Notes under the pieces: generated by a model
Told to the model about the DNA's origin: nothing
Database searches by the model: none
The model's input: only the letters and a program-made list of their open reading frames with translations
NCBI GenBank assembly: GCA_002368155.1
Contig: AP018180.1
Location: 5,479,007-5,543,006 of the forward strand
Source: Nostoc carneum NIES-2107
Lineage (GTDB): Bacteria; Cyanobacteriota; Cyanobacteriia; Cyanobacteriales; Nostocaceae
Direction of reading: 5' to 3'
DNA: 64,000 bases
Part shown: in pieces, positions 1-64,000 of the stretch
Numbering within the stretch: position 1 is the stretch's first letter
How the letters are laid out: every line of letters starts with the position of its first letter
Program-made: the position numbers and the translations under genes

Positions 1-221
1 TAATGTATATTTGCCAAGGTGAATATAAAACCTCTCATTACGCCATATCTACTGGACTGATGGCTTTAGGTTTGATGTTACCAGGAGCAATTAGCGGCAC
101 AATTCAACAAGCGGTAGGATATCCATTATTTTTCGTATTGGTTTGTTTGCTAACTATTCCAGGGATGTTGACTATCTTTTTCATTCCGTTGCAAGAACCA
201 GTTAAGCCGCCAATAAGTTAG
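1..221 (+). CDS. AmpG-like MFS permease, C-terminal fragment
   Basis: The reading frame enters from the left edge, so only the last 73 or so residues are visible. They hold two hydrophobic segments with the GTIQQAVGYPLFF and LLTIPGMLTIFF patterns seen at the end of the AmpG/PAT branch of the major facilitator superfamily, whose members carry muropeptides or acyl-CoA across the inner membrane. The Met at position 3 is internal to the frame and is probably not the real start. The substrate cannot be judged from this piece. The match rests on the pattern of the last two membrane helices only. Confidence 0.6.
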   Translation, partial: MYICQGEYKTSHYAISTGLMALGLMLPGAISGTIQQAVGYPLFFVLVCLLTIPGMLTIFFIPLQEPVKPPIS

Positions 222-518
222 AGATACTTTGAAAGTAGCTCTGGTTAACAGTTAAGCTGTTATGCATTTAAGTTGCATAGTTATTCATCAGGATTTTCAA
301 GAGCCAAAAGTCAAAAGTCAAGAGTCCAAGTTTATCCTTGACTCTTAACTCTTGACCCTTGACAACCCAAACAGGAAAATGTGCAATTTAGATGTGTATC
401 AGCTTAGGTCTTTTTGCTTGGGGGGAAGTTCAGATTCCATTGAAATAGTATCAGTGGTTGTTCTAAGTTGGAGAAGCTATTGCATAAGGAATATTTCCCT
501 TACTCTCTTGCTGCTTTT

Positions 519-1265
519 CTAGCCACCAATCAAGCTGTTAGCTTCATAAAACAGGATGAGGAGGAAAGCAACTAGTAGCAAAAACCCGATTAAACCCAAG
601 CTAGTAGTCCAGTTAGCACGGGCGATGAACACTGAGAGACTAAAACGCTCAAATTGGGCAAACATACCCGTAGGAATCGCAAAGTAGGAACGGGGAAGCT
701 TGTCTCGGTAATCTGTACCATAACGCGCCATCCGCGCAAAAGGTAATTCACCTTGTGTGCGTTGTGGTAGGATGCGGCGGCGTTGATAGGGAACAGTATC
801 ATACCCAAAGTTGCTGAGGTATTCTTCCGTGTTAAGCAACTCATCGATTAAGCCTTGCAATCCTTTAGTTGCTAGCACAATCGACCAAGCGTGTTTTTCG
901 CGATCGCTATAAACATTACGACCGAGAATCCGCTGAATGCAAATCTCTGCAAAGCGATAGTTATTGTTACTGTCGTAGACCAGTCTTCTAAAGGAATCTG
1001 ACATCAGCAATCCGCGAATAAAGTCTCTGACAGTAATTTGACCTGCGCGTAATTGAGACTCTAAAAATCGCTGGCGATAGCTATCTAGCATTTGTTGCTC
1101 ATTAAAAATCTGGCGATAGGCTGCGGCGATTAATACATCCATTTCTGTAGCAGCAAGGATGTTGTCGGTTGTATAAATCCTGGGTTGCTCATCGCTGGGA
1201 ACTTCAAACCCTTCTACTCGATGATTTTGAGATAAGGGTGCATACTCTAACAGAGGAATCGACAT
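519..1265 (-). CDS. cpcL: Membrane-anchored phycobilisome rod linker, CpcL (CpcG2/CpcG3 type)
   Basis: The 248-residue protein has a phycobilisome linker domain (about residues 15-150; note [13 protein letters not shown] and [12 protein letters not shown]). It ends in a hydrophobic segment at about 220-243 ([18 protein letters not shown]). That tail separates CpcL from the core-attaching CpcG1: CpcL anchors phycocyanin rods to the thylakoid and feeds photosystem I rather than the phycobilisome core. A GGAG ribosome binding site lies seven bases before the ATG. No cpcBA or other rod genes are nearby, so the gene is isolated from the main rod operon. The family assignment is firm; the photosystem I role is inferred from characterised CpcL proteins. 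Confidence 0.88.
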
Positions 1266-1376
1266 CAGGGTTCTCCAATCAAATTGGTTGATTAAATTTC
1301 CTTGAAAAACTTGTGTATTTAATCCAAATATTGTTTTCAGCTACGGTGAGCAGTTTGCAGGCCGATGGGAGAATTA

Positions 1377-1580
1377 ATACCAATTCAAAATTAAGCAAAG
1401 TAGATTTAACTAGCACAGCAGCTGCGTAAATCCTGAGACTTTTTGAAATGACGCAAAAGCCCGAATACAATTGTTGAATACAGACGTGATTCATCGCGTC
1501 TGTGCGACTTTTGACTTCCAAAACAGCGTTACTAGGGTTTCTTAGTGAAGATGGGTTTTCCGCTTTTAGAGAATTGGTAT
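1377..1580. mobile_element. MITE-like block with ATACCAATTC inverted ends
   Basis: ATACCAATTC at 1377-1386 is exactly complementary to GAATTGGTAT at 1571-1580. The same 10-bp ends bound a second, shorter block at 3086-3174. The block carries no gene. Matching ends on two blocks of different size suggest a family of small non-autonomous elements; no target duplication was confirmed. Confidence 0.45.
1480..1503. repeat. Palindromic hairpin with ACAGACG arms
   Basis: Arms 1480-1489 and 1494-1503 pair over ten positions (one G-T) around a TTCA loop. It sits inside the 1377-1580 block. Similar CGCGTCT hairpins are common between genes in Nostocales. There is no T-run after it on either strand, so I do not call it a terminator. 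Confidence 0.5.
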
Positions 1581-1857
1581 CACTTCGTCATCAACGCTTC
1601 TGACACTGGATGATCGCATACCAGCAGTAAGGAAAATGGTCTGGAAACGGTAAAGAAATCGGAAAGAATTACTAATAGTAATAAATATTGATAGATTGTT
1701 ATATTTATTTGAGAAAATTAGGCACGTTATATGATACAAATTTTTCAATTAAAAACAACTAAATTTACAGGAAGTTTGTGGGACAATTTCTCGTAAAATT
1801 TATGTAGGGAATCTCAGATTTAAAGATGCAAATTTGTTAAACATATTGCAATTTATT

Positions 1858-2538
1858 ATGAGGATTCTCCTAGTTGAAGATGATTTGCTGCTAGCAGAAA
1901 CCTTGGCAGAGGCCCTAACTGACCAGCTTTATGTGGTTGATGTAGTCCATGATGGCGAAGCTGGTTGGTATCAAGCAAAAACCTTAGATTATGATTTGCT
2001 GTTGTTGGATGTGATGTTACCAGAATTGGATGGCATCAGTCTTTGTCATCGCTTGCGATCGCATAGTTATAATTTGCCTATCCTCATGCTCTCAGCCTGT
2101 GACACAATCAACGATGAAATTAAAGGGCTGGATGTGGGTGCAGATGACTATGTAGTGAAACCTGTAGAGTTACAAAAACTCTTTGCACGCATCCGCGCCT
2201 TGCTGCGGCGAGGATCTATGACTTCATCGCCAATCCTGAAATGGGGAGAGTTACGTCTTAATCCCAGCACTTATGAAGTCAGCTATGGAGAAACACCCAT
2301 CCATTTGACACCCAAAGAATACGGAATTTTAGAACTGCTGTTGCGAAATGGTCGCCGGGTTCTGAGTCGTCGCGTCATGATTGAACACATCTGGGCGTTA
2401 GAATCACCACCAGACGAAAATGTTGTGAAAGTTCATATCCGGGGACTACGCCGAAAACTGAAAGCGGCTGGTGCTAATGTAGACCTAATTGAAACAGTTC
2501 ACAGTATGGGCTATCGTTTGAATCAACAGAATGATTAA
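1858..2538 (+). CDS. OmpR/PhoB-family response regulator
   Basis: The 226-residue protein has an N-terminal receiver domain and a C-terminal winged-helix DNA-binding domain. Receiver residues are intact: E7 and D8, phospho-acceptor D51 in LLLLDVMLP, S79 and K101 in DDYVVKP. The helix-turn-helix part (residues 130-222) ends in the usual VRGxGY-like turn, here VHSMGYRL. The ATG at 1858 is preferred over an upstream TTG because the receiver begins exactly there. No histidine kinase is adjacent. It is a close relative of the first two domains of the regulator at 5105-7060, and it lies divergent from cpcL. The target genes are unknown. Confidence 0.88.
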   Translation: MRILLVEDDLLLAETLAEALTDQLYVVDVVHDGEAGWYQAKTLDYDLLLLDVMLPELDGISLCHRLRSHSYNLPILMLSACDTINDEIKGLDVGADDYVVKPVELQKLFARIRALLRRGSMTSSPILKWGELRLNPSTYEVSYGETPIHLTPKEYGILELLLRNGRRVLSRRVMIEHIWALESPPDENVVKVHIRGLRRKLKAAGANVDLIETVHSMGYRLNQQND

Positions 2539-2620
2539 TTCGTAATTCGTAATATCATTTACGCCTGCAGCTTGTCGTATTACAAGTGAGAGCTTGATAG
2601 TTTCCTATTTAGCTAAATTC

Positions 2621-2995
2621 TCAACTAGTTTGTTTTTTCCAGGCGAAGTAAGAATTTAAATCTCTATTGGTGACTATATAAATCAGGATGATGATACTCA
2701 GAACAGCCATGATCAAACTTCCGATGCTGAGAAAATAGGAAAGTTTGCCACTCAGTAAAATAACCATTGTGACTAGAATTACAGCCAGGAAACTACAAAG
2801 ACTCATCATCACCCATTTTGCCCATTTATGCCCTTGCAGCACAAAGTACATGACTACAATTGTGAGTAAAATGCGTCCAATAGCCCATTTATCTCGTGCA
2901 GCGATCACCAGTGTAGTATCTAAAATACAAAGCAATATAAACATCGCCAGTAATGTATTTCGAGCTTTTAAGGCAGCTTGATCTATCTGGAGCAT
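2621..2995 (-). CDS. Four-helix membrane protein of unknown function
   Basis: The 124-residue product is mostly hydrophobic, with about four membrane segments (around residues 15-33, 41-54, 62-82 and 90-110) separated by short basic loops such as GHKWAKW. I recognise no family. It faces the response regulator at 1858-2538 tail to tail with about 80 bases between. No good ribosome binding site is visible, but the long hydrophobic pattern and single frame support a real gene. It is probably an inner membrane protein. Confidence 0.6.
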   Translation of the reverse strand: MLQIDQAALKARNTLLAMFILLCILDTTLVIAARDKWAIGRILLTIVVMYFVLQGHKWAKWVMMSLCSFLAVILVTMVILLSGKLSYFLSIGSLIMAVLSIIILIYIVTNRDLNSYFAWKKQTS

Positions 2996-3085
2996 GGCTT
3001 TTTTATGGTAATAGGATATTGATAGTTATTTTGTCATAACTATAGGAATCCGATTTAATTTCTGAAAAAATCTCAGTCAGCCGTA

Positions 3086-3174
3086 ATACCAATTCGCCAA
3101 AATTCAGCAACAGATCCAAACTCATAAACCTTTGTTGTATATGGATTTCTTAATTTTGAATTTTGAATTGGTAT
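3086..3174. mobile_element. Short MITE-like block with ATACCAATTC inverted ends
   Basis: ATACCAATTC at 3086-3095 is complementary to GAATTGGTAT at 3165-3174, giving an 89-bp non-coding block. The ends are identical to those of the block at 1377-1580, but the interior is different and shorter. Confidence 0.45.
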
Positions 3175-3197
3175 AATTCACTAAAAGCTTTGGGGCT

Positions 3198-3224
3198 GAT
3201 GCGTTACGCTATCGCTAACGCATC
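3198..3224. repeat. GATGCGTTA palindrome (dispersed family)
   Basis: GATGCGTTA (3198-3206) pairs with TAACGCATC (3216-3224). Related hairpins with a TGCGTTA core occur at 35335-35365 and 35408-35444, with a looser relative at 26252-26279. Confidence 0.6.
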
Positions 3225-3714
3225 CTACTAATTAAATATCCATTTAGCGCTGCAAATCGATGCAAAACAGAAAACAAATTATCGCCGCATTTCTACTATG
3301 CTCATCAGCGAATTGCTTTCAAAGCTTGCATTAATTCACTTTAAAAAACTAGCTTTAGCTAATATTGTTGCATATTATGACAGATTGTATACAAACAACC
3401 CTTTAATTGATATTAGACTGCTTAACATCTGCAAAATTCGGGATGTTGCACATCAAATTTGAGATTTTAGATTTTGGATTGAACATTCACAATTTAAGAT
3501 TTAAAAAAGTCTCGTTGCTTGATCACAGTATTAGAGCAAGCAAGATTAAGTGAGTCGATGGAAATAAACCAAACTATGTTATGAAACCTAAAGTGGTTTG
3601 AAATTTTTACCAATGACCAATGACAAATGACAGCCTCAGCTAGTTATCTTTAATTTCGCCGACCTACTTAGTTTGTGAAATAAATCCAAAATCCAAAATT
3701 GATTGGTTGAGTTA

Positions 3715-4149
3715 TCACCATTCTTCTGTAAAGGTGTATTCTCCTGAACTGAAAACTGGAATCGGTTGCGGTTCCTGTTTCACAGGAGTTGATGGTTTAA
3801 TCTGACAACTTTCACTAGAGTGGTTCTGTTCTTGATGGTGCAGCGATGAAAAGGGCGATTCAGCGTAATGTGCTGAAGTTGGGACGTGGCTTTCAACAAT
3901 GTCAGATTGTGGTTGCAGTAACTCAATATGTGCGACTTGAGTATGGGAAGGTGATAAAGTAACGCGGGTAATCTTACCACCGAGGCGATTAATACCCTGA
4001 ATAGTTTGAGACAGACAACTATAAGGAATTGTCTTGATGTACTTAGCCTTCCGCATTAATGCTCGATGACAGCCCCCTGTCACTTCAATTGTCACTTGGC
4101 GATCGCTATAGTCACTAAAATCGCCAGGATCAATTATTGTGGTCGCCAT
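3715..4149 (-). CDS. CpcD/ApcC-domain phycobilisome linker-like protein with long tail
   Basis: The 144-residue protein starts with a small-linker domain of the CpcD/ApcC type (about residues 15-70; TIPYSCLSQTIQGINRLGGKI matches the family's YSR..EE.QRI.RLGGKI pattern). A 75-residue tail rich in Ser, His, Gln and Pro follows and looks disordered. CpcD and ApcC themselves are only 65-85 residues, so the tail is unusual. The ATG at 4149 follows an AAGG site nine bases upstream, so I prefer it to the TTG/GTG-type start eleven codons earlier. It may cap rods or cores, or be a free linker-domain regulator. Linker family sure, role unknown. Confidence 0.75.
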   Translation of the reverse strand: MATTIIDPGDFSDYSDRQVTIEVTGGCHRALMRKAKYIKTIPYSCLSQTIQGINRLGGKITRVTLSPSHTQVAHIELLQPQSDIVESHVPTSAHYAESPFSSLHHQEQNHSSESCQIKPSTPVKQEPQPIPVFSSGEYTFTEEW

Positions 4150-4449
4150 ACAAATCACCTTGAATTTCGATGCTGTTAGCAACTTATCATCAACCTGAAT
4201 CGATGGACAACCGAAGTATTAAGTAAATGAATTACATACTGTAATTAAATGGGAACAGAGAAATCGCCACAATTAAAATTAGGCTGCAATTAAATACGGA
4301 TTCCAATACTGCTCGGTTAAGGATTGTCAACTCTTAATTTGGTTTGGGGAAAAGGTTAAAGGGGAAGGGTTAAAGGTTTTTTCTTGCCCTTTTTCCCCTT
4401 CCCCTTTTGCCCTTAACCTACAAGTATTGATACGGGTTCTTGATTTTTC
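4150..4449. other. Intergenic region carrying a dispersed 100-bp repeat
   Basis: The stretch separates two minus-strand genes. Its right half (4315-4434) is a copy of a repeat found inverted at 31053-31150. The left part is AT-rich and shows nothing else. Confidence 0.6.
4315..4434. repeat. Dispersed repeat, copy A
   Basis: The segment GGTTAAGGATTGTCAACTCT through CCCTTAACCTACAAG is closely matched, in reverse orientation, by 31053-31150. The shared region spans about 100 bases, including TTTGGTTTGGGGAAAAGG and a GGTTTTTTCTTG block. A partial copy of one end (CTTGTCGGTTAA) is at about 24983-24995. Confidence 0.7.
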
Positions 4450-4929
4450 TTAATAGGGTGTGCCGTCTTTATGGGTAAACTGCCACTTACCTTCTACAAG
4501 TAAAGCTTGAATATCATCATCGGGATATGTTCCTTCATCTCCTGGTGTGCGATCGCCTATTTCTAAATATAAAACTTCCTCTGAGGTTTCGTTGATCAGG
4601 TTGTGAGCGTTTCCAGTTCCCGCTTTGAAGCCTGCACACATCCCTGGTGAGAGCTGAGTTCGACCTTCATCGGTTTGTAGCGTGGGGTTTCCCTTTAAAA
4701 TGTAGATAAACTCGTCTTGTTTGGAGTGAGCATGACGCAGGGCGGAAATTGCGTTAGGGGCTAATCTTGTAAGGTTGACACCAAAGTTCGTCAGACCGAA
4801 CAAATCGCCCAGCGGATGTTTCTCTCTACCCGCTATGCGAGAAGCAAAAGACTCGGGATAATTTGTCGGCTTAGTGCGCGGCGGTGCTTCAGTTGCGTGG
4901 ATGGCGATGGGATTGATTGGTGATGCCAT
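4450..4929 (-). CDS. Cupin-domain protein
   Basis: The 159-residue protein carries one conserved beta-barrel cupin. Metal-ligand candidates lie in HAHSKQDEFIYIL (about residues 65-77) and GNAHNL (about 105-110), matching the H-x-H-E and H cupin motifs with D/E variation. PGMCAGF marks the second half of the barrel. Cupins of this form often bind a metal and either act as small dioxygenases or isomerases or bind a sugar or acid ligand. Substrate unknown. It is followed on the other side by the divergent regulator at 5105. No signal peptide. Confidence 0.75.
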   Translation of the reverse strand: MASPINPIAIHATEAPPRTKPTNYPESFASRIAGREKHPLGDLFGLTNFGVNLTRLAPNAISALRHAHSKQDEFIYILKGNPTLQTDEGRTQLSPGMCAGFKAGTGNAHNLINETSEEVLYLEIGDRTPGDEGTYPDDDIQALLVEGKWQFTHKDGTPY

Positions 4930-5104
4930 AGAAGCGCTCTGAGAACAGAAGACAAGGGTTAACTATAATTATTATGCGTAAACGAGCAACCTCGAAAGCG
5001 ATCGCTATGATTGACTGTCTGATTTTTCAATTTGAGAAGTTTTGGTTCAGAAGTTATCCAAACTGACCATACCCAAAAACCATTCTTCATTGGTAGCCGC
5101 ATCC

Positions 5105-7060
5105 ATGAAAATCTTGCTTGTAGAAGATGATGACGTATTAATTAAAGTTCTGACCAAAAATTTGACAACCCATCACTACATTGTAGATGTTGTAAAAGAT
5201 GGGGAAATGGGCTGGACTTACGGCTCTACCTTTGAGTATGACTTGATCATACTGGATATCATGTTGCCAAAGTTGGATGGCATCAGCTTATGCAAGCGTT
5301 TTCGGGCACAAGGTTATACTGTGCCTATTCTGTTACTAACGGCTCAAGATAACATTACTGCCAAAGTCCAAGGATTAGATGCAGGTGCAGATGACTATGT
5401 TGTCAAACCCTTCGACCCCGTAGAATTGATTGCCAGGATTCGGGCATTACTGAGGCGTGGTAGTAACAATCCTTTTCCCTTACTGACTTGGGGAGATTTG
5501 CTGCTTAACCCTAGTACTTGTGAAGTAACTTACAATGGCCGCCCCCTGAACCTGACAACGATGGAATATGATTTACTAGAACTTTTGCTGCGAAACTGTC
5601 AGCATGTGTTCAGTAGTGAAGAACTTTTAGATAAATTATGGTCTTCAGAAGATTTTCCCTCGGAAGCAACAGTACGTTCTCATGTTCGCAGGTTGCGGCA
5701 TAAGTTGGTAGCTGCAGGTGCGCCCCATGATTTTATTGCTACCATGCATGGAAGGGGTTACTACTTAAAAGCACCAAGTACAGAAGAAGTGAATGATTTA
5801 TCAGCAAGCCCAGAGAATAATTCCCATAGTACCGCTGTCATAGTTAAATCTAGAGAAACCGAGAGCGATCGCCCACAGCATTTAATACCATCGGATTCGC
5901 AACAACAATACTTGGCATTTCTCAACGAGACTTGGACGAGGACTAAACCACAAAGCCTCGACCAAATGGGGATTTTATTACAAATCATCAGAGACTTACA
6001 AACTAATCAACTCACACCCCAGCAACAAGCACAGGGACAACAGGTGGCTCACAAACTCGCAGGAACTCTGGGAATTTTTGGGTTAACCAAGACAATGCAT
6101 ATTGCACGCCAATTAGAGTATTGGTTAGGCGGTAGGGAGCGACTACAACCAAAACACGCACCATTAATGAAAACTCTGGTAACGGCTCTCCAGCAAGACA
6201 TAGATCATACTACACTGATCCAAATGTCTCAGATTCCCGCTGGCCAGTCACCGCTATTGCTGATTATCAGTCCAGACAATGAATTCAACCAGTCAATCGT
6301 AGCTGTAGCAGCCAGTCGGGGTATTCGCATTCAAATTGCGCCTGCACCGGATGTAGCTCAAGCCATGCTTACTAACGAGTTTGTCTTGGATGGTTTAGGC
6401 GAAGATCCTGATGTTATCCTGATGCGGTTACCCTCAATTCCATCGAGAACAGAAGTCATCGCTCAGCCTAACTCAGAGTTAAGTAACTTTTGGGAAACAT
6501 TGCAGACATTCGCCCAACGTTACCCGAAATTACCAATTGTGGTGATCGGCGATCGCGGTGAGATGAGCGATCGCTTAGAAGCAATGCGCCGGGGTGGAAA
6601 ACTATTTTTGGTAACGCCGACTCCCCCAGAACAAATAGTTGACACTGTAGTGAATCTCCTAAGAGATCCAGAGATTCCCAACAAGGTAATGATTCTGGAT
6701 GACGATCAAGATTGGTTACGCACTCTCCCCACCTTGCTGAAGCCTTGGGGATTTAAAGTAACTACCCTTGCCGATCCGCAACAATTTTGGACGGTACTCC
6801 AAGCAGTTACTCCCGATGCTCTGGTATTAGATGTCAATATGCCACAAATCAATGGATTTGAACTCTGCCAAATTCTCCGCAGCGATCCTCATTGGCAGCG
6901 CTTGCCAGTATTATTTTTGAGTGTACTCACAGATTCCACTACCCAGAATCAAGCTTTTACTGTTGGCGGTGATGATTATCTGTGTAAACCCGTGAAAGGG
7001 GTAGAATTAGCCAACCGGATTCTGCGGCGGTTACAAAGAGTTAGAGCTTGGGCAAATTGA
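5105..7060 (+). CDS. Multi-domain response regulator: REC-winged helix-Hpt-REC
   Basis: The 651-residue protein begins as an OmpR-type regulator (receiver with D51 and K101; winged helix about 128-228, ending MHGRGYYL). A histidine phosphotransfer domain follows (H316 in QVAHKLAGTLGIFGL). Next is a degenerate receiver-like stretch (about 380-525, LLLIISPDNEF with no proper acceptor), then an intact receiver (D576 in LVLDVNMP, K628 in DDYLCKP). A DNA-binding output with its own phosphotransfer and second receiver suggests an integrated phosphorelay endpoint. The ATG at 5105 begins the receiver directly; the upstream TTG is rejected. There is no adjacent kinase. The first two domains are paralogous to the regulator at 1858-2538. 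Confidence 0.85.
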   Translation: MKILLVEDDDVLIKVLTKNLTTHHYIVDVVKDGEMGWTYGSTFEYDLIILDIMLPKLDGISLCKRFRAQGYTVPILLLTAQDNITAKVQGLDAGADDYVVKPFDPVELIARIRALLRRGSNNPFPLLTWGDLLLNPSTCEVTYNGRPLNLTTMEYDLLELLLRNCQHVFSSEELLDKLWSSEDFPSEATVRSHVRRLRHKLVAAGAPHDFIATMHGRGYYLKAPSTEEVNDLSASPENNSHSTAVIVKSRETESDRPQHLIPSDSQQQYLAFLNETWTRTKPQSLDQMGILLQIIRDLQTNQLTPQQQAQGQQVAHKLAGTLGIFGLTKTMHIARQLEYWLGGRERLQPKHAPLMKTLVTALQQDIDHTTLIQMSQIPAGQSPLLLIISPDNEFNQSIVAVAASRGIRIQIAPAPDVAQAMLTNEFVLDGLGEDPDVILMRLPSIPSRTEVIAQPNSELSNFWETLQTFAQRYPKLPIVVIGDRGEMSDRLEAMRRGGKLFLVTPTPPEQIVDTVVNLLRDPEIPNKVMILDDDQDWLRTLPTLLKPWGFKVTTLADPQQFWTVLQAVTPDALVLDVNMPQINGFELCQILRSDPHWQRLPVLFLSVLTDSTTQNQAFTVGGDDYLCKPVKGVELANRILRRLQRVRAWAN

Positions 7061-7230
7061 TTATAGGGCATGGGGCATGGGACATGGGTAATTGGTAATG
7101 GGTAATAGTAATTTCTCCCTCATCTTCCTCTGCGGTTTTGAGGAAAGTTTATTTACAATATTCAAAACCTTTACCAATGACAAAGGACAAAGGACAAAGA
7201 ACAAATGACAATCAAATACAACAACTGTTG
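7061..7230. repeat. Short tandem repeats: GGGCATG, GGTAATG and GACAAAG units
   Basis: Runs of GGGCATGGGGCATGGG and GGTAATTGGTAATGGGTAAT (about 7066-7115) are followed by ACAAAGGACAAAGGACAAAG (about 7179-7205). These are typical Nostocales low-complexity intergenic repeats. They also enter the 5' end of the frame that continues as the 7231 gene. Confidence 0.7.
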
Positions 7231-7407
7231 ATGGTGGCTAAACCCCAAATATTAGGTATGATGCGTGATGTGATCGCGCCTTTAGTAGGGAAAAATATTA
7301 AGATACATGAATTAGCAAAAGAAATTTGTCATCTTAAACCTCATGAAATACATGACTATCTTGCTAGTAAAAACTTGTTACCACCACACAAAAGAGCGTC
7401 TATCTAG
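7231..7407 (+). CDS. Small protein with a helix-turn-helix-like segment
   Basis: From the ATG at 7231 the product is 58 residues. The frame is open further upstream, but there it runs through tandem repeats, so the later start is preferred; neither start has a good ribosome binding site. The segment IKIHELAKEICHLKPHEIHD (residues 22-41) is reminiscent of the small helical domain at the N-terminus of IF-2 or of a winged-helix turn, which is only a resemblance. A rho-independent terminator follows at 7524-7555. Function unknown. Confidence 0.45.
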   Translation: MVAKPQILGMMRDVIAPLVGKNIKIHELAKEICHLKPHEIHDYLASKNLLPPHKRASI

Positions 7408-7748
7408 TGTTTGGTAATTTGTCAGCAAAAAAATCATTTCATCTACCCATTGCTTCGGACTTGTGGAGGGATAAGGCAACATCTTTCCCATGCCCTATGC
7501 CCCATGCCCTATGCCCTATACCCAAAAACTCCATCCCCTTGTGCGTGGAGTTTTTCATTTAGTAAATGAACTGATAGTTTCATAAGGCTAAAAAATGTTA
7601 CTTAAAGTTTACTGAACATTTAATGTAGCGATTTTTGAGAGACAATAATCTTATGAGGAAGCTGAGATTAACAATGTAACCTCAGCGTTTCCTTACCAAT
7701 CTCCTTAAATGTCTTTTGTGTTGTACAGACACACACATGGAGGTAAAA
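7408..7748. other. Intergenic region: terminator, repeats, leader of the 37-residue gene
   Basis: It holds ATGCCC-type tandem repeats (about 7487-7520), the terminator at 7524-7555 and an AT-rich leader of about 190 bases for the gene at 7749. No promoter elements stand out with confidence. Confidence 0.55.
7524..7555 (+). terminator. Rho-independent terminator after the 7231 gene
   Basis: AAAAACTCCA (7524-7533) pairs fully with TGGAGTTTTT (7546-7555) around a 12-base loop. The second arm ends in five Ts. The A-run on the other side could let it work in both directions. Confidence 0.75.
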
Positions 7749-7862
7749 ATGTTACACGATATTCTAGTACCAGATCCCGGCACGTACCTCATCATCAAAA
7801 TTTCTGTGTTGATTTTGGCACTGTTAGTATTGATGATTGTATCTGCGGCCCCAGTTCTTTAA
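7749..7862 (+). CDS. 37-residue single-pass membrane peptide
   Basis: A short frame starts with ATG at 7749, five bases after a strong GGAGG ribosome binding site (7740-7744), and ends with TAA at 7860-7862. The product begins MLHDILVPDPGTY and continues with an unbroken hydrophobic stretch of about 24 residues (LIIKISVLILALLVLMIVSA). That size and layout match small membrane subunits and regulators of photosynthetic or respiratory complexes, but the sequence is not one I recognise (compared from memory with PetG, PetL, PetM, PetN, PsbT, PsaM and similar). A small hairpin and T-run follow at 7899-7920. Confidence 0.6.
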   Translation: MLHDILVPDPGTYLIIKISVLILALLVLMIVSAAPVL

Positions 7863-8254
7863 GAATTAACTCAAAAATTAAAGTTCTCACTCTAATATCT
7901 CACAGATGTGAGTAGTTTTTGCTGCTTTATTGGCAAAAGCGTTAATTGCTTAAAGCTTACTGTATCTGCTTTGGGGTACAGTTGATGGCAATCGAATCGC
8001 AAGTGAAGCGGTAGCGATATTATGGGCGTGAAATCAGCAGAATAAAAACCTGAATCTGGATTTAAATAGAATTCACCAGAGAGTCTGACAATTAGCCTAG
8101 GAATGATCTTTCGTACTACCAAAGATTGAGAAGATACGATTGAGAGGATTCTATATCGCAATGCTTAGTGAAATATCGATGGATGGAATCAATATAATGT
8201 CCTCGGATGACAACTGCTAATCAACTGTTTTAGTAGGATTTGCATGGACTAGAT
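7863..8254. other. Intergenic region, no convincing gene
   Basis: A weak terminator-like hairpin lies at its left end. A minus-strand open frame spans 7892-8161, but it has no ribosome binding site, no recognisable domain and an unusual composition, so I leave it out. Confidence 0.5.
7899..7920 (+). terminator. Small hairpin and T-run after the 37-residue gene
   Basis: CTCAC (7899-7903) pairs with GTGAG (7908-7912) around AGAT, followed by TAGTTTTTG. The stem is only five base pairs, so strength is doubtful. Confidence 0.4.
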
Positions 8255-8419
8255 TTAACTAGCGTGTTCCCAGTCACTGAGTAACTCATGCTGTTGTGGT
8301 TTGGTCTGACGTTTTTTGAGGGGAACCCTGGGAGAACCAATATCAACCTTCGGAAAAGACTGTTTCTTGTTAGAAGATTGGTTACCTTGGGTTTTGGAAT
8401 TAGTCGGTGTGTTTGTCAT
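8255..8419 (-). CDS. Small basic, disordered protein of unknown function
   Basis: From the ATG at 8419 the product is 54 residues, rich in Lys, Gln, Ser, Thr and Pro (TNTPTNSKTQGNQSSNKK near the start). It ends with a short conserved-looking segment, HELLSDWEHAS. The frame is open eleven codons further, but that extension does not look protein-like. I recognise no family. It may be a small adaptor or RNA- or DNA-binding peptide; that is a guess from composition. Evidence is codon continuity only. Confidence 0.35.
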   Translation of the reverse strand: MTNTPTNSKTQGNQSSNKKQSFPKVDIGSPRVPLKKRQTKPQQHELLSDWEHAS

Positions 8420-8705
8420 GGCTTTATGAACCTGTAATGAAAACTTCAGCACTACTGTATATCATCAATTTTAAAACTGCAAATTTCGGAAGAAATATTT
8501 TATTTTTTTCAGTATTCCTACGGGAATAGCAATCTCTTCATTTATTTAATACTTATTCACTATTTTTTCACATTATCAGCACAAATATAAGATACTGTTA
8601 ACGACTGCTTAAGAATTAATTCACAGTAAAATTCCTGAGACGTAAACTTTAAAAGTAACAATACATAGTGATACAAGCGTTGGGTAAGAGTTTCCGCAAT
8701 CACGC

Positions 8706-11096
8706 TTATGGATGTTTATTCACCTGAGAATTAACAATTGAAAAACCTCTTCTTGTAGATTTGCTTTTGGCTACCTGCACTTGAAAGCTGACGCGATCGC
8801 TTTTTTCTCCACTTCTCGCTTCCAATGTCCAGCTACCAGGACGCAGATGCCAAAATACAGAATTAGCTGAATCTATAGCTAGCTTTTCACCATTTAACCG
8901 CCACTCTATAGGCTCAACTACCTTTCCTATTAGCTTAAACTCTAGTTTCTGGCTTGTTTGTTCCCCTGGATACAGCAAAAATAAATCGCCATTGTGAGGA
9001 GATAGAATTCTCAAATTGCTAGTATTAAAAGTTGCTTGTTGCTGTCTGGCTAACCATTCATCATATTCTGGCGATAAATTGCCTGGTTGTTGATTTTCGT
9101 ACGCAATTTTGTCTTCTGGATAAAAGTATTCCTGCACAACAGAAGCGCAATCTGGTGTAGGTTTTAACCCAGAAATTGCACAGATGGGTAATTGCACTAA
9201 ACCTTGAGGCGGGAGAAAATTTTCAGGTTCTTGATGTTCGTGCAAATGTAACATAATCCGATTCCACAAAGGCGCAGCACCAGTCACCCCTGATACTTGG
9301 CGCATCGGTTCGCCTGTGAAATTTCCTACCCAAGTGGCGACGGTATAATCTGTAGTGAAGCCTACAGTCCAAGTATCGCGGAAATTGGAAGAAGTCCCAG
9401 TTTTAACTGCTGCTGGGAAGGGCAGATTTAATACAGAATCTACACCAAAAGCTGTGGCGCGGGCGTGGTTGTCGCGCAGCATATCGGTGATTAATTGCCA
9501 AGTTGTTGGGTTGGGGACTGGGGATTGGGGATTGGGGATTGGGGACTGGGGATTGGGGACTGGGGATTGGGGATTAGGGATTGGGGATTGGGAAAATGTA
9601 GAAACTAGGGATGCGGCTTCGCCTTGTTGGGCTATGGTGAGGTAAGCCCTGGCTAATTCCCAAAGGCTGACTTCGCCACTACCGAGAGTTAAACCTAAAC
9701 CATAATATTCGGGGGTTTGATTGAGGTGTTCAAAGCCTAATTGACGCAGATGTTCGAGGAAAGCTGGTACACCTACCTTTTCTAATACTCTAACGGCGGG
9801 GACGTTGAGGGAATTTGCTAAAGCCACCCGCACTCGCACTGGGCCGAGAAACCTTTGTGTATAATCTGTAGGGCTATAAAGTTTGGCACCGGGAATAGCG
9901 TAATGTGCGGGAACATCTGCCAAAATTGTATTCGGGCGAATGATACCTTTTGCTAACGCCAGCTCATAGACAAACGGCTTGAGGGTAGAACCTGGTTGAC
10001 GTAGCGCCTGTACTCCATCATTGCGTCCGAGTTTGGCTTCATTAAAGTAATCGGGGGAACCAACATAAGCTAAGACTTCCCCTGTGTGGTTGTCTATTAC
10101 CAAAGCTGCTGCATCATGGACGTTATTTGCAGCTAGGGAAGAAAGTACTTGTTTTACCTGCGCTTCGACAAATTGCTGTAAAGGTCTATCTATTGTAGTG
10201 TGAATCTGTCCTTCCCCTTGTGGGGTGCTTTGCTGATTCGCTAACCAAAATAAAAAGTGGGGTGCAGCAATAATTCCCCGTTGGCGAGACTGAAATACTA
10301 CCTTTTCTGTGTAGGCGTGTACTGCTAATGAAGAAGTAATATAACCATCCTGTACCATGCGGTTGAGGACATATTTTTGACGCTGCTTCAACCGTTGCCA
10401 ATGTTCTAGCGGGTCAAAATATGTGGGATTATTGGGAATGGCTGCTAATAGACTAGCTTGGGCAAGATTTAAATCACTAGCTGGGAGAGAAAAATAAGTT
10501 CGGGATGCGGCTTCCACACCATAGATATTTCCTCCCATAGGTAAGCGATTGATATATGCAGAGAGGATTTCATCTTTATTCATCCCCGCTACTAATCGCC
10601 AAGATAGCCAAATTTCTTGTAGCTTTCCTGAGAGAGTACGCGGAACAGGATCTAACATCCGCGCTAACTGCATGGTAACTGTGGAAGCACCAGAGACAAT
10701 TTTTTTGGCGTGAATTGCTTCTTTAATCGCGCGGGCTATTGCTTTTAAATCTAATGCCCCATGATGATAGAAGCTGCTATCTTCTGCTGCTAAAATTGCC
10801 TGAATAAATTGGGGCGAAACTTGATTTAATGGGACTACAGCAGTATGCTCTTGGTCACGGGTGAGTAAAGTTCCTAAGGGTAGCCCATTGCGATCGCTAA
10901 ATTGTAGCGCTAACTGATTTTGTTGAATATCTGTAGCCCGAACTGGCGCAAAATAGGGCATTAAGCGCACGGATAAACACATCAGCAGTAAAGCTAAGAT
11001 TACCTTACCTTTTCGACTGCGATTCAACCGCCGCCACAGTTTTTGCGTAATTTGGTTCAGCTTACGTAAAGTTAGTCTCATCAGCGAATGCGCCAC
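8706..11096 (-). CDS. pbpC: Penicillin-binding protein 1C
   Basis: This bifunctional peptidoglycan synthase of 796 residues has an N-terminal membrane anchor (about 27-45). A GT51 glycosyltransferase follows ([27 protein letters not shown]). The transpeptidase has the SxxK motif in [11 protein letters not shown], and KTG in [10 protein letters not shown]-terminal BiPBP_C domain (about 690-780) is the hallmark of PBP1C. An array of eleven 7-bp units (9513-9589) is read in frame as a Pro-Asn-Gln-Ser linker ([16 protein letters not shown]) inside the transpeptidase. Start is GTG at 11096 or ATG at 11081. It is divergent from the alpha-2-macroglobulin gene, as these partners often are in proteobacteria. 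Confidence 0.9.
9513..9589. repeat. Eleven 7-bp GGGGAYT units inside pbpC
   Basis: Eleven contiguous heptamers (eight GGGGATT or AGGGATT, three GGGGACT) run from 9513 to 9589. Seventy-seven bases is not a multiple of three, but the flanks restore the frame. Each gain or loss of a single unit would shift the pbpC frame. Confidence 0.9.
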
Positions 11097-11510
11097 CCTG
11101 TCAAACTTACTTTAATTTTGACGTAGCGATCGCACTGCAATCAGGAAATATTTCTAACAATTTACAACTGATTTGTCATTTGTCATTTGTCATTTGTCAT
11201 TGGTATGTATTCACAAATTTTTATCTATAAAAAATCAATACTTCTTAATATAATTTTCTCCTCTTCTTCCTCTCTGTGTCCTCAGCGCCTCTGCGGTTCA
11301 TCATCTCTTCTCTTCTTGTCCTGTGCGGCTTCTGGGCGAGACGCTTTGCGAACGCGGTTCGTTTAAAAAATCTCACAACTGCCGACAGATTCCCATCATT
11401 AAGAATTGTAGTTATTACTAGGAACAATCATATTCTATTGGTTATCTATATAATAATCTCACGCAGAGTCGCAGAGGCGCAGAGAGAAAAGAGATATCTA
11501 TTTTAAATTT
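11097..11510. other. Divergent region between pbpC and the macroglobulin gene
   Basis: It contains four TTTGTCA repeats (about 11170-11200), then a pair of inverted blocks: CCTCAGCGCCTCTGCGG (about 11280-11296) and GCAGAGGCGCAGAGAG (about 11470-11486). The blocks are the common cyanobacterial CTCTGCG-type interspersed repeat. A GGCGAGACGCTTTGCGAACG repeat lies at about 11334-11353. Open frames here on both strands are repeat-derived. Promoters for both genes should lie here but are not clear. Confidence 0.55.
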
Positions 11511-14500
11511 ATGATAATTAAAGTTTTAATTAAATTTCTACTTAGCTTAACACTGATGCTAGGCATAGCAGGGTGTAGCTTGTTCGGCATTAATTCAGGT
11601 AGAGAACAACTACCAACAGTTGCGCCTCTCGCACCGCCTAAATTACCAGATTGGATTGAACAAATTAGTCCTATTGGTGATGCGAAACCTCTTAATCAAA
11701 TTCGCATCCGATTTAAAGACGCTTTAATTCCGGTAGAAAGCTTAGATAGTCCAGAACAGCAAAATTTGCTGCAAAAATTTGAACTTACACCACCTTTACC
11801 CGGTAGATTTCGCTTTTTAACACCGCGCATGGTAGGTTTTCAAGCAGATAAAGCCTTACCACAAGCTACAAGATTTCAAGTCACTCTCAAATCTGGTTTA
11901 GCAGATTTAAAAAAACATCGATTGGATAAAGATTTAGCTTGGACTTTTAACACAGAACCAATTAAGCTGAGTAATTTACCAGGCGTTAACCCAATGGAAA
12001 AGGCTGACGATCAACCAATTGATTTACAGCCAAAATTACAATTTACATCGAATGTGGAACTAGATGTAAATTCTGTACAGAAACATTTACAGTTAATTCC
12101 TGAAGGTAAAACCGATGGTGTTGGTTTTAAAGTCATATTAGATAAAGAAGATAAGCCACAAGAAAGCGAAGACCCTTTAGAAAAATTTGACCCTTCACAA
12201 CGTAACTGGGTTTATCAGCTAATTCCCCAACTCAAGCTTGCATCAGCAACTTCTTATCGGTTAAGTTTTGCACCAGGTATTCTGCCAGCTTATGGTAATT
12301 TACCCAGTGAACAGGAATTTGCTAGTAAATTAGCCACCTATTCACCTTTAGCGTTTCAAGGAATTAATTTCTACGGACAACCAGACGCGGGGGGAACTTA
12401 TGGGAGATTTGTTAAAGGTAGTCCGCAGTTAGAATTTAATAACATCTTAGTCCCCGATTCTGCGATAGAAAATATTAAAATTGAACCGCAGCCAAAAGAT
12501 ATTGATCGAATCATCCAAGTTAACGATGAAGATAGGATTGTCAATATTAATCCTTATGCTTTAGCACCAGCTACGAGTTATACAATTACTGTTGGCGGAA
12601 ATCTCAAAGATAAATTTGGACAGACTTTAGGTAAACCCGTCAGTGTGAAGTATGACACTGGTGATTTAGCTGGGGATATTTGGGTTCCTTCAGATTTAAA
12701 TATTTTTCCTGCTGGTAAAGACTTACAGCTAAATATTAATACTATAAATTTACCAGAAGCGAACTATAAAGCTGCTTATAAAGTAGTGCAACCAATAGAC
12801 TTAGTTTACGATAATAATGCCAGCAATTTATTACCGAAACCAGTTGAATGGCAAAGTTTCTCGTTAGCAAGGAAGAATAATCAAGAAGTTGATGTTACTG
12901 TTCCGTTAAAAGAAAGGCTATCTTCTCCTACAGGGATGTTAGCTTATGGCGTGCAAGCACGGACTAATAAATATCAGGAAAATGGTAAGGAATTGTGGCG
13001 AGAACCCACAACTTACGGCTTAGTACAATTAACAAATTTAGGTGTATTTTCTCAGTGGTTTCCTGATTCCGGTTTAATTCGCGTTCATCATCTTAGTGAT
13101 GGTTCACCTGGGAAAGCTGCGACTGTAGAAATTTATCAATCACAATTAAATGCCAAATCTCGTCCGCCAGCTTCACCTTGTGCGACTGGGAAGACTGATG
13201 ATAGTGGTAATTTAAATATTAAAAACGCAGATTTAAAGCAGTGTTCAGGTGGTAATCAAACCTTTGTTAAAGCACCAGAACTATTAATAATTGCCAAAGA
13301 AAATCAAGATTGGGCATTTACCCGCACTGAAGAATATAGCGGTGTTTATGGTTATGGTGTTGATGCAGGCTGGCAAGATGGTAAACCAGAATCACGGGGA
13401 ATTATCTTCTCTGATAGACAGTTATATCAACCAGGTGAAAAAGCTTGGTTAACTGGTTTCGCTGATTACTTACAAAATGGCGAAATTCAGCAAGATAAAA
13501 ATGCTGCTTATCAATTGATTTTAATTAATCCTGATGGGCAAAGAACTGATTTAGGTATCAAGAACACTAATGAATTTGGAACATTCTCTTTAGAGTTACC
13601 AATTAATAAGAATCAAAAGTTAGGATATTATACAGTCCAAGCGCAAGGTAAAAACGGGCAAGAAATTTCGGGAGAGTTCCGACTTGCAGAATTTAAACCG
13701 CCTAATTTTAAAGTTGAACTAAATTTAGATCAGGAATTTGCCTTAATTGGCGATAAAGTTGAAGCGAAAGCTGCTAGTAATTATCTTTTTGGTGCGCCTG
13801 TACAGGGAGGGGAAGCTAAATATTTTGTGACTCGCCAACAAGCTAATTTTATCCCTAAAGGTTGGGAAGAATTTAGCTTTGGTAGACAGTGGTTTTGGCC
13901 AGAAGAAAGTCCTACTTTAACCAGCGATGTCTTGCAAAATACTTCTGTACTTGATGCTAACGGTAAAAGCGCACAAAGTCTGACAGTAGCGAAAGATTTA
14001 CCCTACCCCATGACTTACCAGGTAGATGTGCAAGTCTCGGATGTTTCTAATTTATCGGTGGCGGATTCGCAAACTTTTACAGCTTTACCTAGTAATCGCT
14101 TAATTGGCTTAAAAAGTAATTTCGTGGCTGATGCTGGTAAGCCATTTGCCATTGAAGCTATTGTGACTGACCCTACAGGAAAACCTCTCACAGGTCAACG
14201 GCTACGTCTGGAATTACAACAGATGAAATATAGTAGCGTTACTAAATTAGTAGAAGGTAGCCGCACACCAAAAAATCAAGTTGAATATAAAACAGTTGCA
14301 CAAGCAGAAGTTACATCTGCGAGTAATCCCCAATCGGTAAATTTAACGCCAAAAGAATCCGGTTCCTACAGAATTAGGGCAAATTTTAGCGATACGAAAG
14401 ATGAAATTAGCGCTACAGATTTACAAATTTGGGTAACTGGGAACAATCAAGTATATTGGGGTTCACCAGAAGAAGATAAATTAGAAGTTAAACTCGATAA

Positions 14501-17327
14501 AAAAGAATTTAAACCTGGTGAAACTGCAACTGCATTAATTCAATCTCCCTACCCAGATGCAGAATTATATTTTGCAGTCATTAAAGACAAACCTCTCTAT
14601 CAGCAAGTTACTAAAGTTAAGGGAGGCGCACCCCAAATTCAGTTTACAGTTACGCCAGAAATGCTACCCAATGCAGCAGTACAAGCTGTATTAGTTAGAC
14701 AAGGTAAACCACTCAATCAAGTGGAACCCGGAAGCTTAGATAAATTAGTAAAAATTGGCTTTGCACCATTTAAAGTCAACTTGCAGGATAAATATTTAAA
14801 GGTAGAAGTTAACCCACTGCAAGCATCTCTTGAACCTGGTGCTGAAGAAACTGTACAACTAGAACTCAAGGATAATCAAGGTAATCCCACCCAAGGACAA
14901 ATCTCTGTCATGGTGGTGAATGAAGCAGTACTGCAACTATCTGGCTATCGTCCACCAGATTTAGTAAATACAGTATACGCCGAACAAGCGATCGCAACTC
15001 GTTTTAGTGATAATCGTCCCGATGTCGTCATTCAACCCCAAGATATTCCCAAACCCAAAGGCTGGGGTTATGGCGGTGGCTTTTCTTCTGGTGCAGCTAA
15101 TACCCGTGTGCGTACAGATTTTCAAGCCTTAGCTTATTACAATGGTGCTGTCCTCACAGACGCTTCCGGGAAAGCACAAGTAACCTTTAAACTTCCCGAT
15201 GACTTAACCACCTGGCGAGTTATGGCTGTAGCTACCGATGGTAATTTGCGGTTTGGTAATGGCGATCGCACTTTTATCACGACAAAACCATTGCTAACTA
15301 ACGCCATCTTGCCACAGTTTGCCCGTCCAGGCGATCGCATTCTCGCAGGTTTATCCGTTACCAACAACACGGGAAATAGCGGAAATCTTTCAATTAACGG
15401 CGAACTTAGCGGTACAGTCAAGTTTGCAGAGAATAACCCCACGACGACAAATTTACAAACCCAAGCGGAAACTAATACCCAAGCTTATCGCTTCCCCATG
15501 CTGGCGGAGAATGTGGGAGAAGGGAAAGTCCGTTTTACCACACAGTTAAATAATACAGCCGATGCATTTGAAGTACCTTTAGAAATTAAGCCGCTAGAAA
15601 TTACTGAACAAGTTGTAGAAACAGGAATTACCGAGAAACAAACCAAGATTCCTTTAAATGTTGATAAAAATACCATCCCCAACGCGGGAGGTTTAGATAT
15701 TCAACTGGCGAGTACCTTAGTTCCAGAAATTAAAGCACCAGCTAAACAAGTTTTAGGCGATGATGAATTACCATTTGCTGAACCAGCAGCCAGTGAGTTA
15801 ATCATTGCGGCGAATTTGCAAAATCTATCCCAAAATTGGGGACTGGGGAACTCGGGGCCCCCTCTGGGGATAAGGGGTAATGGGGATAGGGGACTGGGAG
15901 TTAAGAAATCTTCCCAATCCCTAATCCCTAATCCCCAATCCCCTTTATCAGAATTCAACACTAATCAACAAGCCAATCAAGCAACTGAACAACTACAAAA
16001 ACTGCAAATAGCTGATGGCGGTTTTGCTTCCTACCCTGGACAAGAAAAATCAGACCCTTGGGTGTCTGCTTACGCGGCGGAATCTTTAGCTAAAGCCAAT
16101 CAAGCTTTTCCCGGTGTAATTAATTCCGCAATGCTTTCTCGCCTCAAGGGTTACTTAGAAAAAGTCCTAGCTAATCCCGGACAGTATGACTTTTGCAAAC
16201 AGCAAATTTGTAAAAATCAACTGCAACTCAACGCCTTGATAGCATTAGCAGAACTAGGTGATAAACGCAATAGCTTCTTAGCAGATATTTATCAACAACG
16301 TAATAACTTTGATGTCGTCAATCAAATTAAATTAGCACGGTATTTATCGCAATTCTCTGAATGGCGAGACGAATCGCAAACCATGCTGAACCAGTTACAA
16401 AAAAATATCTATGAAACTGGTCGCACAGCCGTTATTAGTCTACCTAATAGCTGGGGATGGATGAGTTCGCAGACAACAGCACAAGCACAAGCTTTACGGT
16501 TATTTATTGCTAATAAAGCGAAGCCGGAAGTTGTCGATAAATTATTCCAAAGTTTGCTAGCACAACGTAGAGATGGCACATGGCAAACTAGTTATAATAA
16601 CGCCCAAGCACTCACAGCCTTAGTAGAATATAGTCAACTCCAACCCACACCACCTAATTTTGTTTCTTCCGTACAATTAGCTGGTAAAAAGTTAGGAGAA
16701 AATCGCTTTGAAGGTTACAGCAATCCTAGCTTACAGTTAAATGTCCCAATGGATAAATTACCTCGCGGTCGCCATGATTTAGTCTTACAAAAATCAGGTA
16801 GAGGTAAATTACATTATCTGGTTGCTTATAATTATCGCTTGCAAGGAAATCAACCAGGAAAGTTTAACGGGTTAAGAGTTTCCAGAGAAATTCAAAAACT
16901 TGGCGAAGCAGAAAGTATTCTACAAAAATTCGGATTGTACGCCTTTGATAAACCCTTAACTTTACAACCAGGACAAGTATTTGATATTGGTGTAGAACTG
17001 ATTACCGATCATCCTGTGAATCATGTAGTAATTACAGATCCTCTACCAGCCGGATTAGAAGCAGTAGACGCAAGTTTCCAAACTACAACCGCCGCATTGC
17101 AAGCTAAAGCTGATAGTTGGCAATTAGGGTTTAAGAACATCTACCGCGATCGCATTATCGCCTACGCCGACCACCTGGAACCAGGAGTTTACAGCTTGCA
17201 TTATTTAGTACGTTCTGTTACTCCTGGTAAATTCCTTTGGCCTGGTGCAGAAGCACATTTGCAATATGCAACCGAAGAATTTGGACGTGCGGCTGAGTCT
17301 ACACTGATAGTAGAGGAGACTAAGTAA
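11511..17327 (+). CDS. Bacterial alpha-2-macroglobulin lipoprotein, thioester motif apparently lost
   Basis: The 1938-residue protein starts with a lipoprotein signal (LMLGIAGC lipobox, Cys about residue 22), so it is probably anchored in the envelope. Macroglobulin MG2 is seen at about 635-660 (GIIFSDRQLYQPGEKAWLTG). The A2M core is at about 1195-1290 (DFQALAYYNGAVLTDASGKA, TTWRVMAVATDG). Where family members carry the thioester CxEQ, here at about 1413-1428, the sequence reads DDELPFAEPAASELI with no Cys-x-Glu-Gln. The following alpha-helical domain and C-terminal receptor-binding-like domain are present. An in-frame repeat insert is at about 1441-1480. Bacterial homologues trap proteases and pair with PBP1C in envelope defence; pbpC is divergent here. 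Confidence 0.9.
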   Translation: MIIKVLIKFLLSLTLMLGIAGCSLFGINSGREQLPTVAPLAPPKLPDWIEQISPIGDAKPLNQIRIRFKDALIPVESLDSPEQQNLLQKFELTPPLPGRFRFLTPRMVGFQADKALPQATRFQVTLKSGLADLKKHRLDKDLAWTFNTEPIKLSNLPGVNPMEKADDQPIDLQPKLQFTSNVELDVNSVQKHLQLIPEGKTDGVGFKVILDKEDKPQESEDPLEKFDPSQRNWVYQLIPQLKLASATSYRLSFAPGILPAYGNLPSEQEFASKLATYSPLAFQGINFYGQPDAGGTYGRFVKGSPQLEFNNILVPDSAIENIKIEPQPKDIDRIIQVNDEDRIVNINPYALAPATSYTITVGGNLKDKFGQTLGKPVSVKYDTGDLAGDIWVPSDLNIFPAGKDLQLNINTINLPEANYKAAYKVVQPIDLVYDNNASNLLPKPVEWQSFSLARKNNQEVDVTVPLKERLSSPTGMLAYGVQARTNKYQENGKELWREPTTYGLVQLTNLGVFSQWFPDSGLIRVHHLSDGSPGKAATVEIYQSQLNAKSRPPASPCATGKTDDSGNLNIKNADLKQCSGGNQTFVKAPELLIIAKENQDWAFTRTEEYSGVYGYGVDAGWQDGKPESRGIIFSDRQLYQPGEKAWLTGFADYLQNGEIQQDKNAAYQLILINPDGQRTDLGIKNTNEFGTFSLELPINKNQKLGYYTVQAQGKNGQEISGEFRLAEFKPPNFKVELNLDQEFALIGDKVEAKAASNYLFGAPVQGGEAKYFVTRQQANFIPKGWEEFSFGRQWFWPEESPTLTSDVLQNTSVLDANGKSAQSLTVAKDLPYPMTYQVDVQVSDVSNLSVADSQTFTALPSNRLIGLKSNFVADAGKPFAIEAIVTDPTGKPLTGQRLRLELQQMKYSSVTKLVEGSRTPKNQVEYKTVAQAEVTSASNPQSVNLTPKESGSYRIRANFSDTKDEISATDLQIWVTGNNQVYWGSPEEDKLEVKLDKKEFKPGETATALIQSPYPDAELYFAVIKDKPLYQQVTKVKGGAPQIQFTVTPEMLPNAAVQAVLVRQGKPLNQVEPGSLDKLVKIGFAPFKVNLQDKYLKVEVNPLQASLEPGAEETVQLELKDNQGNPTQGQISVMVVNEAVLQLSGYRPPDLVNTVYAEQAIATRFSDNRPDVVIQPQDIPKPKGWGYGGGFSSGAANTRVRTDFQALAYYNGAVLTDASGKAQVTFKLPDDLTTWRVMAVATDGNLRFGNGDRTFITTKPLLTNAILPQFARPGDRILAGLSVTNNTGNSGNLSINGELSGTVKFAENNPTTTNLQTQAETNTQAYRFPMLAENVGEGKVRFTTQLNNTADAFEVPLEIKPLEITEQVVETGITEKQTKIPLNVDKNTIPNAGGLDIQLASTLVPEIKAPAKQVLGDDELPFAEPAASELIIAANLQNLSQNWGLGNSGPPLGIRGNGDRGLGVKKSSQSLIPNPQSPLSEFNTNQQANQATEQLQKLQIADGGFASYPGQEKSDPWVSAYAAESLAKANQAFPGVINSAMLSRLKGYLEKVLANPGQYDFCKQQICKNQLQLNALIALAELGDKRNSFLADIYQQRNNFDVVNQIKLARYLSQFSEWRDESQTMLNQLQKNIYETGRTAVISLPNSWGWMSSQTTAQAQALRLFIANKAKPEVVDKLFQSLLAQRRDGTWQTSYNNAQALTALVEYSQLQPTPPNFVSSVQLAGKKLGENRFEGYSNPSLQLNVPMDKLPRGRHDLVLQKSGRGKLHYLVAYNYRLQGNQPGKFNGLRVSREIQKLGEAESILQKFGLYAFDKPLTLQPGQVFDIGVELITDHPVNHVVITDPLPAGLEAVDASFQTTTAALQAKADSWQLGFKNIYRDRIIAYADHLEPGVYSLHYLVRSVTPGKFLWPGAEAHLQYATEEFGRAAESTLIVEETK
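15835..15950. repeat. GGGGAYT-type repeats inserted in the macroglobulin gene
   Basis: GGGGACTGGGGAACTC, GGGGATAAGGGG and GGGACTGGGAG units on one side face TCCCAATCCCTAATCCC and CCCCAATCCCC units on the other, giving a fold-back insert of about 115 bases. It is read in frame and adds about 38 residues of low complexity (IPNPQSPL near its end). Confidence 0.8.
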
Positions 17328-17411
17328 TTCATGATGAGCGATACCTAAACAAGACTTCCACTGCAATAAAGTACAATCAATCTAATCACGTTAAGATTCA
17401 CTCTGATTAGC

Positions 17412-17951
17412 TTGGACAAATCCCAAGACTTAGTATTAACTAAATTAGGAGAAGGGCTACCCGCTATTACTCCATCCTTTGGCGCAACTTTGGCAGAAGC
17501 TTGTGCGGTTTGTTTGGAAGAACAAGGACATTTGCAAGGTGTAGAACTCGCAGTAAATGGGGACTTCACCACCACTTTCAGACTATATTGGCAACCTGTC
17601 ACACAGCAAATGCTACGTTGCTGGAATGATGAGGAGTTTACAACCGAACAAGCAGCCTATGGTATTGCTTTTATGCTCATCAGACAATTAACTGAGTTTA
17701 CAGTAATTGAGCGATCGCGCAAAGGTACTGGATTTGACTATTGGTTGGGTATTGAAAATACAGCAAGTGAGCTTCCGTTTCAAAATAAAGTCAGGCTGGA
17801 AGTTTCAGGTATACGTAAAGCAGAAGATAGCAGGATTCGAGCTAGAATCAAACAAAAAATCGAGCAAACTAATCCCTCAGATGGTAAATTTCCCGCCTAC
17901 ATTATTGTTGTTGAATTCAGCAGACCTCAATCGTTTATTTTAGAAAAATGA
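17412..17951 (+). CDS. Conserved-looking protein of unknown function, 179 residues
   Basis: The product starts with a TTG, since no ATG precedes the well-formed N-terminal part. It has a mixed alpha/beta pattern with FTTTFRLYWQPV, EQAAYGIAFMLIRQLT and KGTGFDYWLGIE. I recognise no family; GTGFDYWL is also seen in cyanobacterial proteins of unknown role. It overlaps the next gene by ATGA, so the two are translationally coupled. A link to DNA or protein quality control is possible but only guessed. No signal peptide. Confidence 0.6.
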   Translation: MDKSQDLVLTKLGEGLPAITPSFGATLAEACAVCLEEQGHLQGVELAVNGDFTTTFRLYWQPVTQQMLRCWNDEEFTTEQAAYGIAFMLIRQLTEFTVIERSRKGTGFDYWLGIENTASELPFQNKVRLEVSGIRKAEDSRIRARIKQKIEQTNPSDGKFPAYIIVVEFSRPQSFILEK

Positions 17952-18349
17952 GTCAGATTCAAAAGTTACATCAACAAGCGATGGATTTAGCTGAAGCAGC
18001 TTTTACTGTTAAGCTTAGAGGTGAATTAACGCAAGCTATTCAACTTTTTCGGCAAGCATTAGATAAAGAATCCCAAGCGGCTGCACTCATAGCTGATCAA
18101 CTTGATGCTGAACCAACTCGTTCAGTATTACACCGTAGCGCTGCAACCCTTGCTATTGACTGTGGTGAATTTCGCACAGCAGAACGTTTGATTGCGATCG
18201 CATTATCTGGTAATCCACCTCAAGAAATCGCTGAAGAACTGAAGGATTTATTTATTAAAATTAATTTGCGTCCATATTTAGAACGTCACGGTTTAAATTT
18301 TGATGAACAAAAATTGAATAATTTAACTTTAGATAAAAATCATTTTTAA
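17948..18349 (+). CDS. Helical TPR-like protein coupled to the upstream unknown
   Basis: The 133-residue product is all-helical and TPR-like: residues 5-45 (AMDLAEAAFTVKLRGELTQA) and 65-100 (HRSAATLAIDCGEFRTAERL) each look like one tetratricopeptide hairpin. Its ATG overlaps the stop of the 17412 gene, so the two likely form one complex or pathway. The C-terminal 30 residues are basic and polar. Function unknown; protein-protein adaptor suggested by the fold pattern only. Confidence 0.65.
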   Translation: MSQIQKLHQQAMDLAEAAFTVKLRGELTQAIQLFRQALDKESQAAALIADQLDAEPTRSVLHRSAATLAIDCGEFRTAERLIAIALSGNPPQEIAEELKDLFIKINLRPYLERHGLNFDEQKLNNLTLDKNHF

Positions 18350-18421
18350 TAGTCAAGCGATCGCGTTTTGTCAGATATTTGGCAATTACCATAAAATAAT
18401 ATGCACCTATAGAGAATTGCA

Positions 18422-18619
18422 ATGCCAATGACAACTAACAAGCTACCAAAAAAGAAACATAAAAAAGCTACAATTCCTGAACATCCCTTAGCAAAGATTG
18501 GTGGTAAATTTGAAGGGGAATTTTGGGAAAATACACTCTTAGAAATTCAAAAATTGCGAGACATAGAAAAAGCAGAAAGCAACAGAGGTTCTGATAGTAA
18601 AGAAAATTGGACACAGTAA
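18422..18619 (+). CDS. Small basic protein, antitoxin-like
   Basis: The 65-residue product begins with a Lys-rich segment (KLPKKKHKKA) and continues with IGGKFEGEFWENTLLEIQKL. That two-part layout is common in small cyanobacterial proteins lying before PIN-type toxins, but no toxin gene follows: the next 150 bases hold no frame. If it is an antitoxin it is orphaned. Start ATG at 18422 lacks a clear ribosome binding site. Confidence 0.5.
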   Translation: MPMTTNKLPKKKHKKATIPEHPLAKIGGKFEGEFWENTLLEIQKLRDIEKAESNRGSDSKENWTQ

Positions 18620-18775
18620 AAAATTGTCATTTATCGTCGTGTACCTTCAGGCGATAATGCGTTCACCTGTTGATTTTACTTTTAATTAAGTCTTTTTTTA
18701 TACTGATTTGCTTTTTTAAGCAGGATACCTATAATTGAGTGGCAGTGAAACAATCACAGCTATTCAGCTTTGCCG

Positions 18776-19420
18776 ATGGAAATTTTTACTATTGGACATT
18801 CCAATCACAGCATTGAAGCATTTATGACATTGCTGCAAAAGCATGGAATAACAGCTTTAGCAGATGTGCGATCGCATCCCTATAGCCGCTATTTACCACA
18901 CTTCAGCCAATTACCACTCAAAGCAGCTTTAGTCAATGCAGGGATTTCTTATGTATTTTTAGGCAAAGAATTGGGAGCAAGACCGAATGATCTAACCTGC
19001 TATGTTGATGGTAAGGCTTTGTATGAAAAGATTGCTGCTACTCAACTATTTGCAGATGGCATTCAGCGATTAATAAAAGGAGCAGAAACTTATAAAATTG
19101 CACTGATGTGTGCCGAAAAAGACCCAATTACCTGCCATAGAGCAATTCTGATTTGTCAAAAATTACGCAGCTTAGGTTTAACAATTAACCATATTTTAAG
19201 TAATGGTGAGCTAGAAAGTCATGCAGCTTTAGAAGACAGACTTTTAGAATTACATCAACTTCGAGAACCAGAGTTACCTCAACAAATCCAATTGTCTTTA
19301 TTTGAAAATATTTCTCTTCCTGAAGCATCAACCATGCAGTATTCACGTGCAGAATCGCTGCACAAAGCTTATCATCAACAGGGAGAACAAATTGCCTATG
19401 TAGAAAAAACGGAAAAATAA
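18776..19420 (+). CDS. DUF488-family protein (first of a pair)
   Basis: The 215-residue product shows the family pattern: EIFTIGHSNHSIEAF at the start, LADVRSHPYSRYLPHF, LGKELGARP, and LMCAEKDPITCHRAIL near residue 117. The invariant Cys-Ala-Glu and Cys-His-Arg cluster suggests an active or metal site, but no biochemical role is established. The ATG at 18776 is taken rather than a TTG two codons earlier. The C-terminal 50 residues (ISLPEASTMQYSRAESLHKA) are an extension. It is followed two bases later by a second DUF488 gene. Confidence 0.85.
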   Translation: MEIFTIGHSNHSIEAFMTLLQKHGITALADVRSHPYSRYLPHFSQLPLKAALVNAGISYVFLGKELGARPNDLTCYVDGKALYEKIAATQLFADGIQRLIKGAETYKIALMCAEKDPITCHRAILICQKLRSLGLTINHILSNGELESHAALEDRLLELHQLREPELPQQIQLSLFENISLPEASTMQYSRAESLHKAYHQQGEQIAYVEKTEK

Positions 19421-19422
19421 AT

Positions 19423-19869
19423 ATGAGTAATTCTATTAATTTATTTACTATTGGTTTTACCCAAAAGACTGCTCAACAGTTTTTTGATACTTTAGTTAAG
19501 TCTGGAGTAAAAAGAGTTGTGGATACCCGACTTAATAATATCTCCCAACTGGCAGGATTTACTAAAAGAGGAGATTTAGAATATTTCTTACGCAAAATTG
19601 GTGATATCGAATATGTACATATTTTAGATATGGCACCAACAAAAGATATTTTGGATGATTATAAAAAAAATAAAGGTGATTGGGAAACCTATGAAAGCAA
19701 GTTTTTAGCATTGATGCGCGATCGCCAAATTGAACAGAAGGTTTCACCACAGCTATTGGATGGTAGCTGTTTGCTTTGCAGCGAAGCCAAGCCTCATCAT
19801 TGCCATCGCCGCTTAGTAGCTGAATATTTACGTGACAAATGGGGAAATATAACCATAAGTCACCTATGA
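19423..19869 (+). CDS. DUF488-family protein (second of a pair)
   Basis: This 148-residue protein is a shorter DUF488 member: LFTIGFTQKTAQQFFDTL, VVDTRLNNISQLAGFTKRG, and CLLCSEAKPHHCHRRL at the end, keeping the Cys-Ser-Glu and Cys-His-Arg residues. It differs clearly from its neighbour, so this is a divergent pair, not a recent duplication. Spacing is two bases to the gene before and nine to the gene after, which argues for one transcript and a shared function. Confidence 0.85.
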   Translation: MSNSINLFTIGFTQKTAQQFFDTLVKSGVKRVVDTRLNNISQLAGFTKRGDLEYFLRKIGDIEYVHILDMAPTKDILDDYKKNKGDWETYESKFLALMRDRQIEQKVSPQLLDGSCLLCSEAKPHHCHRRLVAEYLRDKWGNITISHL

Positions 19870-19878
19870 CAAACTTTT

Positions 19879-20667
19879 ATGGTTCAAATTATCTGCCTTG
19901 CCAATTCTAAAAAATATGGCGATCGCTGCATAGCAGGTATTGAAATTACTACTGGCAAATGGATTCGTCCTTTCTCTAATTTAGAGTATGGGCAAATTCC
20001 CGTAAATATGTGTTTAGTGGATGATGAGGAGCCGAAATCGCTCGATATCTTAGAGATACCTTTAGCTGCTACTGGTTTAGGATATGAATATGAAAATCGA
20101 GCGATATTACACGGTAAATGGCAAAAAATTGGTCAAGCTACTGTCAGCGATTTAATTCCTTACTGTGAAGGCGAAATTATTCATAGTCAATGGCTCAATT
20201 CTGTACCACTCTCTTTCATCCAATCATTACCGTATGAGCAACGGCGGACATTACAACTCATTAAAACAACTAAATTTCATCTCTATAAATATCACCATAG
20301 TGGCAAATGGGAGGCTGATTTCACAACATCCAGCGGTGAATCAATGCGAGCAAAAATTACAGACCTAAATCTCATCGAGAAACTGAACACAGGTACTCGT
20401 ATTCCACATGAATGCTTAATTACTATTAGCCTTAGTCAACCTTGGCGCAAAACCGATTTAGATGAGTTTGCTTGTTGGAAACTCATTGCTGGCGTGATTG
20501 AATTGTCCAGTTATGATTTGATTTTGTGGGAAATGCAAAGATTAGGCTGGAGTATAGATAGAGGAAGGTATTATCTCAAGCAAACCTACAATAAGCGATC
20601 GCGCCGGGAATTGACTAATACTGAAATCGCTCAATTTTTACATTACCTCAAAAGCCTCAAAGCTTAA
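19879..20667 (+). CDS. Dual-OB-like protein in the DUF488 operon
   Basis: The 262-residue product starts with IICLANSKKYGDRCIAGIEI and WIRPFSNLEYGQIP, then LDILEIPL, a pattern I associate with the dual OB-fold (DuOB) proteins of uncharacterised prokaryotic systems. Two beta-rich halves are plausible (about 1-120 and 130-190), followed by a helical C-terminus (LDEFACWKLIAGVIELSSYD). OB folds usually bind nucleic acid, so a nucleic-acid role for the operon is an inference. No catalytic motif is evident. The family call is from memory of the motif and should be treated as moderate. Confidence 0.6.
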   Translation: MVQIICLANSKKYGDRCIAGIEITTGKWIRPFSNLEYGQIPVNMCLVDDEEPKSLDILEIPLAATGLGYEYENRAILHGKWQKIGQATVSDLIPYCEGEIIHSQWLNSVPLSFIQSLPYEQRRTLQLIKTTKFHLYKYHHSGKWEADFTTSSGESMRAKITDLNLIEKLNTGTRIPHECLITISLSQPWRKTDLDEFACWKLIAGVIELSSYDLILWEMQRLGWSIDRGRYYLKQTYNKRSRRELTNTEIAQFLHYLKSLKA

Positions 20668-20794
20668 CAGATAGCATTATCATTTATATTCTATTTATCG
20701 CCAGTATTTGATTTTATTATTGCAATAATTGCTCGTATATCTGTGTTTTTGCCCCAATTATCCAGAATTCAGCAACAAATGCAAACTCGGGAAT

Positions 20795-21109
20795 TTATAC
20801 TATGGTTTCAGGATGAACGCAATCAGCAATTGTAGTGTCAAAAATAGCAATTGTAGTGTCAAAAATAGCAATTGTAGTATCAAAAGCAGCAATTGTAGTG
20901 TCAAAAATAGCAATTGTAGTATCAAAAGCAGCAATTGTAGTATCAAAAGCAGCTATTGTAGTGTCAAAAGCAGCTATTGTAGTGTCAAAAGCAGCTATTG
21001 TAGTATCAAAAATAGCTATTGTAGTGTCAAAAGCAGCAATTGTAGTGTCAAAAATAGCAATTGTAGTGTCAAAAATAGCAATTGCATAGGTATAACCAGC
21101 TTTTAGCAT
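20795..21109 (-). CDS. Possible repeat protein encoded by the 21-bp array
   Basis: On the minus strand an ATG at 21109, with a weak AGG upstream, opens a 104-residue frame. It reads through the array as twelve or so heptads of the form TTIA(I/A)FD and exits into a unique ten-residue tail (ADCVHPETIV). Two of the three sites that vary between units are third codon positions in this frame (GAC/GAT and ATT/ATA), which would fit selection on the protein. The plus frame offset the other way shows the same, but lacks a usable start. Whether it is translated is open. Confidence 0.3.
   Translation of the reverse strand: MLKAGYTYAIAIFDTTIAIFDTTIAAFDTTIAIFDTTIAAFDTTIAAFDTTIAAFDTTIAAFDTTIAIFDTTIAAFDTTIAIFDTTIAIFDTTIADCVHPETIV
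20826..21086. repeat. 21-bp tandem array, twelve full units and one partial
   Basis: Units GCAATTGTAGTGTCAAAAAT(A) repeat without gaps from 20826, ending with a partial GCAATTGCA. Variation is confined to three sites: G/A in GTGTC, A/T in GCAATT, and ATA/GCA before the next unit. With 21 bases per unit all three frames on one strand stay open. There are no spacers, so it is not a CRISPR. Confidence 0.95.
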
Positions 21110-21379
21110 CGCCTATACGTTTGTAATATGATGTGCTACTTTTTTGAATTAACGAATATATCAAGAAGAGGGGACACAGTCAGAAATTGTAGTTTATTGT
21201 GACGAAAATTGAGACACCTGAGAGCCAATATTGAGCTTGCATTCCGGCTATGGTATCAAATCTTCGTCATTGCCCTTGGCAGATGAGTAAAATGTTATAA
21301 TTTTGCCCAAGAAAATACTTAGTTTACGATGCATATTGTATAAATAAGTTACGAAAAATGCTTCTGGGGCAATACTGAC

Positions 21380-24300
21380 ATGATTTCATTTACTCGTCAG
21401 CAATTATGGCAATTGAGGTTGGTAATTGTATTAGTAATCACTAGTTTTACTACTGCATTGACGAATTCTGCACGCGCTCAAATTACACCAGATAGCTCAT
21501 TAGGTGCAGAAAGTTCCATAGTTACACCAAATGCTACGATTCAAGGATTACCAACAACCTTAATTGAAGGTGGTGCTACCAGGGGTACAAACCTATTCCA
21601 GAGTTTCTTAAAATTTAATGTTGGTGATGGAGAACGAGTCTACTTTACTAATCCTGCGGGGATTGAAAACATCTTCACTCGAATTACAGGTAATGAAGCC
21701 TCAAATATTCTGGGAACTTTGGGTGTAGATGGTCAAGCAAATCTATTTTTTCTCAATCCCAATGGTATCATTTTTGGTTCAAATGCCCGCTTAGATGTTG
21801 CAGGTTCATTTTTGGCAACAACAGCTAATAGTTTTGTGTTTGAAAATGGTTTAAAGTTCAGTGCTACCAATCCTGAAGCTGCGCCACTGCTAACAGTAAG
21901 CTTGCGTCCGGGGTTACAATTTGGTGCGAATTCATCTGCAACTATTAATAATACTGGAAATCTACAAGCTGGGCACGATTTGACTTTAATAGCTGGTAAT
22001 CTCGACTTACAAGGTCAATTACAAGTAGGTAGAAATTTAACACTCGAATCTCAAAATAATATTAAAGTACAAGATATTATCTCTGATAATTCTCTAGGTG
22101 TTATGGGAGATATAACTATTACGGCATCTGGTGATATTAATGTAGGTAATATTAAAGTTGCTCGTAATTCTAATAATAGTGATTTTAGTAGCATCAGCAT
22201 CAACTCTACTGGTGGCTCTGTCTACTTAAATAACTCTAATTTAAATACTAATAATCTTGCTTCCGGCTTTGCAGGCGATATCGCAATTAGTGCGCGCCAA
22301 GAAATAAAAATTGAGAATGGCAGTAAAATATCTACTATAGGTAATCTAGGCAGAATCTTAATTGGAGCCTCAGAATATGCAGATTTTTCTCCCCAAAAAA
22401 TTACGATTACTAACTCTCAAATAAATAATAGTAATTTTTCGACTAGTAATGATGCAGGCAATATCATAGTTAAATCTCTAGGAGATTTATTGATAACTAA
22501 TAGTACTCTAGAAACATTAACTAATAGTTCAGGAAAGGGAGGCAACATTAATGTTGAGGCTGGCTCAGTATCTCTAATTAATAAAAGTTCTCTATTTGCT
22601 AATACTCTGGGAAATGGCAAAGCTGGAAGTGTGACTGTAAATGCAACTGGTGGTACAGTCTCATTATCAGATAGTAGTATCAATACAGGTAGCAATAAAC
22701 TGGCAGTAGACATCCAAAATTTAACTGAACAAGTAGGCGGTGGTGGCGGTGATATCAATATCAATACTGCTTCTTTATATTTAACAAAAAGTTCTTTTTT
22801 AAATGCTAGTAGTTTGGGTGCCGGAGATAGTGGAAATGTTTCTATTACGGCAGACAAAACAGTATCTTTTACAGAAAATTCTATTTTAAATGCCAGAACT
22901 TATGTGCGGGGAAATGCAGGTAATATCAATATCAAGGCACAGGAACTTTCTTTTAGTAAAGAATCGCTAATTCAAGCCACAACTTTTGGCAGTGGTAACG
23001 CAGGTAATCTAAATACAATCACGCAATCATTTTCTTTAAGTGATACATCCCGAATAGAAGCCCAGACTTTTGGCAGTGGTCATGCAGGTAATATCAATAT
23101 CAAAACTCAATTTCTTTCTCTAACAGAAGGAGGAAAAATCAATGCGGAAACCTTTGATAGTGGCAACGGTGGGAATATTATTATTAATCCTCTCAACGAT
23201 GAAAGCCAAGCTACGGCTGCTGTGACAATATCTGGATCAGCACCTTTGTTGGGAATTTCTAGTGGCTTATCTGTGAATACGGAAAGCGAAAAATCAGATG
23301 CGGGGGCTGGTGGCAATATTACTATTAAAACTGGAACTTTAAATATCAGTGACGGCGGAGTTTTAAGCGCTCCTTCTAAAAGTAGCGGCAGAGGTGGAAA
23401 TATCAATATTAATGTGAACAATCTTAATCTAACAAGCGGCGGACAAATTACTACCAATGCCTATAGAAGTGGAGAAGCAGGTAGTGTCAAAATTAATGCA
23501 ACTGATAATATTATCATTGCCGGACAAGATTATCAATATGAGCAAAGACTGAATGCACTAAAAAATAGACTTGATATCTTGAAAGCTATCTATGATGTTT
23601 TTTTAATTGACAATAAACAAGAAAATCAACAGATATTAGAACAAATTAATAATTTAATTAATAAATTCACTGAATTACTAGCTGATCCTAATTCTGCTGA
23701 AATACTTAATGAACTAAAAGAAAAATTTGAGCTATTTAAAAATAGCTACGATTTTAGTCTAATTGCAAATAACCCAGAACTGAAAAGCATATTTGAACCT
23801 ATTAGTAATTTAATTGATGACTTTAATGGATTGCAGCAAATTCTGATTGCGGCGCAAGACTCTACTTTTGTGCAAAAACTTAATGAACTAAAACAGCAAA
23901 TTAATCAACTTCAATATGCCTATAGTTTTGTTTTACCGCAAACTGATGGCGAACTGAAGCGCATACTTGGTTCTATTAATCAATACAGTGGACTATTCGC
24001 CAATACAGAAGCAAATTCTACTGGCAACGGCGGTACAATCAACATTGACCCCAAGCAAGTCACCATTAAAGATACTGCGAGAATTTCTGTAGATAGTCGA
24101 GGTACGGGTGTGGCTGGTAATATTAGCATTACCGCTAATCGGCTAACTCTGGATAATCAAGCCGCGATTACAGCCGATACAAATAGCGGTCAAGGCGGTA
24201 GTATAAACCTCAACCTGCAAGATTTACTGCTGTTTCGCCGCCAGAGTGTTGTATCTACTACCGCAGGGAGACAAGGTGCGGGTGGTGATGGGGGTGCGAT

Positions 24301-24961
24301 CGCCATTAATCTAGATAATAATCAAGGCTTTATCGTCTCTCCTGCTTCAGAAAATAATGATATCGCTGCCAACGCTTTCTCTGGTAGCGGCGGTACTATC
24401 GAAATCAACGCTAAAGGCGTGATAGGATTAGCCACTCTCACCCGACAAGAACTTGAGCAGAAATTAGGTACAACCGACCCAGAGAAACTTAACTCGCAAT
24501 TTTTAGCCAGCAACGATATTACAGCCATTTCCCAAACCAACCCGCAGTTAAACGGTATAGTCAGCATCAGTTCTCCAGATATTGACCCCAGCAAAGGAAT
24601 TGTTTCCCTACCCACAAATGCTTCTGACCCCTCCCAACAAATTGCTCAAAGCTGTGGCGCTGTCAATCAGAAAGCAGGTAGTGCATTTACTGATATAGGA
24701 CGTGGTGGTTTACCACCGAAACCTGACGAACTTCTCAGTAGCGATACTGTGTGGGAAGATATTCGCCTGAGGAATAGTACGACAGAGAGGGGAAATTTAA
24801 CTCAGGCTACAATCAACCCAGTTAAACCAAAGTCGGTATTAATTATGCCTGCAACTGGTTGGGTATTTAACAACAAAGGCGAAGTGACACTGATATCTTA
24901 TACGCCTAAATCTTCTGCTTCCTGGTTGAATTCTTCTAGCTGCGCTGTTAAAAGTCAATGA
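21380..24961 (+). CDS. Two-partner secretion exoprotein (filamentous haemagglutinin N-terminal domain)
   Basis: The 1193-residue protein has a Sec signal (about 1-33, cleavage after SARAQ) and a TPS secretion domain (about 34-190; GGATRGTNLFQSF, FFLNPNGIIFG). A long beta-helix of imperfect repeats follows (GNAGNINI, SGNGGNI). Such proteins are exported across the outer membrane by an Omp85-type TpsB partner and act as adhesins or surface fibres. No TpsB lies here. Residues about 715-870 interrupt the beta-helix with a helical, Asn/Leu/Lys-rich stretch (NALKNRLDILKAIYDV). The C-terminal part (QSCGAVNQKAGSAF) matches cyanobacterial members. Confidence 0.88.
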   Translation: MISFTRQQLWQLRLVIVLVITSFTTALTNSARAQITPDSSLGAESSIVTPNATIQGLPTTLIEGGATRGTNLFQSFLKFNVGDGERVYFTNPAGIENIFTRITGNEASNILGTLGVDGQANLFFLNPNGIIFGSNARLDVAGSFLATTANSFVFENGLKFSATNPEAAPLLTVSLRPGLQFGANSSATINNTGNLQAGHDLTLIAGNLDLQGQLQVGRNLTLESQNNIKVQDIISDNSLGVMGDITITASGDINVGNIKVARNSNNSDFSSISINSTGGSVYLNNSNLNTNNLASGFAGDIAISARQEIKIENGSKISTIGNLGRILIGASEYADFSPQKITITNSQINNSNFSTSNDAGNIIVKSLGDLLITNSTLETLTNSSGKGGNINVEAGSVSLINKSSLFANTLGNGKAGSVTVNATGGTVSLSDSSINTGSNKLAVDIQNLTEQVGGGGGDININTASLYLTKSSFLNASSLGAGDSGNVSITADKTVSFTENSILNARTYVRGNAGNINIKAQELSFSKESLIQATTFGSGNAGNLNTITQSFSLSDTSRIEAQTFGSGHAGNINIKTQFLSLTEGGKINAETFDSGNGGNIIINPLNDESQATAAVTISGSAPLLGISSGLSVNTESEKSDAGAGGNITIKTGTLNISDGGVLSAPSKSSGRGGNININVNNLNLTSGGQITTNAYRSGEAGSVKINATDNIIIAGQDYQYEQRLNALKNRLDILKAIYDVFLIDNKQENQQILEQINNLINKFTELLADPNSAEILNELKEKFELFKNSYDFSLIANNPELKSIFEPISNLIDDFNGLQQILIAAQDSTFVQKLNELKQQINQLQYAYSFVLPQTDGELKRILGSINQYSGLFANTEANSTGNGGTINIDPKQVTIKDTARISVDSRGTGVAGNISITANRLTLDNQAAITADTNSGQGGSINLNLQDLLLFRRQSVVSTTAGRQGAGGDGGAIAINLDNNQGFIVSPASENNDIAANAFSGSGGTIEINAKGVIGLATLTRQELEQKLGTTDPEKLNSQFLASNDITAISQTNPQLNGIVSISSPDIDPSKGIVSLPTNASDPSQQIAQSCGAVNQKAGSAFTDIGRGGLPPKPDELLSSDTVWEDIRLRNSTTERGNLTQATINPVKPKSVLIMPATGWVFNNKGEVTLISYTPKSSASWLNSSSCAVKSQ

Positions 24962-25184
24962 ATGAAAGGGGACAGGGAAAAAGACTTGTCGGTTAAAGGG
25001 AAAAGGGAAAAGGAAAAAGGGGAAAGGAAAAGAGAAAGTAAGAACCTTGAACCCTGTCCCCAATCCCCAATCCCCAATCCCCAATCCCCAATCCCCCCAA
25101 TCCGCTAAAATATAACTTCCGCCGGTCAGCGTTGTTGTTCGGTGAGATTTTTTCTACACCTGGCTAGGCCGGAAAGGAATCGCT
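24962..25184. repeat. GGGAAAAGG and CCCCAAT repeats before prmA
   Basis: A CTTGTCGGTTAA fragment of the dispersed repeat (about 24983-24995) is followed by GGGAAAAGG units. Five exact CCCCAAT units lie at 25058-25092. The prmA leader occupies the last 80 bases. Confidence 0.75.
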
Positions 25185-26126
25185 ATGTCGTGGATAGAAT
25201 TAAGCCTCGACACCACCAATGAGGCGGCTGATTGGGTTTGTACGCTATTGGCTAAAAATAACTATACTGATGACATTCAAATTACAAAATATATTGAGTC
25301 AGATATAAGCGAATCTCCAGCATGGGATTTAAGCATTAACTTCTACTTACCTAATGATGTTTATGCAAATAGCCGTAGTACAGAAATTGCCAATTTGCTT
25401 TCATCATTAGAACGCACAGGACTTTCTACTGCGCTTCAGATGACTGTAGTTGCAGAAAAACCAGTAACATCAGTGCTAGCAAATCCCCTAATCCGGCGAA
25501 TTGGGGAAAAGTTTGTGGTGATCTCAGCTGATACACCATATAGTTCGGAATCAGCACAGGAAATCACCTTAAGACTTAAACCCAGCTTGGCTTTTGGTAG
25601 TGGTTTACATCCTGCAACCATACTCAGCCTGAAACTACTAGAACGTTATATTACCCCAGCCATGAACGTGCTTGATTTAGGTTCGGGTTCTGGTATTTTG
25701 AGTGTGGCGATCGCAAAATTGGGCGCAAATGTTTTAGCTTTAGATAATGACACGATTGCGGTAGAAGCAACTCAAGATGCTGTATTGCGTAATAGTGTAG
25801 AACAGCAAGTTACAGTCAAAGAAGGTAGTCTGGGATGTGGTAGCGAGTTAGGACATTGGTTAGGTGGAGATTCTATTAACAATGTCCCGACAGTGGAAGC
25901 AAAAGCGGAATTTGACTTGATTGTGGCAAATATCCCAGCGAGAATGCAGATTGCTTTGGCTACTGATTATCAACAAGCGCTGCGTTCATCAGGATTAGTC
26001 ATATTAGCTGGTTTTACCAGCGATTATGAGGAAGATTTGGCGGTAGCATTCGCAGATGCAGGATTTGAATATGTAGATTGCGAACGCCAAGATGAATGGC
26101 TGGCTTTGGCTTATCAGTTGAAATAA
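25185..26126 (+). CDS. prmA: Ribosomal protein L11 methyltransferase
   Basis: The 313-residue product is a class I SAM-dependent methyltransferase. LDLGSGSGILSVAIAKLG is motif I, LALDNDTIAVEA follows, and FDLIVANIPARMQ replaces the usual NPPY-type motif in the PrmA manner. The N-terminal 100 residues correspond to the L11-binding domain (MSWIELSLDTTNEAADWV). PrmA trimethylates lysines of ribosomal protein L11. ATG with GGAAAGGAATCGCT ahead gives a good start. Slightly longer than the usual 290-300 residues because of a linker around residue 215-240. Confidence 0.92.
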   Translation: MSWIELSLDTTNEAADWVCTLLAKNNYTDDIQITKYIESDISESPAWDLSINFYLPNDVYANSRSTEIANLLSSLERTGLSTALQMTVVAEKPVTSVLANPLIRRIGEKFVVISADTPYSSESAQEITLRLKPSLAFGSGLHPATILSLKLLERYITPAMNVLDLGSGSGILSVAIAKLGANVLALDNDTIAVEATQDAVLRNSVEQQVTVKEGSLGCGSELGHWLGGDSINNVPTVEAKAEFDLIVANIPARMQIALATDYQQALRSSGLVILAGFTSDYEEDLAVAFADAGFEYVDCERQDEWLALAYQLK

Positions 26127-26251
26127 ATTGTAGTTAGCTGCGAAGCAATTAAATGGTGCGTTGGGCTATAAGTAGCAAAATCTCTTCAAAACCTCTTGAC
26201 TTCGTGTTCTTTGTGCCTTCGTGGTTAATTACTGGCTTTTAGCAATTAAAA

Positions 26252-26279
26252 GGTGCGTTGCGCGTCGCGACAACGCACC
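26252..26279. repeat. GGTGCGTTG palindrome between convergent genes
   Basis: GGTGCGTTG (26252-26260) pairs with CAACGCACC (26271-26279) around ten bases. It lies between convergent prmA and the beta-lactamase-like gene, where it could end transcription, though no T-run follows. Part of the TGCGTT hairpin family. Confidence 0.6.
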
Positions 26280-26285
26280 CTACGT

Positions 26286-27224
26286 TTACAAACTAGCGAC
26301 GGCTTCACCAACTAGCTTGGATATATAAGGTAAAATTGCTCTACTTCTGGCGTTGGCTTTGCCTTCAGTGAATACTACCAACAGATAGGGACGGCGTTCA
26401 GGGATTTCGATATATGCTGCATCATGGCGGACTTGGCTTGTCCAGCCGGCTTTTGACCAAAGTTGAGCATCTTGGGGAATTCCACCGCCTAAAAAGCCTG
26501 TAACTTGGTCTTCATCAACATCGGTGGGTAAATCTTCGGGTTTTAGGCTGCGTTTGAGTAAAGCCATCATTGCTTGCGATCGCACGCTGGAAACTGCGAC
26601 TCCGCCAACGATACTATGTAATAATCGGGCGATCGCATTGGTGGTGAGCATATTGCGGTTTTCTAGCATTTCTCCATAAAATGCCCTTTCTCTACCATAA
26701 GGGCCATCACCCCAGGTTTTTTGGCAGACGTTAATTGTCTCCATGTCCTCCCAGCCTAAAGATTGGTAATAACGGTTAACGAAATTACGCTGTGTCTTCC
26801 AGGTTTCAAAGGGGCCAGGCGGTAATTCTGGCCCGGAAGTTGTGCCAGTTAAAACATCTACAACTAAGCTGGTAGCATCATTACTGGAATCCACAATCAT
26901 ATCGCGCATGGCTTTTTCCAAATCCTTGGAAGTTTGCACCATGCCTTTTTCTAACCATTCTTGCACAGCTACCAGATAAAACAATTTCACCACACTAGCT
27001 GGGTAAATGCGCTCTACTCCGCGATATGTAAAACCACGTACGCTATGGTTCCAAAAAGCATCCGGAGTCAAAGCCCCACCAGTATTTACGAGAACTGGGG
27101 GATCGTAGACAATCCAAGTCAAAGCAATTTGATTCCGCGCTAAGGTGGGAAATGCTGCCCAAGTTGCTTCTAAAATACTTAATCCGAGATTCTCGAGTTG
27201 TTCGTCTTTTCGGAAGAAAACCAT
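26286..27224 (-). CDS. Class A beta-lactamase-like serine hydrolase
   Basis: The 312-residue protein keeps a penicillin-recognising fold: SxxK at S77-K80 (YPASVVKLF), SxN at S113-N115 (VDSSNDATS), and a KTG-like KAG in LWSKAGWTS. No export signal is visible at the N-terminus (MVFFRKDEQLENLG), so it may act in the cytoplasm or be exported by another route; true beta-lactamases are periplasmic. It is divergent from an NlpC/P60 peptidase with only 22 bases between the start codons, so a cell-wall recycling or D-Ala-peptide role is plausible. Not evidence of drug resistance. Confidence 0.8.
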   Translation of the reverse strand: MVFFRKDEQLENLGLSILEATWAAFPTLARNQIALTWIVYDPPVLVNTGGALTPDAFWNHSVRGFTYRGVERIYPASVVKLFYLVAVQEWLEKGMVQTSKDLEKAMRDMIVDSSNDATSLVVDVLTGTTSGPELPPGPFETWKTQRNFVNRYYQSLGWEDMETINVCQKTWGDGPYGRERAFYGEMLENRNMLTTNAIARLLHSIVGGVAVSSVRSQAMMALLKRSLKPEDLPTDVDEDQVTGFLGGGIPQDAQLWSKAGWTSQVRHDAAYIEIPERRPYLLVVFTEGKANARSRAILPYISKLVGEAVASL

Positions 27225-27246
27225 ATTTAGTTATTAACCTTAGAGA

Positions 27247-27951
27247 ATGGTCATTAATTTAAAATCTCCAATCCAAAATCTCAACGCGGCTGAGTACAAT
27301 TGTCTGGCTGACCTCAATTTATATGATTCTCCTGAATGTACGCGCTTGGCGACTCAAGCCGCAACTGGGCGACATCTGCGGGTAACATCAAATCATCAGG
27401 ATGCCGCTGTTGAAGTTTGTTTATGTGAAGATGACTATCCAGGGTGGGTATCTTTTAGTGATTTGGGTTTATTACAAAGAGCTACTTTACCTTATCGGGC
27501 AGCAAAATTAACGGAAGCAGAAATTAAAAAACTGCTACCAGGGGCGATCGCTTTTACGCACCAAGCCATGCAACAATCAAATTATTACCTTTGGGGCGGT
27601 ACGGTGGGGCCGAATTATGATTGTTCTGGGTTGATGCAAGCGGCTTTTGTATCTGTGGGAATCTGGTTACCGCGAGATGCTTACCAGCAAGAAGCTTTTA
27701 CCCAACCAATTACCATCGCAGAATTAGCACCCGGAGATTTGATATTTTTTGGCACTCCCCAAAAAGCAACTCATGTGGGACTTCATTTAGGAGATGGTCG
27801 CTATATCCATAGTTCCGGGAAAGACCAAGGACGCAACGGGATTGGCATTGACCAACTATCGGAACAGGGAGATGCTGTTAGTCGGTCATATTATCAACAA
27901 CTGCGCGGTGCTGGCAGAGTTGTCAAGAGTTATCAACCACAGGGACGCTGA
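27247..27951 (+). CDS. NlpC/P60 gamma-D-glutamyl-diamino acid endopeptidase
   Basis: The 234-residue protein has an N-terminal SH3b-type domain (about 15-80) and a C-terminal NlpC/P60 domain. The catalytic Cys126 (YDCSG), His176 (ATHVGLHLGD) and His188 (YIHSS) coincide with those of the structurally solved Nostoc punctiforme and Anabaena variabilis enzymes of the same length. These cleave the D-Glu to diaminopimelate bond in free peptides with an N-terminal L-Ala, serving wall recycling. No signal peptide, as in those proteins. It shares a 22-base divergent leader with the beta-lactamase-like gene. Confidence 0.9.
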   Translation: MVINLKSPIQNLNAAEYNCLADLNLYDSPECTRLATQAATGRHLRVTSNHQDAAVEVCLCEDDYPGWVSFSDLGLLQRATLPYRAAKLTEAEIKKLLPGAIAFTHQAMQQSNYYLWGGTVGPNYDCSGLMQAAFVSVGIWLPRDAYQQEAFTQPITIAELAPGDLIFFGTPQKATHVGLHLGDGRYIHSSGKDQGRNGIGIDQLSEQGDAVSRSYYQQLRGAGRVVKSYQPQGR

Positions 27952-27966
27952 GGACAGGGAAAAAAT

Positions 27967-28980
27967 ATGAGGACTGGCTGGGTTTCAGAGAGAACAGAAG
28001 GGGAAAATGGCACAAGTTTGGCGATTGTCCCTGATATTTCGGTGGTAGTGCCAGTACGTGATGAGGTCGAAAGTTTGCCATTATTATTAGAGGCGATCGC
28101 ATCTGCTGTGAGTGACAATCAGTTAACCTATGAAATTATCTGTGTCGATGATGGTTCAACTGATGGTTCCGCCGAATTACTCAAGCAACTAGCACAAACC
28201 CGCAATGATTTAAAAGCCGTAATTCTGCGACGTAACTACGGACAAACTGCAGCGATGGCGGCGGGGTTTAACTATGCTTTGGGTCAGGTGATTGTCACTT
28301 TAGATGCTGATTTGCAAAATGACCCAGCTGACATACCCATATTATTAGCCAAGTTGGATGAAGGTTACGATTTGGTGAGTGGTTGGCGACATAAACGCCA
28401 AGATGCAGCTTTATCGCGGTTACTTCCTTCTAAAATTGCCAACTGGCTAATTGGTAGTATTACAGGCGTAAAATTACATGACTATGGCTGTTCTCTCAAA
28501 GCTTATCGTGCTGAAGTTTTGGCAGATATGAATCTTTATGGAGAACTGCATCGCTTTTTACCCGCCTTAGCTTACATCGAAGGCGCAAGAATTACCGAAA
28601 TACCTGTCCGTCATCATCCCCGCCGCTTTGGTCGCAGTAAGTATGGATTATCGCGGACATTCCGCGTGATGATGGATTTATTAACAATATCTTTTATGAA
28701 AAAGTTCCTCACCAAACCTATGCATGTTTTTGGTTTGTTGGGGTTATTATCAATGGTTTTAGGGTCAATTCTGGGGATTTACTTAACTTTTATTAAATTA
28801 GCTTGGGGTGAGATGATTGGGAATCGCCCATTGCTAATTTTAGCAGTGCTGTTATTAGTAACAGGAGTGCAATTATTTTCTTTTGGTTTATTAGCAGAAT
28901 TGTTGATGCGTACCTACCACGAATCCCAAGGTAGACCCATATATCGGGTGCGGGAAGTAATAGCAAAAAATGTTAACTAA
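27967..28980 (+). CDS. GT2 polyprenyl-phosphate glycosyltransferase
   Basis: This 337-residue protein has a GT-A fold: VVPVRDEVESLP, ICVDDGSTDGSAELL, DADLQNDP (the DXD region). Two C-terminal membrane helices (about 255-277 and 287-310) follow. The layout matches DPM1/ArnC/GtrB-type enzymes that load a sugar on polyprenyl phosphate at the cytoplasmic face. It starts 15 bases after the NlpC/P60 gene, so the two are likely co-transcribed. Sugar donor unknown. Confidence 0.85.
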   Translation: MRTGWVSERTEGENGTSLAIVPDISVVVPVRDEVESLPLLLEAIASAVSDNQLTYEIICVDDGSTDGSAELLKQLAQTRNDLKAVILRRNYGQTAAMAAGFNYALGQVIVTLDADLQNDPADIPILLAKLDEGYDLVSGWRHKRQDAALSRLLPSKIANWLIGSITGVKLHDYGCSLKAYRAEVLADMNLYGELHRFLPALAYIEGARITEIPVRHHPRRFGRSKYGLSRTFRVMMDLLTISFMKKFLTKPMHVFGLLGLLSMVLGSILGIYLTFIKLAWGEMIGNRPLLILAVLLLVTGVQLFSFGLLAELLMRTYHESQGRPIYRVREVIAKNVN

Positions 28981-29026
28981 CGTAACAATAAGAGAAAAAC
29001 ACATTTAATACTTAACTGCGTCTACC

Positions 29027-30259
29027 TTGAAAGTTTTTGAGATTCTTCAGTCCCAACTACAACGTAACCTGCTGTCTTTATTTGCAGCGGGTTTATTATT
29101 CTGGTCTAGCTTGGCAGCTTTGTTACCAACGCTACCACTATACATGGAAGATTTAGGCGCATCTAAGCAACAAATAGGTATTGTGCTTGGTTGTTTTGCT
29201 ATAGGAATGTTATTATTTCGCTCCGTTTTTGGGCGTTTAGCAGACCAAAGAGGGCGGAAAATAGTTTTACTAATTGGGATGCTAGTAAATGCGATCGCAC
29301 CTCTGGGTTACATATTAGTACAATCAATTCCGGGGTTAATGGCAGTGCGGGCGTTTCATGGGCTAAGTATCGCCGCTTTTACCACAGGTTACTTAGCATT
29401 GGTAGCAGATTTAGCACCAGAGAAAAATCGTGGTGAAATCATGGGCTACATGAGTTTGGTAACTCCCATTGGTGCAGCTATTGGCCCCGCTTTGGGAGGT
29501 TATTTACAAGCAGCAAGTGGTTACACGCCGTTATTTTTGCTATCTACAGGATTGGCGGGGATGGGTTTATTGTGTCTTATACCGATTGTTAATCCCCCAA
29601 TCCACAAGCAAAACAAATCGGATAGTAGTAATAGCAAATTTTGGCAGTTATTATTCAGTCCCAGAGTCAGAGTTTTAGCCAGCATTATGCTAATGATTGG
29701 CTTGGCGTTTGGCGCTTTGCACACCTTTGTACCTTTATTTATCAAAGCCGCACGAGTAGATTTAAACCCAGGCTTATTTTACACAGCCGGCGCACTTGCT
29801 AGTTTTAGCGTCCGCTTTTTTACTGGCAAAGCAAGCGATCGCTATGGTAGAGGTTTATTTATTACTCTCAGCCTGGTTGTGTATGCAATTTCGATGCTCA
29901 TACTAGCAATCGCTACCACCGCCAATGTGTTCTTAATCGCCGGCACTTTAGAAGGTGCGGGTTCTGGTATCCTCATGCCTATGATTTCTACAGTAATTGC
30001 CGATCGCTCTCTCCCGCAAGAAAGGGGAAGGGTATTTTCACTTTGTATTATGGGCTTAGATTTTGGCATTGCGATCGCTGGCCCAATTTTCGGTTCGCTT
30101 GCTGAACAAGTTGGCTATCGCAATATGTTTAGTTTTTGCGGTGGCTTAACTGTCCTAGCGCTGTTGATTTTCCTAACTCAAGGCAATAGAAACTTTGCTG
30201 ATTCCCTGCGCTTTGCTTTAGGTCGAAGTAAGGATGCTTATTCTCTAAATCAATCATAA
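29027..30259 (+). CDS. MFS permease (drug or sugar efflux type)
   Basis: The 410-residue product has twelve predicted hydrophobic segments and MFS signatures: GRLADQRGRKIVLLIG between helices 2 and 3 and GKASDRYGRGLF in the second half. The only usable start is TTG at 29027, which precedes the first helix by about 20 residues. It follows the glycosyltransferase by 46 bases and ends before a strong terminator, so it closes the 27247-30259 transcript. Substrate unknown. Confidence 0.82.
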   Translation: MKVFEILQSQLQRNLLSLFAAGLLFWSSLAALLPTLPLYMEDLGASKQQIGIVLGCFAIGMLLFRSVFGRLADQRGRKIVLLIGMLVNAIAPLGYILVQSIPGLMAVRAFHGLSIAAFTTGYLALVADLAPEKNRGEIMGYMSLVTPIGAAIGPALGGYLQAASGYTPLFLLSTGLAGMGLLCLIPIVNPPIHKQNKSDSSNSKFWQLLFSPRVRVLASIMLMIGLAFGALHTFVPLFIKAARVDLNPGLFYTAGALASFSVRFFTGKASDRYGRGLFITLSLVVYAISMLILAIATTANVFLIAGTLEGAGSGILMPMISTVIADRSLPQERGRVFSLCIMGLDFGIAIAGPIFGSLAEQVGYRNMFSFCGGLTVLALLIFLTQGNRNFADSLRFALGRSKDAYSLNQS

Positions 30260-30293
30260 AAAAGAAGCGCAATCTAATGATTGCGCTTCTTTT
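30259..30293 (+). terminator. Strong rho-independent terminator after the MFS gene
   Basis: AAAGAAGCGCAATC (30261-30274) pairs perfectly over 14 bases with GATTGCGCTTCTTT (30279-30292) around TAAT, ending in a T-run. The A-run on the far side means it may also end minus-strand transcription from the tRNA. Confidence 0.9.
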
Positions 30294-30295
30294 AA

Positions 30296-30369
30296 CGGGC
30301 GAGGAGGGATTCGAACCCCCGACACCGTGGTCCGTAGCCACGTGCTCTAGTCCACTGAGCTACACGCCC
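30296..30369 (-). tRNA. tRNA-Arg (ACG)
   Basis: The reverse strand folds as a cloverleaf of 74 bases: acceptor GGGCGTG with CTCGCCC (one T-T mismatch), D-arm GCTC/GAGC, anticodon stem CGTGG/CCACG with loop CTACGGA (anticodon ACG, read as Arg CGN after A34 deamination), and T-arm with TTCGAAT. Discriminator G. The 3' CCA is not encoded. Confidence 0.95.
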
Positions 30370-30406
30370 CTGTCAGAAAATTATATTAACACGTTCTTTA
30401 AAAATC

Positions 30407-30916
30407 ATGCAAGACAATTTTGCTGCTAATTTTCCTAACCTCACTCATCTCGACCAACAAGGACAGGCACAAATGGTAGATGTATCTGAGAAAGCCCCTA
30501 CTGTGCGCCAAGCTGTAGCTGCGGCCCAAGTGCGAATGCTACCGGAGACTTTTGCCTGCATCCAAGCTGGGAACGCTCCTAAAGGCGATGTTCTAGGTAC
30601 TGCAAGGATAGCGGGAATTATGGCTGCGAAACAGACAGCTAATTTAATTCCTCTATGTCATCCTTTGCCATTGCAGAAAGTAGAAGTCGAAGTAATACCA
30701 GATTCCCAACTCCCTGGCTATCAAATTCAGGCTACCGTTAAAACCAAAGCCGAAACTGGCGTAGAGATGGAAGCTTTAACTGCTGTCTCTGTGGCAGCTT
30801 TAACTTTATACGATATGGCAAAAGCCTTAGAAAAATCGATTCAAATTGAATCAATTCGCTTAATTAGCAAAACTGGGGGAAAATCCGGAGATTATTCCGC
30901 AAGAATTAGTGGCTAA
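30407..30916 (+). CDS. moaC: Cyclic pyranopterin monophosphate synthase
   Basis: The 169-residue product matches MoaC along its length: [48 protein letters not shown], and [20 protein letters not shown]. MoaC converts the GTP-derived intermediate made by MoaA into cyclic pyranopterin monophosphate in molybdenum cofactor synthesis. No other moa gene is next to it. The ATG is in the short gap after the tRNA. Confidence 0.93.
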
Positions 30917-31052
30917 GTGCTAAAAATTTCTGTGGTGGTTTGGGAAAAGGGCAAAGGGGAATGGGGAAGGGGTAAGGGATAAATGAAAACCTTTCCCCTG
31001 GAACCGAAAACTATTGGATTATTGCCCACTAGCAATATCAACTACTCCCAAT

Positions 31053-31150
31053 CTTGTCGGTTAAGGGTAAAAGAAGCAAGAAAAAACCCTTAACCCTTAC
31101 CCTTTAACCTTTTCCCCAAACCAAATTAAGAGTTGAAAATCCTTAACCAA
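31053..31150. repeat. Dispersed repeat, copy B (inverted relative to 4315)
   Basis: Reading the minus strand from 31150 gives GGTTAAGGATTTTCAACTCT then TTTGGTTTGGGGAAAAGG, the same order as 4315-4434, with only a few differences and a shorter middle. Both copies are between genes. Confidence 0.7.
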
Positions 31151-31185
31151 TGGGATTGATGTTCAATTTTGTTTATTATTGATCA

Positions 31186-31527
31186 GTACTTACGCAACTG
31201 GCACAGTGATCCTCTGACATAAGAAAAGACAGTTCAGTTAAGAAAATTAATTGATAACAAAACCAAAAAACTAGTTACTCAACAACATAGCAGAACAATA
31301 CTTTTGGAGGGGGTTTGGGGGACGCAACCGTCACCCAATCGGGGGTTTGGGGGATTCTCCCCCAATTCTTCTGGCTTCTTTAATAAGTGACAAATCAATC
31401 GCTAATGAGCTTATATGAACTGTATTGTGACATAAGATTCAAGAGTCAAAAATTTAGGTTTTTTGGACTTTTGACATTTGACTAGGGACAAACCTAAACG
31501 AAAAAAATATGACACTTGAGTAAGTCC
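31186..31527. mobile_element. Candidate decayed MITE or IS remnant
   Basis: GTACTTACGCAACTGGCA at the left (from about 31187) is imperfectly matched by the complement of the right end (GGACTTACTCAAGTGTCA, ending near 31527). ACTTACGCA-type ends are common on Nostocales insertion elements. Inside lie only G-rich runs (GGGGGTTTGGGGG twice, 31316 and 31340) and no transposase frame. Confidence 0.35.
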
Positions 31528-31711
31528 TATAGATGTTGACTGTTAAACAGGTCAAAAGCTGATTTTTGAATTTTTTTAGCTGCAACAAGAAATTTGATTT
31601 TATTTTTTAATTCCCTAATGATGAGGATAAAAGAACAAAAGAAAGGGAAAATTGTGTTAAAACCCTGTAATTTTTAATTGATAATTCGTAATCAAAATCT
31701 GCAATATATCG

Positions 31712-31740
31712 TTGACAGATACTGACTCAATATGAATAAA
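31712..31740 (+). promoter_or_regulatory. Candidate promoter upstream of the GAF-kinase gene
   Basis: A perfect TTGACA (31712-31717) is followed after 17 bases by AATAAA (31735-31740), which matches four of six -10 positions. It lies about 160 bases before the start codon at 31900. Confidence 0.35.
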
Positions 31741-31899
31741 TAATCATGACCTTTTATCAGTTGCTTGTGGTGAAACCAATTCTAAAATAGTTGATGAAGC
31801 ATCAAACTGGCATCATCAGGGTGAGCGTAATTTGTAAAGTAAATTCAAATTACAAAATTAAAACATTAAAGCAACATATACATCACTAAATACTAATTT

Positions 31900-33099
31900 A
31901 TGCCACATCAAGAGAGTGATGCCGTTGAAGCAGGACGTTTATACAGGACTACTGGTGCAATAGCCTCTCATAAGTTGCGATCGCCAGTTTATCGCGCTTG
32001 GGAAAGATCCCACCTGCAAGGAGCTAACCCTCTGGCGTTACAAGCAGAACAACTATCTAGCCGAGACACAGAGCATCTGCTTCAGCAAAATAATTATTTA
32101 ATTGATGTAGTGCGTCCTTATTTCCGAATGCTATCACAGGCGGCAGGGCAAGAACACCATGCGATCATGTTAGGCGATCGCCAAGCTATTCTATTAGATG
32201 TGATTGGTGATGAGCAGACTGTCAACGGGCCAGAACCTTTTCCACAAGCAGGTTCTCTACTATCAGAAGCTGTGGCTGGCGCTAATGGTATAGGCACACC
32301 TTTAGCAGAAGAAAATTATATAGAAATTATTTCCGCAGAGCATTTTATCGAAGGATTTCAGCCTTTTACTTGCCAAGGTATACCGCTGCGAAACGACAAA
32401 CAAGACATTGTTGGTGTGTTGAGTATTTCTTTGCGACGTGCAGATGCGAGAAAACGCCTGAAAGAAATATTGCGATGTGCTTCCCATGCTATTGAAGCCG
32501 AATTTGCGATCGCAAATTTAGAAACAGATGTTCATCGCGTACTAGCTTCGCAACCAGACGAATATGAGCCATTAGAAGAATTACGCCAGGATCTCATTCA
32601 AGTCCATCAAGCCGCACGCTTAAAACTTGAGGTGATCTCGCGGATGGTGGCTGTTAATCGCTGGGAGTATGCAGCGCAACTACTCAAACAAGCAGAACAA
32701 TCAATTGAAATTTTTCGCCGTCGCGCTCATATTTGGCGCAATTTAGCATCATTAGAGACTGGTAGTGTTCAATCTCTGCCACTCATTCAGAGTATCAATG
32801 ATGTGATAGAGATTTTATCTACAGAAGTTGCTATTCGTAAAATTGAAATTGTGGCTAATTGGCAAGAGGAAATTACAGTGCTTGCCGATCCTCAAACTCT
32901 GTTACGTAATATATTGCGTTGTTTTCTCCAAACTTTTGAAGTTGCAGGTCAAAATGGGACAGTAGAAGTATCAATCAACAAGGTGCAAAGTGCTCAATTC
33001 GCACAAGTAAATTTTATAGCAAGTTCAGCAGTAAATATTGACCATTCGGAATTAACTCCGTATAGTTTTTGCTTATCCATAGCCAAAACCAAATTATGA
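31900..33099 (+). CDS. GAF-type sensor with degenerate histidine-kinase module
   Basis: The 399-residue protein begins with a helical segment and a GAF-like region (about 60-200; GIGTPLAEENYIEIIS, VGVLSISLRRADARK) of the type seen in AcoR-like sensors. A dimerisation-like helix pair (about 215-275, with HQAARLKLEVISRM) is followed by an ATPase-like tail (ITVLADPQTLLRNILRCFLQTFEV). At the position of the kinase N-box the expected Asn is missing, and no GxGLG motif is present, so kinase activity is doubtful. It overlaps the receiver gene by ATGA and most likely feeds or binds that regulator. Confidence 0.7.
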   Translation: MPHQESDAVEAGRLYRTTGAIASHKLRSPVYRAWERSHLQGANPLALQAEQLSSRDTEHLLQQNNYLIDVVRPYFRMLSQAAGQEHHAIMLGDRQAILLDVIGDEQTVNGPEPFPQAGSLLSEAVAGANGIGTPLAEENYIEIISAEHFIEGFQPFTCQGIPLRNDKQDIVGVLSISLRRADARKRLKEILRCASHAIEAEFAIANLETDVHRVLASQPDEYEPLEELRQDLIQVHQAARLKLEVISRMVAVNRWEYAAQLLKQAEQSIEIFRRRAHIWRNLASLETGSVQSLPLIQSINDVIEILSTEVAIRKIEIVANWQEEITVLADPQTLLRNILRCFLQTFEVAGQNGTVEVSINKVQSAQFAQVNFIASSAVNIDHSELTPYSFCLSIAKTKL

Positions 33100-33482
33100 G
33101 CCTTCAAAGTTTAGCAAAGCGCAAATTGGTAATTGCAGACGATGACAGCGACAGTCGCACCATGCTCGCTTTTTTACTTGAGCAAGAAGGGTGGGAGGTA
33201 AGAGAAGCAAAAGATGGGAAAGAAGCCTTAGAACAAGTTCTGACACAACAACCAGACTTATTAATTTTAGATAATAGAATGCCAGAACTTACTGGTGCTG
33301 AGGTTTATCAAAATCTCCAAGCTAGAGGAATTAAGTTAGCAGTTGTCTTAGTGACTGCTTATAACCACGTGGACGAATTGGCTTCATCCCTAGGAATTTC
33401 TTATTTTGTCAATAAGCCCTATGACATTACAAAACTGCTCACAACCATAGAATCTGCTTACGAAAATTCTCCATCCTCCTAA
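33096..33482 (+). CDS. Single-domain response regulator (CheY-like)
   Basis: The 128-residue product is a receiver domain only: DDD at 16-18, the acceptor Asp in LLILDNRMP, a Thr in LVTAYNH and Lys in FVNKPYD. It has no output domain, so it presumably acts by protein contact or as phosphorelay intermediate. Its ATG overlaps the stop of the upstream GAF protein. The ATG at 33096 is preferred to a Met nine codons earlier because of the overlap and the receiver boundary. Confidence 0.88.
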   Translation: MSLQSLAKRKLVIADDDSDSRTMLAFLLEQEGWEVREAKDGKEALEQVLTQQPDLLILDNRMPELTGAEVYQNLQARGIKLAVVLVTAYNHVDELASSLGISYFVNKPYDITKLLTTIESAYENSPSS

Positions 33483-33735
33483 ACTTAGAGCTAACTCGCT
33501 CAACCCCCACGCCTCAAATTTAAGATATAAAAATATATATTTCTGTGTTCCCTATTTTCTTTTTTCAAGACAGTCATTGATACCAGGTTTTGCCACAATC
33601 AAGCAAGAAAATCTGTTTTTCCTATGCCCAATGCCCTATCCCCCATGCCCCATACCCATTTTCTCCCTCTAATAGCAACTGCACCCCGAACACCCTTAGA
33701 ATAAGTAGGTGTGTCACAATCTGTAACAAATATTT
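33483..33735. repeat. Short gap with ATGCCC-type repeats
   Basis: About 250 bases between genes. CCCAATGCCCTATCCCCCATGCCCCATACCC units at about 33626-33656 resemble the ATGCCC runs near 7487-7520. Nothing else is seen. Confidence 0.65.
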
Positions 33736-33993
33736 ATGCCTCCTCGTTGGCCTACCAAACCCGATCGCAAAGACCCAGCCTACCGCAAAATTGATGACAG
33801 AATGAATTTCGCTGTTCACGTAGCGATCGCAGCTACGATTAACTCTGGGTTGTGGTTTGTCCACAATCTCAAAGCCACTAACTGGGAATGGCTGCCTTGG
33901 TTAACAGTCAGTTGGATTGTGGTATTGTCGGTGCATCTGCTTTATATCAGTGCGATCGCCAACTATTCCGATACGCCACCAAAATCCACCTGA
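33736..33993 (+). CDS. 2TM-domain membrane protein
   Basis: The 85-residue product has two closely spaced helices (about 25-44 and 52-74) after a conserved, charged start (KPDRKDPAYRKIDDRMNF), as in 2TM-domain proteins. WPTKPDRKDP and NSGLWFVHNL are typical cyanobacterial features. Function of the domain is not established. It is inner-membrane located by prediction. Confidence 0.75.
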   Translation: MPPRWPTKPDRKDPAYRKIDDRMNFAVHVAIAATINSGLWFVHNLKATNWEWLPWLTVSWIVVLSVHLLYISAIANYSDTPPKST

Positions 33994-34113
33994 AGACGGA
34001 CTATCAATGCTGGGGCGATTGTAACCTGTGACTGTAGAGATAGCCTAGCCAATTGAGCGATAATGAGAAATAGCCTGAGAGTTAACGCTCTTTGTTGATA
34101 TGGGGTGATTTTT

Positions 34114-34422
34114 ATGGCTAAGACTAACACCACAGAACTGCTAGAAGCCCTAGCAGCCGAAATAGGTGAAAATGTTTACATGGATATTGCTAAGTGGCAT
34201 CTTTATTTATCTAATGCCAAACTGCATACCGTTGTTGCCGAACAGCTCTATCCTTTAATTACTTCTAATAGTGTTACCGAAAACCGTGTGACCGCAGTAT
34301 TAGAATCAATTCCTGTCAAAATTGGCGGTGGTAGAAAGGAAATTCCTTTAATAGATTTACTCCCACTGCAATGCCAGGTTAACTTAGTAGATATTTTAGA
34401 AAAATATCAACGAGAAATTTAA
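34114..34422 (+). CDS. DUF3181-type cyanobacterial protein
   Basis: The 102-residue product reads TTELLEALAAEIGENVYMD and AKWHLYLSNAKLHTVVAEQL, matching a cyanobacteria-specific family of no known role. Start ATG at 34114 follows a GGGGTGA site by six bases and is chosen over the GTG three codons earlier. It is short, soluble and alpha-helical. Not linked to neighbours by spacing. Confidence 0.75.
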   Translation: MAKTNTTELLEALAAEIGENVYMDIAKWHLYLSNAKLHTVVAEQLYPLITSNSVTENRVTAVLESIPVKIGGGRKEIPLIDLLPLQCQVNLVDILEKYQREI

Positions 34423-35112
34423 CTTTCTTCTCGACCAGTAGCTATGTTACTTGTTCCTTTGTCAGCAGTGCTAAGTCAAGAGTCTTGAGTATTGAGGCTT
34501 GAGTAGGGCCACTCACCCAGCATTCAGAACTTTTAACTCAGCACTTTTTGTTTAATACCGACTAGAACAAGTTATAGGTAATATCAGTACATAATGTTTG
34601 ATGGCAATAAATCCTCAGTTTGAACTGGGCAATGACTAGGAATTAATCAGAAGTGTAAAGGCCATCTTTTGATGCTGAAAATACCTAAGTTTTGTTAAAT
34701 AAGCAGTTAAGAAATAGAAAATCCTGAGAAAATAAGATTGGGCAAAAATCCCATAGTCATGTCATTAGACAATCAACGCAGTAAAGGTGAGCAATTCTGA
34801 AGTTATAAGATTGCATACTTTTATTGGTAGTGACAGATATTTATTAATTTGCCCAACTGCTTGATTAACTGATGCGTAGTAGACTTATAAAATTTAATTC
34901 CAAGTGTGTCTAACTTTTCTCTATATGGTGAGGAAAGCAACGCTCAATCCAATACCCTATATCCCTATCTATCAGATAAAAGTAATAGAATTACCAGCAT
35001 CTTTTCTGCCAAGAGAGAGGTTTTCTACAACCCATGATTAGTGATAAAAATGGGTGAGGCAATTTGTCGCATACGAAAAATTTACTGAGCAATTAATTGA
35101 GGATTAACCAAT
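34423..35112. other. Long intergenic region, no gene
   Basis: About 690 bases, AT-rich, with direct repeats of CAAGAGTC/GAGTCTTGAG type near 34475-34505. No hairpin, tRNA-like fold or short gene with a ribosome binding site was found. GAGGA lies about ten bases before the next start. Confidence 0.55.
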
Positions 35113-35325
35113 ATGTTTTTACAACTCAAAGATACTGGAGATTTAGTCAAAATAGTTGATGTACAAGAATTACTTGACCCTAATAATGAGACTATTCACG
35201 GACAAGATCAAGAAGGTCAAGAAGAACAAGAAACAGATATCTTCAAAAAAGATGAGTTAGTTTTTCCTTCAGGTGAAAGCTTACCACGCTGTTGGTTAGA
35301 TGCTAACTATAGAAAAGCTAGGTAA
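35113..35325 (+). CDS. Small acidic protein of unknown function
   Basis: The 70-residue product begins MFLQLKDTGDLVKIVDVQEL and continues with a Gln/Glu-rich acidic middle (QDQEGQEEQETD) and a conserved-looking end (FPSGESLPRCWLDANYR). Proteins like it are widespread in cyanobacteria, some of them mislabelled as acetyltransferases. No function is known. A GAGGA site precedes the ATG. It is followed by two palindromic repeats. Confidence 0.65.
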   Translation: MFLQLKDTGDLVKIVDVQELLDPNNETIHGQDQEGQEEQETDIFKKDELVFPSGESLPRCWLDANYRKAR

Positions 35326-35334
35326 CAATTTTGT

Positions 35335-35365
35335 AGGATGCGTTACGGACTCCGTAACGCATCCT
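35335..35365. repeat. AGGATGCGTTACGGA perfect palindrome
   Basis: Arms 35335-35349 and 35351-35365 pair over all 15 positions around one base. It directly follows the 70-residue gene. It belongs to the GATGCGTTA hairpin family. No T-run. Confidence 0.85.
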
Positions 35366-35407
35366 GCTGCGCCGATGTAGTTGATTTTTACTTAACACAT
35401 CAAACGT

Positions 35408-35444
35408 AATAGGGTGCGTTACTGATAGCGTAACGCACCCTATT
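35408..35444. repeat. AATAGGGTGCGTTAC perfect palindrome
   Basis: Arms 35408-35422 and 35430-35444 pair over 15 positions around a seven-base loop. It is 42 bases from the previous palindrome and shares the TGCGTTA core. Confidence 0.85.
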
Positions 35445-35547
35445 GGCGTATCAATTTTTAACAAAAATCATTGAAATGGTGTAAAAACTAAGCTATTATA
35501 CCAAAAATATTAAGTAATAACCGAAGTAAAAATTAGAGAAAAAGTAT

Positions 35548-36282
35548 ATGACTCAAAGTTTAGAAGTTCAAGAATTTGTCATAGCGATCGCAGTTAGGCA
35601 GCATAACCCCACCGTTCTGACACCAGACTTTCTTAAATATAGTGGTATTGTCCCTAGCGATTGGGAATTAGCTAGGCAACCAATTGTAACAAACTCTGCA
35701 GCACAGGTAGTTTATCAAAACGGTATCAGTATAATTGCAGAAATTAATAGAATTGTTTTCTCAGAGCCAATTCCTACTAAAGAATTGCAAGATGTATCTA
35801 TTCCTGCAATAGCTCGCAAGTATGTTGAGACACTAACTCAAGTTAATTATCAAGCAATTAGTATTAGTTTTAGAGGTTATGTAATTTTTGAGCAGAACAA
35901 CATAGCCCGTAACTACATCTTTGGTAAACTGCTGCAATCAGGCCCTTGGAAAGAGTTTGGTAGCGCACCTGTGCAAGCTGCATTGCGGTTTATTTATACC
36001 CTTCAAGATACGCAACTATTCTTGGATATTAATGAAGTTGGGCTACAATTACCGGACAAAACCCAACTGCCAGCAATTTTATTTTCCGCTAATTTTAGCC
36101 ATGCGATCGCTCAAGACGAGCCGAAAGTGCGTTTAGCTAACCTAGTACAAGTTATAGGTAAATGGCAGACTGACTTAGCTACTTACAAAGAAGTAGTAAA
36201 TACTAAGTTCTTAGGCTCACAGAACTATCAAATCAACATAGCGCCAGATGAACCTTTGATATTTCCCAAAGAAGTAAGTTAA
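35548..36282 (+). CDS. Conserved-looking protein of unknown function, 244 residues
   Basis: The product is soluble and mixed alpha/beta (QEFVIAIAVRQHNPTVLTPD, GYVIFEQNNIARNY). Repeated beta strands and no catalytic motif can be seen. I recognise no named family. It starts with an ATG preceded by AGAGAAAAAG, a weak ribosome binding site, and ends at a rho-independent terminator. It stands alone between the palindromes and a convergent secreted-protein gene. Confidence 0.6.
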   Translation: MTQSLEVQEFVIAIAVRQHNPTVLTPDFLKYSGIVPSDWELARQPIVTNSAAQVVYQNGISIIAEINRIVFSEPIPTKELQDVSIPAIARKYVETLTQVNYQAISISFRGYVIFEQNNIARNYIFGKLLQSGPWKEFGSAPVQAALRFIYTLQDTQLFLDINEVGLQLPDKTQLPAILFSANFSHAIAQDEPKVRLANLVQVIGKWQTDLATYKEVVNTKFLGSQNYQINIAPDEPLIFPKEVS

Positions 36283-36325
36283 TCACGGAATGTGAGAAAA
36301 TCTAAAAATTGAATTTTTGAGAAAT

Positions 36326-36373
36326 AGGATAACAGTAAAGGTAAAATAAATTTACTGCTATCCTTTCTTTTAT
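36326..36373 (+). terminator. Rho-independent terminator after the 35548 gene
   Basis: AGGATAACAGTAAA (36326-36339) pairs with TTTACTGCTATCCT (36351-36364) over 14 positions with one mismatch, followed by TTCTTTTATTTCTT. It lies between convergent genes, overlapping the last codons of the minus-strand gene. Confidence 0.7.
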
Positions 36374-36771
36374 TTCTTCTCAGCACAACCCTCAAAAACT
36401 TGATTACCCAGAATGAAAATTGCAGAGTAAGGATAGTTTTTATCCGACATTCCATCACTACAAGTATCGACTTGCTTGATGATTAATATACTGCTTACTC
36501 TATTTTTTAAGCGGTAAACACGTACTAAATCTGCCGGACGGCCTTGTGCTGTTAAAGGTTTAATGTACGGAAAGGTTTGTTTTGGCTTGTCAGGCGAAGA
36601 GAAAATAATTCCGCTTTTACCTACAGTTACGCTCCAAAATGGTTCTGTACCTCTAGCAATGAACTCCTCGCTCTTGCTATTTTGTGCAACAACGAGATGA
36701 TTGCTATGCATTGATAACAAAGTGATTCCCAGCCCAAAAAATGCAATGGATGAAAGGAAGGTTTTCATCAT
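36370..36771 (-). CDS. Secreted protein of COG3650-like type
   Basis: The 133-residue product has an export signal (about 1-29, ending SNHLVVAQ). The mature part contains ARGTEPFWSVTVGKSG and CSDGMSDKNYPYSAIF, with a second Cys in FEGCAEKK, so a disulfide is likely. This is the pattern of COG3650-type envelope proteins of unknown role. It is convergent with the 35548 gene and divergent from the J-domain gene. Confidence 0.7.
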   Translation of the reverse strand: MMKTFLSSIAFFGLGITLLSMHSNHLVVAQNSKSEEFIARGTEPFWSVTVGKSGIIFSSPDKPKQTFPYIKPLTAQGRPADLVRVYRLKNRVSSILIIKQVDTCSDGMSDKNYPYSAIFILGNQVFEGCAEKK

Positions 36772-36811
36772 AAATTGAGGTTTACAATATTAAGAAAAAC
36801 TTGATCGCAAG

Positions 36812-37378
36812 GTGACTCAATCAGCCGTGAATCAACATGGGACAATGCCAAAAAGCAGCGAACCCACATATTACTCCCTGCTAGGACTGCATCCCTCGGC
36901 ATCGGTAATCGACATCCGTCGAGCATACCGAGAACTGAGTAAACGCTATCATCCTGATACTACCGATTTACCTGCTACTCTTGCTACAGCTAAATTTCAG
37001 CGACTCAATGAAGCATACGCTACTTTGAGTAACCCAGAACGTAGGTTAAATTACGACTTAAAAATCGGCTATTCCCGCTTTGGAGTGATTCAAGCACCTG
37101 CCGATTTGAACCATCCCGTGCAGAAAACCTATGACTGGTCAAAATCTGCTTACTTAGATGCTAGCGATCGCCCACTATCATCGGGGGAAATCTTTGCATT
37201 ATTTATGTTAGGGTTAACGTTTTTGGGTTGTCTGTTACTCGCGATCGCTATTGGTTTAACTCGTGGTGAGGCGGCTTTTCAAACACAACAGCTACCACAA
37301 CCTGTTACAAATCAGCAGCAAATTCACCAAATGGCTCCATCAGCCAGCCTTTTGGGAATAGAAAACTACTTTTGTTAA
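36812..37378 (+). CDS. Membrane-anchored J-domain protein
   Basis: The 188-residue product has a J domain at about 20-82 (TYYSLLGLHPSASVIDIRRA, HPD in KRYHPDTTDL). One membrane helix follows at about 130-152 (FALFMLGLTFLGCLLLAIAI) and then a Gln-rich tail. J domains stimulate DnaK (Hsp70) ATPase. The start is GTG at 36812, or possibly the ATG at 36845. The DUF3143 gene follows after 21 bases, as it does in many cyanobacteria, so a joint role is likely. Confidence 0.85.
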   Translation: MTQSAVNQHGTMPKSSEPTYYSLLGLHPSASVIDIRRAYRELSKRYHPDTTDLPATLATAKFQRLNEAYATLSNPERRLNYDLKIGYSRFGVIQAPADLNHPVQKTYDWSKSAYLDASDRPLSSGEIFALFMLGLTFLGCLLLAIAIGLTRGEAAFQTQQLPQPVTNQQQIHQMAPSASLLGIENYFC

Positions 37379-37399
37379 TGTGTAATTTTAAACTTAATC

Positions 37400-37672
37400 A
37401 TGTCTTTTCTTCCTCCAGATGCACCCTTATATAACCACACCCTGCCACAAATTGAGCAGTGGCTTAAAGACCAAGGCTGTCAACAAAATGAAGCAGAGTT
37501 ACATTGTTGGCACGTAAAACGCCCTTCTTGGCAAGCTGATCTCTCCCTTGATGTTGAGCAACTAACAGTGCGCTACATCGAAGCCGGAGAAAATCACCAA
37601 GATATATTACGTTCATTCAAATATTCCCTCAGTCGGGAAGATATTGAGCAAGCGGTTTTTGCTGGGCCATAA
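37400..37672 (+). CDS. DUF3143 family protein
   Basis: The 90-residue product matches the cyanobacterial DUF3143 family: LPQIEQWLKDQGCQQNEAEL, HCWHVKRPSWQADLSLDVEQ, VRYIEAGE. No function is known. It is small, soluble, and lies 21 bases after a J-domain gene, so an accessory role in chaperone function is possible (inference from order only). Confidence 0.85.
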   Translation: MSFLPPDAPLYNHTLPQIEQWLKDQGCQQNEAELHCWHVKRPSWQADLSLDVEQLTVRYIEAGENHQDILRSFKYSLSREDIEQAVFAGP

Positions 37673-37682
37673 GGAATGGGGT

Positions 37683-37822
37683 AATATTTGTCATTTGGTA
37701 ATGAGTAATGGGTAATGGGTAATGGGTAATGGGTAATGAGTAATGGGTAATGGGAATTTGCCCCTTGTCTCCCTGCCCCCTGCCCCCTGCCTTTTTTTTC
37801 CCAGTCCCCAGTCCCCAATCCC
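37683..37822. repeat. Composite repeat: TAATGGG units, CCCCTTGTCTCCCTGCCCCC core, CCCCAGT units
   Basis: TAATGGG-type units are followed by a core (GGGAATTTGCCCCTTGTC and on to CCCCTGCC, about 37752-37792) and CCCCAGTCCCCAAT units. The same order and core occur at 41672-41845. Confidence 0.8.
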
Positions 37823-38571
37823 TATACCGCACCAAACCGCCGTTCCCGTTGCTGATAAGCACACAAGGCGCGGTGAAATTCTACGCGGTCAAAATCTGGC
37901 CAGAGTGTTTCAGTAATATAAAATTCACCATAAGCCATTTGCCATAAAAGGAAATTTGAGAGGCGCATTTCGCCACTAGTACGTATTAATAAATCTGGAT
38001 CAGCAATACCTGCTGTGTATAAATGGCGTTCAAATACCGCCTCATCAATTTCATCGGGTTGGATTAGCCCTTGTTGAACTTTTTGGGCGATCGCCCGACA
38101 AGCTTGTAAAATTTCTTGCCGTCCACCATAATTTGTGGCTACTGTAAACCTGATACTGCGATTATCTTTAGTTTCTGCCATAGAACGGGAAATTTCTTCT
38201 TGGAGCGATCGCGGTAGTGCATTCAAATTCCCCACGAATTGAATTTGCACGTTCTCTTCCACCATTTCCCGCAGTTCTTGGCGTAAAACTCTTTGAAATA
38301 GAGTCATCAAAAAATCAACTTCTTCTTGGGGTCTTTTCCAGTTTTCTGTGGAAAAAGCGTAAGCTGTTAACGCTTGAATTCCCCAATCTTTACAACAACG
38401 CAGCAAATCTTTGAGTGCATCTACTCCCCGTTTATGACCCATAATCCGGGGTAGACCTTGACGTTTAGCCCATCGACCATTGCCATCCATAATCACCGCA
38501 ACGTGTTTGGGCAGTAATTCTCGTTTTAAGCCAGGGGGCAAATCTTGTAATTCAGTTTGTTGTGCTTTCAT
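37822..38571 (-). CDS. uppS: Undecaprenyl diphosphate synthase (isoprenyl transferase)
   Basis: The 249-residue enzyme has the cis-prenyltransferase signature: [40 protein letters not shown], and [19 protein letters not shown]. It makes the C55 carrier used for peptidoglycan and glycan export. Its ATG overlaps the cdaA stop by ATGA, so it is the last gene of a lysA-cdaA-uppS-type order. Its 3' end abuts composite repeats. Confidence 0.94.
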
Positions 38572-39491
38572 TTTTTATCTCGAGAAGCGGTCGATGGTAA
38601 TCCGAGTAACCTTGAAACCAGTACTAGTGCCTTAGTATTCAGCTGACGACCTAAGCTTAACAAACCAGGAGCCACAGCTTCCCGATCTACCGTTGGGGAT
38701 AAAAGAGCTTCTAAAGACTCTTTGAGTTTTCTAATCGTCAGTGGTCTATTGAGAATTCCCCTTTCAGCTAAGGAAATAGAACCAGTTTCTTCTGATACAA
38801 CAACACAGATGCAATTTTCGACCCGCTCAGTAATTCCCATCGCAGCCCGGTGGCGTGTACCCAACTGGCGCGAGGCTGTGCGTCCCGAAAGTGGTAAAAT
38901 TATACCTGATGCAATAATCCGTGAGCCACGTATCAAGGTTGCCCCATCGTGTAATAAAGTTTTCGGTTGAAATATAGTTTGTATTAATTCTTTAGTAACC
39001 TCAGCATTCAGTTTCACTCCTGGTACAGAAAAATCTCGCTCGTCAATCGGGCCTGTTGTTTCCACAATCAATAAAGCGCCAATTCGGTTTTTTGACAGTT
39101 CTTTGACAGCATCAACAATCTCATCAATTACACTGTCAGATTTAGGTACTGCCAAACTGGAGGGATGAAACAACTGGCGGAATTCGCCGCGCCCTAATTG
39201 TTCTAAAAAACGCCGAAACTCTGACTGGAGTGCCACTGCCATTGCTACAGCACAGCCAATAACCAACTTTTCTAGTACGAAATTTAAGAGTGGTAGCCCC
39301 AACCTATTACTTAGTGCTGAAGCCAACATTAATATAATAAATCCCCGTACCATCCACAGCGTTCGGCGCTCACTAATAATAACTAGTATCATGTAGGTCA
39401 GCGCCAATACTAATACGATATCCAGAGTCCCAAGCAGCAAGGACTGCGACCATCCCAGGTTTGTCAGCCATTGCTTCCACCAATCTCTCAT
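38568..39491 (-). CDS. cdaA: Diadenylate cyclase, CdaA type
   Basis: The 307-residue protein has three N-terminal hydrophobic segments (about 15-70), then a DisA-type catalytic domain with [11 protein letters not shown] and [12 protein letters not shown], the conserved DGA and RHR motifs. CdaA makes the second messenger c-di-AMP, which in cyanobacteria has been tied to day-night and osmotic homeostasis. It is translationally coupled to uppS. The role of the C-terminal 50 residues is unclear. Confidence 0.93.
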
Positions 39492-39614
39492 GACATCTGG
39501 ATTAATATTTTGCCTCTAAAATACAGTGAATTAATAGTCCAGAGTCAAGAGTAAAAAGTCAAGAGTGAACATTTATTAACTCTGGACTTTGGACATTTGA
39601 CCTTGGACGTTGAA

Positions 39615-41018
39615 CTATTTCTTTAGTCTTTCTGGTAGGCAATCTTGCCTAATTAAGTCCTGATAAGTTTCGCGTTGCAAAATTAAATTTGCTTCGCCGT
39701 TTGAGACTACAACAGCTGCCGGTCGGGGTAAGCGATTGTAGTTAGATGCCATACTGTAATTGTAAGCACCAGTTCCCATAACTACGAGAATATCCCCAGG
39801 TTCAGTTTGTGGGAGTTGGGCATTTTTAATCAAAATATCCCCAGATTCACAGTGCTTACCAGCAATTGTGACAGTTTCTGTCAAGGGAGCAGAAATTTTG
39901 TTAGCGACCACAGCCCGGTACTCTGATTGGTAAGTAATCGGTCGTGGGTTGTCTGACATACCTCCATCTACTGCTATGTAAGTACGGATTTCCGGAATTA
40001 CCTTTGATGAACCTATTGTATAAGCAGTTACACAAGCTGTGGCAATCAGCGATCGCCCTGGTTCCGATAATAACTTGGGCAAAGGTAGATTTTCTGCTGC
40101 ACAAGCTGTTTGCACTACTTCACAAATCGCTTTGACCCATTCATCAATACTTGGTGGATCGTCTGATTCTACATAGCGAATCCCTAAACCACCGCCAACA
40201 TTTAGCTCTGTCACATTTAAACCGTACTTGGCTGCATCGCGCAACCACTGCACCATGACAGCCGCTAAATCCTGATGGGGCTGGCGTTCAAAAATTTGGG
40301 AACCAATGTGAGCGTGTAAACCCACGCAATTCAAAGCTGACTGCTTACTAACAAAGGTAAACACTTCATCCAAATCATTTGGATCGAAACCAAATTTACT
40401 GTCTAAGTGTCCCGTGCGGATGTATTCATGGGTGTGACACTCAATACCTGGTGTCAAACGCAACATAATGCGAATGGGTAGAGAAGAAGCATTTTCTCCT
40501 TGCGCCTCTGCTATTTCCACCAAGGTTTTTAACTCATACCAGTTATCCACCACAATGGTGACACCAGACTCAATTGCTAAAATTAGCTCTGAGCGAGATT
40601 TATTATTGCCGTGGAGGTAAATTTTTTCTGGGCTAACCCCAGCGCTGAGGGCGGTGTAGAGTTCTCCCCCAGACACGACATCGATTCCCAAGCCTTCATC
40701 AGCAACGATCGCACAAACTGCTAAACAATTCCAAGCTTTAGAAGCATACAGGACTTGAGATTCTCCCTGGTAATATTGCTTGAAAGCATCCCGATATTGC
40801 TGACAAGCCGAACGCAGGGTTTCTTCATCTAAAATATATAAAGGCGAGCCAAACTGCTTTACTAGGGTTGTGATATCACACCCACCAATTTCTAGGCAGC
40901 CATGATTATTTACTTTAGCCGTCAAGGGTAAAAGTTCTTGATTAGGCGAAGTACTACGCCTTGCAGGTAAATATTGGCTACCAGCCTGTTGAACCCCAGT
41001 AGGGTGAGTCGATACCAT
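39615..41018 (-). CDS. lysA: Diaminopimelate decarboxylase
   Basis: The 467-residue enzyme is a PLP-dependent, alanine racemase-fold decarboxylase: QVLYASKAWNC contains the PLP lysine, HIGSQIFE and NVGGGLGIRY are active-site loops, and EPGRSLIATA and MGTGAYNYSMASNYN are C-terminal signatures. It converts meso-diaminopimelate to lysine. The N-terminal 40 residues are an extension relative to a typical 420-residue enzyme. It precedes cdaA by 123 bases and is divergent from rimI. Confidence 0.93.
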   Translation of the reverse strand: MVSTHPTGVQQAGSQYLPARRSTSPNQELLPLTAKVNNHGCLEIGGCDITTLVKQFGSPLYILDEETLRSACQQYRDAFKQYYQGESQVLYASKAWNCLAVCAIVADEGLGIDVVSGGELYTALSAGVSPEKIYLHGNNKSRSELILAIESGVTIVVDNWYELKTLVEIAEAQGENASSLPIRIMLRLTPGIECHTHEYIRTGHLDSKFGFDPNDLDEVFTFVSKQSALNCVGLHAHIGSQIFERQPHQDLAAVMVQWLRDAAKYGLNVTELNVGGGLGIRYVESDDPPSIDEWVKAICEVVQTACAAENLPLPKLLSEPGRSLIATACVTAYTIGSSKVIPEIRTYIAVDGGMSDNPRPITYQSEYRAVVANKISAPLTETVTIAGKHCESGDILIKNAQLPQTEPGDILVVMGTGAYNYSMASNYNRLPRPAAVVVSNGEANLILQRETYQDLIRQDCLPERLKK

Positions 41019-41109
41019 AACTATAAGAGTTGTCCTTGTTCAAATTATGGGCGTGAGTGAGTCTCCCGATTCCCAGTTTACAAAGGGTTTGTAATCTTAT
41101 CCAATAACT

Positions 41110-41661
41110 GTGATCTCATTAGAGTTAAAACTGCAATCACTGACATCAGACGATCTCAGCGCAATCCTAGAACTGGATAAAGCTTGCTTTGGCGGTCTTT
41201 GGACAATGGAAGGCTACCAACGAGAGTTAGATAGTCCCAACAGTGTATTACTAGGCTTATTTTCCCCAGCTTCTAGCTTAAGTTTGCTAGGAATGGGTTG
41301 TTTTTGGTCAATTTTAGAAGAAGCCCATATTACGATTTTGGCAGTACATCCCCAATATCACTGTCAAGGTTTAGGACAAGCTTTACTTTATTCCCTTCTC
41401 AAGACAGCTAGCGATCGCGGTTTGGAGCGAGCTACCCTCGAAGTTCGAGCTTCCAACCTAGCGGCTATATCTTTATATCAAAAATTTGGCTTCAAAACAG
41501 CTGGGCGACGACGGCGCTACTATCAGGACAATGGCGAAGACGCTTTAATTCTTTGGCTTCCCGAACTCCAACATCCCAAATTCCAAACAACTTTGCTCCA
41601 ATGGGAGACAATGGTACGCGATCGCCTCAACAAATCCTCTTGGCAATTTCGGTTTTTGTAA
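41110..41661 (+). CDS. rimI: Ribosomal protein S18 alanine N-acetyltransferase
   Basis: The 183-residue product is a GNAT acetyltransferase: ITILAVHPQYHCQGLGQALL is the acetyl-CoA motif and LEVRASNLAAISLYQKFGFK is motif B, as in RimI. RimI acetylates the N-terminal alanine of S18. It starts with GTG at 41110, 91 bases from the divergent lysA. The order lysA-rimI-clpC is common in related cyanobacteria. Confidence 0.85.
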   Translation: MISLELKLQSLTSDDLSAILELDKACFGGLWTMEGYQRELDSPNSVLLGLFSPASSLSLLGMGCFWSILEEAHITILAVHPQYHCQGLGQALLYSLLKTASDRGLERATLEVRASNLAAISLYQKFGFKTAGRRRRYYQDNGEDALILWLPELQHPKFQTTLLQWETMVRDRLNKSSWQFRFL

Positions 41662-41671
41662 AATTGTCATT

Positions 41672-41845
41672 GGTCATTTGTCATTTGTCATTGGGTAATT
41701 GGTAATGGGTAATTGGTAATGGGTAATGAGTAATGAGTAATGAGTAATGAGTAATGGGAATTTGCCCCTTGTCTCCCTGCCCCCTGCCTTTTCCCTATCC
41801 CTAGTCCCCAGTCCCCAGTCCCCAGTCCCCAGTCCCCAATCCCCC
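41672..41845. repeat. Second copy of the composite repeat
   Basis: TCATTTGTCATTTG and TAATGGG units lead into the shared core (about 41751-41788) and then at least five AGTCCCC units, as at 37683-37822. Confidence 0.8.
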
Positions 41846-42175
41846 TGATTCCCATGTAACTTTTGATGACTTTGCGGTTGACTTTTGGTCATCTTCATGA
41901 AAAAAATACACTTTCTTCAAGAAAATTTGATGAGTATTATTTATTTTTGAAAACTATTTAATTGAAAAAATAAATACATTTTTAATAATTCTTGACTTCA
42001 CCAAATAGATATGTTAAGAATAAATGTTTGGAAGTGGCTGTAAAACTAGACTTCCAGCGATTTTTTGCGGGCAATAAGAGCTAAAAACGCTGTTTCTCTT
42101 GTTCTCCTCAGTACAACAGCCACGTAAAAGTAATAAATATTCAGGAATTACGCCATCAACTTGGGTGATACCGCT

Positions 42176-42229
42176 TGGATATCTTGTTTTTTTTATACAG
42201 ATATCCAAAAGCTTGGCCTGTGCTAAAAT
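42176..42229 (+). promoter_or_regulatory. Inverted repeat and promoter-like sequence in the clpC leader
   Basis: TGGATATCT (42176-42184) pairs exactly with AGATATCCA (42199-42207) around a T-rich loop. A TGCTAAAAT extended -10 follows at 42221-42229, 38 bases before the clpC ATG. The repeat could be an operator; no known repressor is implied. It might also end upstream transcription. Confidence 0.4.
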
Positions 42230-42267
42230 CAGCGTACCGGCACGACGCAGGTGATGGGAAAAATGCC

Positions 42268-44736
42268 ATGTTTGAACGCTTCACAGAAAAAGCTATTAAG
42301 GTAATCATGCTGGCCCAAGAAGAGGCCCGCCGTTTAGGCCACAATTTCGTCGGCACTGAACAGATCCTCCTGGGTCTGATTGGTGAAGGGACGGGAGTTG
42401 CGGCCAAGGTGCTGAAATCAATGGGTGTCAATCTCAAAGATGCCCGAATTGAAGTAGAAAAAATCATAGGACGGGGTTCGGGCTTTGTTGCTGTGGAAAT
42501 TCCTTTTACGCCACGGGCAAAGCGGGTTCTGGAACTATCTTTAGAAGAAGCGCGCCAATTAGGCCATAACTACATTGGCACCGAACATCTGCTGTTGGGC
42601 CTGATCCGAGAAGGGGAAGGTGTGGCAGCCAGGGTGTTGGAAAACCTCGGCGTGGATCTATCGAAGGTACGAACCCAAGTCATTCGGATGTTGGGCGAAA
42701 CAGCTGAAGTCACCCAAGGAGGCCCCTCTGGGCGCACCAAAACTCCAACCTTGGATGAATTTGGTTCCAACCTCACCCAAATGGCAACCGACAACAAACT
42801 CGATCCTGTGGTGGGACGCGCCAAAGAAATCGAGCGAGTTATCCAAATATTGGGTCGCCGGACAAAAAATAACCCAGTGCTGATAGGTGAACCAGGGGTT
42901 GGTAAAACAGCGATCGCTGAAGGTTTAGCGAGCCGCATTGCCAACAAAGATGTCCCCGACATCCTGGAAGACAAGCGCGTAGTCACGCTGGATATTGGTT
43001 TACTTGTAGCCGGAACCAAGTATCGGGGTGAATTTGAAGAACGCCTGAAGAAAATCATGGACGAAATTCGTCAGGCGGGTAATGTAATTCTCGTCATTGA
43101 CGAGGTACACACCCTGATTGGTGCAGGTGCAGCCGAAGGCGCAATCGACGCGGCGAATATCCTCAAGCCAGCTTTGGCTAGAGGTGAGTTGCAATGTATT
43201 GGTGCAACCACCCTAGATGAATATCGCAAACACATCGAACGGGATGCAGCATTAGAGCGCCGCTTCCAACCAGTAATGGTAGGCGAACCCTCAGTTGATG
43301 AAACAATTGAGATTCTCTACGGTCTGCGCGATCGCTACGAGCAACACCACAAACTGAAAATTTCCGATGAAGCCTTGGTGGCGGCAGCGAAATTGTCCGA
43401 TCGTTATATTAGTGATCGCTATCTGCCAGATAAAGCCATCGACTTAATCGACGAAGCAGGTTCCAGAGTCCGGTTGATTAACTCCCAATTGCCCCCCGCA
43501 GCCAAAGAGTTAGACAAAGAACTGCGCCAAATCTTAAAAGAAAAAGATGATGCAGTTCGCTCCCAAGACTTCGACCGCGCTGGAGAACTGCGCGATCGCG
43601 AAATGGAAATCAAAGCCGAAATTCGCGCGATCGCTCAAAGCAAAACCAATGCTTCTGGTAACGAAGGTTTAGAACCCGTAGTTACAGAAGAGGACATTGC
43701 CCACATCGTCGCATCCTGGACGGGAGTTCCGGTGAACAAGCTCACCGAATCCGAATCCGAGAAGCTGTTGCACATGGAAGACACCCTACATCAGCGCCTA
43801 ATTGGACAAGAAGACGCTGTGAAGGCAGTTTCCCGAGCAATTCGCCGCGCTCGTGTCGGTTTGAAAAATCCCAATCGACCCATCGCCAGCTTTGTCTTCT
43901 CAGGCCCCACCGGCGTTGGTAAAACCGAATTGGCGAAATCCTTGGCTTCTTACTTCTTCGGTTCCGAAGAAGCAATGATTCGCCTAGATATGTCGGAATA
44001 TATGGAACGTCACACCGTCAGCAAACTGATCGGTTCACCTCCAGGTTACGTTGGCTATAACGAAGGCGGTCAGCTAACCGAAGCAGTAAGACGCAGACCT
44101 TATACCGTGGTGCTATTCGACGAAATCGAAAAAGCTCACCCCGATGTCTTCAACATGCTGCTGCAAATCTTAGAAGACGGTCGCTTAACCGATGCTAAAG
44201 GTCGCACCGTAGACTTTAAGAACACTCTGTTGATTTTGACATCTAACATCGGTTCCAAGGTAATTGAAAAAGGTGGTGGCGGTATCGGCTTCGAGTTTGC
44301 AGACGATGCTAGCGAATCGCAATACAACCGTATTCGCTCCTTGGTGAACGAAGAACTGAAGCAATACTTCCGTCCAGAGTTCCTCAACCGTTTAGATGAA
44401 ATTATCGTCTTCCGTCAGTTGAGCAAGGCCGAAGTTACAGAAATCGCCGACATCATGCTCAAAGAAGTATTTGGTCGCCTGACCGAAAAAGGTATTACCT
44501 TAGAAGTCACCGACCGCTTCAAAGACCGCCTCATCCAAGAAGGCTACAGCCCGAGCTACGGCGCACGACCATTACGTCGAGCAATTATGCGCTTGTTAGA
44601 AGATAGCTTGGCTGAAGAGATTCTCTCTGGTCGCATTAAAGATGGCGATACAGCCCTGGTTGATGTTGATGAAAACGGTAACGTTCAAGTCAGTTCTCAA
44701 CAGCGTCGGGAATTATTATCCCAAGGTGCTGAGTAA
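42268..44736 (+). CDS. clpC: ATP-dependent Clp protease ATP-binding subunit ClpC
   Basis: The 822-residue HSP100 unfoldase has two Clp N repeats (1-145), AAA-1 (Walker [14 protein letters not shown]), a UVR-like middle (about 420-460) and AAA-2 ([30 protein letters not shown]). It feeds substrates to ClpP-type protease and is essential in many cyanobacteria. The ATG at 42268 is chosen because [12 protein letters not shown] is the standard start; the frame runs 31 codons further upstream through the leader. It is followed by a terminator. Confidence 0.95.
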
Positions 44737-44782
44737 AATTTAAAATTTAAAATTTGGGATTAAATCTCAAATTAAAAAATGC

Positions 44783-44816
44783 AAACGGTAGAGTATTAAT
44801 TGCTCTACCGTTTTTT
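44783..44816 (+). terminator. Rho-independent terminator after clpC
   Basis: AAACGGTAGAG (44783-44793) pairs with CTCTACCGTTT (44803-44813) over 11 bases, followed by TTT. Confidence 0.85.
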
Positions 44817-44914
44817 GTTAGCAACAAAGTGTACACAAAGTGTACAGTGTAGGAAGTGAAAGGGGAGTGACAATATATTGGTGGATAGATAGGTGAAATC
44901 GCTAAATTAGCAGT

Positions 44915-46981
44915 TTAATCTACTTGCCATACCTTAACAGTTTTGTCATAACTCCCACTGACGAGAGTTTTTCCATCTGGACTAAAAGCTACTGACTCGA
45001 CATAGGATGAATGACCAGAAAGAGTGATTGTTGCTAGTTGAGTTGGCACATCCCATAATTTAATAGTTTTATCATCACTACCACTGACAAGCATCTTGTT
45101 ATTAGGGCTGAATGCCAAAGATGTAACTGTGTTAGAGTGACCAGTTAAACTACCGATTTTTCTTCCAGTTCGCCAATCCCACAGTATGATGCTATTGTCT
45201 TGACTACCACTAGCCAAAATTTTACTATCGGGACTAATAGCTACAGCACGCACGCACTTTGAATGTCCGGCTAAATTTCTAATTAATAATCCAGTTTGCC
45301 AGATCCATAATTTGATATCTTGATCGCAGCCGCCGCTAGCAATAAAGTGACCATCTGGACTAAATACAAGAGATTTAACAGAGTCTGAATGTCCTGATAT
45401 TGTAGTAATTTCTTCTCCTGTTTTAATATTCCATAATTTAATGTTTTTATCATCACTTGCACTAGCAAGAATAGTTCCATCTGGACTGAAAGCTAGAGAA
45501 TTAATCAAGGCTAAATGCCCTGGTATAGAAAGGATTTCTTTTTTAGTTTCTATGTTCCATAGCTTAATAATTTTATCAGTTCCAGCATAGGCAATAGTTT
45601 TACCATCAGGACTAAAAGTAACAGCCATAACCTTGCCTACTTGCCCGGAAATATTATTAATTTCCTGCCCTGTATTTAAGTTCCATAGTTTGATATTTAA
45701 GTCTTCACTACCACTAGCTAAAGTTACACCATCATTACTGATAGCTATTGTATGAACCGCAGCGAAGATTCCTGAGTGTTCTGTGAAATTGTTAACTAAT
45801 AATGCTTGACTGTAATCTTGATTAGCCTCCTGGTACTTTCCTAAGTTATTGTAGGCAATTGCTCGGTAATAATAAGCCTGCTTATAATTAGAGTCGTGTT
45901 TAATAGCCTCTGTAAAATTATCAATTGCTTTTCCTTCTTCACCTATATTTAAGTAGATAAGACCTCGTTTGTAGTAAGCATCTGCGTAATATGTCTTAGC
46001 ATCGTCTGCATTATTATTGATAACTTCAGTAAAATCTTTAATAGCTTTTGCTGCCTCTCCTAATTCAGCCCAGATAGAACCACGCCTGAGAAAAGCAGCG
46101 GGATAATTGTCTGCCGTTAATTCTAATGCTTCAGTCAAATCTTGAATTGCTGCAGAATAATTTTCTTGTGAAATATATATAGTAGCTCTACTTAGATAAG
46201 CATCATAAAAATCAGGATTACGTTGAATTGCCATATTAAAATCATTCAGTGCTTCCTGATAATTACCAAGTTTAATGTATATAGAACCTCTTCCTAGTAA
46301 TGGTTGCACATATCTATCTTCATCTTCAGCAAACTTAGGCTTTACCTCCATAGCCTTAGTGTAATCTGCAATAGCTCTTTGCTGATCTCCTAACTCTGAA
46401 TAAGCCCGACCTCGGCTGACATAGGCTTCTGCAAAGTGTCCATCTTGCATCAAAGCGTCACTATAATGCTTAATTGCGCTCTTATAATCTCTGTCTTTTT
46501 GAGCATTTTCTACACCTAATTGATAAGATTTTAGAGCCGACGATACAAAACTGTTTTTTTCGTTATTAATATTAATTTTAATAAAGCTCACCTCTTGAGC
46601 TTCAAAAAAGAAATCAATTCTACCTAGCAAAGATAGAGTTGGTGCTAAGGTTGGTACTAAGGTTGGTACTAAGGTTGGTACTAAAGTTGGTTGAAAAATC
46701 GGTGATAAAGTTGCTTGAAAACTGGGTGATAAAGTTAACCTTAAAATAGATATATCTGGTAAAAAAGAATTACCAAAATTTAGGAAACTTCCAATTTTCT
46801 TTAAATTAGTAACTCTTTGTATTAGATTATCTGGCGATAAAACTTGATCGGCAGCAATAGCTTCAGGCACTAATCCTGTTAACGGATACCCTGTAAAACT
46901 AAAAATTAGTATCAGACTAATATAAATTACAACTTTTGAAAATCTCTTCAATATATTGGGAGTTTGTTTTGTCCACTTCAT
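44915..46981 (-). CDS. TPR and seven-bladed WD40 protein
   Basis: From ATG 46981 the product is 688 residues. It has an N-terminal hydrophobic segment (about 14-35), perhaps a signal or anchor, and a PTLVPTLVPTLAPTL repeat near 85-125. About seven TPR units follow (AYVSRGRAYSELGDQQRAI and similar). Seven WD40 repeats at about 435-688 form a full propeller (FSPDGKTLVSGSYDKTVKVW). Both modules bind proteins, so this is a scaffold, probably facing the periplasm or membrane. Start at the TTG 21 codons earlier is less likely. No neighbouring partner. Confidence 0.85.
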   Translation of the reverse strand: MKWTKQTPNILKRFSKVVIYISLILIFSFTGYPLTGLVPEAIAADQVLSPDNLIQRVTNLKKIGSFLNFGNSFLPDISILRLTLSPSFQATLSPIFQPTLVPTLVPTLVPTLAPTLSLLGRIDFFFEAQEVSFIKININNEKNSFVSSALKSYQLGVENAQKDRDYKSAIKHYSDALMQDGHFAEAYVSRGRAYSELGDQQRAIADYTKAMEVKPKFAEDEDRYVQPLLGRGSIYIKLGNYQEALNDFNMAIQRNPDFYDAYLSRATIYISQENYSAAIQDLTEALELTADNYPAAFLRRGSIWAELGEAAKAIKDFTEVINNNADDAKTYYADAYYKRGLIYLNIGEEGKAIDNFTEAIKHDSNYKQAYYYRAIAYNNLGKYQEANQDYSQALLVNNFTEHSGIFAAVHTIAISNDGVTLASGSEDLNIKLWNLNTGQEINNISGQVGKVMAVTFSPDGKTIAYAGTDKIIKLWNIETKKEILSIPGHLALINSLAFSPDGTILASASDDKNIKLWNIKTGEEITTISGHSDSVKSLVFSPDGHFIASGGCDQDIKLWIWQTGLLIRNLAGHSKCVRAVAISPDSKILASGSQDNSIILWDWRTGRKIGSLTGHSNTVTSLAFSPNNKMLVSGSDDKTIKLWDVPTQLATITLSGHSSYVESVAFSPDGKTLVSGSYDKTVKVWQVD

Positions 46982-47607
46982 AATCTGTAGGAATATTAAG
47001 AAATACCAACTTATTATTCCCACCCCAGTTTCAAAAATTATCAATTTCTATAATTCAGACTACTTTAGCTCCTGCAGGCGGTAACAAAACTAAGATATAC
47101 GGTGTCTGATTGCGGAGATGCTAAAGAGCGTTAAAGCTTGTAATGGCTTTTAGCTTTATTTGAGCATTTGGGATTTCAAATTCAAGTTTAAAGCTTTACT
47201 TTGTATGGATTAATTATCGCAATCTCTTATGCGAAAATTTGGTGTATGCAAATAAGAAAAACCGACTGGCTGTATCGCTCTACCAGTCGGCAACTAGCTT
47301 ACCTTACTTTTCAGAAGGAGACAATAAGACAACAAAACGGATAATGTTCTAAAATCTGCCTTATATTTGCAACAATTAAAATTAGGTATTGGAATTACCT
47401 ATTTACTATACCTAAAATTGTGCTTGTATCGAATCAGACAGGCTATAGTTCATTTTCAGCGCTTTTGCCTATAATTGGTAGATGCGATAGCCCAATTAAT
47501 AATACTTGTATGGGTTTAATGCAGAACCCAACTTGATTACAAGTATACCTTGAGTGTCAAAATAATCAAGGTATTTGTACCACTTTTTTTACTGGCTGAA
47601 AAATTCT
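46982..47607. other. Region between the WD40 gene and lepB
   Basis: About 620 bases between divergent genes. A hairpin at 47262-47290 followed by T-rich DNA on the minus strand marks a possible small RNA. The rest is AT-rich and holds the lepB leader. Confidence 0.55.
47255..47420 (-). ncRNA. Candidate small RNA with terminator hairpin
   Basis: On the minus strand CCGACTGG and CCAGTCGG (47262-47269 and 47283-47290) form a stem followed by TTTTTCTTATTT, a rho-independent terminator with no minus-strand gene upstream of it for 1000 bases. About 35 bases before the stem is a CU-rich GTCTCCTTCTG, able to pair with ribosome binding sites. The 5' end is a guess and no firm promoter is seen. Confidence 0.35.
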
Positions 47608-48180
47608 ATGACTCCTCACGAAAGTGAAGCAAAAGATAGCCCAGCGTCATCAAAAATATGGCGTAGTTGGCAGGAAAATCTAACTCTAGTTGCGATCGCG
47701 TTATGTTTGGCCTTTCTGATTCGCACTTTTATTGCCGAACCGCGCTTTATCCCTTCGGATTCTATGTTACCCACCTTGCACACAGGCGATCGCCTGGTTG
47801 TGGAAAAAATATCTTATAAATTTCATCCGCCTAAAACTGGGGATATTATTGTTTTTCAGCCACCAGAAGAACTGCAACGCCGAGGATATCCTAAAGACCA
47901 AGCTTTTATCAAGCGGGTGATTGGTGAACCGGGAGAGATTGTGAGTGTTGCTCATGGTAAAGTTTATCTCAACGGTCAAGCCTTGCAGGAAGACTATATT
48001 GCTGAACCACCAAATAATCCTTACCCACCACAAGTAGTTCCAGAAGGCGAATTTTTTGTCATGGGTGATAATCGTAACGATAGCAATGACTCTCGTTACT
48101 GGGGTTTTTTACCCAGAAAAAATATTATTGGTCGAGCCACATTCCGTTTTTGGCCCCTCGACCGCTTTGGGTTTATTTAA
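47608..48180 (+). CDS. lepB: Signal peptidase I
   Basis: The 190-residue enzyme has one N-terminal helix (about 24-42), then catalytic Ser52 (PSDSMLPTLHTGD) and Lys102 (QAFIKRVIGEPGE), plus the GDNRNDSNDSRYWG box. It removes signal peptides of exported proteins at the membrane. The ATG at 47608 fits the usual short N-terminus; the TTG eleven codons earlier is possible. It stands alone. Confidence 0.93.
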   Translation: MTPHESEAKDSPASSKIWRSWQENLTLVAIALCLAFLIRTFIAEPRFIPSDSMLPTLHTGDRLVVEKISYKFHPPKTGDIIVFQPPEELQRRGYPKDQAFIKRVIGEPGEIVSVAHGKVYLNGQALQEDYIAEPPNNPYPPQVVPEGEFFVMGDNRNDSNDSRYWGFLPRKNIIGRATFRFWPLDRFGFI

Positions 48181-48250
48181 AATTAAGGGTGCAGAGGCTA
48201 GGGGCTAGAAGTGAGAAATAAAAAATAGCTTTTTTAGTTAATCTTTCTTC

Positions 48251-48290
48251 CCCAGTCCCCAGTCCCCAATCCCCAATCCCCAATCCCCAA
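48251..48290. repeat. CCCCAGT and CCCCAAT units after lepB
   Basis: Five or so 7-bp units, CCCCAGT then CCCCAAT, between convergent lepB and the HHH gene. Same unit family as at 9513 and 25058. Confidence 0.8.
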
Positions 48291-48291
48291 C

Positions 48292-48825
48292 TTAAAACCT
48301 GAGATAATACATTAGTTGCGCGATCGCATCGGCTGGAAGTGCCAAGCGCTGCTGGAAATCCACTAAGCTACGATAAGGGCCAGCAGCTAAACGATTTTGC
48401 ACAACAGCTTGCGCTAAAGATATATCAATAAAAGGTATTTTTGCTAAATGTTCAACTGTTGCTAAATTGGGATTAAGTAAGGGTACCGGACATTCTAAAG
48501 ATTCTTCATCATAGTAAGCAAAATTAAGTAGTGGCTTGATTGGCTGTAATCGCTGCACAGGAATAGCCAAAGCTGCTGCAATATCTTCTATACAATAAAA
48601 TTTAACACCGGAACGTGAAAGTTCTACGAGCGATCGCGCTTGATGAATGGAAAACCCAGGTAAGCGTAACCAATCATCTACTGTTGCTTGATTAGCATCA
48701 ATGTGAATCCCCAGTTGAATCGCCAGCTGAATTTCTTCCCCAGATTGCAGTCTATAGTAAGGGTCGTTGAGGAGCTGGGTACGGAGTTTTTGTAACCTGG
48801 GGTTGAAAGATAGCCAGTTTTTCAT
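48292..48825 (-). CDS. ComEA-like helix-hairpin-helix protein
   Basis: The 177-residue product has two helix-hairpin-helix pairs: DANQATVDDWLRLPGFSIHQ (about 43-62) and LNPNLATVEHLAKIPFIDIS (about 117-136), the ComEA pattern for sequence-independent DNA binding. It has no signal peptide or membrane anchor, unlike ComEA of competent bacteria, so a cytoplasmic role is likely. It lies 13 bases after the TM2 gene, probably in one transcript. Confidence 0.75.
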   Translation of the reverse strand: MKNWLSFNPRLQKLRTQLLNDPYYRLQSGEEIQLAIQLGIHIDANQATVDDWLRLPGFSIHQARSLVELSRSGVKFYCIEDIAAALAIPVQRLQPIKPLLNFAYYDEESLECPVPLLNPNLATVEHLAKIPFIDISLAQAVVQNRLAAGPYRSLVDFQQRLALPADAIAQLMYYLRF

Positions 48826-48838
48826 ACTTTTTCTGGTG

Positions 48839-49213
48839 TCAAGAAATTTGGTCTAGCATCTGGCGGCGCTTTTGCTCAAATTCGTACTCAGAGATTAATC
48901 CATCTTGGCGCAGCTTATCTAATTCTCGCAAAGCATCTGCGATCGCTCCTACCTGATTGCTTACCTGCTGTGAATTTTTGATTGCTGACTTACCAAAATT
49001 GAAATTGCGATCAAAAGCTTCTTCATCTTGAGCCAAGTACCAAACCCCTTCAATAGCACTGGCTACTTTGGGGATAGGAGTCCAGGAAAGCAGAACATAC
49101 AATATTCCCCACACTGGTTGTCCCAGATAAAACTTATGTAATCCTGAAATGGTCAGCGTGCCAGAAAAAGCTAAAATAGCGGCAACGCTGCGGCTTTTTC
49201 GCTTGGTCAACAT
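48839..49213 (-). CDS. TM2-domain protein with SHOCT-like tail
   Basis: The 124-residue product has two helices (about 10-27 and 33-48) with the TM2 marks SGLHKFYLGQPVWGILYVLL, then a linker. The end LDKLRQDGLISEYEFEQKRR has the form of the short C-terminal SHOCT domain. Function unknown; SHOCT tails mediate contacts. The ATG at 49213 follows GGGGA by three bases and is preferred to a TTG three codons earlier. Upstream partner of the HHH gene. Confidence 0.8.
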   Translation of the reverse strand: MLTKRKSRSVAAILAFSGTLTISGLHKFYLGQPVWGILYVLLSWTPIPKVASAIEGVWYLAQDEEAFDRNFNFGKSAIKNSQQVSNQVGAIADALRELDKLRQDGLISEYEFEQKRRQMLDQIS

Positions 49214-49748
49214 ATTCCCCAATTTACCACTAGTACATTACCTACAATTAGATAGTCATCCTAGCAAAGCACTTGCATAAATGCAGCTTATTGTTTGGTG
49301 TTGGGCATTGAGTGTTTGATGTTTTTATTGATCACCCATTACCAATTACCGATAGTTACGGCTAGAAGTTGCAAACAAACTTAACCATTCCATTGGTTGT
49401 GCTACCTTATGCCTGTTCTCTACAGCAAATATTTATACTTCTCCCAGTCTATGTGAATCTATTTTATTGATTTTTGCTATGGCTGATCAGTTCTAAATAA
49501 GTAGGCTATATTCAAATAACATAGATACCGAGGAATTGCTCAAACTCATTGTATTTCCTAGCAGTGATTTATATAGTTTATGTAATATACGATATTACAT
49601 AAACTTAGGCTGAGGAAATTTCCTAAATAGCAAAAATTTGAGCCAGAATTTTAATTCAACTTAGTCTTAACCACAAAAAATAAAATTCTCGGTTTTTAGT
49701 GTACCGAAATAGTTGCAAAATATCCATCTATTGTTACTACAAGCACCG
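49214..49748. other. Divergent region with a long inverted repeat
   Basis: About 530 AT-rich bases between divergent genes. A 13-bp inverted repeat at 49576-49604 is the only strong structure. A GGAAATTTCC palindrome is at about 49613-49623. No gene. Confidence 0.55.
49576..49604. repeat. 13-bp perfect inverted repeat
   Basis: GTTTATGTAATAT (49576-49588) pairs with ATATTACATAAAC (49592-49604) around ACG. No T-run follows. It lies 145 bases before the TPR gene and could be an operator or a folded leader. Confidence 0.75.
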
Positions 49749-50168
49749 ATGCCCCTAATTCCGAAACTTAGAGAAAAACCAGTGGAACAGAAAGTAGACC
49801 AAAAAAATCATGTTCAGCCTGTTGAAAACAACTACGCGGATCGTCACTACCAGAGAGCTGTTCAGTATGCTAATCAAAAAAACTGGGCAAGTTGTGTGCA
49901 AGAATTGCGTGAGGCAATCAAACTAGAACCAAAAGTTAGTGACTATCATGCATTATTAGGCGTTGCATATTTTCAGCAGAACTTTCAGGGAATGGCAACA
50001 GTTTATATTCGCCAAGCATTAAAGCTGAATCCCCAACATCCTGTAGCGTTAAAATATGCTGCCAAGCTGAACGTTAAAGAATCTCAACCTGCCAATGCTA
50101 AATCTGCAGCACTTTCTGTAGGTCTTGCTTCAGTATTAAGCTTGTTTACCTCACGCTCAGAATCTTGA
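49749..50168 (+). CDS. TPR-motif protein
   Basis: From the ATG at 49749 the product is 139 residues with two tetratricopeptide units (HYQRAVQYANQKNWASCVQE, then YHALLGVAYFQQNFQGMATV and RQALKLNPQHPVALKYA) and a short tail. The frame opens twelve codons earlier with TTG; the ATG is preferred. Function unknown; TPRs bind partner proteins. The DUF1825 gene follows after about 135 bases. Confidence 0.75.
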   Translation: MPLIPKLREKPVEQKVDQKNHVQPVENNYADRHYQRAVQYANQKNWASCVQELREAIKLEPKVSDYHALLGVAYFQQNFQGMATVYIRQALKLNPQHPVALKYAAKLNVKESQPANAKSAALSVGLASVLSLFTSRSES

Positions 50169-50305
50169 GTCAAGTGTTGAAATTTCCCTAATGAACCGTA
50201 ATGGAACCGGAGCTTATTCCCTAGAGTATTGCCCTAGACTAGAATAAAAATATAAGCAAAACCATAATTTGCTGAGTGTGGGCGCTCAGTTGAATATTAA
50301 ACAAA

Positions 50306-50629
50306 ATGGGATTCTTTGACTCTGAGATAGTTCAGCAAGAAGCGAAACAGCTGTTTGATGATTATCAAGCACTTATCAAGCTTGGCAATAGCTACGGCAA
50401 GTTTGACCGTGAAGGTAAAAAGCTGTTTATTGAGCAAATGGAAGCCATGATGGATCGGTATCGCATCTTTATGAAGCGCTTTGAGCTATCAGAAGATTTC
50501 ATGGCACAAATGACTATGGAGCAGATGAAAACTCAGCTAGGTCAGTTTGGGGTGACACCACAACAAATGTTTGACCAAATGCATCTTACTCTACAACGGA
50601 TGAAAGCCGAGCTGGAAAAACAAGTATAG
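50306..50629 (+). CDS. DUF1825 family protein
   Basis: The 107-residue product matches the cyanobacterial DUF1825 family: MGFFDSEIVQQEAKQLFDDY and EQMEAMMDRYRIFMKRFELS. It is helical, charged and conserved in nearly all cyanobacteria but without a known function. ATG start; no clear partner. Confidence 0.88.
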   Translation: MGFFDSEIVQQEAKQLFDDYQALIKLGNSYGKFDREGKKLFIEQMEAMMDRYRIFMKRFELSEDFMAQMTMEQMKTQLGQFGVTPQQMFDQMHLTLQRMKAELEKQV

Positions 50630-50749
50630 GGTCTAGGGGCTAGAAGTTAGGTAATAGTGCTGCTACTAAGCTTAGTCAAAATTTAAAATCCAAAAAGTCA
50701 ATATTAATCAGCTTCTAGTCCTTAGTCCCCAGTATCCATTCTCTAGTTC

Positions 50750-52681
50750 CTATTCCCGCTCATTCGATTTCGGACGAGGAAACTGAGAGGGTGATTTAAA
50801 GCTTTCTACTGGTACATCTTTTAAAGCCTTTTGCATAAAGTCACGCCAGATGGGGGCTACCATCACCCCACCTGTAGCACCGTGGGCTAATTGTCTGTTG
50901 TCGTCTCTACCAACCCAGACAGCAGTTGTTAATTGGGGTACCGTACCTACAAACCAAATATCCTTTTCTGAGGATGTTGTACCCGTTTTACCTGCAGCTG
51001 GGCGACCTATAGCAGCATTTTTACCAGTACCCTCTGTAATTACCGATTGCATAACATTGATAATTGCTGCCGATGCCCAAGGATCTAAGACGAGCTGGGG
51101 CTTGGGAGTGTTATCTAGTAAGACATTACCGCTACTATCTGTAACACGGGCAATGACTGTGGGTGGTGACTGCCAACCATAATTAGCAAAGGTGGCATAG
51201 GCACTAGCCATTTCTAATGGTGTCACGCCAATTGCACCTAGAGGTAAAGAAGTTACAGGCTCCATTGGACTCATAATTCCCAAGGTACGGCAAGTTTCGA
51301 TGACTTTATTCATCCCCACTGACTTACCAACCTTAATGACAGGGATATTACGAGATTGGGCAAGGGCTGTGCGAATTGACATTGCCCCAGAAAACCCACC
51401 ATCATAGTTTCTGGGATAGTACCAACCATCACCATCGCGATAACTAACAGGAGCATCTATCACCGTTGTATCTGGTGCAAATTTTCCAGAAGCAAAAGCC
51501 GTGTAGTAAACAAATGGCTTAAAAGAAGATCCTGGCTGACGTTGCGCTTGGGTGGCCCGGTTAAATTCGCTGATTTTAGCGTCTACACCCCCTACCAAAG
51601 CTTTGACAAAATGCGTGCGGGGGTCGATTGCTACCAAAGCCATTTGATTTTTAGATAAGCCTTCGCCTTGGAGCCTTTCATGCCATTTAGCAACAGTTTG
51701 CTCTGCCATTTTTTGGAATTCGGCATCAACTGTAGTTTGGACGCGCATCCCACCTTTTAATAATGCTTCTCGCCCGAACTTCTTCGCTAACTCCTGAGAT
51801 ACAGTATTAGTGACATAAGGTAATGCACTACCTTGAAACGACCTAATTTTACCTAATTTAATTTCTTGCTTGAGGGCATCATCGTACTCTTGCTGGCTAA
51901 TCCAGTTCAAGTCCAGCATCCGCCCTAAAACTTCTTTTTGTTTTTGTTTTGCCAACTTCATGCTGACAAAAGGGCTGAATTCCTCTGGTGCTTGAATTAA
52001 ACCAGCCATCATCGCCGATTCGCCCAAGGTTAAATATTCTGAGGATTTGTTAAAGTAACTGCGTGCTGCAGTTTGTACTCCATAGTTGTTATGACCCCAA
52101 TACACTTGATTGAGGTACATTTCTAATATTTGGTCTTTAGAAAGAATTTGCTCTAAGCGAATTGCCAGAACTGCTTCTGCTATTTTGCGAGTAAAGGCAC
52201 GCTTTTGAGACAAAAAGATGTTTTTCACCAACTGCATGGTGATGGTAGAGCCACCTTCTTTAACTCCACCCGCAATTGAGTTAACCACGATCGCACGCCC
52301 TACACCTGTAGGATTAATACCGTGGTGGTTGTAAAAATGACCATCTTCGCTGGCTAATACAGCCCGTTTTAAATTTGGAGAAATTTTATCTAAGGGCATA
52401 ACTTCGCGGTTAGCTTCGCCGTGAACGCTGGCTAACAGCTTGCCTTTAAGATCATAAATATAAGTAGTTTCTGAAGGAAAGAAGTTACGTAGTTGCCTCA
52501 CATCTGGCAAGTTACGGAAACTAATAGCCAAGCCCACCAATCCGCCCGCCACAATTGAACTTGTCAGCATCGTGATTGATAATAGAGTTCCGCCAGCTAC
52601 CTGACCTACTCCTTTCAAAAACTCAAAACCTGATGAAGCCTTAGTTTGTGGCTCCTTGTCTTCAAAAGTCCTAGACGACAC
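50750..52681 (-). CDS. Class A penicillin-binding protein (PBP1A type)
   Basis: The 643-residue protein has a membrane helix (about 30-57), GT51 (SEDGHFYNHHGINP, GGSTITMQLVKNIFLSQK), and a transpeptidase with SxxK in PGSSFKPF, SRN and KTG in AGKTGTTSSEKD. It polymerises and cross-links peptidoglycan. The start is GTG at 52681 with GAGGAAG twelve bases upstream. It differs clearly from the PBP1C at 8706-11096, having no BiPBP_C domain. It faces tyrS across a short gap. Confidence 0.92.
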   Translation of the reverse strand: MSSRTFEDKEPQTKASSGFEFLKGVGQVAGGTLLSITMLTSSIVAGGLVGLAISFRNLPDVRQLRNFFPSETTYIYDLKGKLLASVHGEANREVMPLDKISPNLKRAVLASEDGHFYNHHGINPTGVGRAIVVNSIAGGVKEGGSTITMQLVKNIFLSQKRAFTRKIAEAVLAIRLEQILSKDQILEMYLNQVYWGHNNYGVQTAARSYFNKSSEYLTLGESAMMAGLIQAPEEFSPFVSMKLAKQKQKEVLGRMLDLNWISQQEYDDALKQEIKLGKIRSFQGSALPYVTNTVSQELAKKFGREALLKGGMRVQTTVDAEFQKMAEQTVAKWHERLQGEGLSKNQMALVAIDPRTHFVKALVGGVDAKISEFNRATQAQRQPGSSFKPFVYYTAFASGKFAPDTTVIDAPVSYRDGDGWYYPRNYDGGFSGAMSIRTALAQSRNIPVIKVGKSVGMNKVIETCRTLGIMSPMEPVTSLPLGAIGVTPLEMASAYATFANYGWQSPPTVIARVTDSSGNVLLDNTPKPQLVLDPWASAAIINVMQSVITEGTGKNAAIGRPAAGKTGTTSSEKDIWFVGTVPQLTTAVWVGRDDNRQLAHGATGGVMVAPIWRDFMQKALKDVPVESFKSPSQFPRPKSNERE

Positions 52682-52854
52682 GGCGATTTCACTTCCTCAC
52701 TTGTAAATTTAACTGTAATTGATTTGGCGAAGCAAGGCGGTTGATTTTTTGCAATTATAGTAGTTTGGCAGATAAGAGAACGGACAAATTGCCAGTGAAT
52801 ACAACCAACTTAATTTCTTCAGCCCAAAGTTTAATTAATAGCGAATCTCCTAGC

Positions 52855-54051
52855 ATGGCGCAAGATTTTGCTTGGTTGCGTCGTGGTGTCGTGGAAATCT
52901 TCCCACAACCAACAGATGTTGACAGCGAAAGTGAAACTTTAGAAAAGCGCTTGGCAACTACAAGCAGACCTTTAAGGGTCAAATTAGGCATTGATCCAAC
53001 CGGTGCTGATATTCATCTTGGTCATAGCATACCGGTACGAAAACTGCGAGCTTTTCAAGATGCTGGTCATACAGCAGTGCTAATTATTGGTGATTTTACG
53101 GCTCGCATTGGCGATCCGACTGGTAAATCTGAGGTACGTCGCCAACTGACAGAAGCAGAGGTAGCGCAGAACGCCCAGACTTATCTTGACCAAGTCCGCC
53201 CTATATTGGATTTTGACACACCTGGCAGATTAGAGGTACGTTATAACTCCGAATGGCTCTCCCGGCTAGATTTAGGAAAAATTTTAGAATTACTTTCCAC
53301 AATGACAGTAGGGCAGATGTTAGCCAAGGAAGGTTTTGCAGAACGTTATAAAAAAGAGAATCCAATTTTCCTCCATGAGTTCCTTTATCCGTTGATGCAG
53401 GGATATGATTCTGTAGCGGTTGAGGCTGATGTGGAGTTAGGCGGAACTGACCAAAAATTTAATATTGCGGTGGGGCGAGATTTACAACGCCATTTTGGGC
53501 AAAAGCCTCAGTTTGGGTTATTGCTACCAATTTTAATTGGTACAGATGGCGTGCAAAAAATGTCTAAGTCTTTAGGTAATTATGTGGGATTATCGGAACA
53601 TCCATCTGAGAAATATCAAAAATTGCAGGGAACTCCAGACCAGCTTTTAGAACAGTATTTTGAGCTACTGACCGATTTCGCTTTGGATAAACTCCCGCAA
53701 AACCCACGCGATCGCCAATTACTTTTAGCATGGGAAGTTGTAAAACAATATCACGGTGAAGCTGCGGCGAATCAGGCGAAAGAAGCTGCTGATAGCGGTG
53801 GTAAAAAAGGCGCTATCCCGGAATTCTCATTGGCTGAGATACCTCAGTTTCCGGTAAAGTTGGCTTATTTGCTCAATGTTAGCGGTCTGTGCAAAAGTAG
53901 CGGCGAAGGTAAACGCAAAATTCAAGAAGGAGGGGTTTACCTAGATGGTGATCGCATTACTAATGTTGATACCACTTTTGCCCAACCTGATGAGTTAGCT
54001 TTGAGAGTTTTACAGGTAGGGAAAAACAAGTTTGTGCGCTTAGTACCTTAA
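52855..54051 (+). CDS. tyrS: Tyrosyl-tRNA synthetase
   Basis: The 398-residue class I synthetase has the HIGH motif as HLGH ([13 protein letters not shown]), KMSKS as KMSKSLGN, and an S4 RNA-binding domain at the C-terminus (about 335-398). The ATG at 52855 is preferred because [17 protein letters not shown] matches the family's usual start. An upstream 38-codon extension is open but looks unconserved. pyrF follows after 29 bases. Confidence 0.94.
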
Positions 54052-54080
54052 TGTATGAAATGAACCGCCGATAAACACCG

Positions 54081-54806
54081 ATGAAAGCCGAGCAGCGAAT
54101 TATTGTACCTTTGGATGTGCCAGATGTAGCGAGTGCGATCGCTCTTGTAGATCAGCTTCCGCAAGTTAATTTCTGGAAAGTTGGCTTAGAGTTGTTTACT
54201 AGCACTGGGCCAGCTATTCTCAGAGAGCTAAAATCTCGAGAAAAGCAGATTTTTCTGGATTTAAAGTTTCATGACATCCCCAATACTGTTGCTGGCGCTT
54301 GTCAGGCGGCGGCTGGTTATGGGGTGGATTTGTTAACAATTCATGCTACTGCTGGTAAGGATGCGCTGAAAGCTGCAACCGCAGCAGTACAAACAGGGGC
54401 AGCCCAAGCGGGTGTAAAACCGCCGAAATTGATTGCGATTACGCTGTTGACGAGCATTTCTGCTAGGCAGTTGGCGTTTGATTTAAAAATTCCCCTAGAA
54501 TTGCCAGAATATGCTTTGTCAATGGCGCTACTAGCTCAAGAAACAGGCTTAGATGGTGCAGTTTGTTCGCCCCAAGAGGTAGCACAACTGCGGCAAACTT
54601 GCGGAGATGATTTTCTGTTTGTTTGTCCTGGCGTGCGTCCAACTTGGGCAGACAAAGCAGATCAAAAGCGATCGCTCACCCCAGCACAAGCAATCAAAGC
54701 TGGGGCGGATTATTTAGTAATTGGCAGGCCAATTACTGCGGCGGCTGAGCCTGAGTTAGCCTGGGACAGAATTATTGAGGAGATAACTCAAGGGACTAAC
54801 AAATAA
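54081..54806 (+). CDS. pyrF: Orotidine 5'-phosphate decarboxylase
   Basis: The 241-residue product is a type 1 OMP decarboxylase: the DxKxxD site is in [14 protein letters not shown], with [20 protein letters not shown] and [12 protein letters not shown] at the phosphate site. It catalyses the last step of UMP synthesis. It lies 29 bases after tyrS, so the two probably share a transcript. Confidence 0.95.
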
Positions 54807-54976
54807 AAAATATCCTGTCGCTGTGTAAGCTTAGGGAGCAGAGGAAGCAGAGGAGGAATATAATTTTACCTTTGCTTTCAAAACTCGATAATCTAATTTT
54901 TGGAAGTTCCAAAGAGGTATAAAACAGGAATATTCCCTCTTCAAGAAACGATGGGCGATCGCTCCCACAACCAAGC

Positions 54977-55651
54977 ATGAAAATCATTTCCCAATCCCCA
55001 GCCCCCAGTCCCCAGCCCCCAGTCCCCAGTCCCCAGTCCCCAATCCCCATCCCCCAAAAAAGCCGCTTCTGGCTAATATTTTGTTGCTTCTGGCTAGCAT
55101 TTAACAGCTTTGATAACTTAGCATTTTCGCAGAACTCTTCTGTATCTAAGGATAAGGTGAAGTCTGCTTGCACTGAGCAAGATGTGCAATCTTTAACTAC
55201 TTGGCTTATGCGTGATTTACCAAGTTATACCAATCGCGTCAGTCAACGCGCGCGCCGTCTTAGCCGGAGTAGTGAAGTTTACAGTTATATACTTTTAGCA
55301 GGTAGGCCAGAGTTTACACCTTTACCTTTGAATCCGGGGATTGACACCCCAGAGACAGCAAAAAGTTCAGCATCAGGAGTCGATCAAGTTTTCTTTACTA
55401 CTTTAGAACGGCAGTATGTTGGGGGGAAAGCTGTGGAATTAGAAGAGTTCCACTGGCTATTGTTGACTAAAACTCAAAATGGCTGGCGTTTGGTAATGAT
55501 GTTTACTCAAACTGATGCATCTGTTCCCGGACAACCAGTATCTCCCCCAAGAGATAGTAGTAATAGCGCTATTGCTCAAGCGATTAAAATTTGGCTACGG
55601 GATTGTCAGGCGGGAACTGTGCGGATGGGTGGGATTAAAGGAAACAAGTAA
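54977..55651 (+). CDS. Secreted protein of unknown function with repeat-derived leader
   Basis: The 224-residue frame starts at an ATG just before 7-bp CCCCAGT repeats. Its first 28 residues read SPAPSPQPPVPSPQSP, followed by a hydrophobic stretch (SRFWLIFCCFWLAFNSFDNL) that would suit a signal peptide. The mature part (CTEQDVQSLTTWLMRDLP) holds two Cys, one here and one in WLRDCQAG, and no domain I recognise. The Pro-rich leader before a signal peptide is odd: the natural start may have been displaced by the repeat. Proteins like the mature part are found in cyanobacteria. Confidence 0.6.
   Translation: MKIISQSPAPSPQPPVPSPQSPIPIPQKSRFWLIFCCFWLAFNSFDNLAFSQNSSVSKDKVKSACTEQDVQSLTTWLMRDLPSYTNRVSQRARRLSRSSEVYSYILLAGRPEFTPLPLNPGIDTPETAKSSASGVDQVFFTTLERQYVGGKAVELEEFHWLLLTKTQNGWRLVMMFTQTDASVPGQPVSPPRDSSNSAIAQAIKIWLRDCQAGTVRMGGIKGNK
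54988..55055. repeat. CCCCAGT/CCCCAAT 7-bp array at the start of the 54977 gene
   Basis: About nine heptamers with CCCCAGC, CCCCAGT and CCCCAAT variants, in the reading frame that begins at 54977. A unit change would shift that frame. Confidence 0.8.
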
Positions 55652-55708
55652 CGCACAAGAGATAGCATTTTGCAGTGAGAATTTGGTTTAGGGGAAAGGT
55701 GAAAGGGG

Positions 55709-55745
55709 AAAGGGTAAGGGTTTTAATTTTACCCTTTTACTTTTG
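55709..55745 (+). terminator. Terminator-like hairpin between convergent genes
   Basis: AAAGGGTAA (55709-55717) pairs with TTACCCTTT (55729-55737) over nine bases, followed by TACTTTTG. It is preceded by GGGAAAGG repeats. Confidence 0.45.
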
Positions 55746-55753
55746 TGGTGAAT

Positions 55754-58700
55754 TTAGTCAATATCATCATAGATAGGAATCTGAATTTCAAATTCTGTAC
55801 CCTTACCTAGTGCAGAGTTGACGTTAATCATGCCTTCATGTTTTTCTATAATAATTTGGCGAGCGATCGCTAATCCTAAACCTGTACCCTTACCTACACC
55901 TTTAGTAGTAAATAAATGGTCAAAAATCTTGCTTTTTACTTCATCTGACATCCCTGGGCCATTATCATCAATAGAAATTTTTACGTTTTGATTTTGCACA
56001 GATGTGGTAATTGTAATCTGGTTAGGACTGGCTTGAATTTCTGTAAAACTTCGCCCAGTATTTAATTCATCGAAGGCATCAATGGCATTTGCTAAAATAT
56101 TCATGAATACCTGATTTAATTGACCAGGAAAACATTCTATTTTTGGTAACTTGCCATAATTTGTAATCACTTCAATTGCTGGACGTTTTTCGTTGGCTTT
56201 GAGGCGATGTTTAAGAATTAGAATTGTGCTATCGATACCTTCATGGATATTAAATTTTACTTTGTAATCTTTATCAGCGCGGGAGAATGTTCTTAAACTA
56301 GTGCTGATGTTGCTGAGGCGATTACAAGCAATTTCCATTGAATCAATTACCTTGGGCACATCCTCTAGCAGGTAATCTAAATCAATTTCTTCAGCATGAT
56401 TAAGAATTTTATCACCAGGATTGGTTAAGCTTTGTTGGTAAAGTCTCAAATGTTCTATAATATCTGCAAAGCTGGGTTTAGTTTGAGTTAAGCTAGCAGA
56501 AATAAAGCCGAGAGGATTATTCATTTCATGGGCTACCCCTGCAACTAAATTACCCAGTGCTGACATTTTCTCACTTTGGACTATTTGTAATTGCGCTTGT
56601 TGTAAATCTTGTAATGCTTGTTGCGCTTGTTGGTACATCCGCGCATTTTCTAATGATATAGCTGCTTGCGAGGAAAGTAAGTTTAGTACTTGCAGACGGT
56701 CATTAGTAAATACTCCTTGAGTTAGTTTATTTTCTAAATAGATAATGCCTACTAAATGACCTTGATTAATAATTGGCGTACAAATAACGCTCTTGGGTTG
56801 ATGCTTCAACATATATTCCCCAATTAGTCCAGGAATATTAGTTTCTAAATTATTAATGATTACTGTTTGTTGAGTATTTTTGACATAATAGATAATTTTT
56901 ATGGGAATATCTTGACATTGCTCTAATGGCTGTGATTCAAGAATAGTTTTGACTTGAGTTTGGGAATTTTCTTGATATGAAATAAAGGTAATTGCTCTGA
57001 CTTGCCAAGTATCTTCTACAGGAAGAATCAGCGCAGATTTTTTGGCACCAGAGTTTTCTAGGATAATGCGGGTAAGATTGGTGATGAGTTCATCTAATTG
57101 GATAGAACTAGAGATGGCTTGAGCAGCTTTGAGGACAGAGGTAAAATCTAGAGCATCAGAAATATTCGTGCTAGAAGAGTTAGTACATACAGAAGTTCCT
57201 GAAAAGGCAATAGTCGGAATAGTTTCTAGCAGCGGATTGAAACGATGTTCTTGTTGTTGGACAATTGGTTGGAGCAGTTGCGTATAGCGTTTTTCTAAGT
57301 CATCAGTTTTTGCTTTAGCTCCCCAATGAGCATAACAGTAATAAGCTTCTTGCATATAAGCTTCGGCAACTTTTTCTTTACCCCAGTTGAGATAAAATTT
57401 TGCTGCAAGTTCGTTAGCAAGGGCTAATTCTTGAATATAGCCATTTTCTTTTGCTTGCTTAATAGCATCATCGTAGAGATTGAAAGCTGCAAATTCTCTG
57501 TTTAAAATCCGATTTATTTCTGCCTCAATCAAATTATATTTATGCTGATAATTACTTGGGGCGAACTCTGCCCATTTCTGCATTTGCTGTTGATTTTCTG
57601 AGACTTTGTTCAGGTATTCTTGCTTTTGTGGTTCTTCAGCAATGGAGCATAAACCAAGTAAACTGAGAGACTGGTAAAAATTCCTCAGAGGAATAATTGC
57701 TAAACCAGTTGCACCAGCTTCGTATTCCTCAAATTTTTGAGCGGACTCCACAGCATCTTGGTAGTCTCCAAAGAAATAGGATAATAAGGTTTTCGCTAGA
57801 TAAACGTAACAAATCCCATTTATATTTTGATATTCAATTAATCCTGGTAAATCTGTTTGCTCGTTAAAGGCGGAACCAATGAGTAGAGTAGGTTGATTAA
57901 CTTGACCTTGTAAATTTAAGACTGTTTGTCTCCAAATTTTACCCCAAATTAAGGATACCTCTTGCTTAATTTCTGCCATGAGGTTGCAATATTTTAAAGA
58001 TTCTGTTTCAGCAAAATCTAGATGTTCTCCAGCCCAAAAAAGGAATTGGCAATAACAATTGGCACAATAGCCGACATATTCTAAATTTCCTGTTTCTAAG
58101 CCACTGACTAAACCTTCTTGGAATAATGGTAATGTAGATTTTATTGGGTCTTTCCAGTGTTTAATAAATAAACTAAAGGTGAGATAAACTCTACTTTTTA
58201 GCTCTTTGGCTGGAAAACGCTCTAACATAAGTACTGCTAAAGTACCAAATTGATAACCTGCATCAATTTCTCCCATACCGCATAGCAGTAATCCATACAA
58301 ACTATAGGCGATCGCAGCTTGGGGAGAATTACCATATTGAATACAAATTTTCACCATTGTGAAAATCTTTAACGGTAACAATGCGGGTTGAGCAATATAA
58401 ACTGGTGCAAATAAACCAGAAAGAATCCGCAAGGCGAATAGTTGATTGGGGTCAAGGAGTTCTGGTAAATTAGCCAAGTCGCTAATTAAGCGATCGCCTA
58501 ACAGCAGTTTAACTTGTTCGGCTTCTTTGAATGTCGTTTCGCGATCGCAGTCTGTCGGTAAAGTGACACCCAGTAAACTTAAGGCTTCCCTTCCGGTTTG
58601 GATGGCTTCGATAAATTTATTTTGTGCGGTGTACGATTGAATCTGAATTTCGTAGACTTTAACTTTCTCTAAGGCTGTTTTTGCGTGCTGAAGGGTGATC

Positions 58701-61189
58701 TCGATTAATGTTTTAGAAGCATCAAAGTTGGTATTTAAATATTCTGATTCAGCTGCAGATTCGTAAAGTGCTAGAGTCAAATCATATTCAGTATTCCAAC
58801 TATCAGTTGCTAGCAGTCTCATACCGATACTAAAATAACTCACAGCCGCCGCATAAGCTGTAGATGCTTTAGCTCGATTACCAGCAATTAAATTGAGTTG
58901 AGCTAGTTGATTTTTTTGATTTTGTTCAACAATTAAATCAATACCTAAGTTTAATTGATTAACAATATTAAATATGCGGTTTTCTAATTCTGCCTCATCT
59001 GTATTTTTCAGTAACAACTGACCAATACTTAGGTGCGTTGCTTGTTTTTGGTTTTCTGGAATTAAAGAGTAAGATGCTTGCTGTACTCGGTCATGTAGAA
59101 ATCTATAGGTAGGCACTTGGAAACTGGCATTAGCAAATGGTTGTGATTCAGAATCCTTCCCACTTTCCTGATAAAATTTATAAACTTCACTATTGGGTAA
59201 AATCACCCCTTCTTGCAAAGCTTTCCATAAATCAGCAGCCGTTTCAATTTGAGAATGCTGATAGATAATTGCTAGAGTATCGAGGTCAAAGCGGTTACCA
59301 ATACAAGCAGCTAATTTTAAAATATCTTGAGTGGCTTGTGGCAATTTCTGTAACTGAATCGCCATAAATTCCACTACATCATCAGTGAGAGCTAAGGCTG
59401 TAACTTCAGCAATGTCACATTGCCAATAGCCTAACTCAAAATTAAAGGTAATTAGCCCATCCTCATACAAGGTTTTCAAGAATTGATTGTTAAAAAATGG
59501 ATTACCTTTAGTTTTTTGATAAACTAATTCTGTTAAAGGTAGGGCAATTTCTTCAGCACAACTCAGAGTATCAGCTATGAGTAAATTAATATTGGATTTC
59601 TGCAGTGGGTTTAAAGTAATAGTATTGAGTGTAGCTTTAGTTTTAGCAATTTCATCTAAAGTTAAGGTTAAAGGGTGAGTAGCAGAAACCTCATTATCTC
59701 GATAAGCACCAATAATTAATAAATAGCCGCGATTGGCTTCACTCATTAAGAGTTGCATGAGTTTTAATGAAGCCAAATCTGCCCATTGTAAATCATCCAG
59801 AAAAATTACTAGAGGATGTTCGGGAATAGTGAAAGTGGCAATAAATTTTTGAAACAGTAAATTAAAGCGATTTTGGGCTGCATTCCCCGAAAGTTCTGGT
59901 ACAGGTGGTTGTGTACCAATAATTTCTTCTAACTCGGGAATTACTTCAATAATTACCTGTCCGTTATCGCCTAATGCTGACAGAATTTGAGTTTTCCATT
60001 GTTGTAATTGGCTATCACTTTCAGTCAGTAATTGTCCCATTAAATCCCGCAAGGCTTGAACAAAGGCAGAGAAAGGAACGTTACGATTAAACTGGTCAAA
60101 CTTACCTTTAATAAAATAGCCATGTTGTCTGACAATCGGTTTATGAATTTCATTGACAACAGCGGTTTTTCCCGTACCAGAAAAACCAGCAACCAACATT
60201 AATTCTGAGTTATTATTAGCAACGCGATCAAAAGCGCTGAGTAAAGTTTGAACTTCTGTTTCTCGCCCATAGAGTTTTTCAGGGATAATGAAGCGATCGC
60301 ATATATCTCGTTTGCCAATTTCAAAGTAGGCAATTTTCCCAGTAGCGTTTAATTGAGCGAGACATTTTTGTAAATCATATTTTAAGCCTAAGCCACTTTG
60401 GTAACGGTCTTCGGCATTTTTTGCCATTAATTTACTCACAATCTCACCCAAAACTGGAGGTATTGCAGGGTTAATTTCATGTACTGAAGGAGGGTGTTTG
60501 GCAATATGACAATGTACCAACTCCATCGGTTCGTGAGAATTAAATGGTAATTTTCCTGTCAGTAGTTCAAAAAATGTCACACCTAAAGAATAAAAATCAC
60601 TGCGGTAATCTATACCCCGGTTCATTCGTCCAGTTTGTTCGGGGGATAAATAAGCTAAAGTTCCTTCTAAAACGTTAGGACTGATAATGGTTTGAGTTTC
60701 TCTAGGTAATAAAGAAGCAATACTAAAGTCGATGAGTTTAACTTCTTGAGTTTTAGGATTAATAAGAATATTGGCAGGTTTAATATCTTTGTGGATGACA
60801 CGATTTTGGTATAAATAGTCAATAATCTCAGTTAACTGCAGTGCAATTCGCAGAAATTCGATCAATCTTAGTGGTTGATTGCTGGTGTATTCTTTTAAAG
60901 AAATTCCTCCAGAATCTTCCATTACCAATGCATAGCTATTACGGTAAGCTTCTAAACTTAAAGGACGGACGATACCGGGAATATCAAGATTTTTCGCAAT
61001 AGTATATTGGTTGCGAAATTGCAACAGTTCGTTGAAAGAAGGAAATTCTAGCCGTAATATTTTGATGACAACAGCTTTTTGATCCGCAATTCTAATAGCG
61101 CGGTAAACTTCGCTTTTATAACCTTGGTAGAGTTTGGCGACCAATTCATAGCCATTAATGTGGGAAAATCTATCACTTACTCTGGTCAT
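55754..61189 (-). CDS. Trifunctional Ser/Thr kinase, AAA-type ATPase, GAF and histidine kinase
   Basis: The 1811-residue protein begins with a Ser/Thr kinase (about 10-275; VIHKDIKPANILI, DFS in place of DFG, GTLAYLSPEQ). A large predicted ATPase follows (P-loop GFSGTGKTAVV about 340), then a long TPR-like helical region. A GAF domain spans about 1370-1520. A histidine kinase ends the protein: H-box GVAHEMNNPLG near 1550, N-box NAIDAF, DNGPGM, GTGLGLAIAR. This layout occurs in many Nostocales, where members often await a known ligand. The ATG at 61189 has GGAG ten bases upstream. No cognate receiver is adjacent. Confidence 0.9.
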   Translation of the reverse strand: MTRVSDRFSHINGYELVAKLYQGYKSEVYRAIRIADQKAVVIKILRLEFPSFNELLQFRNQYTIAKNLDIPGIVRPLSLEAYRNSYALVMEDSGGISLKEYTSNQPLRLIEFLRIALQLTEIIDYLYQNRVIHKDIKPANILINPKTQEVKLIDFSIASLLPRETQTIISPNVLEGTLAYLSPEQTGRMNRGIDYRSDFYSLGVTFFELLTGKLPFNSHEPMELVHCHIAKHPPSVHEINPAIPPVLGEIVSKLMAKNAEDRYQSGLGLKYDLQKCLAQLNATGKIAYFEIGKRDICDRFIIPEKLYGRETEVQTLLSAFDRVANNNSELMLVAGFSGTGKTAVVNEIHKPIVRQHGYFIKGKFDQFNRNVPFSAFVQALRDLMGQLLTESDSQLQQWKTQILSALGDNGQVIIEVIPELEEIIGTQPPVPELSGNAAQNRFNLLFQKFIATFTIPEHPLVIFLDDLQWADLASLKLMQLLMSEANRGYLLIIGAYRDNEVSATHPLTLTLDEIAKTKATLNTITLNPLQKSNINLLIADTLSCAEEIALPLTELVYQKTKGNPFFNNQFLKTLYEDGLITFNFELGYWQCDIAEVTALALTDDVVEFMAIQLQKLPQATQDILKLAACIGNRFDLDTLAIIYQHSQIETAADLWKALQEGVILPNSEVYKFYQESGKDSESQPFANASFQVPTYRFLHDRVQQASYSLIPENQKQATHLSIGQLLLKNTDEAELENRIFNIVNQLNLGIDLIVEQNQKNQLAQLNLIAGNRAKASTAYAAAVSYFSIGMRLLATDSWNTEYDLTLALYESAAESEYLNTNFDASKTLIEITLQHAKTALEKVKVYEIQIQSYTAQNKFIEAIQTGREALSLLGVTLPTDCDRETTFKEAEQVKLLLGDRLISDLANLPELLDPNQLFALRILSGLFAPVYIAQPALLPLKIFTMVKICIQYGNSPQAAIAYSLYGLLLCGMGEIDAGYQFGTLAVLMLERFPAKELKSRVYLTFSLFIKHWKDPIKSTLPLFQEGLVSGLETGNLEYVGYCANCYCQFLFWAGEHLDFAETESLKYCNLMAEIKQEVSLIWGKIWRQTVLNLQGQVNQPTLLIGSAFNEQTDLPGLIEYQNINGICYVYLAKTLLSYFFGDYQDAVESAQKFEEYEAGATGLAIIPLRNFYQSLSLLGLCSIAEEPQKQEYLNKVSENQQQMQKWAEFAPSNYQHKYNLIEAEINRILNREFAAFNLYDDAIKQAKENGYIQELALANELAAKFYLNWGKEKVAEAYMQEAYYCYAHWGAKAKTDDLEKRYTQLLQPIVQQQEHRFNPLLETIPTIAFSGTSVCTNSSSTNISDALDFTSVLKAAQAISSSIQLDELITNLTRIILENSGAKKSALILPVEDTWQVRAITFISYQENSQTQVKTILESQPLEQCQDIPIKIIYYVKNTQQTVIINNLETNIPGLIGEYMLKHQPKSVICTPIINQGHLVGIIYLENKLTQGVFTNDRLQVLNLLSSQAAISLENARMYQQAQQALQDLQQAQLQIVQSEKMSALGNLVAGVAHEMNNPLGFISASLTQTKPSFADIIEHLRLYQQSLTNPGDKILNHAEEIDLDYLLEDVPKVIDSMEIACNRLSNISTSLRTFSRADKDYKVKFNIHEGIDSTILILKHRLKANEKRPAIEVITNYGKLPKIECFPGQLNQVFMNILANAIDAFDELNTGRSFTEIQASPNQITITTSVQNQNVKISIDDNGPGMSDEVKSKIFDHLFTTKGVGKGTGLGLAIARQIIIEKHEGMINVNSALGKGTEFEIQIPIYDDID

Positions 61190-61365
61190 GGTTATACTCC
61201 ACAAATCAATTTTATTTGTTAAAACTCAGGATTTATATAGCCGTTCAGCACTTATTATTCCCAAAAAAACTGTTAGAGCAACCAAAGTTAAGAGAAAGGA
61301 AGTGTTAGGTTGAAAATGTAAGTTTGACAAATTAATTTTGTTTAGATAATCACAAGCCAGCAATC

Positions 61366-62346
61366 ATGAAGTATCTTCAGGGAAAAGTAACATTAGTCAC
61401 GGGAGCCACCAGGGGTATAGGCAAAGGAATTGCCATTGGATTAGGTGAAGCAGGCGCAACTGTATACATTACAGGACGCAGCCTCAATAACTCTAATTCT
61501 CAGGATGATATTGGAGGTAGCTTAAATGACACCAAATTAGCAGTAGAGGAAGCTGGCGGTGTCTGCATTCCGATTGCAGTCGATCACAGTGACGATGAGC
61601 AAGTGCGATCGCTTTTTCAACGCATTGAACAAGAACAAGACGGAAAGTTGGATTTGTTGGTAAATAATGTATTTTCAGGAGTACCAGCCTTGAGAAAGCT
61701 GGATGATCAACCTTTTTGGGATTTTGACGCGAGTCTCTGGGATGCTTGCAACAATGTGGGTTTGCGTAGTCACTATGTAGCAAGTATTTTTGCAGCTAGG
61801 ATGATGGCTAAGCGTCAACAAGGCTTAATTTGTACTATTTCCTCTTGGGGTGGGCTTTCCTATATTTTTGGTGCAGCCTATGGTGCGGGTAAATCAGCGT
61901 GCGATCGCCTCGCCACGGATATGGCTGTTGAACTAAAACCCTATAATGTGGCTTCAATCTCCATTTGGCCAGGGATTGTGGGCACAGAACACATTAGCAG
62001 CATCGCCTCAGAAATGGCTGACACCAAGTCAACTGACCCGAAAAAAGCCATGTTTAGCGATCGCTACAACTGGGAAACCCCCTTATTAACAGGACGAGCG
62101 ATCGCTAAACTAGCCAACGATTCCACAGTCATATCCCGTACAGGACGTGTACATATTGTTGCCGAACTAGCCCAACAATATGGGGTGGTAGATCAAGAAG
62201 GAAACCTACCTGTCTCACTCCGTTCTTTACGTTTTCTGCTACCTATGGCAATACCACAATTGAGAAAAAATTCCTGGCTAATACCCGATATCAAAATTCC
62301 TTGGTCACTATTACTACTGAGTAGCCTCAGTTCCCCAAAAATTTGA
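61366..62346 (+). CDS. Short-chain dehydrogenase/reductase (DHRS1-like)
   Basis: The 326-residue product has a Rossmann fold with the TGxxxGxG loop (TGATRGIGKGIA) and NN-type VNNVFSG. The catalytic residues are Ser in TISSWGG and Tyr/Lys in YGAGKSACDR. The pattern with a long C-terminal part resembles DHRS1-type members. It is divergent from the giant kinase by about 170 bases. Substrate unknown. Confidence 0.85.
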   Translation: MKYLQGKVTLVTGATRGIGKGIAIGLGEAGATVYITGRSLNNSNSQDDIGGSLNDTKLAVEEAGGVCIPIAVDHSDDEQVRSLFQRIEQEQDGKLDLLVNNVFSGVPALRKLDDQPFWDFDASLWDACNNVGLRSHYVASIFAARMMAKRQQGLICTISSWGGLSYIFGAAYGAGKSACDRLATDMAVELKPYNVASISIWPGIVGTEHISSIASEMADTKSTDPKKAMFSDRYNWETPLLTGRAIAKLANDSTVISRTGRVHIVAELAQQYGVVDQEGNLPVSLRSLRFLLPMAIPQLRKNSWLIPDIKIPWSLLLLSSLSSPKI

Positions 62347-62562
62347 TAAAAAACCATGACATGAGACATTTCCAGTGATTTATCGATAGGAGGAAAGAGG
62401 TGATGAATTTTGAATTTTGCGGAAAGTTGCGTGCGGGTGTTCCCCCCGTTGAGGAGGCAGTGCGCCCTTGCGGGTTAAGAGACTTGTAGCAACTGCCGTC
62501 AAACTTTCCTTGGCGTAGCCTCTGCCTTTGGGAGAAGACGAATTTTGAATTCCCCAAAGGGG
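62347..62562. other. Short gap with interspersed repeat fragments
   Basis: About 215 bases between convergent genes. GAATTTTGAATTTTGCGG and GACGAATTTTGAATTCCCC flank a GGCGTAGCCTCTGCCTTTGG fragment, an interspersed Nostocales repeat. An open minus frame across it is repeat-derived. No gene. Confidence 0.55.
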
Positions 62563-63444
62563 TCAGCTTCCGGGGAATGGGAAAAAGATTACAGGATACC
62601 AGCTTTGACGCAAGATTTCAGCCGCAAAACTAGAAACCAACCATTCCTGGAGCTTACCTATAGTTTCGGAAGACACAGCAATTGCACTAATATCAGCCAT
62701 AAAAGCTGTTTCTAAAATCTGATTTACAGGGTTTCCTTCCCGAACTTCTGTTTTTACTTGTAAATTTACTCCTTCCAAATCAGCTTTAATTTGAGATAGA
62801 GTTGCTTGCGCCTCCTGTGGCAAAATTTTTGGTGGTCTTTCTTGACGACCAGAATTATCTATTACCCAACAAAGCTGACAATTTTGCATAAATTTGCCAG
62901 GCTGTTTCTCTGCTAAATCTTTCACCTGTTGTACTAGGTAATTCGCTGATTGAGTATTGTTATAAGGAAGTAGCAAAGAGCGGAAAAGGTGCTGACAACG
63001 TAGTGTTAATTCCTCGTTAGTATAGGCAGATATTAACTGAGGACGCAGTACTAATAGAGGAATTTTGGTTTGATGGGATAAGTCAGACATCGTACTTCCC
63101 ACTAATTTTTCTGTGAATAAGCTGCGACTTTGAGAGCCTAAAATAATCAGTTCAGACTGATAACTTTGCGCTACTTTCAGGATTTTTTCAACTGCTTTTC
63201 CAGATTGAACTTCTATTTTGACTTCTACATCTGAATTATTTTCACCAACTGCTGCGGCTAATCGGGTTTGCGCTGCTTCGATGTTCTCTGTATCCACTTT
63301 TGGAATAGCACCTTTTTCCCAAACTGGTACAACGTGCAGAAACACAATTTGCTTTATCCCTGCTAGCCCAAGGCTAGAAACAAAATGTGCCAAACGGTGC
63401 AAACCATCAGCAAAATCTGTGGAAATTAAAACTCTTTCAAACAT
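62563..63444 (-). CDS. Tandem universal stress protein
   Basis: The 293-residue product has two Usp domains (about 1-140 and 150-290). The first shows VLISTDFADGLHRLAHF and LIILGSQSRSLFTEKLVGST with the ATP-binding G-2x-G-9x-G(S/T)-like loop partly preserved. The second is more divergent (FMADISAIAVSSETIG) and has no clear ATP loop. Usp proteins support survival under stress by unclear means. ATG start at 63444. Confidence 0.85.
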   Translation of the reverse strand: MFERVLISTDFADGLHRLAHFVSSLGLAGIKQIVFLHVVPVWEKGAIPKVDTENIEAAQTRLAAAVGENNSDVEVKIEVQSGKAVEKILKVAQSYQSELIILGSQSRSLFTEKLVGSTMSDLSHQTKIPLLVLRPQLISAYTNEELTLRCQHLFRSLLLPYNNTQSANYLVQQVKDLAEKQPGKFMQNCQLCWVIDNSGRQERPPKILPQEAQATLSQIKADLEGVNLQVKTEVREGNPVNQILETAFMADISAIAVSSETIGKLQEWLVSSFAAEILRQSWYPVIFFPFPGS

Positions 63445-63506
63445 AAATAATTTAATACAACTAAGTTTTCTGTATTTTAGTTTTTTAAGACCCTTGCTGG
63501 GTTGCT

Positions 63507-63539
63507 AGATCCCCGACTTCTTTAAGAAGTCGGGGATCT
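63507..63539. repeat. AGATCCCCGACTTCTT palindrome
   Basis: Arms 63507-63522 and 63524-63539 pair over all 16 positions around a single T. The GATCCCCGACTTCTT hairpin is an interspersed repeat in many cyanobacteria. It could end transcription of the ABC gene, whose stop lies 42 bases away, but no T-run follows. Confidence 0.85.
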
Positions 63540-63581
63540 GACCACCACCAACTTCTCACAACTAATGCGGCAGACCACTGG

Positions 63582-64000
63582 TTATGTAGCAGTTGCACCC
63601 AACTGAAGAGCATACAAGTTTGCATAGACACCTTGTTTAGCAATTAGTTCTGCATGAGTTCCTTGTTCAACAATTTGTCCTTGCTGAATGACTAACACCT
63701 GGGAAGCCTGAGTTACAGTACTGAGACGGTGAGCAATGACAAAGCTGGTACGCCCTTGCAACAAACGTGCGATCGCACTTTGTACTAGTGCTTCGGTGCG
63801 GGTGTCTATACTGCTGGTGGCTTCATCAAGTATCAAAATTCGCGGGTTAATTAATATCGCACGGGCAATACTAATTAGTTGGCGCTGTCCCTGGCTGAGA
63901 GGCGCACCCCGTTCGCCTAATTGAGTTGAATAACCCTGGGGTAATGAGGTGATGAACTCATGCACATTTGCCCTTTGCGCTGCAGCTTCGATATCTGCTT
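63582..64000 (-). CDS. ABC exporter ATPase domain, C-terminal fragment
   Basis: The frame continues past the right edge, so only the last 139 residues are visible. They hold the ABC signature LSQGQRQLISIARA, Walker B ILILDEATSSID, and the H-loop IAHRLSTV. The pattern is that of MsbA/MDR-type half transporters with a fused membrane domain, which would lie outside the window. The Met at 63965 is internal to the frame. Substrate unknown. Confidence 0.88.
   Translation of the reverse strand, partial: ADIEAAAQRANVHEFITSLPQGYSTQLGERGAPLSQGQRQLISIARAILINPRILILDEATSSIDTRTEALVQSAIARLLQGRTSFVIAHRLSTVTQASQVLVIQQGQIVEQGTHAELIAKQGVYANLYALQLGATAT

Follow-up and report, generated by a model that had tools for sequence, protein, structure and literature searches.

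A three-gene unit of two DUF488 proteins and a dual OB-fold protein in Nostoc carneum: a PDC-M45-type candidate module proposed to act on nucleic acid

What a compact unit of two divergent DUF488 proteins and a putative nucleic-acid binder does is the question raised by three plus-strand genes in the 64,000-nucleotide window that we analysed from Nostoc carneum NIES-2107 (contig AP018180.1, positions 5,479,007 to 5,543,006). The preliminary description of this DNA placed 2 and 9 bases between the genes, which we confirm, and proposed a conflict or repair system, which proved to be the right pair of options. Its further suggestion that the system is undescribed did not hold, as PADLOC-DB 2.0.0 contains the models PDC-M45A, B, and C (we take PDC to stand for phage defence candidate) and Pfam has both DuOB and an 'Active DUF488-N3 subclade'. 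Each protein matched one PDC-M45 model: the first (P1) M45B (E 2.2e-77), the second (P2) M45C (E 7.3e-72), and the third (P3) M45A (E 1.5e-23). We identified the locus as PDC-M45 from a joint match to the three models by adjacent genes on one strand; same-strand adjacency is our own assumption, and the match to all three models was used in place of PADLOC's rule. A literature search, too limited to show that the trio, the partner swap, or the linker motif is undescribed, found no paper on PDC-M45 function. Our additions are the linker motif (QLSLF-type) of M45B, a fusion and a DUF4326 partner swap, and solitary M45C genes beside uvrA or uvrB. Within PDC-M45, the cyanobacterial members are distinguished by a mostly B-C-A gene order, the QLSLF-type linker and, for some of them, an additional C-terminal module of DuOB. 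Promoter and terminator scans gave a signal no better than chance, and a Pfam scan of the three genes immediately upstream recognised no defence gene and no Hma gene.

Families and predicted folds of the three proteins

The first gene (positions 18,776 to 19,420, plus strand) encodes the M45B-type protein P1 (214 aa), a DUF488 core followed by a C-terminal linker and helix; the ATG at 18,776 is the start preferred by most homologues, and an upstream TTG at 18,770 is possible. P1 scored 85.8 bits with Pfam DUF488 (PF04343; cut-off 22.2) and 257 bits with PDC-M45B, stayed below the cut-off of DUF488-N3a (PF22751; 14.7 bits vs. 27), and yielded an AlphaFold2 model with a pLDDT of 90.4. The M45C-type protein P2 (148 aa; 19,423 to 19,869, plus strand) scored 81.6 bits with DUF488 (same cut-off), 238 bits with PDC-M45C, and 37.4 bits with DUF488-N3a, which places it above the cut-off of 27 for the family that Pfam names 'Active DUF488-N3 subclade'. 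As had been described, both proteins keep a Cys-(A/S)-Glu and a Cys-His-Arg cluster, namely C112-A-E114 ... C120-H121-R122 in P1 (19,109 to 19,141, plus strand) and C119-S-E121 ... C127-H128-R129 in P2 (19,777 to 19,809, plus strand), which a profile comparison aligned with each other. The clusters are also nearly invariant in relatives: where a locus had just one hit of each type, the first-type protein contained C.E.{5}CHR in 126 of 126 cases and the second-type protein contained C..CSE.{5}CHRR in 127 of 128. In the P1 model, the invariant Cys and Arg lie where a strand ends and the following helix begins. P1 does not have the canonical C-X5-R loop of protein tyrosine phosphatases, there being nine residues, not five, between C112 and R122.

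Structural comparison of the DUF488 model returned the phosphatases KAP (Z 8.8; 3.7 Å over 130 residues), laforin (Z 8.4), and PTP4A1 (Z 8.1) together with the methylases CbiL (Z 9.0) and diphthine synthase (Z 7.8), a Z of 8-9 being about the level reached by models with no clear match. Foldseek gave nothing at E ≤ 0.001, and its list was headed by an SRP GTPase and CTP synthase (E 0.015-0.02), followed by PTP4A1 (0.025). These results suggest a weak resemblance, near noise level, to phosphatases and to methylases of related fold; M45B and M45C are probably cysteine-dependent proteins with a fold of the rhodanese-phosphatase type. DUF488 proteins occurred from E. coli to archaea among our control genomes, and the portion of the literature covered by our search gives no established activity for the family. 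Sequence searches of the PDB produced matches that were not credible, i.e., to ferritin and a haemagglutinin component (best E 0.38), ferritin (0.27), a tospovirus resistance protein and a response regulator (0.21), and a transmembrane protein (0.16), while the other searches produced no match at all.

The third gene (19,879 to 20,667, plus strand) encodes the M45A-type protein P3 (262 aa), and its supposed resemblance to dual OB-fold proteins was borne out by Pfam DuOB (PF22557; 126.1 bits, E 2.6e-36, cut-off 27), by an AlphaFold2 model (pLDDT 95.7) with two OB-like folds, and by structure matches; the score with PDC-M45A was 82 bits. The first OB-like fold (residues 1-95; 19,879 to 20,163, plus strand) was aligned by VIA-align with telomere end-binding protein alpha (Z 7.5; 2.3 Å over 81 residues) and also matched PriB, RecO, and SSB. 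The second (residues 119-210; 20,233 to 20,508, plus strand) was aligned with residues 71-165 of BrxL (Z 7.5; 2.5 Å over 80 residues) and with Rim1 (Z 7.1), and the best Foldseek match of the whole model was p202 HIN2 (E 3.1e-5). The best Z of 7.5 lies in the same weak band as the matches of the DUF488 model, and the Pfam DuOB score is strong; taken together, the model and the family match support two OB folds in P3. A C-terminal helical module follows (residues 211-262; 20,509 to 20,664, plus strand), which in part is common with the cyanobacterial slr1353 family: NCBIfam NF058667 matched residues 218-260 at E 7.2e-15, a match confined to the C-terminal 43 residues and below the family cut-off (56 bits vs. 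100). By eye, this module was seen in 8 of 24 aligned cyanobacterial DuOB proteins. Of the three proteins, DuOB varies most, with a mean pairwise identity over 113 loci of 0.38, as compared to 0.54 for P1 and 0.66 for P2.

Conservation, distribution, and genomic settings

The three genes share a strand far more often than chance would allow, at 124 of 130 related loci with the window's own counted. Of these, 48 of 50 were anchored on DuOB (loci of ~3.6 kb each, the window's own among them) and 76 of 80 on M45C; the latter were the best 80 of 577 confirmed matches and therefore favour close relatives of the trio, and in two of them (L108 and L125) DuOB scored just 19 and 24 bits. Related loci span eight named phyla and two main gene orders, B-C-A being the order in most cyanobacterial trios and in a few contigs of a viral collection. 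Because the trio is conserved across such distant phyla, the early view of a unit with an OB-fold member and a conserved gene order stands.

The distribution of the unit is patchy and mobile. In cyanobacteria, 2 of the 8 genomes from the genus contained DuOB, as did 32 of 145 sampled from the family and 44 of 386 sampled from the phylum, and in 5 of the 32 family genomes its match was fragmentary or contained an internal stop. At the corresponding chromosomal site, two further species of the genus carry a GNAT gene or a HigB-type pair (PADLOC PD-Lambda-2 A/B). The non-cyanobacterial phyla were intermixed on a tree of 77 rows (80 loci plus the window, minus two without an intact pair and minus the broken L079 and L080). 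In the viral collection 52 loci were found, and the 16 with at least 42% identity were examined; a search of 50,697 phage records gave no match at 1e-10. Correlated distances between the proteins (0.38-0.73 for P1 with the others; 0.09 for P2 with P3 outside cyanobacteria) were not used as evidence. The exchange with a HigB-type pair, together with a 4.2-kb plasmid that carries DuOB, M45C, and a DUF4326 protein, would suit a selfish stabiliser of mobile elements that resembles a toxin-antitoxin pair, one component restraining another. We regard this as very improbable, however, since the unit has three conserved subunits and in two of them the presumed catalytic residues are almost invariant, it contains no small antitoxin-like gene, and M45C also exists alone, without partners.

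An association with defence islands had been put forward as a check, and around the cyanobacterial trios it turned out negative. We paired 14 trio regions with as many control regions, located one megabase away in the respective genome; the PADLOC scan covered ten regions of each kind, with 148 of the 195 non-trio proteins and 148 of the 204 control proteins, and excluded proteins >1300 aa. The trio flanks showed no excess of PADLOC matches (68 families vs. 148 in the control), in a comparison whose control total is inflated by type III CRISPR genes and whose two sets are imperfectly matched, the control lacking L164 (partner of L150) and containing L169 (partner of L155, absent from the cases). 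The link to defence in cyanobacteria therefore rests on distribution rather than on neighbours. For the other phyla, flanking proteins (133 of 172, representing 16 of 20 chosen loci) were scanned without a control and matched 238 PADLOC families, and three integrases and two resolvases were among the most frequent Pfam matches. In a single case, in one Nitrospira genome (L117), the trio is embedded in an hma gene run, flanked by HmaB and HmaC on the same strand at distances of 6 and 11 bases. Type IIG restriction genes lie <6 kb from the trio at L108 and L114, and two plasmids outside cyanobacteria have it within a type III CRISPR locus and close to genes of CBASS. Ten large proteins from four loci included defence genes at three of the four, which is not a rate because the proteins were chosen by size.

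Fusion, partner exchange, and solitary M45C

On one phage contig (L219), M45B is fused to M45C, an arrangement that fits a single complex, which had been proposed earlier and which we also predict. The protein beside this fusion was considered as a DuOB and rejected (38% probability by profile comparison, no DuOB in Pfam, 17 bits with a DuOB profile). In seven loci, a DUF4326 protein takes the place of M45B beside DuOB and M45C. Four of the five DUF4326 proteins scanned had an mSLOG domain above the Pfam cut-off, and three DUF4326 proteins of the swap variant matched no PADLOC model at 1e-5. DUF4326 has been assigned to the rhodanese-phosphatase superfamily, and a role in processing the terminal phosphates of ADP-ribose or of products made from it has been proposed (PMC9503650). 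Such a partner could indicate a nucleotide-signal or NAD/ADP-ribose system, in which a free nucleotide derivative would have a phosphate processed by the second protein and would elicit a response from DuOB or M45C. This seems quite unlikely to us, given that the recognition part consists of two OB-like folds resembling nucleic-acid binders, and Pfam detected no SLOG domain in the three proteins of the window.

M45C relatives that are 52-58% identical to the window's protein occur alone in plasmid islands of Enterobacteriaceae, Aeromonas, and Acinetobacter, where they directly adjoin uvrA or uvrB together with a gene for a formaldehyde-responsive repressor; the uvrA-M45C-frmR block was covered by at least 80% in 82 plasmid records. 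These island proteins are of the M45C type, the enterobacterial copy scoring 224 bits with PDC-M45C and three of them 203-216 bits with the M45C profile built here. The islands differ from the trio, however, in that the five regions read contain neither DuOB nor a second DUF488 protein (M45B). In our literature search, no paper was found that ties DUF488 to plasmid formaldehyde islands with uvrA and frmR. The setting of solitary M45C points to repair, and the main rival to a defence function is the repair or tolerance of DNA damage. DuOB would then bind DNA that is single-stranded or damaged, and removing or trimming a lesion at stalled forks, e.g., one caused by aldehydes, would be the task of the DUF488 proteins. 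The OB folds and the putative clamp motif (see below) would suit a repair complex too. We nevertheless consider repair to be rather unlikely as the role of the trio, since its patchiness, broken copies, mixing of phyla, and Hma, CBASS, and CRISPR settings would be unusual for housekeeping repair, and the five island regions read have M45C without the two partners.

The M45B linker peptide and a proposed mechanism

The linker of P1 contains the peptide QLSLF (residues 172-176; 19,289 to 19,303, plus strand) in a segment modelled with low confidence (block pLDDT 74, 60, and 64 across residues 161-190). It matches the consensus for binding the beta sliding clamp, given as QL[S/D]LF (PMC12309361, PMC3919608). 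P1 thus presents a consensus peptide in an accessible, low-pLDDT segment, and binding to DnaN is predicted. Q..LF was present in 84 of 87 unique cyanobacterial M45B proteins, the three others being the broken genes L079 and L080 and that of L031, whose M45C clusters with non-cyanobacterial copies. Since the motif was gained once on the tree, the 84 proteins that bear it are not independent. In named non-cyanobacteria, Q..LF occurred in none of 24 unique M45B proteins and Q..MF in 4 of 24.

The peptide might instead dock to a partner within the trio, a proposal that is compatible with the other readings and that we hold to be possible, though somewhat doubtful. It would agree with the presence of [LM]F somewhere after the CHR cluster in 21 of 24 non-cyanobacterial M45B proteins, where by eye it aligns with the motif position and adjoins a conserved helix. 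Yet the five consensus positions, including Q1, are nearly fixed amid variable linker residues (commonest residue 13-44% on either side), and three copies from the viral collection with the same B-C-A order carry QLHLF, QMTLF, and QLDLL, both of which argue against such docking. A genome-wide search for the DNA pattern of Q-L-x-L-F with WSN as the middle codon (190 sites vs. 146 in a reversed control) was uninformative on function. The N. carneum NIES-2107 genome showed no Pol IV/V C-terminal domain, and its DnaE-C gene has no Q..[LM]F; a QGSIF seen there by eye is presumably the equivalent of the E. coli alpha motif.

The reading that we put forward, and for which we see the case for and against as evenly balanced, is that the trio is a mobile module of the PDC-M45 type acting on foreign or aberrant nucleic acid. 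In its favour we counted the PDC-M45 match, the conserved one-strand trio, the patchiness, the broken copies, the exchange in the chromosomal slot, the mixing of phyla, the Hma, CBASS, CRISPR, and restriction settings, the structure matches of both models, the low conservation of DuOB, the M45B-M45C fusion, and the linker peptide; against it, the lack of excess in the flanks, the absence of a match in phage records, the weak likeness to phosphatases and the low Z of the OB matches, the Cys-Arg spacing of P1, the single gain of the linker motif and its lack in named non-cyanobacteria, and the formaldehyde islands. In the proposed mechanism, DuOB, as the fast-evolving recognition part, would bind single-stranded or otherwise exposed nucleic acid, M45B and M45C would join it in a complex, and the two would process what DuOB presents, M45C serving as the constant catalytic core. 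The likeliest chemistry would be phosphoryl transfer, or a related reaction, on nucleic-acid ends or nucleotides. In cyanobacteria and a few B-C-A contigs of the viral collection, the QLSLF-type peptide of M45B may tether the complex to DnaN, and a complex so tethered would therefore work at replicating DNA.

A more specific version of this defence reading, which we judge improbable as a whole, has M45B riding on DnaN, DuOB inspecting strands exposed at the fork, and M45C attacking a chemical feature common to aldehyde-damaged DNA and to modified DNA as found in some phages. Its clamp part has moderate support from the linker sequences, and the shared lesion, e.g., hydroxymethyl-type adducts, is a guess; if true, it would explain why the same enzyme family stands beside uvrA/uvrB and inside defence gene runs. 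For the DUF488 family, one subclade is now tied to a conserved three-protein unit with a partner replaceable by DUF4326, and it is placed beside nucleotide-excision-repair genes in formaldehyde islands. The link to the clamp, if true, would make the trio a mobile defence candidate that is attached to the replication machinery through a docking peptide under conservation.

Identity and conservation of the trio

Three adjacent plus-strand genes encode two DUF488 proteins, M45B (18776-19420; 214 aa) and M45C (19423-19869; 148 aa), and the dual OB domain protein DuOB (19879-20667; 262 aa). The genes lie 2 and 9 bases apart, and the preliminary description of this arrangement was correct in every detail. 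The host chromosome is cyanobacterial, and a genome-wide search of the 9.36-Mb genome, of which the window covers 5479007-5543006, found no DUF488 or DuOB match besides these genes. Pfam placed M45B and M45C in DUF488 and the third protein in DuOB (126 bits). Each protein also matched its own model of a single candidate in PADLOC, PDC-M45 (PDC-M45B, 257 bits; PDC-M45C, 238 bits; PDC-M45A for DuOB, 82 bits), an assignment that is secure. The trio had been put forward as a candidate for an undescribed system; it is in fact already catalogued, one model per protein.

The full trio was present in 48 of 50 DuOB-anchored cyanobacterial loci, the window's own included, and in 76 of 80 M45C-anchored loci of named genomes (the best 80 of 577 confirmed matches). 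The three genes share a strand in each of these 124 full trios, whose median span is 1.9 kb. Among the M45C-anchored exceptions, L106 and L129 have their genes at the very end of a contig, L079 lacks DuOB and its M45B is split, and a search for DuOB in L081 found none. The order M45B-M45C-DuOB occurred in 43 DuOB-anchored and 53 M45C-anchored loci and DuOB-M45B-M45C in 5 and 21, respectively (M45C-anchored counts again among the best 80 of 577), while two loci had neither. Record titles named Cyanobacteriota, Pseudomonadota, Verrucomicrobiota, Nitrospirota, Acidobacteriota, Bdellovibrionota, Chlorobiota and Latescibacterota, so that conservation of the three-gene unit, asked for as support in the preliminary description, extends to eight phyla and two main orders. 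Cyanobacteria occupy one side of a single branch of the tree (support 98); since the remaining phyla are intermingled, the sequences suggest that the trio moved among them by transfer. Mean pairwise identity over 113 loci was highest for M45C (0.66), followed by M45B (0.54) and DuOB (0.38). A Calothrix DuOB (L101, 12253-13944) carries a fused C-terminal WD40 repeat region and lies ~1.8 kb from its own DUF488 pair.

Predicted folds and the cysteine cluster

The folds described here rest on models. In the AlphaFold2 model of DuOB (pLDDT 95.7), residues 1-95 aligned with telomere end-binding protein, PriB, RecO and SSB, and residues 119-210 with BrxL, Rim1 and mitochondrial SSB; the matching regions of these proteins are OB folds. 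The top Foldseek match was the p202 HIN domain (E 3.1e-5), which itself consists of two OB folds. Since Z reached only 7.5 at best, the Pfam score weighs as much as structure, and together with the two modelled alignments it supports the OB-like third protein originally proposed. The C-terminal helical module of DuOB (20509-20664) is partly shared with the cyanobacterial slr1353 family, whose member in the window's genome (L271) had no Pfam match at 0.01.

The M45B model (pLDDT 90.4) best matched CbiL methylase (Z 9.0), three phosphatases (KAP, 8.8; laforin, 8.4; PTP4A1, 8.1) and diphthine synthases (7.8), values near 8 being close to noise. Foldseek gave no significant match for it, SRP GTPase and CTP synthase topping the ranking. 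The rhodanese-phosphatase superfamily, with its diphthine-synthase-like branch, contains such a mixture of phosphatases and methylases, and the modelled M45B bears a resemblance to its enzymes. In the model, C112 ends a strand, E114 lies in a loop and C120-H121-R122 begin the next helix, and this invariant cluster fits a presumed active site of rhodanese-phosphatase type, although canonical phosphatases have a CX5R loop and the M45B spacing is C-X9-R instead. Profile alignment placed C119, E121, C127, H128 and R129 of M45C at equivalent positions. Since the cluster is retained in both proteins (126/126 M45B and 127/128 M45C), both may be active.

A clamp-binding-like peptide in M45B

Residues 172-176 of M45B read QLSLF. 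Published work gives the bacterial clamp-binding consensus as QL[S/D]LF, with a broader form QxxLF, and reports QLSLF in PolC (PMC12309361, PMC3919608, PMC4549789). Among 87 unique cyanobacterial M45B sequences, 84 had Q..LF, 83 QL.LF and 79 QL[SD]LF; the three without Q..LF were two broken genes and one non-cyanobacterial-type copy. Residues on either side are variable (commonest residue 13-44%), and the mean probability of QL[SD]LF in a shuffled linker was 0.0006. Model confidence over the stretch was low (blocks 74, 60 and 64), as expected for a short docking peptide. A strict form of the motif requires two changes when mapped onto the tree: it was gained once, where the cyanobacterial clade begins, and lost in L078, which retains QTSLF; given this single gain, the many cyanobacterial copies represent one event, since maintained. 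Q..LF occurred in none of 24 unique M45B from named non-cyanobacteria, where [LM]F was found in 21 and Q..MF in 4. Among 16 unique M45B of viral-collection contigs and plasmids, two had Q..[LMI]F (QLHLF in L219, QMTLF in L220), and QLDLL was spotted by eye in L214. These are the three contigs with the order M45B-M45C-DuOB among the profiled viral-collection and plasmid loci, the DuOB of L219 being a weak match; the motif is present as well in cyanobacterial loci ordered DuOB-M45B-M45C (L033, L035 and L041). In the cyanobacterial branch, the module would be tethered to the sliding clamp.

Mobility, partner exchange and possible function

DuOB occurred in 2 of 8 genomes of the genus, and wider samples contained it in 32 of 145 genomes of the family and 44 of 386 of the phylum; in 5 of the 32 family genomes the match was fragmentary or had an internal stop, for which sequencing error is possible. 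The slot between the upstream TPR gene (17948-18349) and a repeat array is occupied differently in sister species (L143, 1978-2814; L144, 1812-2496). One has a GNAT acetyltransferase gene in the trio's place with both flanks retained, and another a HigB toxin gene plus a second gene, a pair matching PADLOC PD-Lambda-2 A and B. The slot is therefore a small variable locus. The array itself (20824-21084), just 3' of the trio, comprises a 21-base unit repeated 12.4 times in tandem, and this genome and its sisters contain similar stretches at many other sites.

In a Nitrospira locus (L117, 1596-13815), the trio sits within a one-strand run, HmaA-small gene-HmaB-DuOB-M45B-M45C-HmaC, with flanking gaps of 6 and 11 bases; the small gene (~180 aa) matched nothing in Pfam at 0.01 or in PADLOC at 1e-5. 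At other loci outside cyanobacteria, the trio adjoins a HerA gene, with a type IIG restriction gene 5 kb off (L108), lies 4 kb from a type IIG gene (L114), falls within a type III CRISPR locus (Allochromatium plasmid) or is flanked by CBASS genes and an integrase (Agrobacterium plasmid). The co-occurrence with defence islands raised in the preliminary description did not appear around cyanobacterial trios, where defence genes were no more common than in control regions.

Sixteen viral-collection contigs with M45C at at least 42% identity comprised nine trios, five DUF4326 variants (DuOB weak in two, at 15 and 18 bits), one M45B-M45C pair and one fusion; no M45C match was found among 50,697 phage records. 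The fusion locus (L219, 9317-11244), on a phage contig with terminase, portal and head protein genes, joins M45B and M45C in a single 376-residue protein with QLHLF at the joint, and a weakly DuOB-like protein is encoded downstream. Seven loci (L263, L266, L213, L215, L216, L217 and L221), of which two are plasmids, lack M45B and instead carry a DUF4326 protein next to DuOB and M45C, which indicates that DuOB and M45C are the constant core, the third place being filled by either of two protein kinds. Pfam detected DUF4326 in 5/5 scanned variant proteins and an mSLOG domain above cut-off in 4/5, and three of the proteins matched no PADLOC model. DUF4326 has been assigned to the rhodanese-phosphatase superfamily, with removal of phosphates from ribose proposed (PMC9503650). 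In L266, a 4.2-kb plasmid, DuOB is in two pieces straddling the record start.

The likeliest reading is that the trio is a mobile, nucleic-acid-directed conflict module, whose proteins would form a complex with DuOB as the recognition part and both cysteine proteins carrying out the reaction. The main rival is a repair system, and solitary M45C supplies its clue. At 1e-15, 121 plasmid records matched M45C and 9 matched M45B. Of 12 whose surroundings were read, five (L258, L259, L261, L264 and L265) carry a formaldehyde island in which a solitary M45C lies next to uvrA or uvrB, and the island is the same in three of the five; the other seven comprise three trios, two DUF4326 variants and two lone M45B-like DUF488 proteins. 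The uvrA-M45C-frmR block was at least 80% covered in 82 plasmid records, and a search of 5426 E. coli genomes found its M45C gene in 12, on a plasmid every time. The island M45C thus adjoins nucleotide excision repair genes in a setting of aldehyde stress, and the conflict and repair roles could reflect one common chemistry on aberrant DNA.
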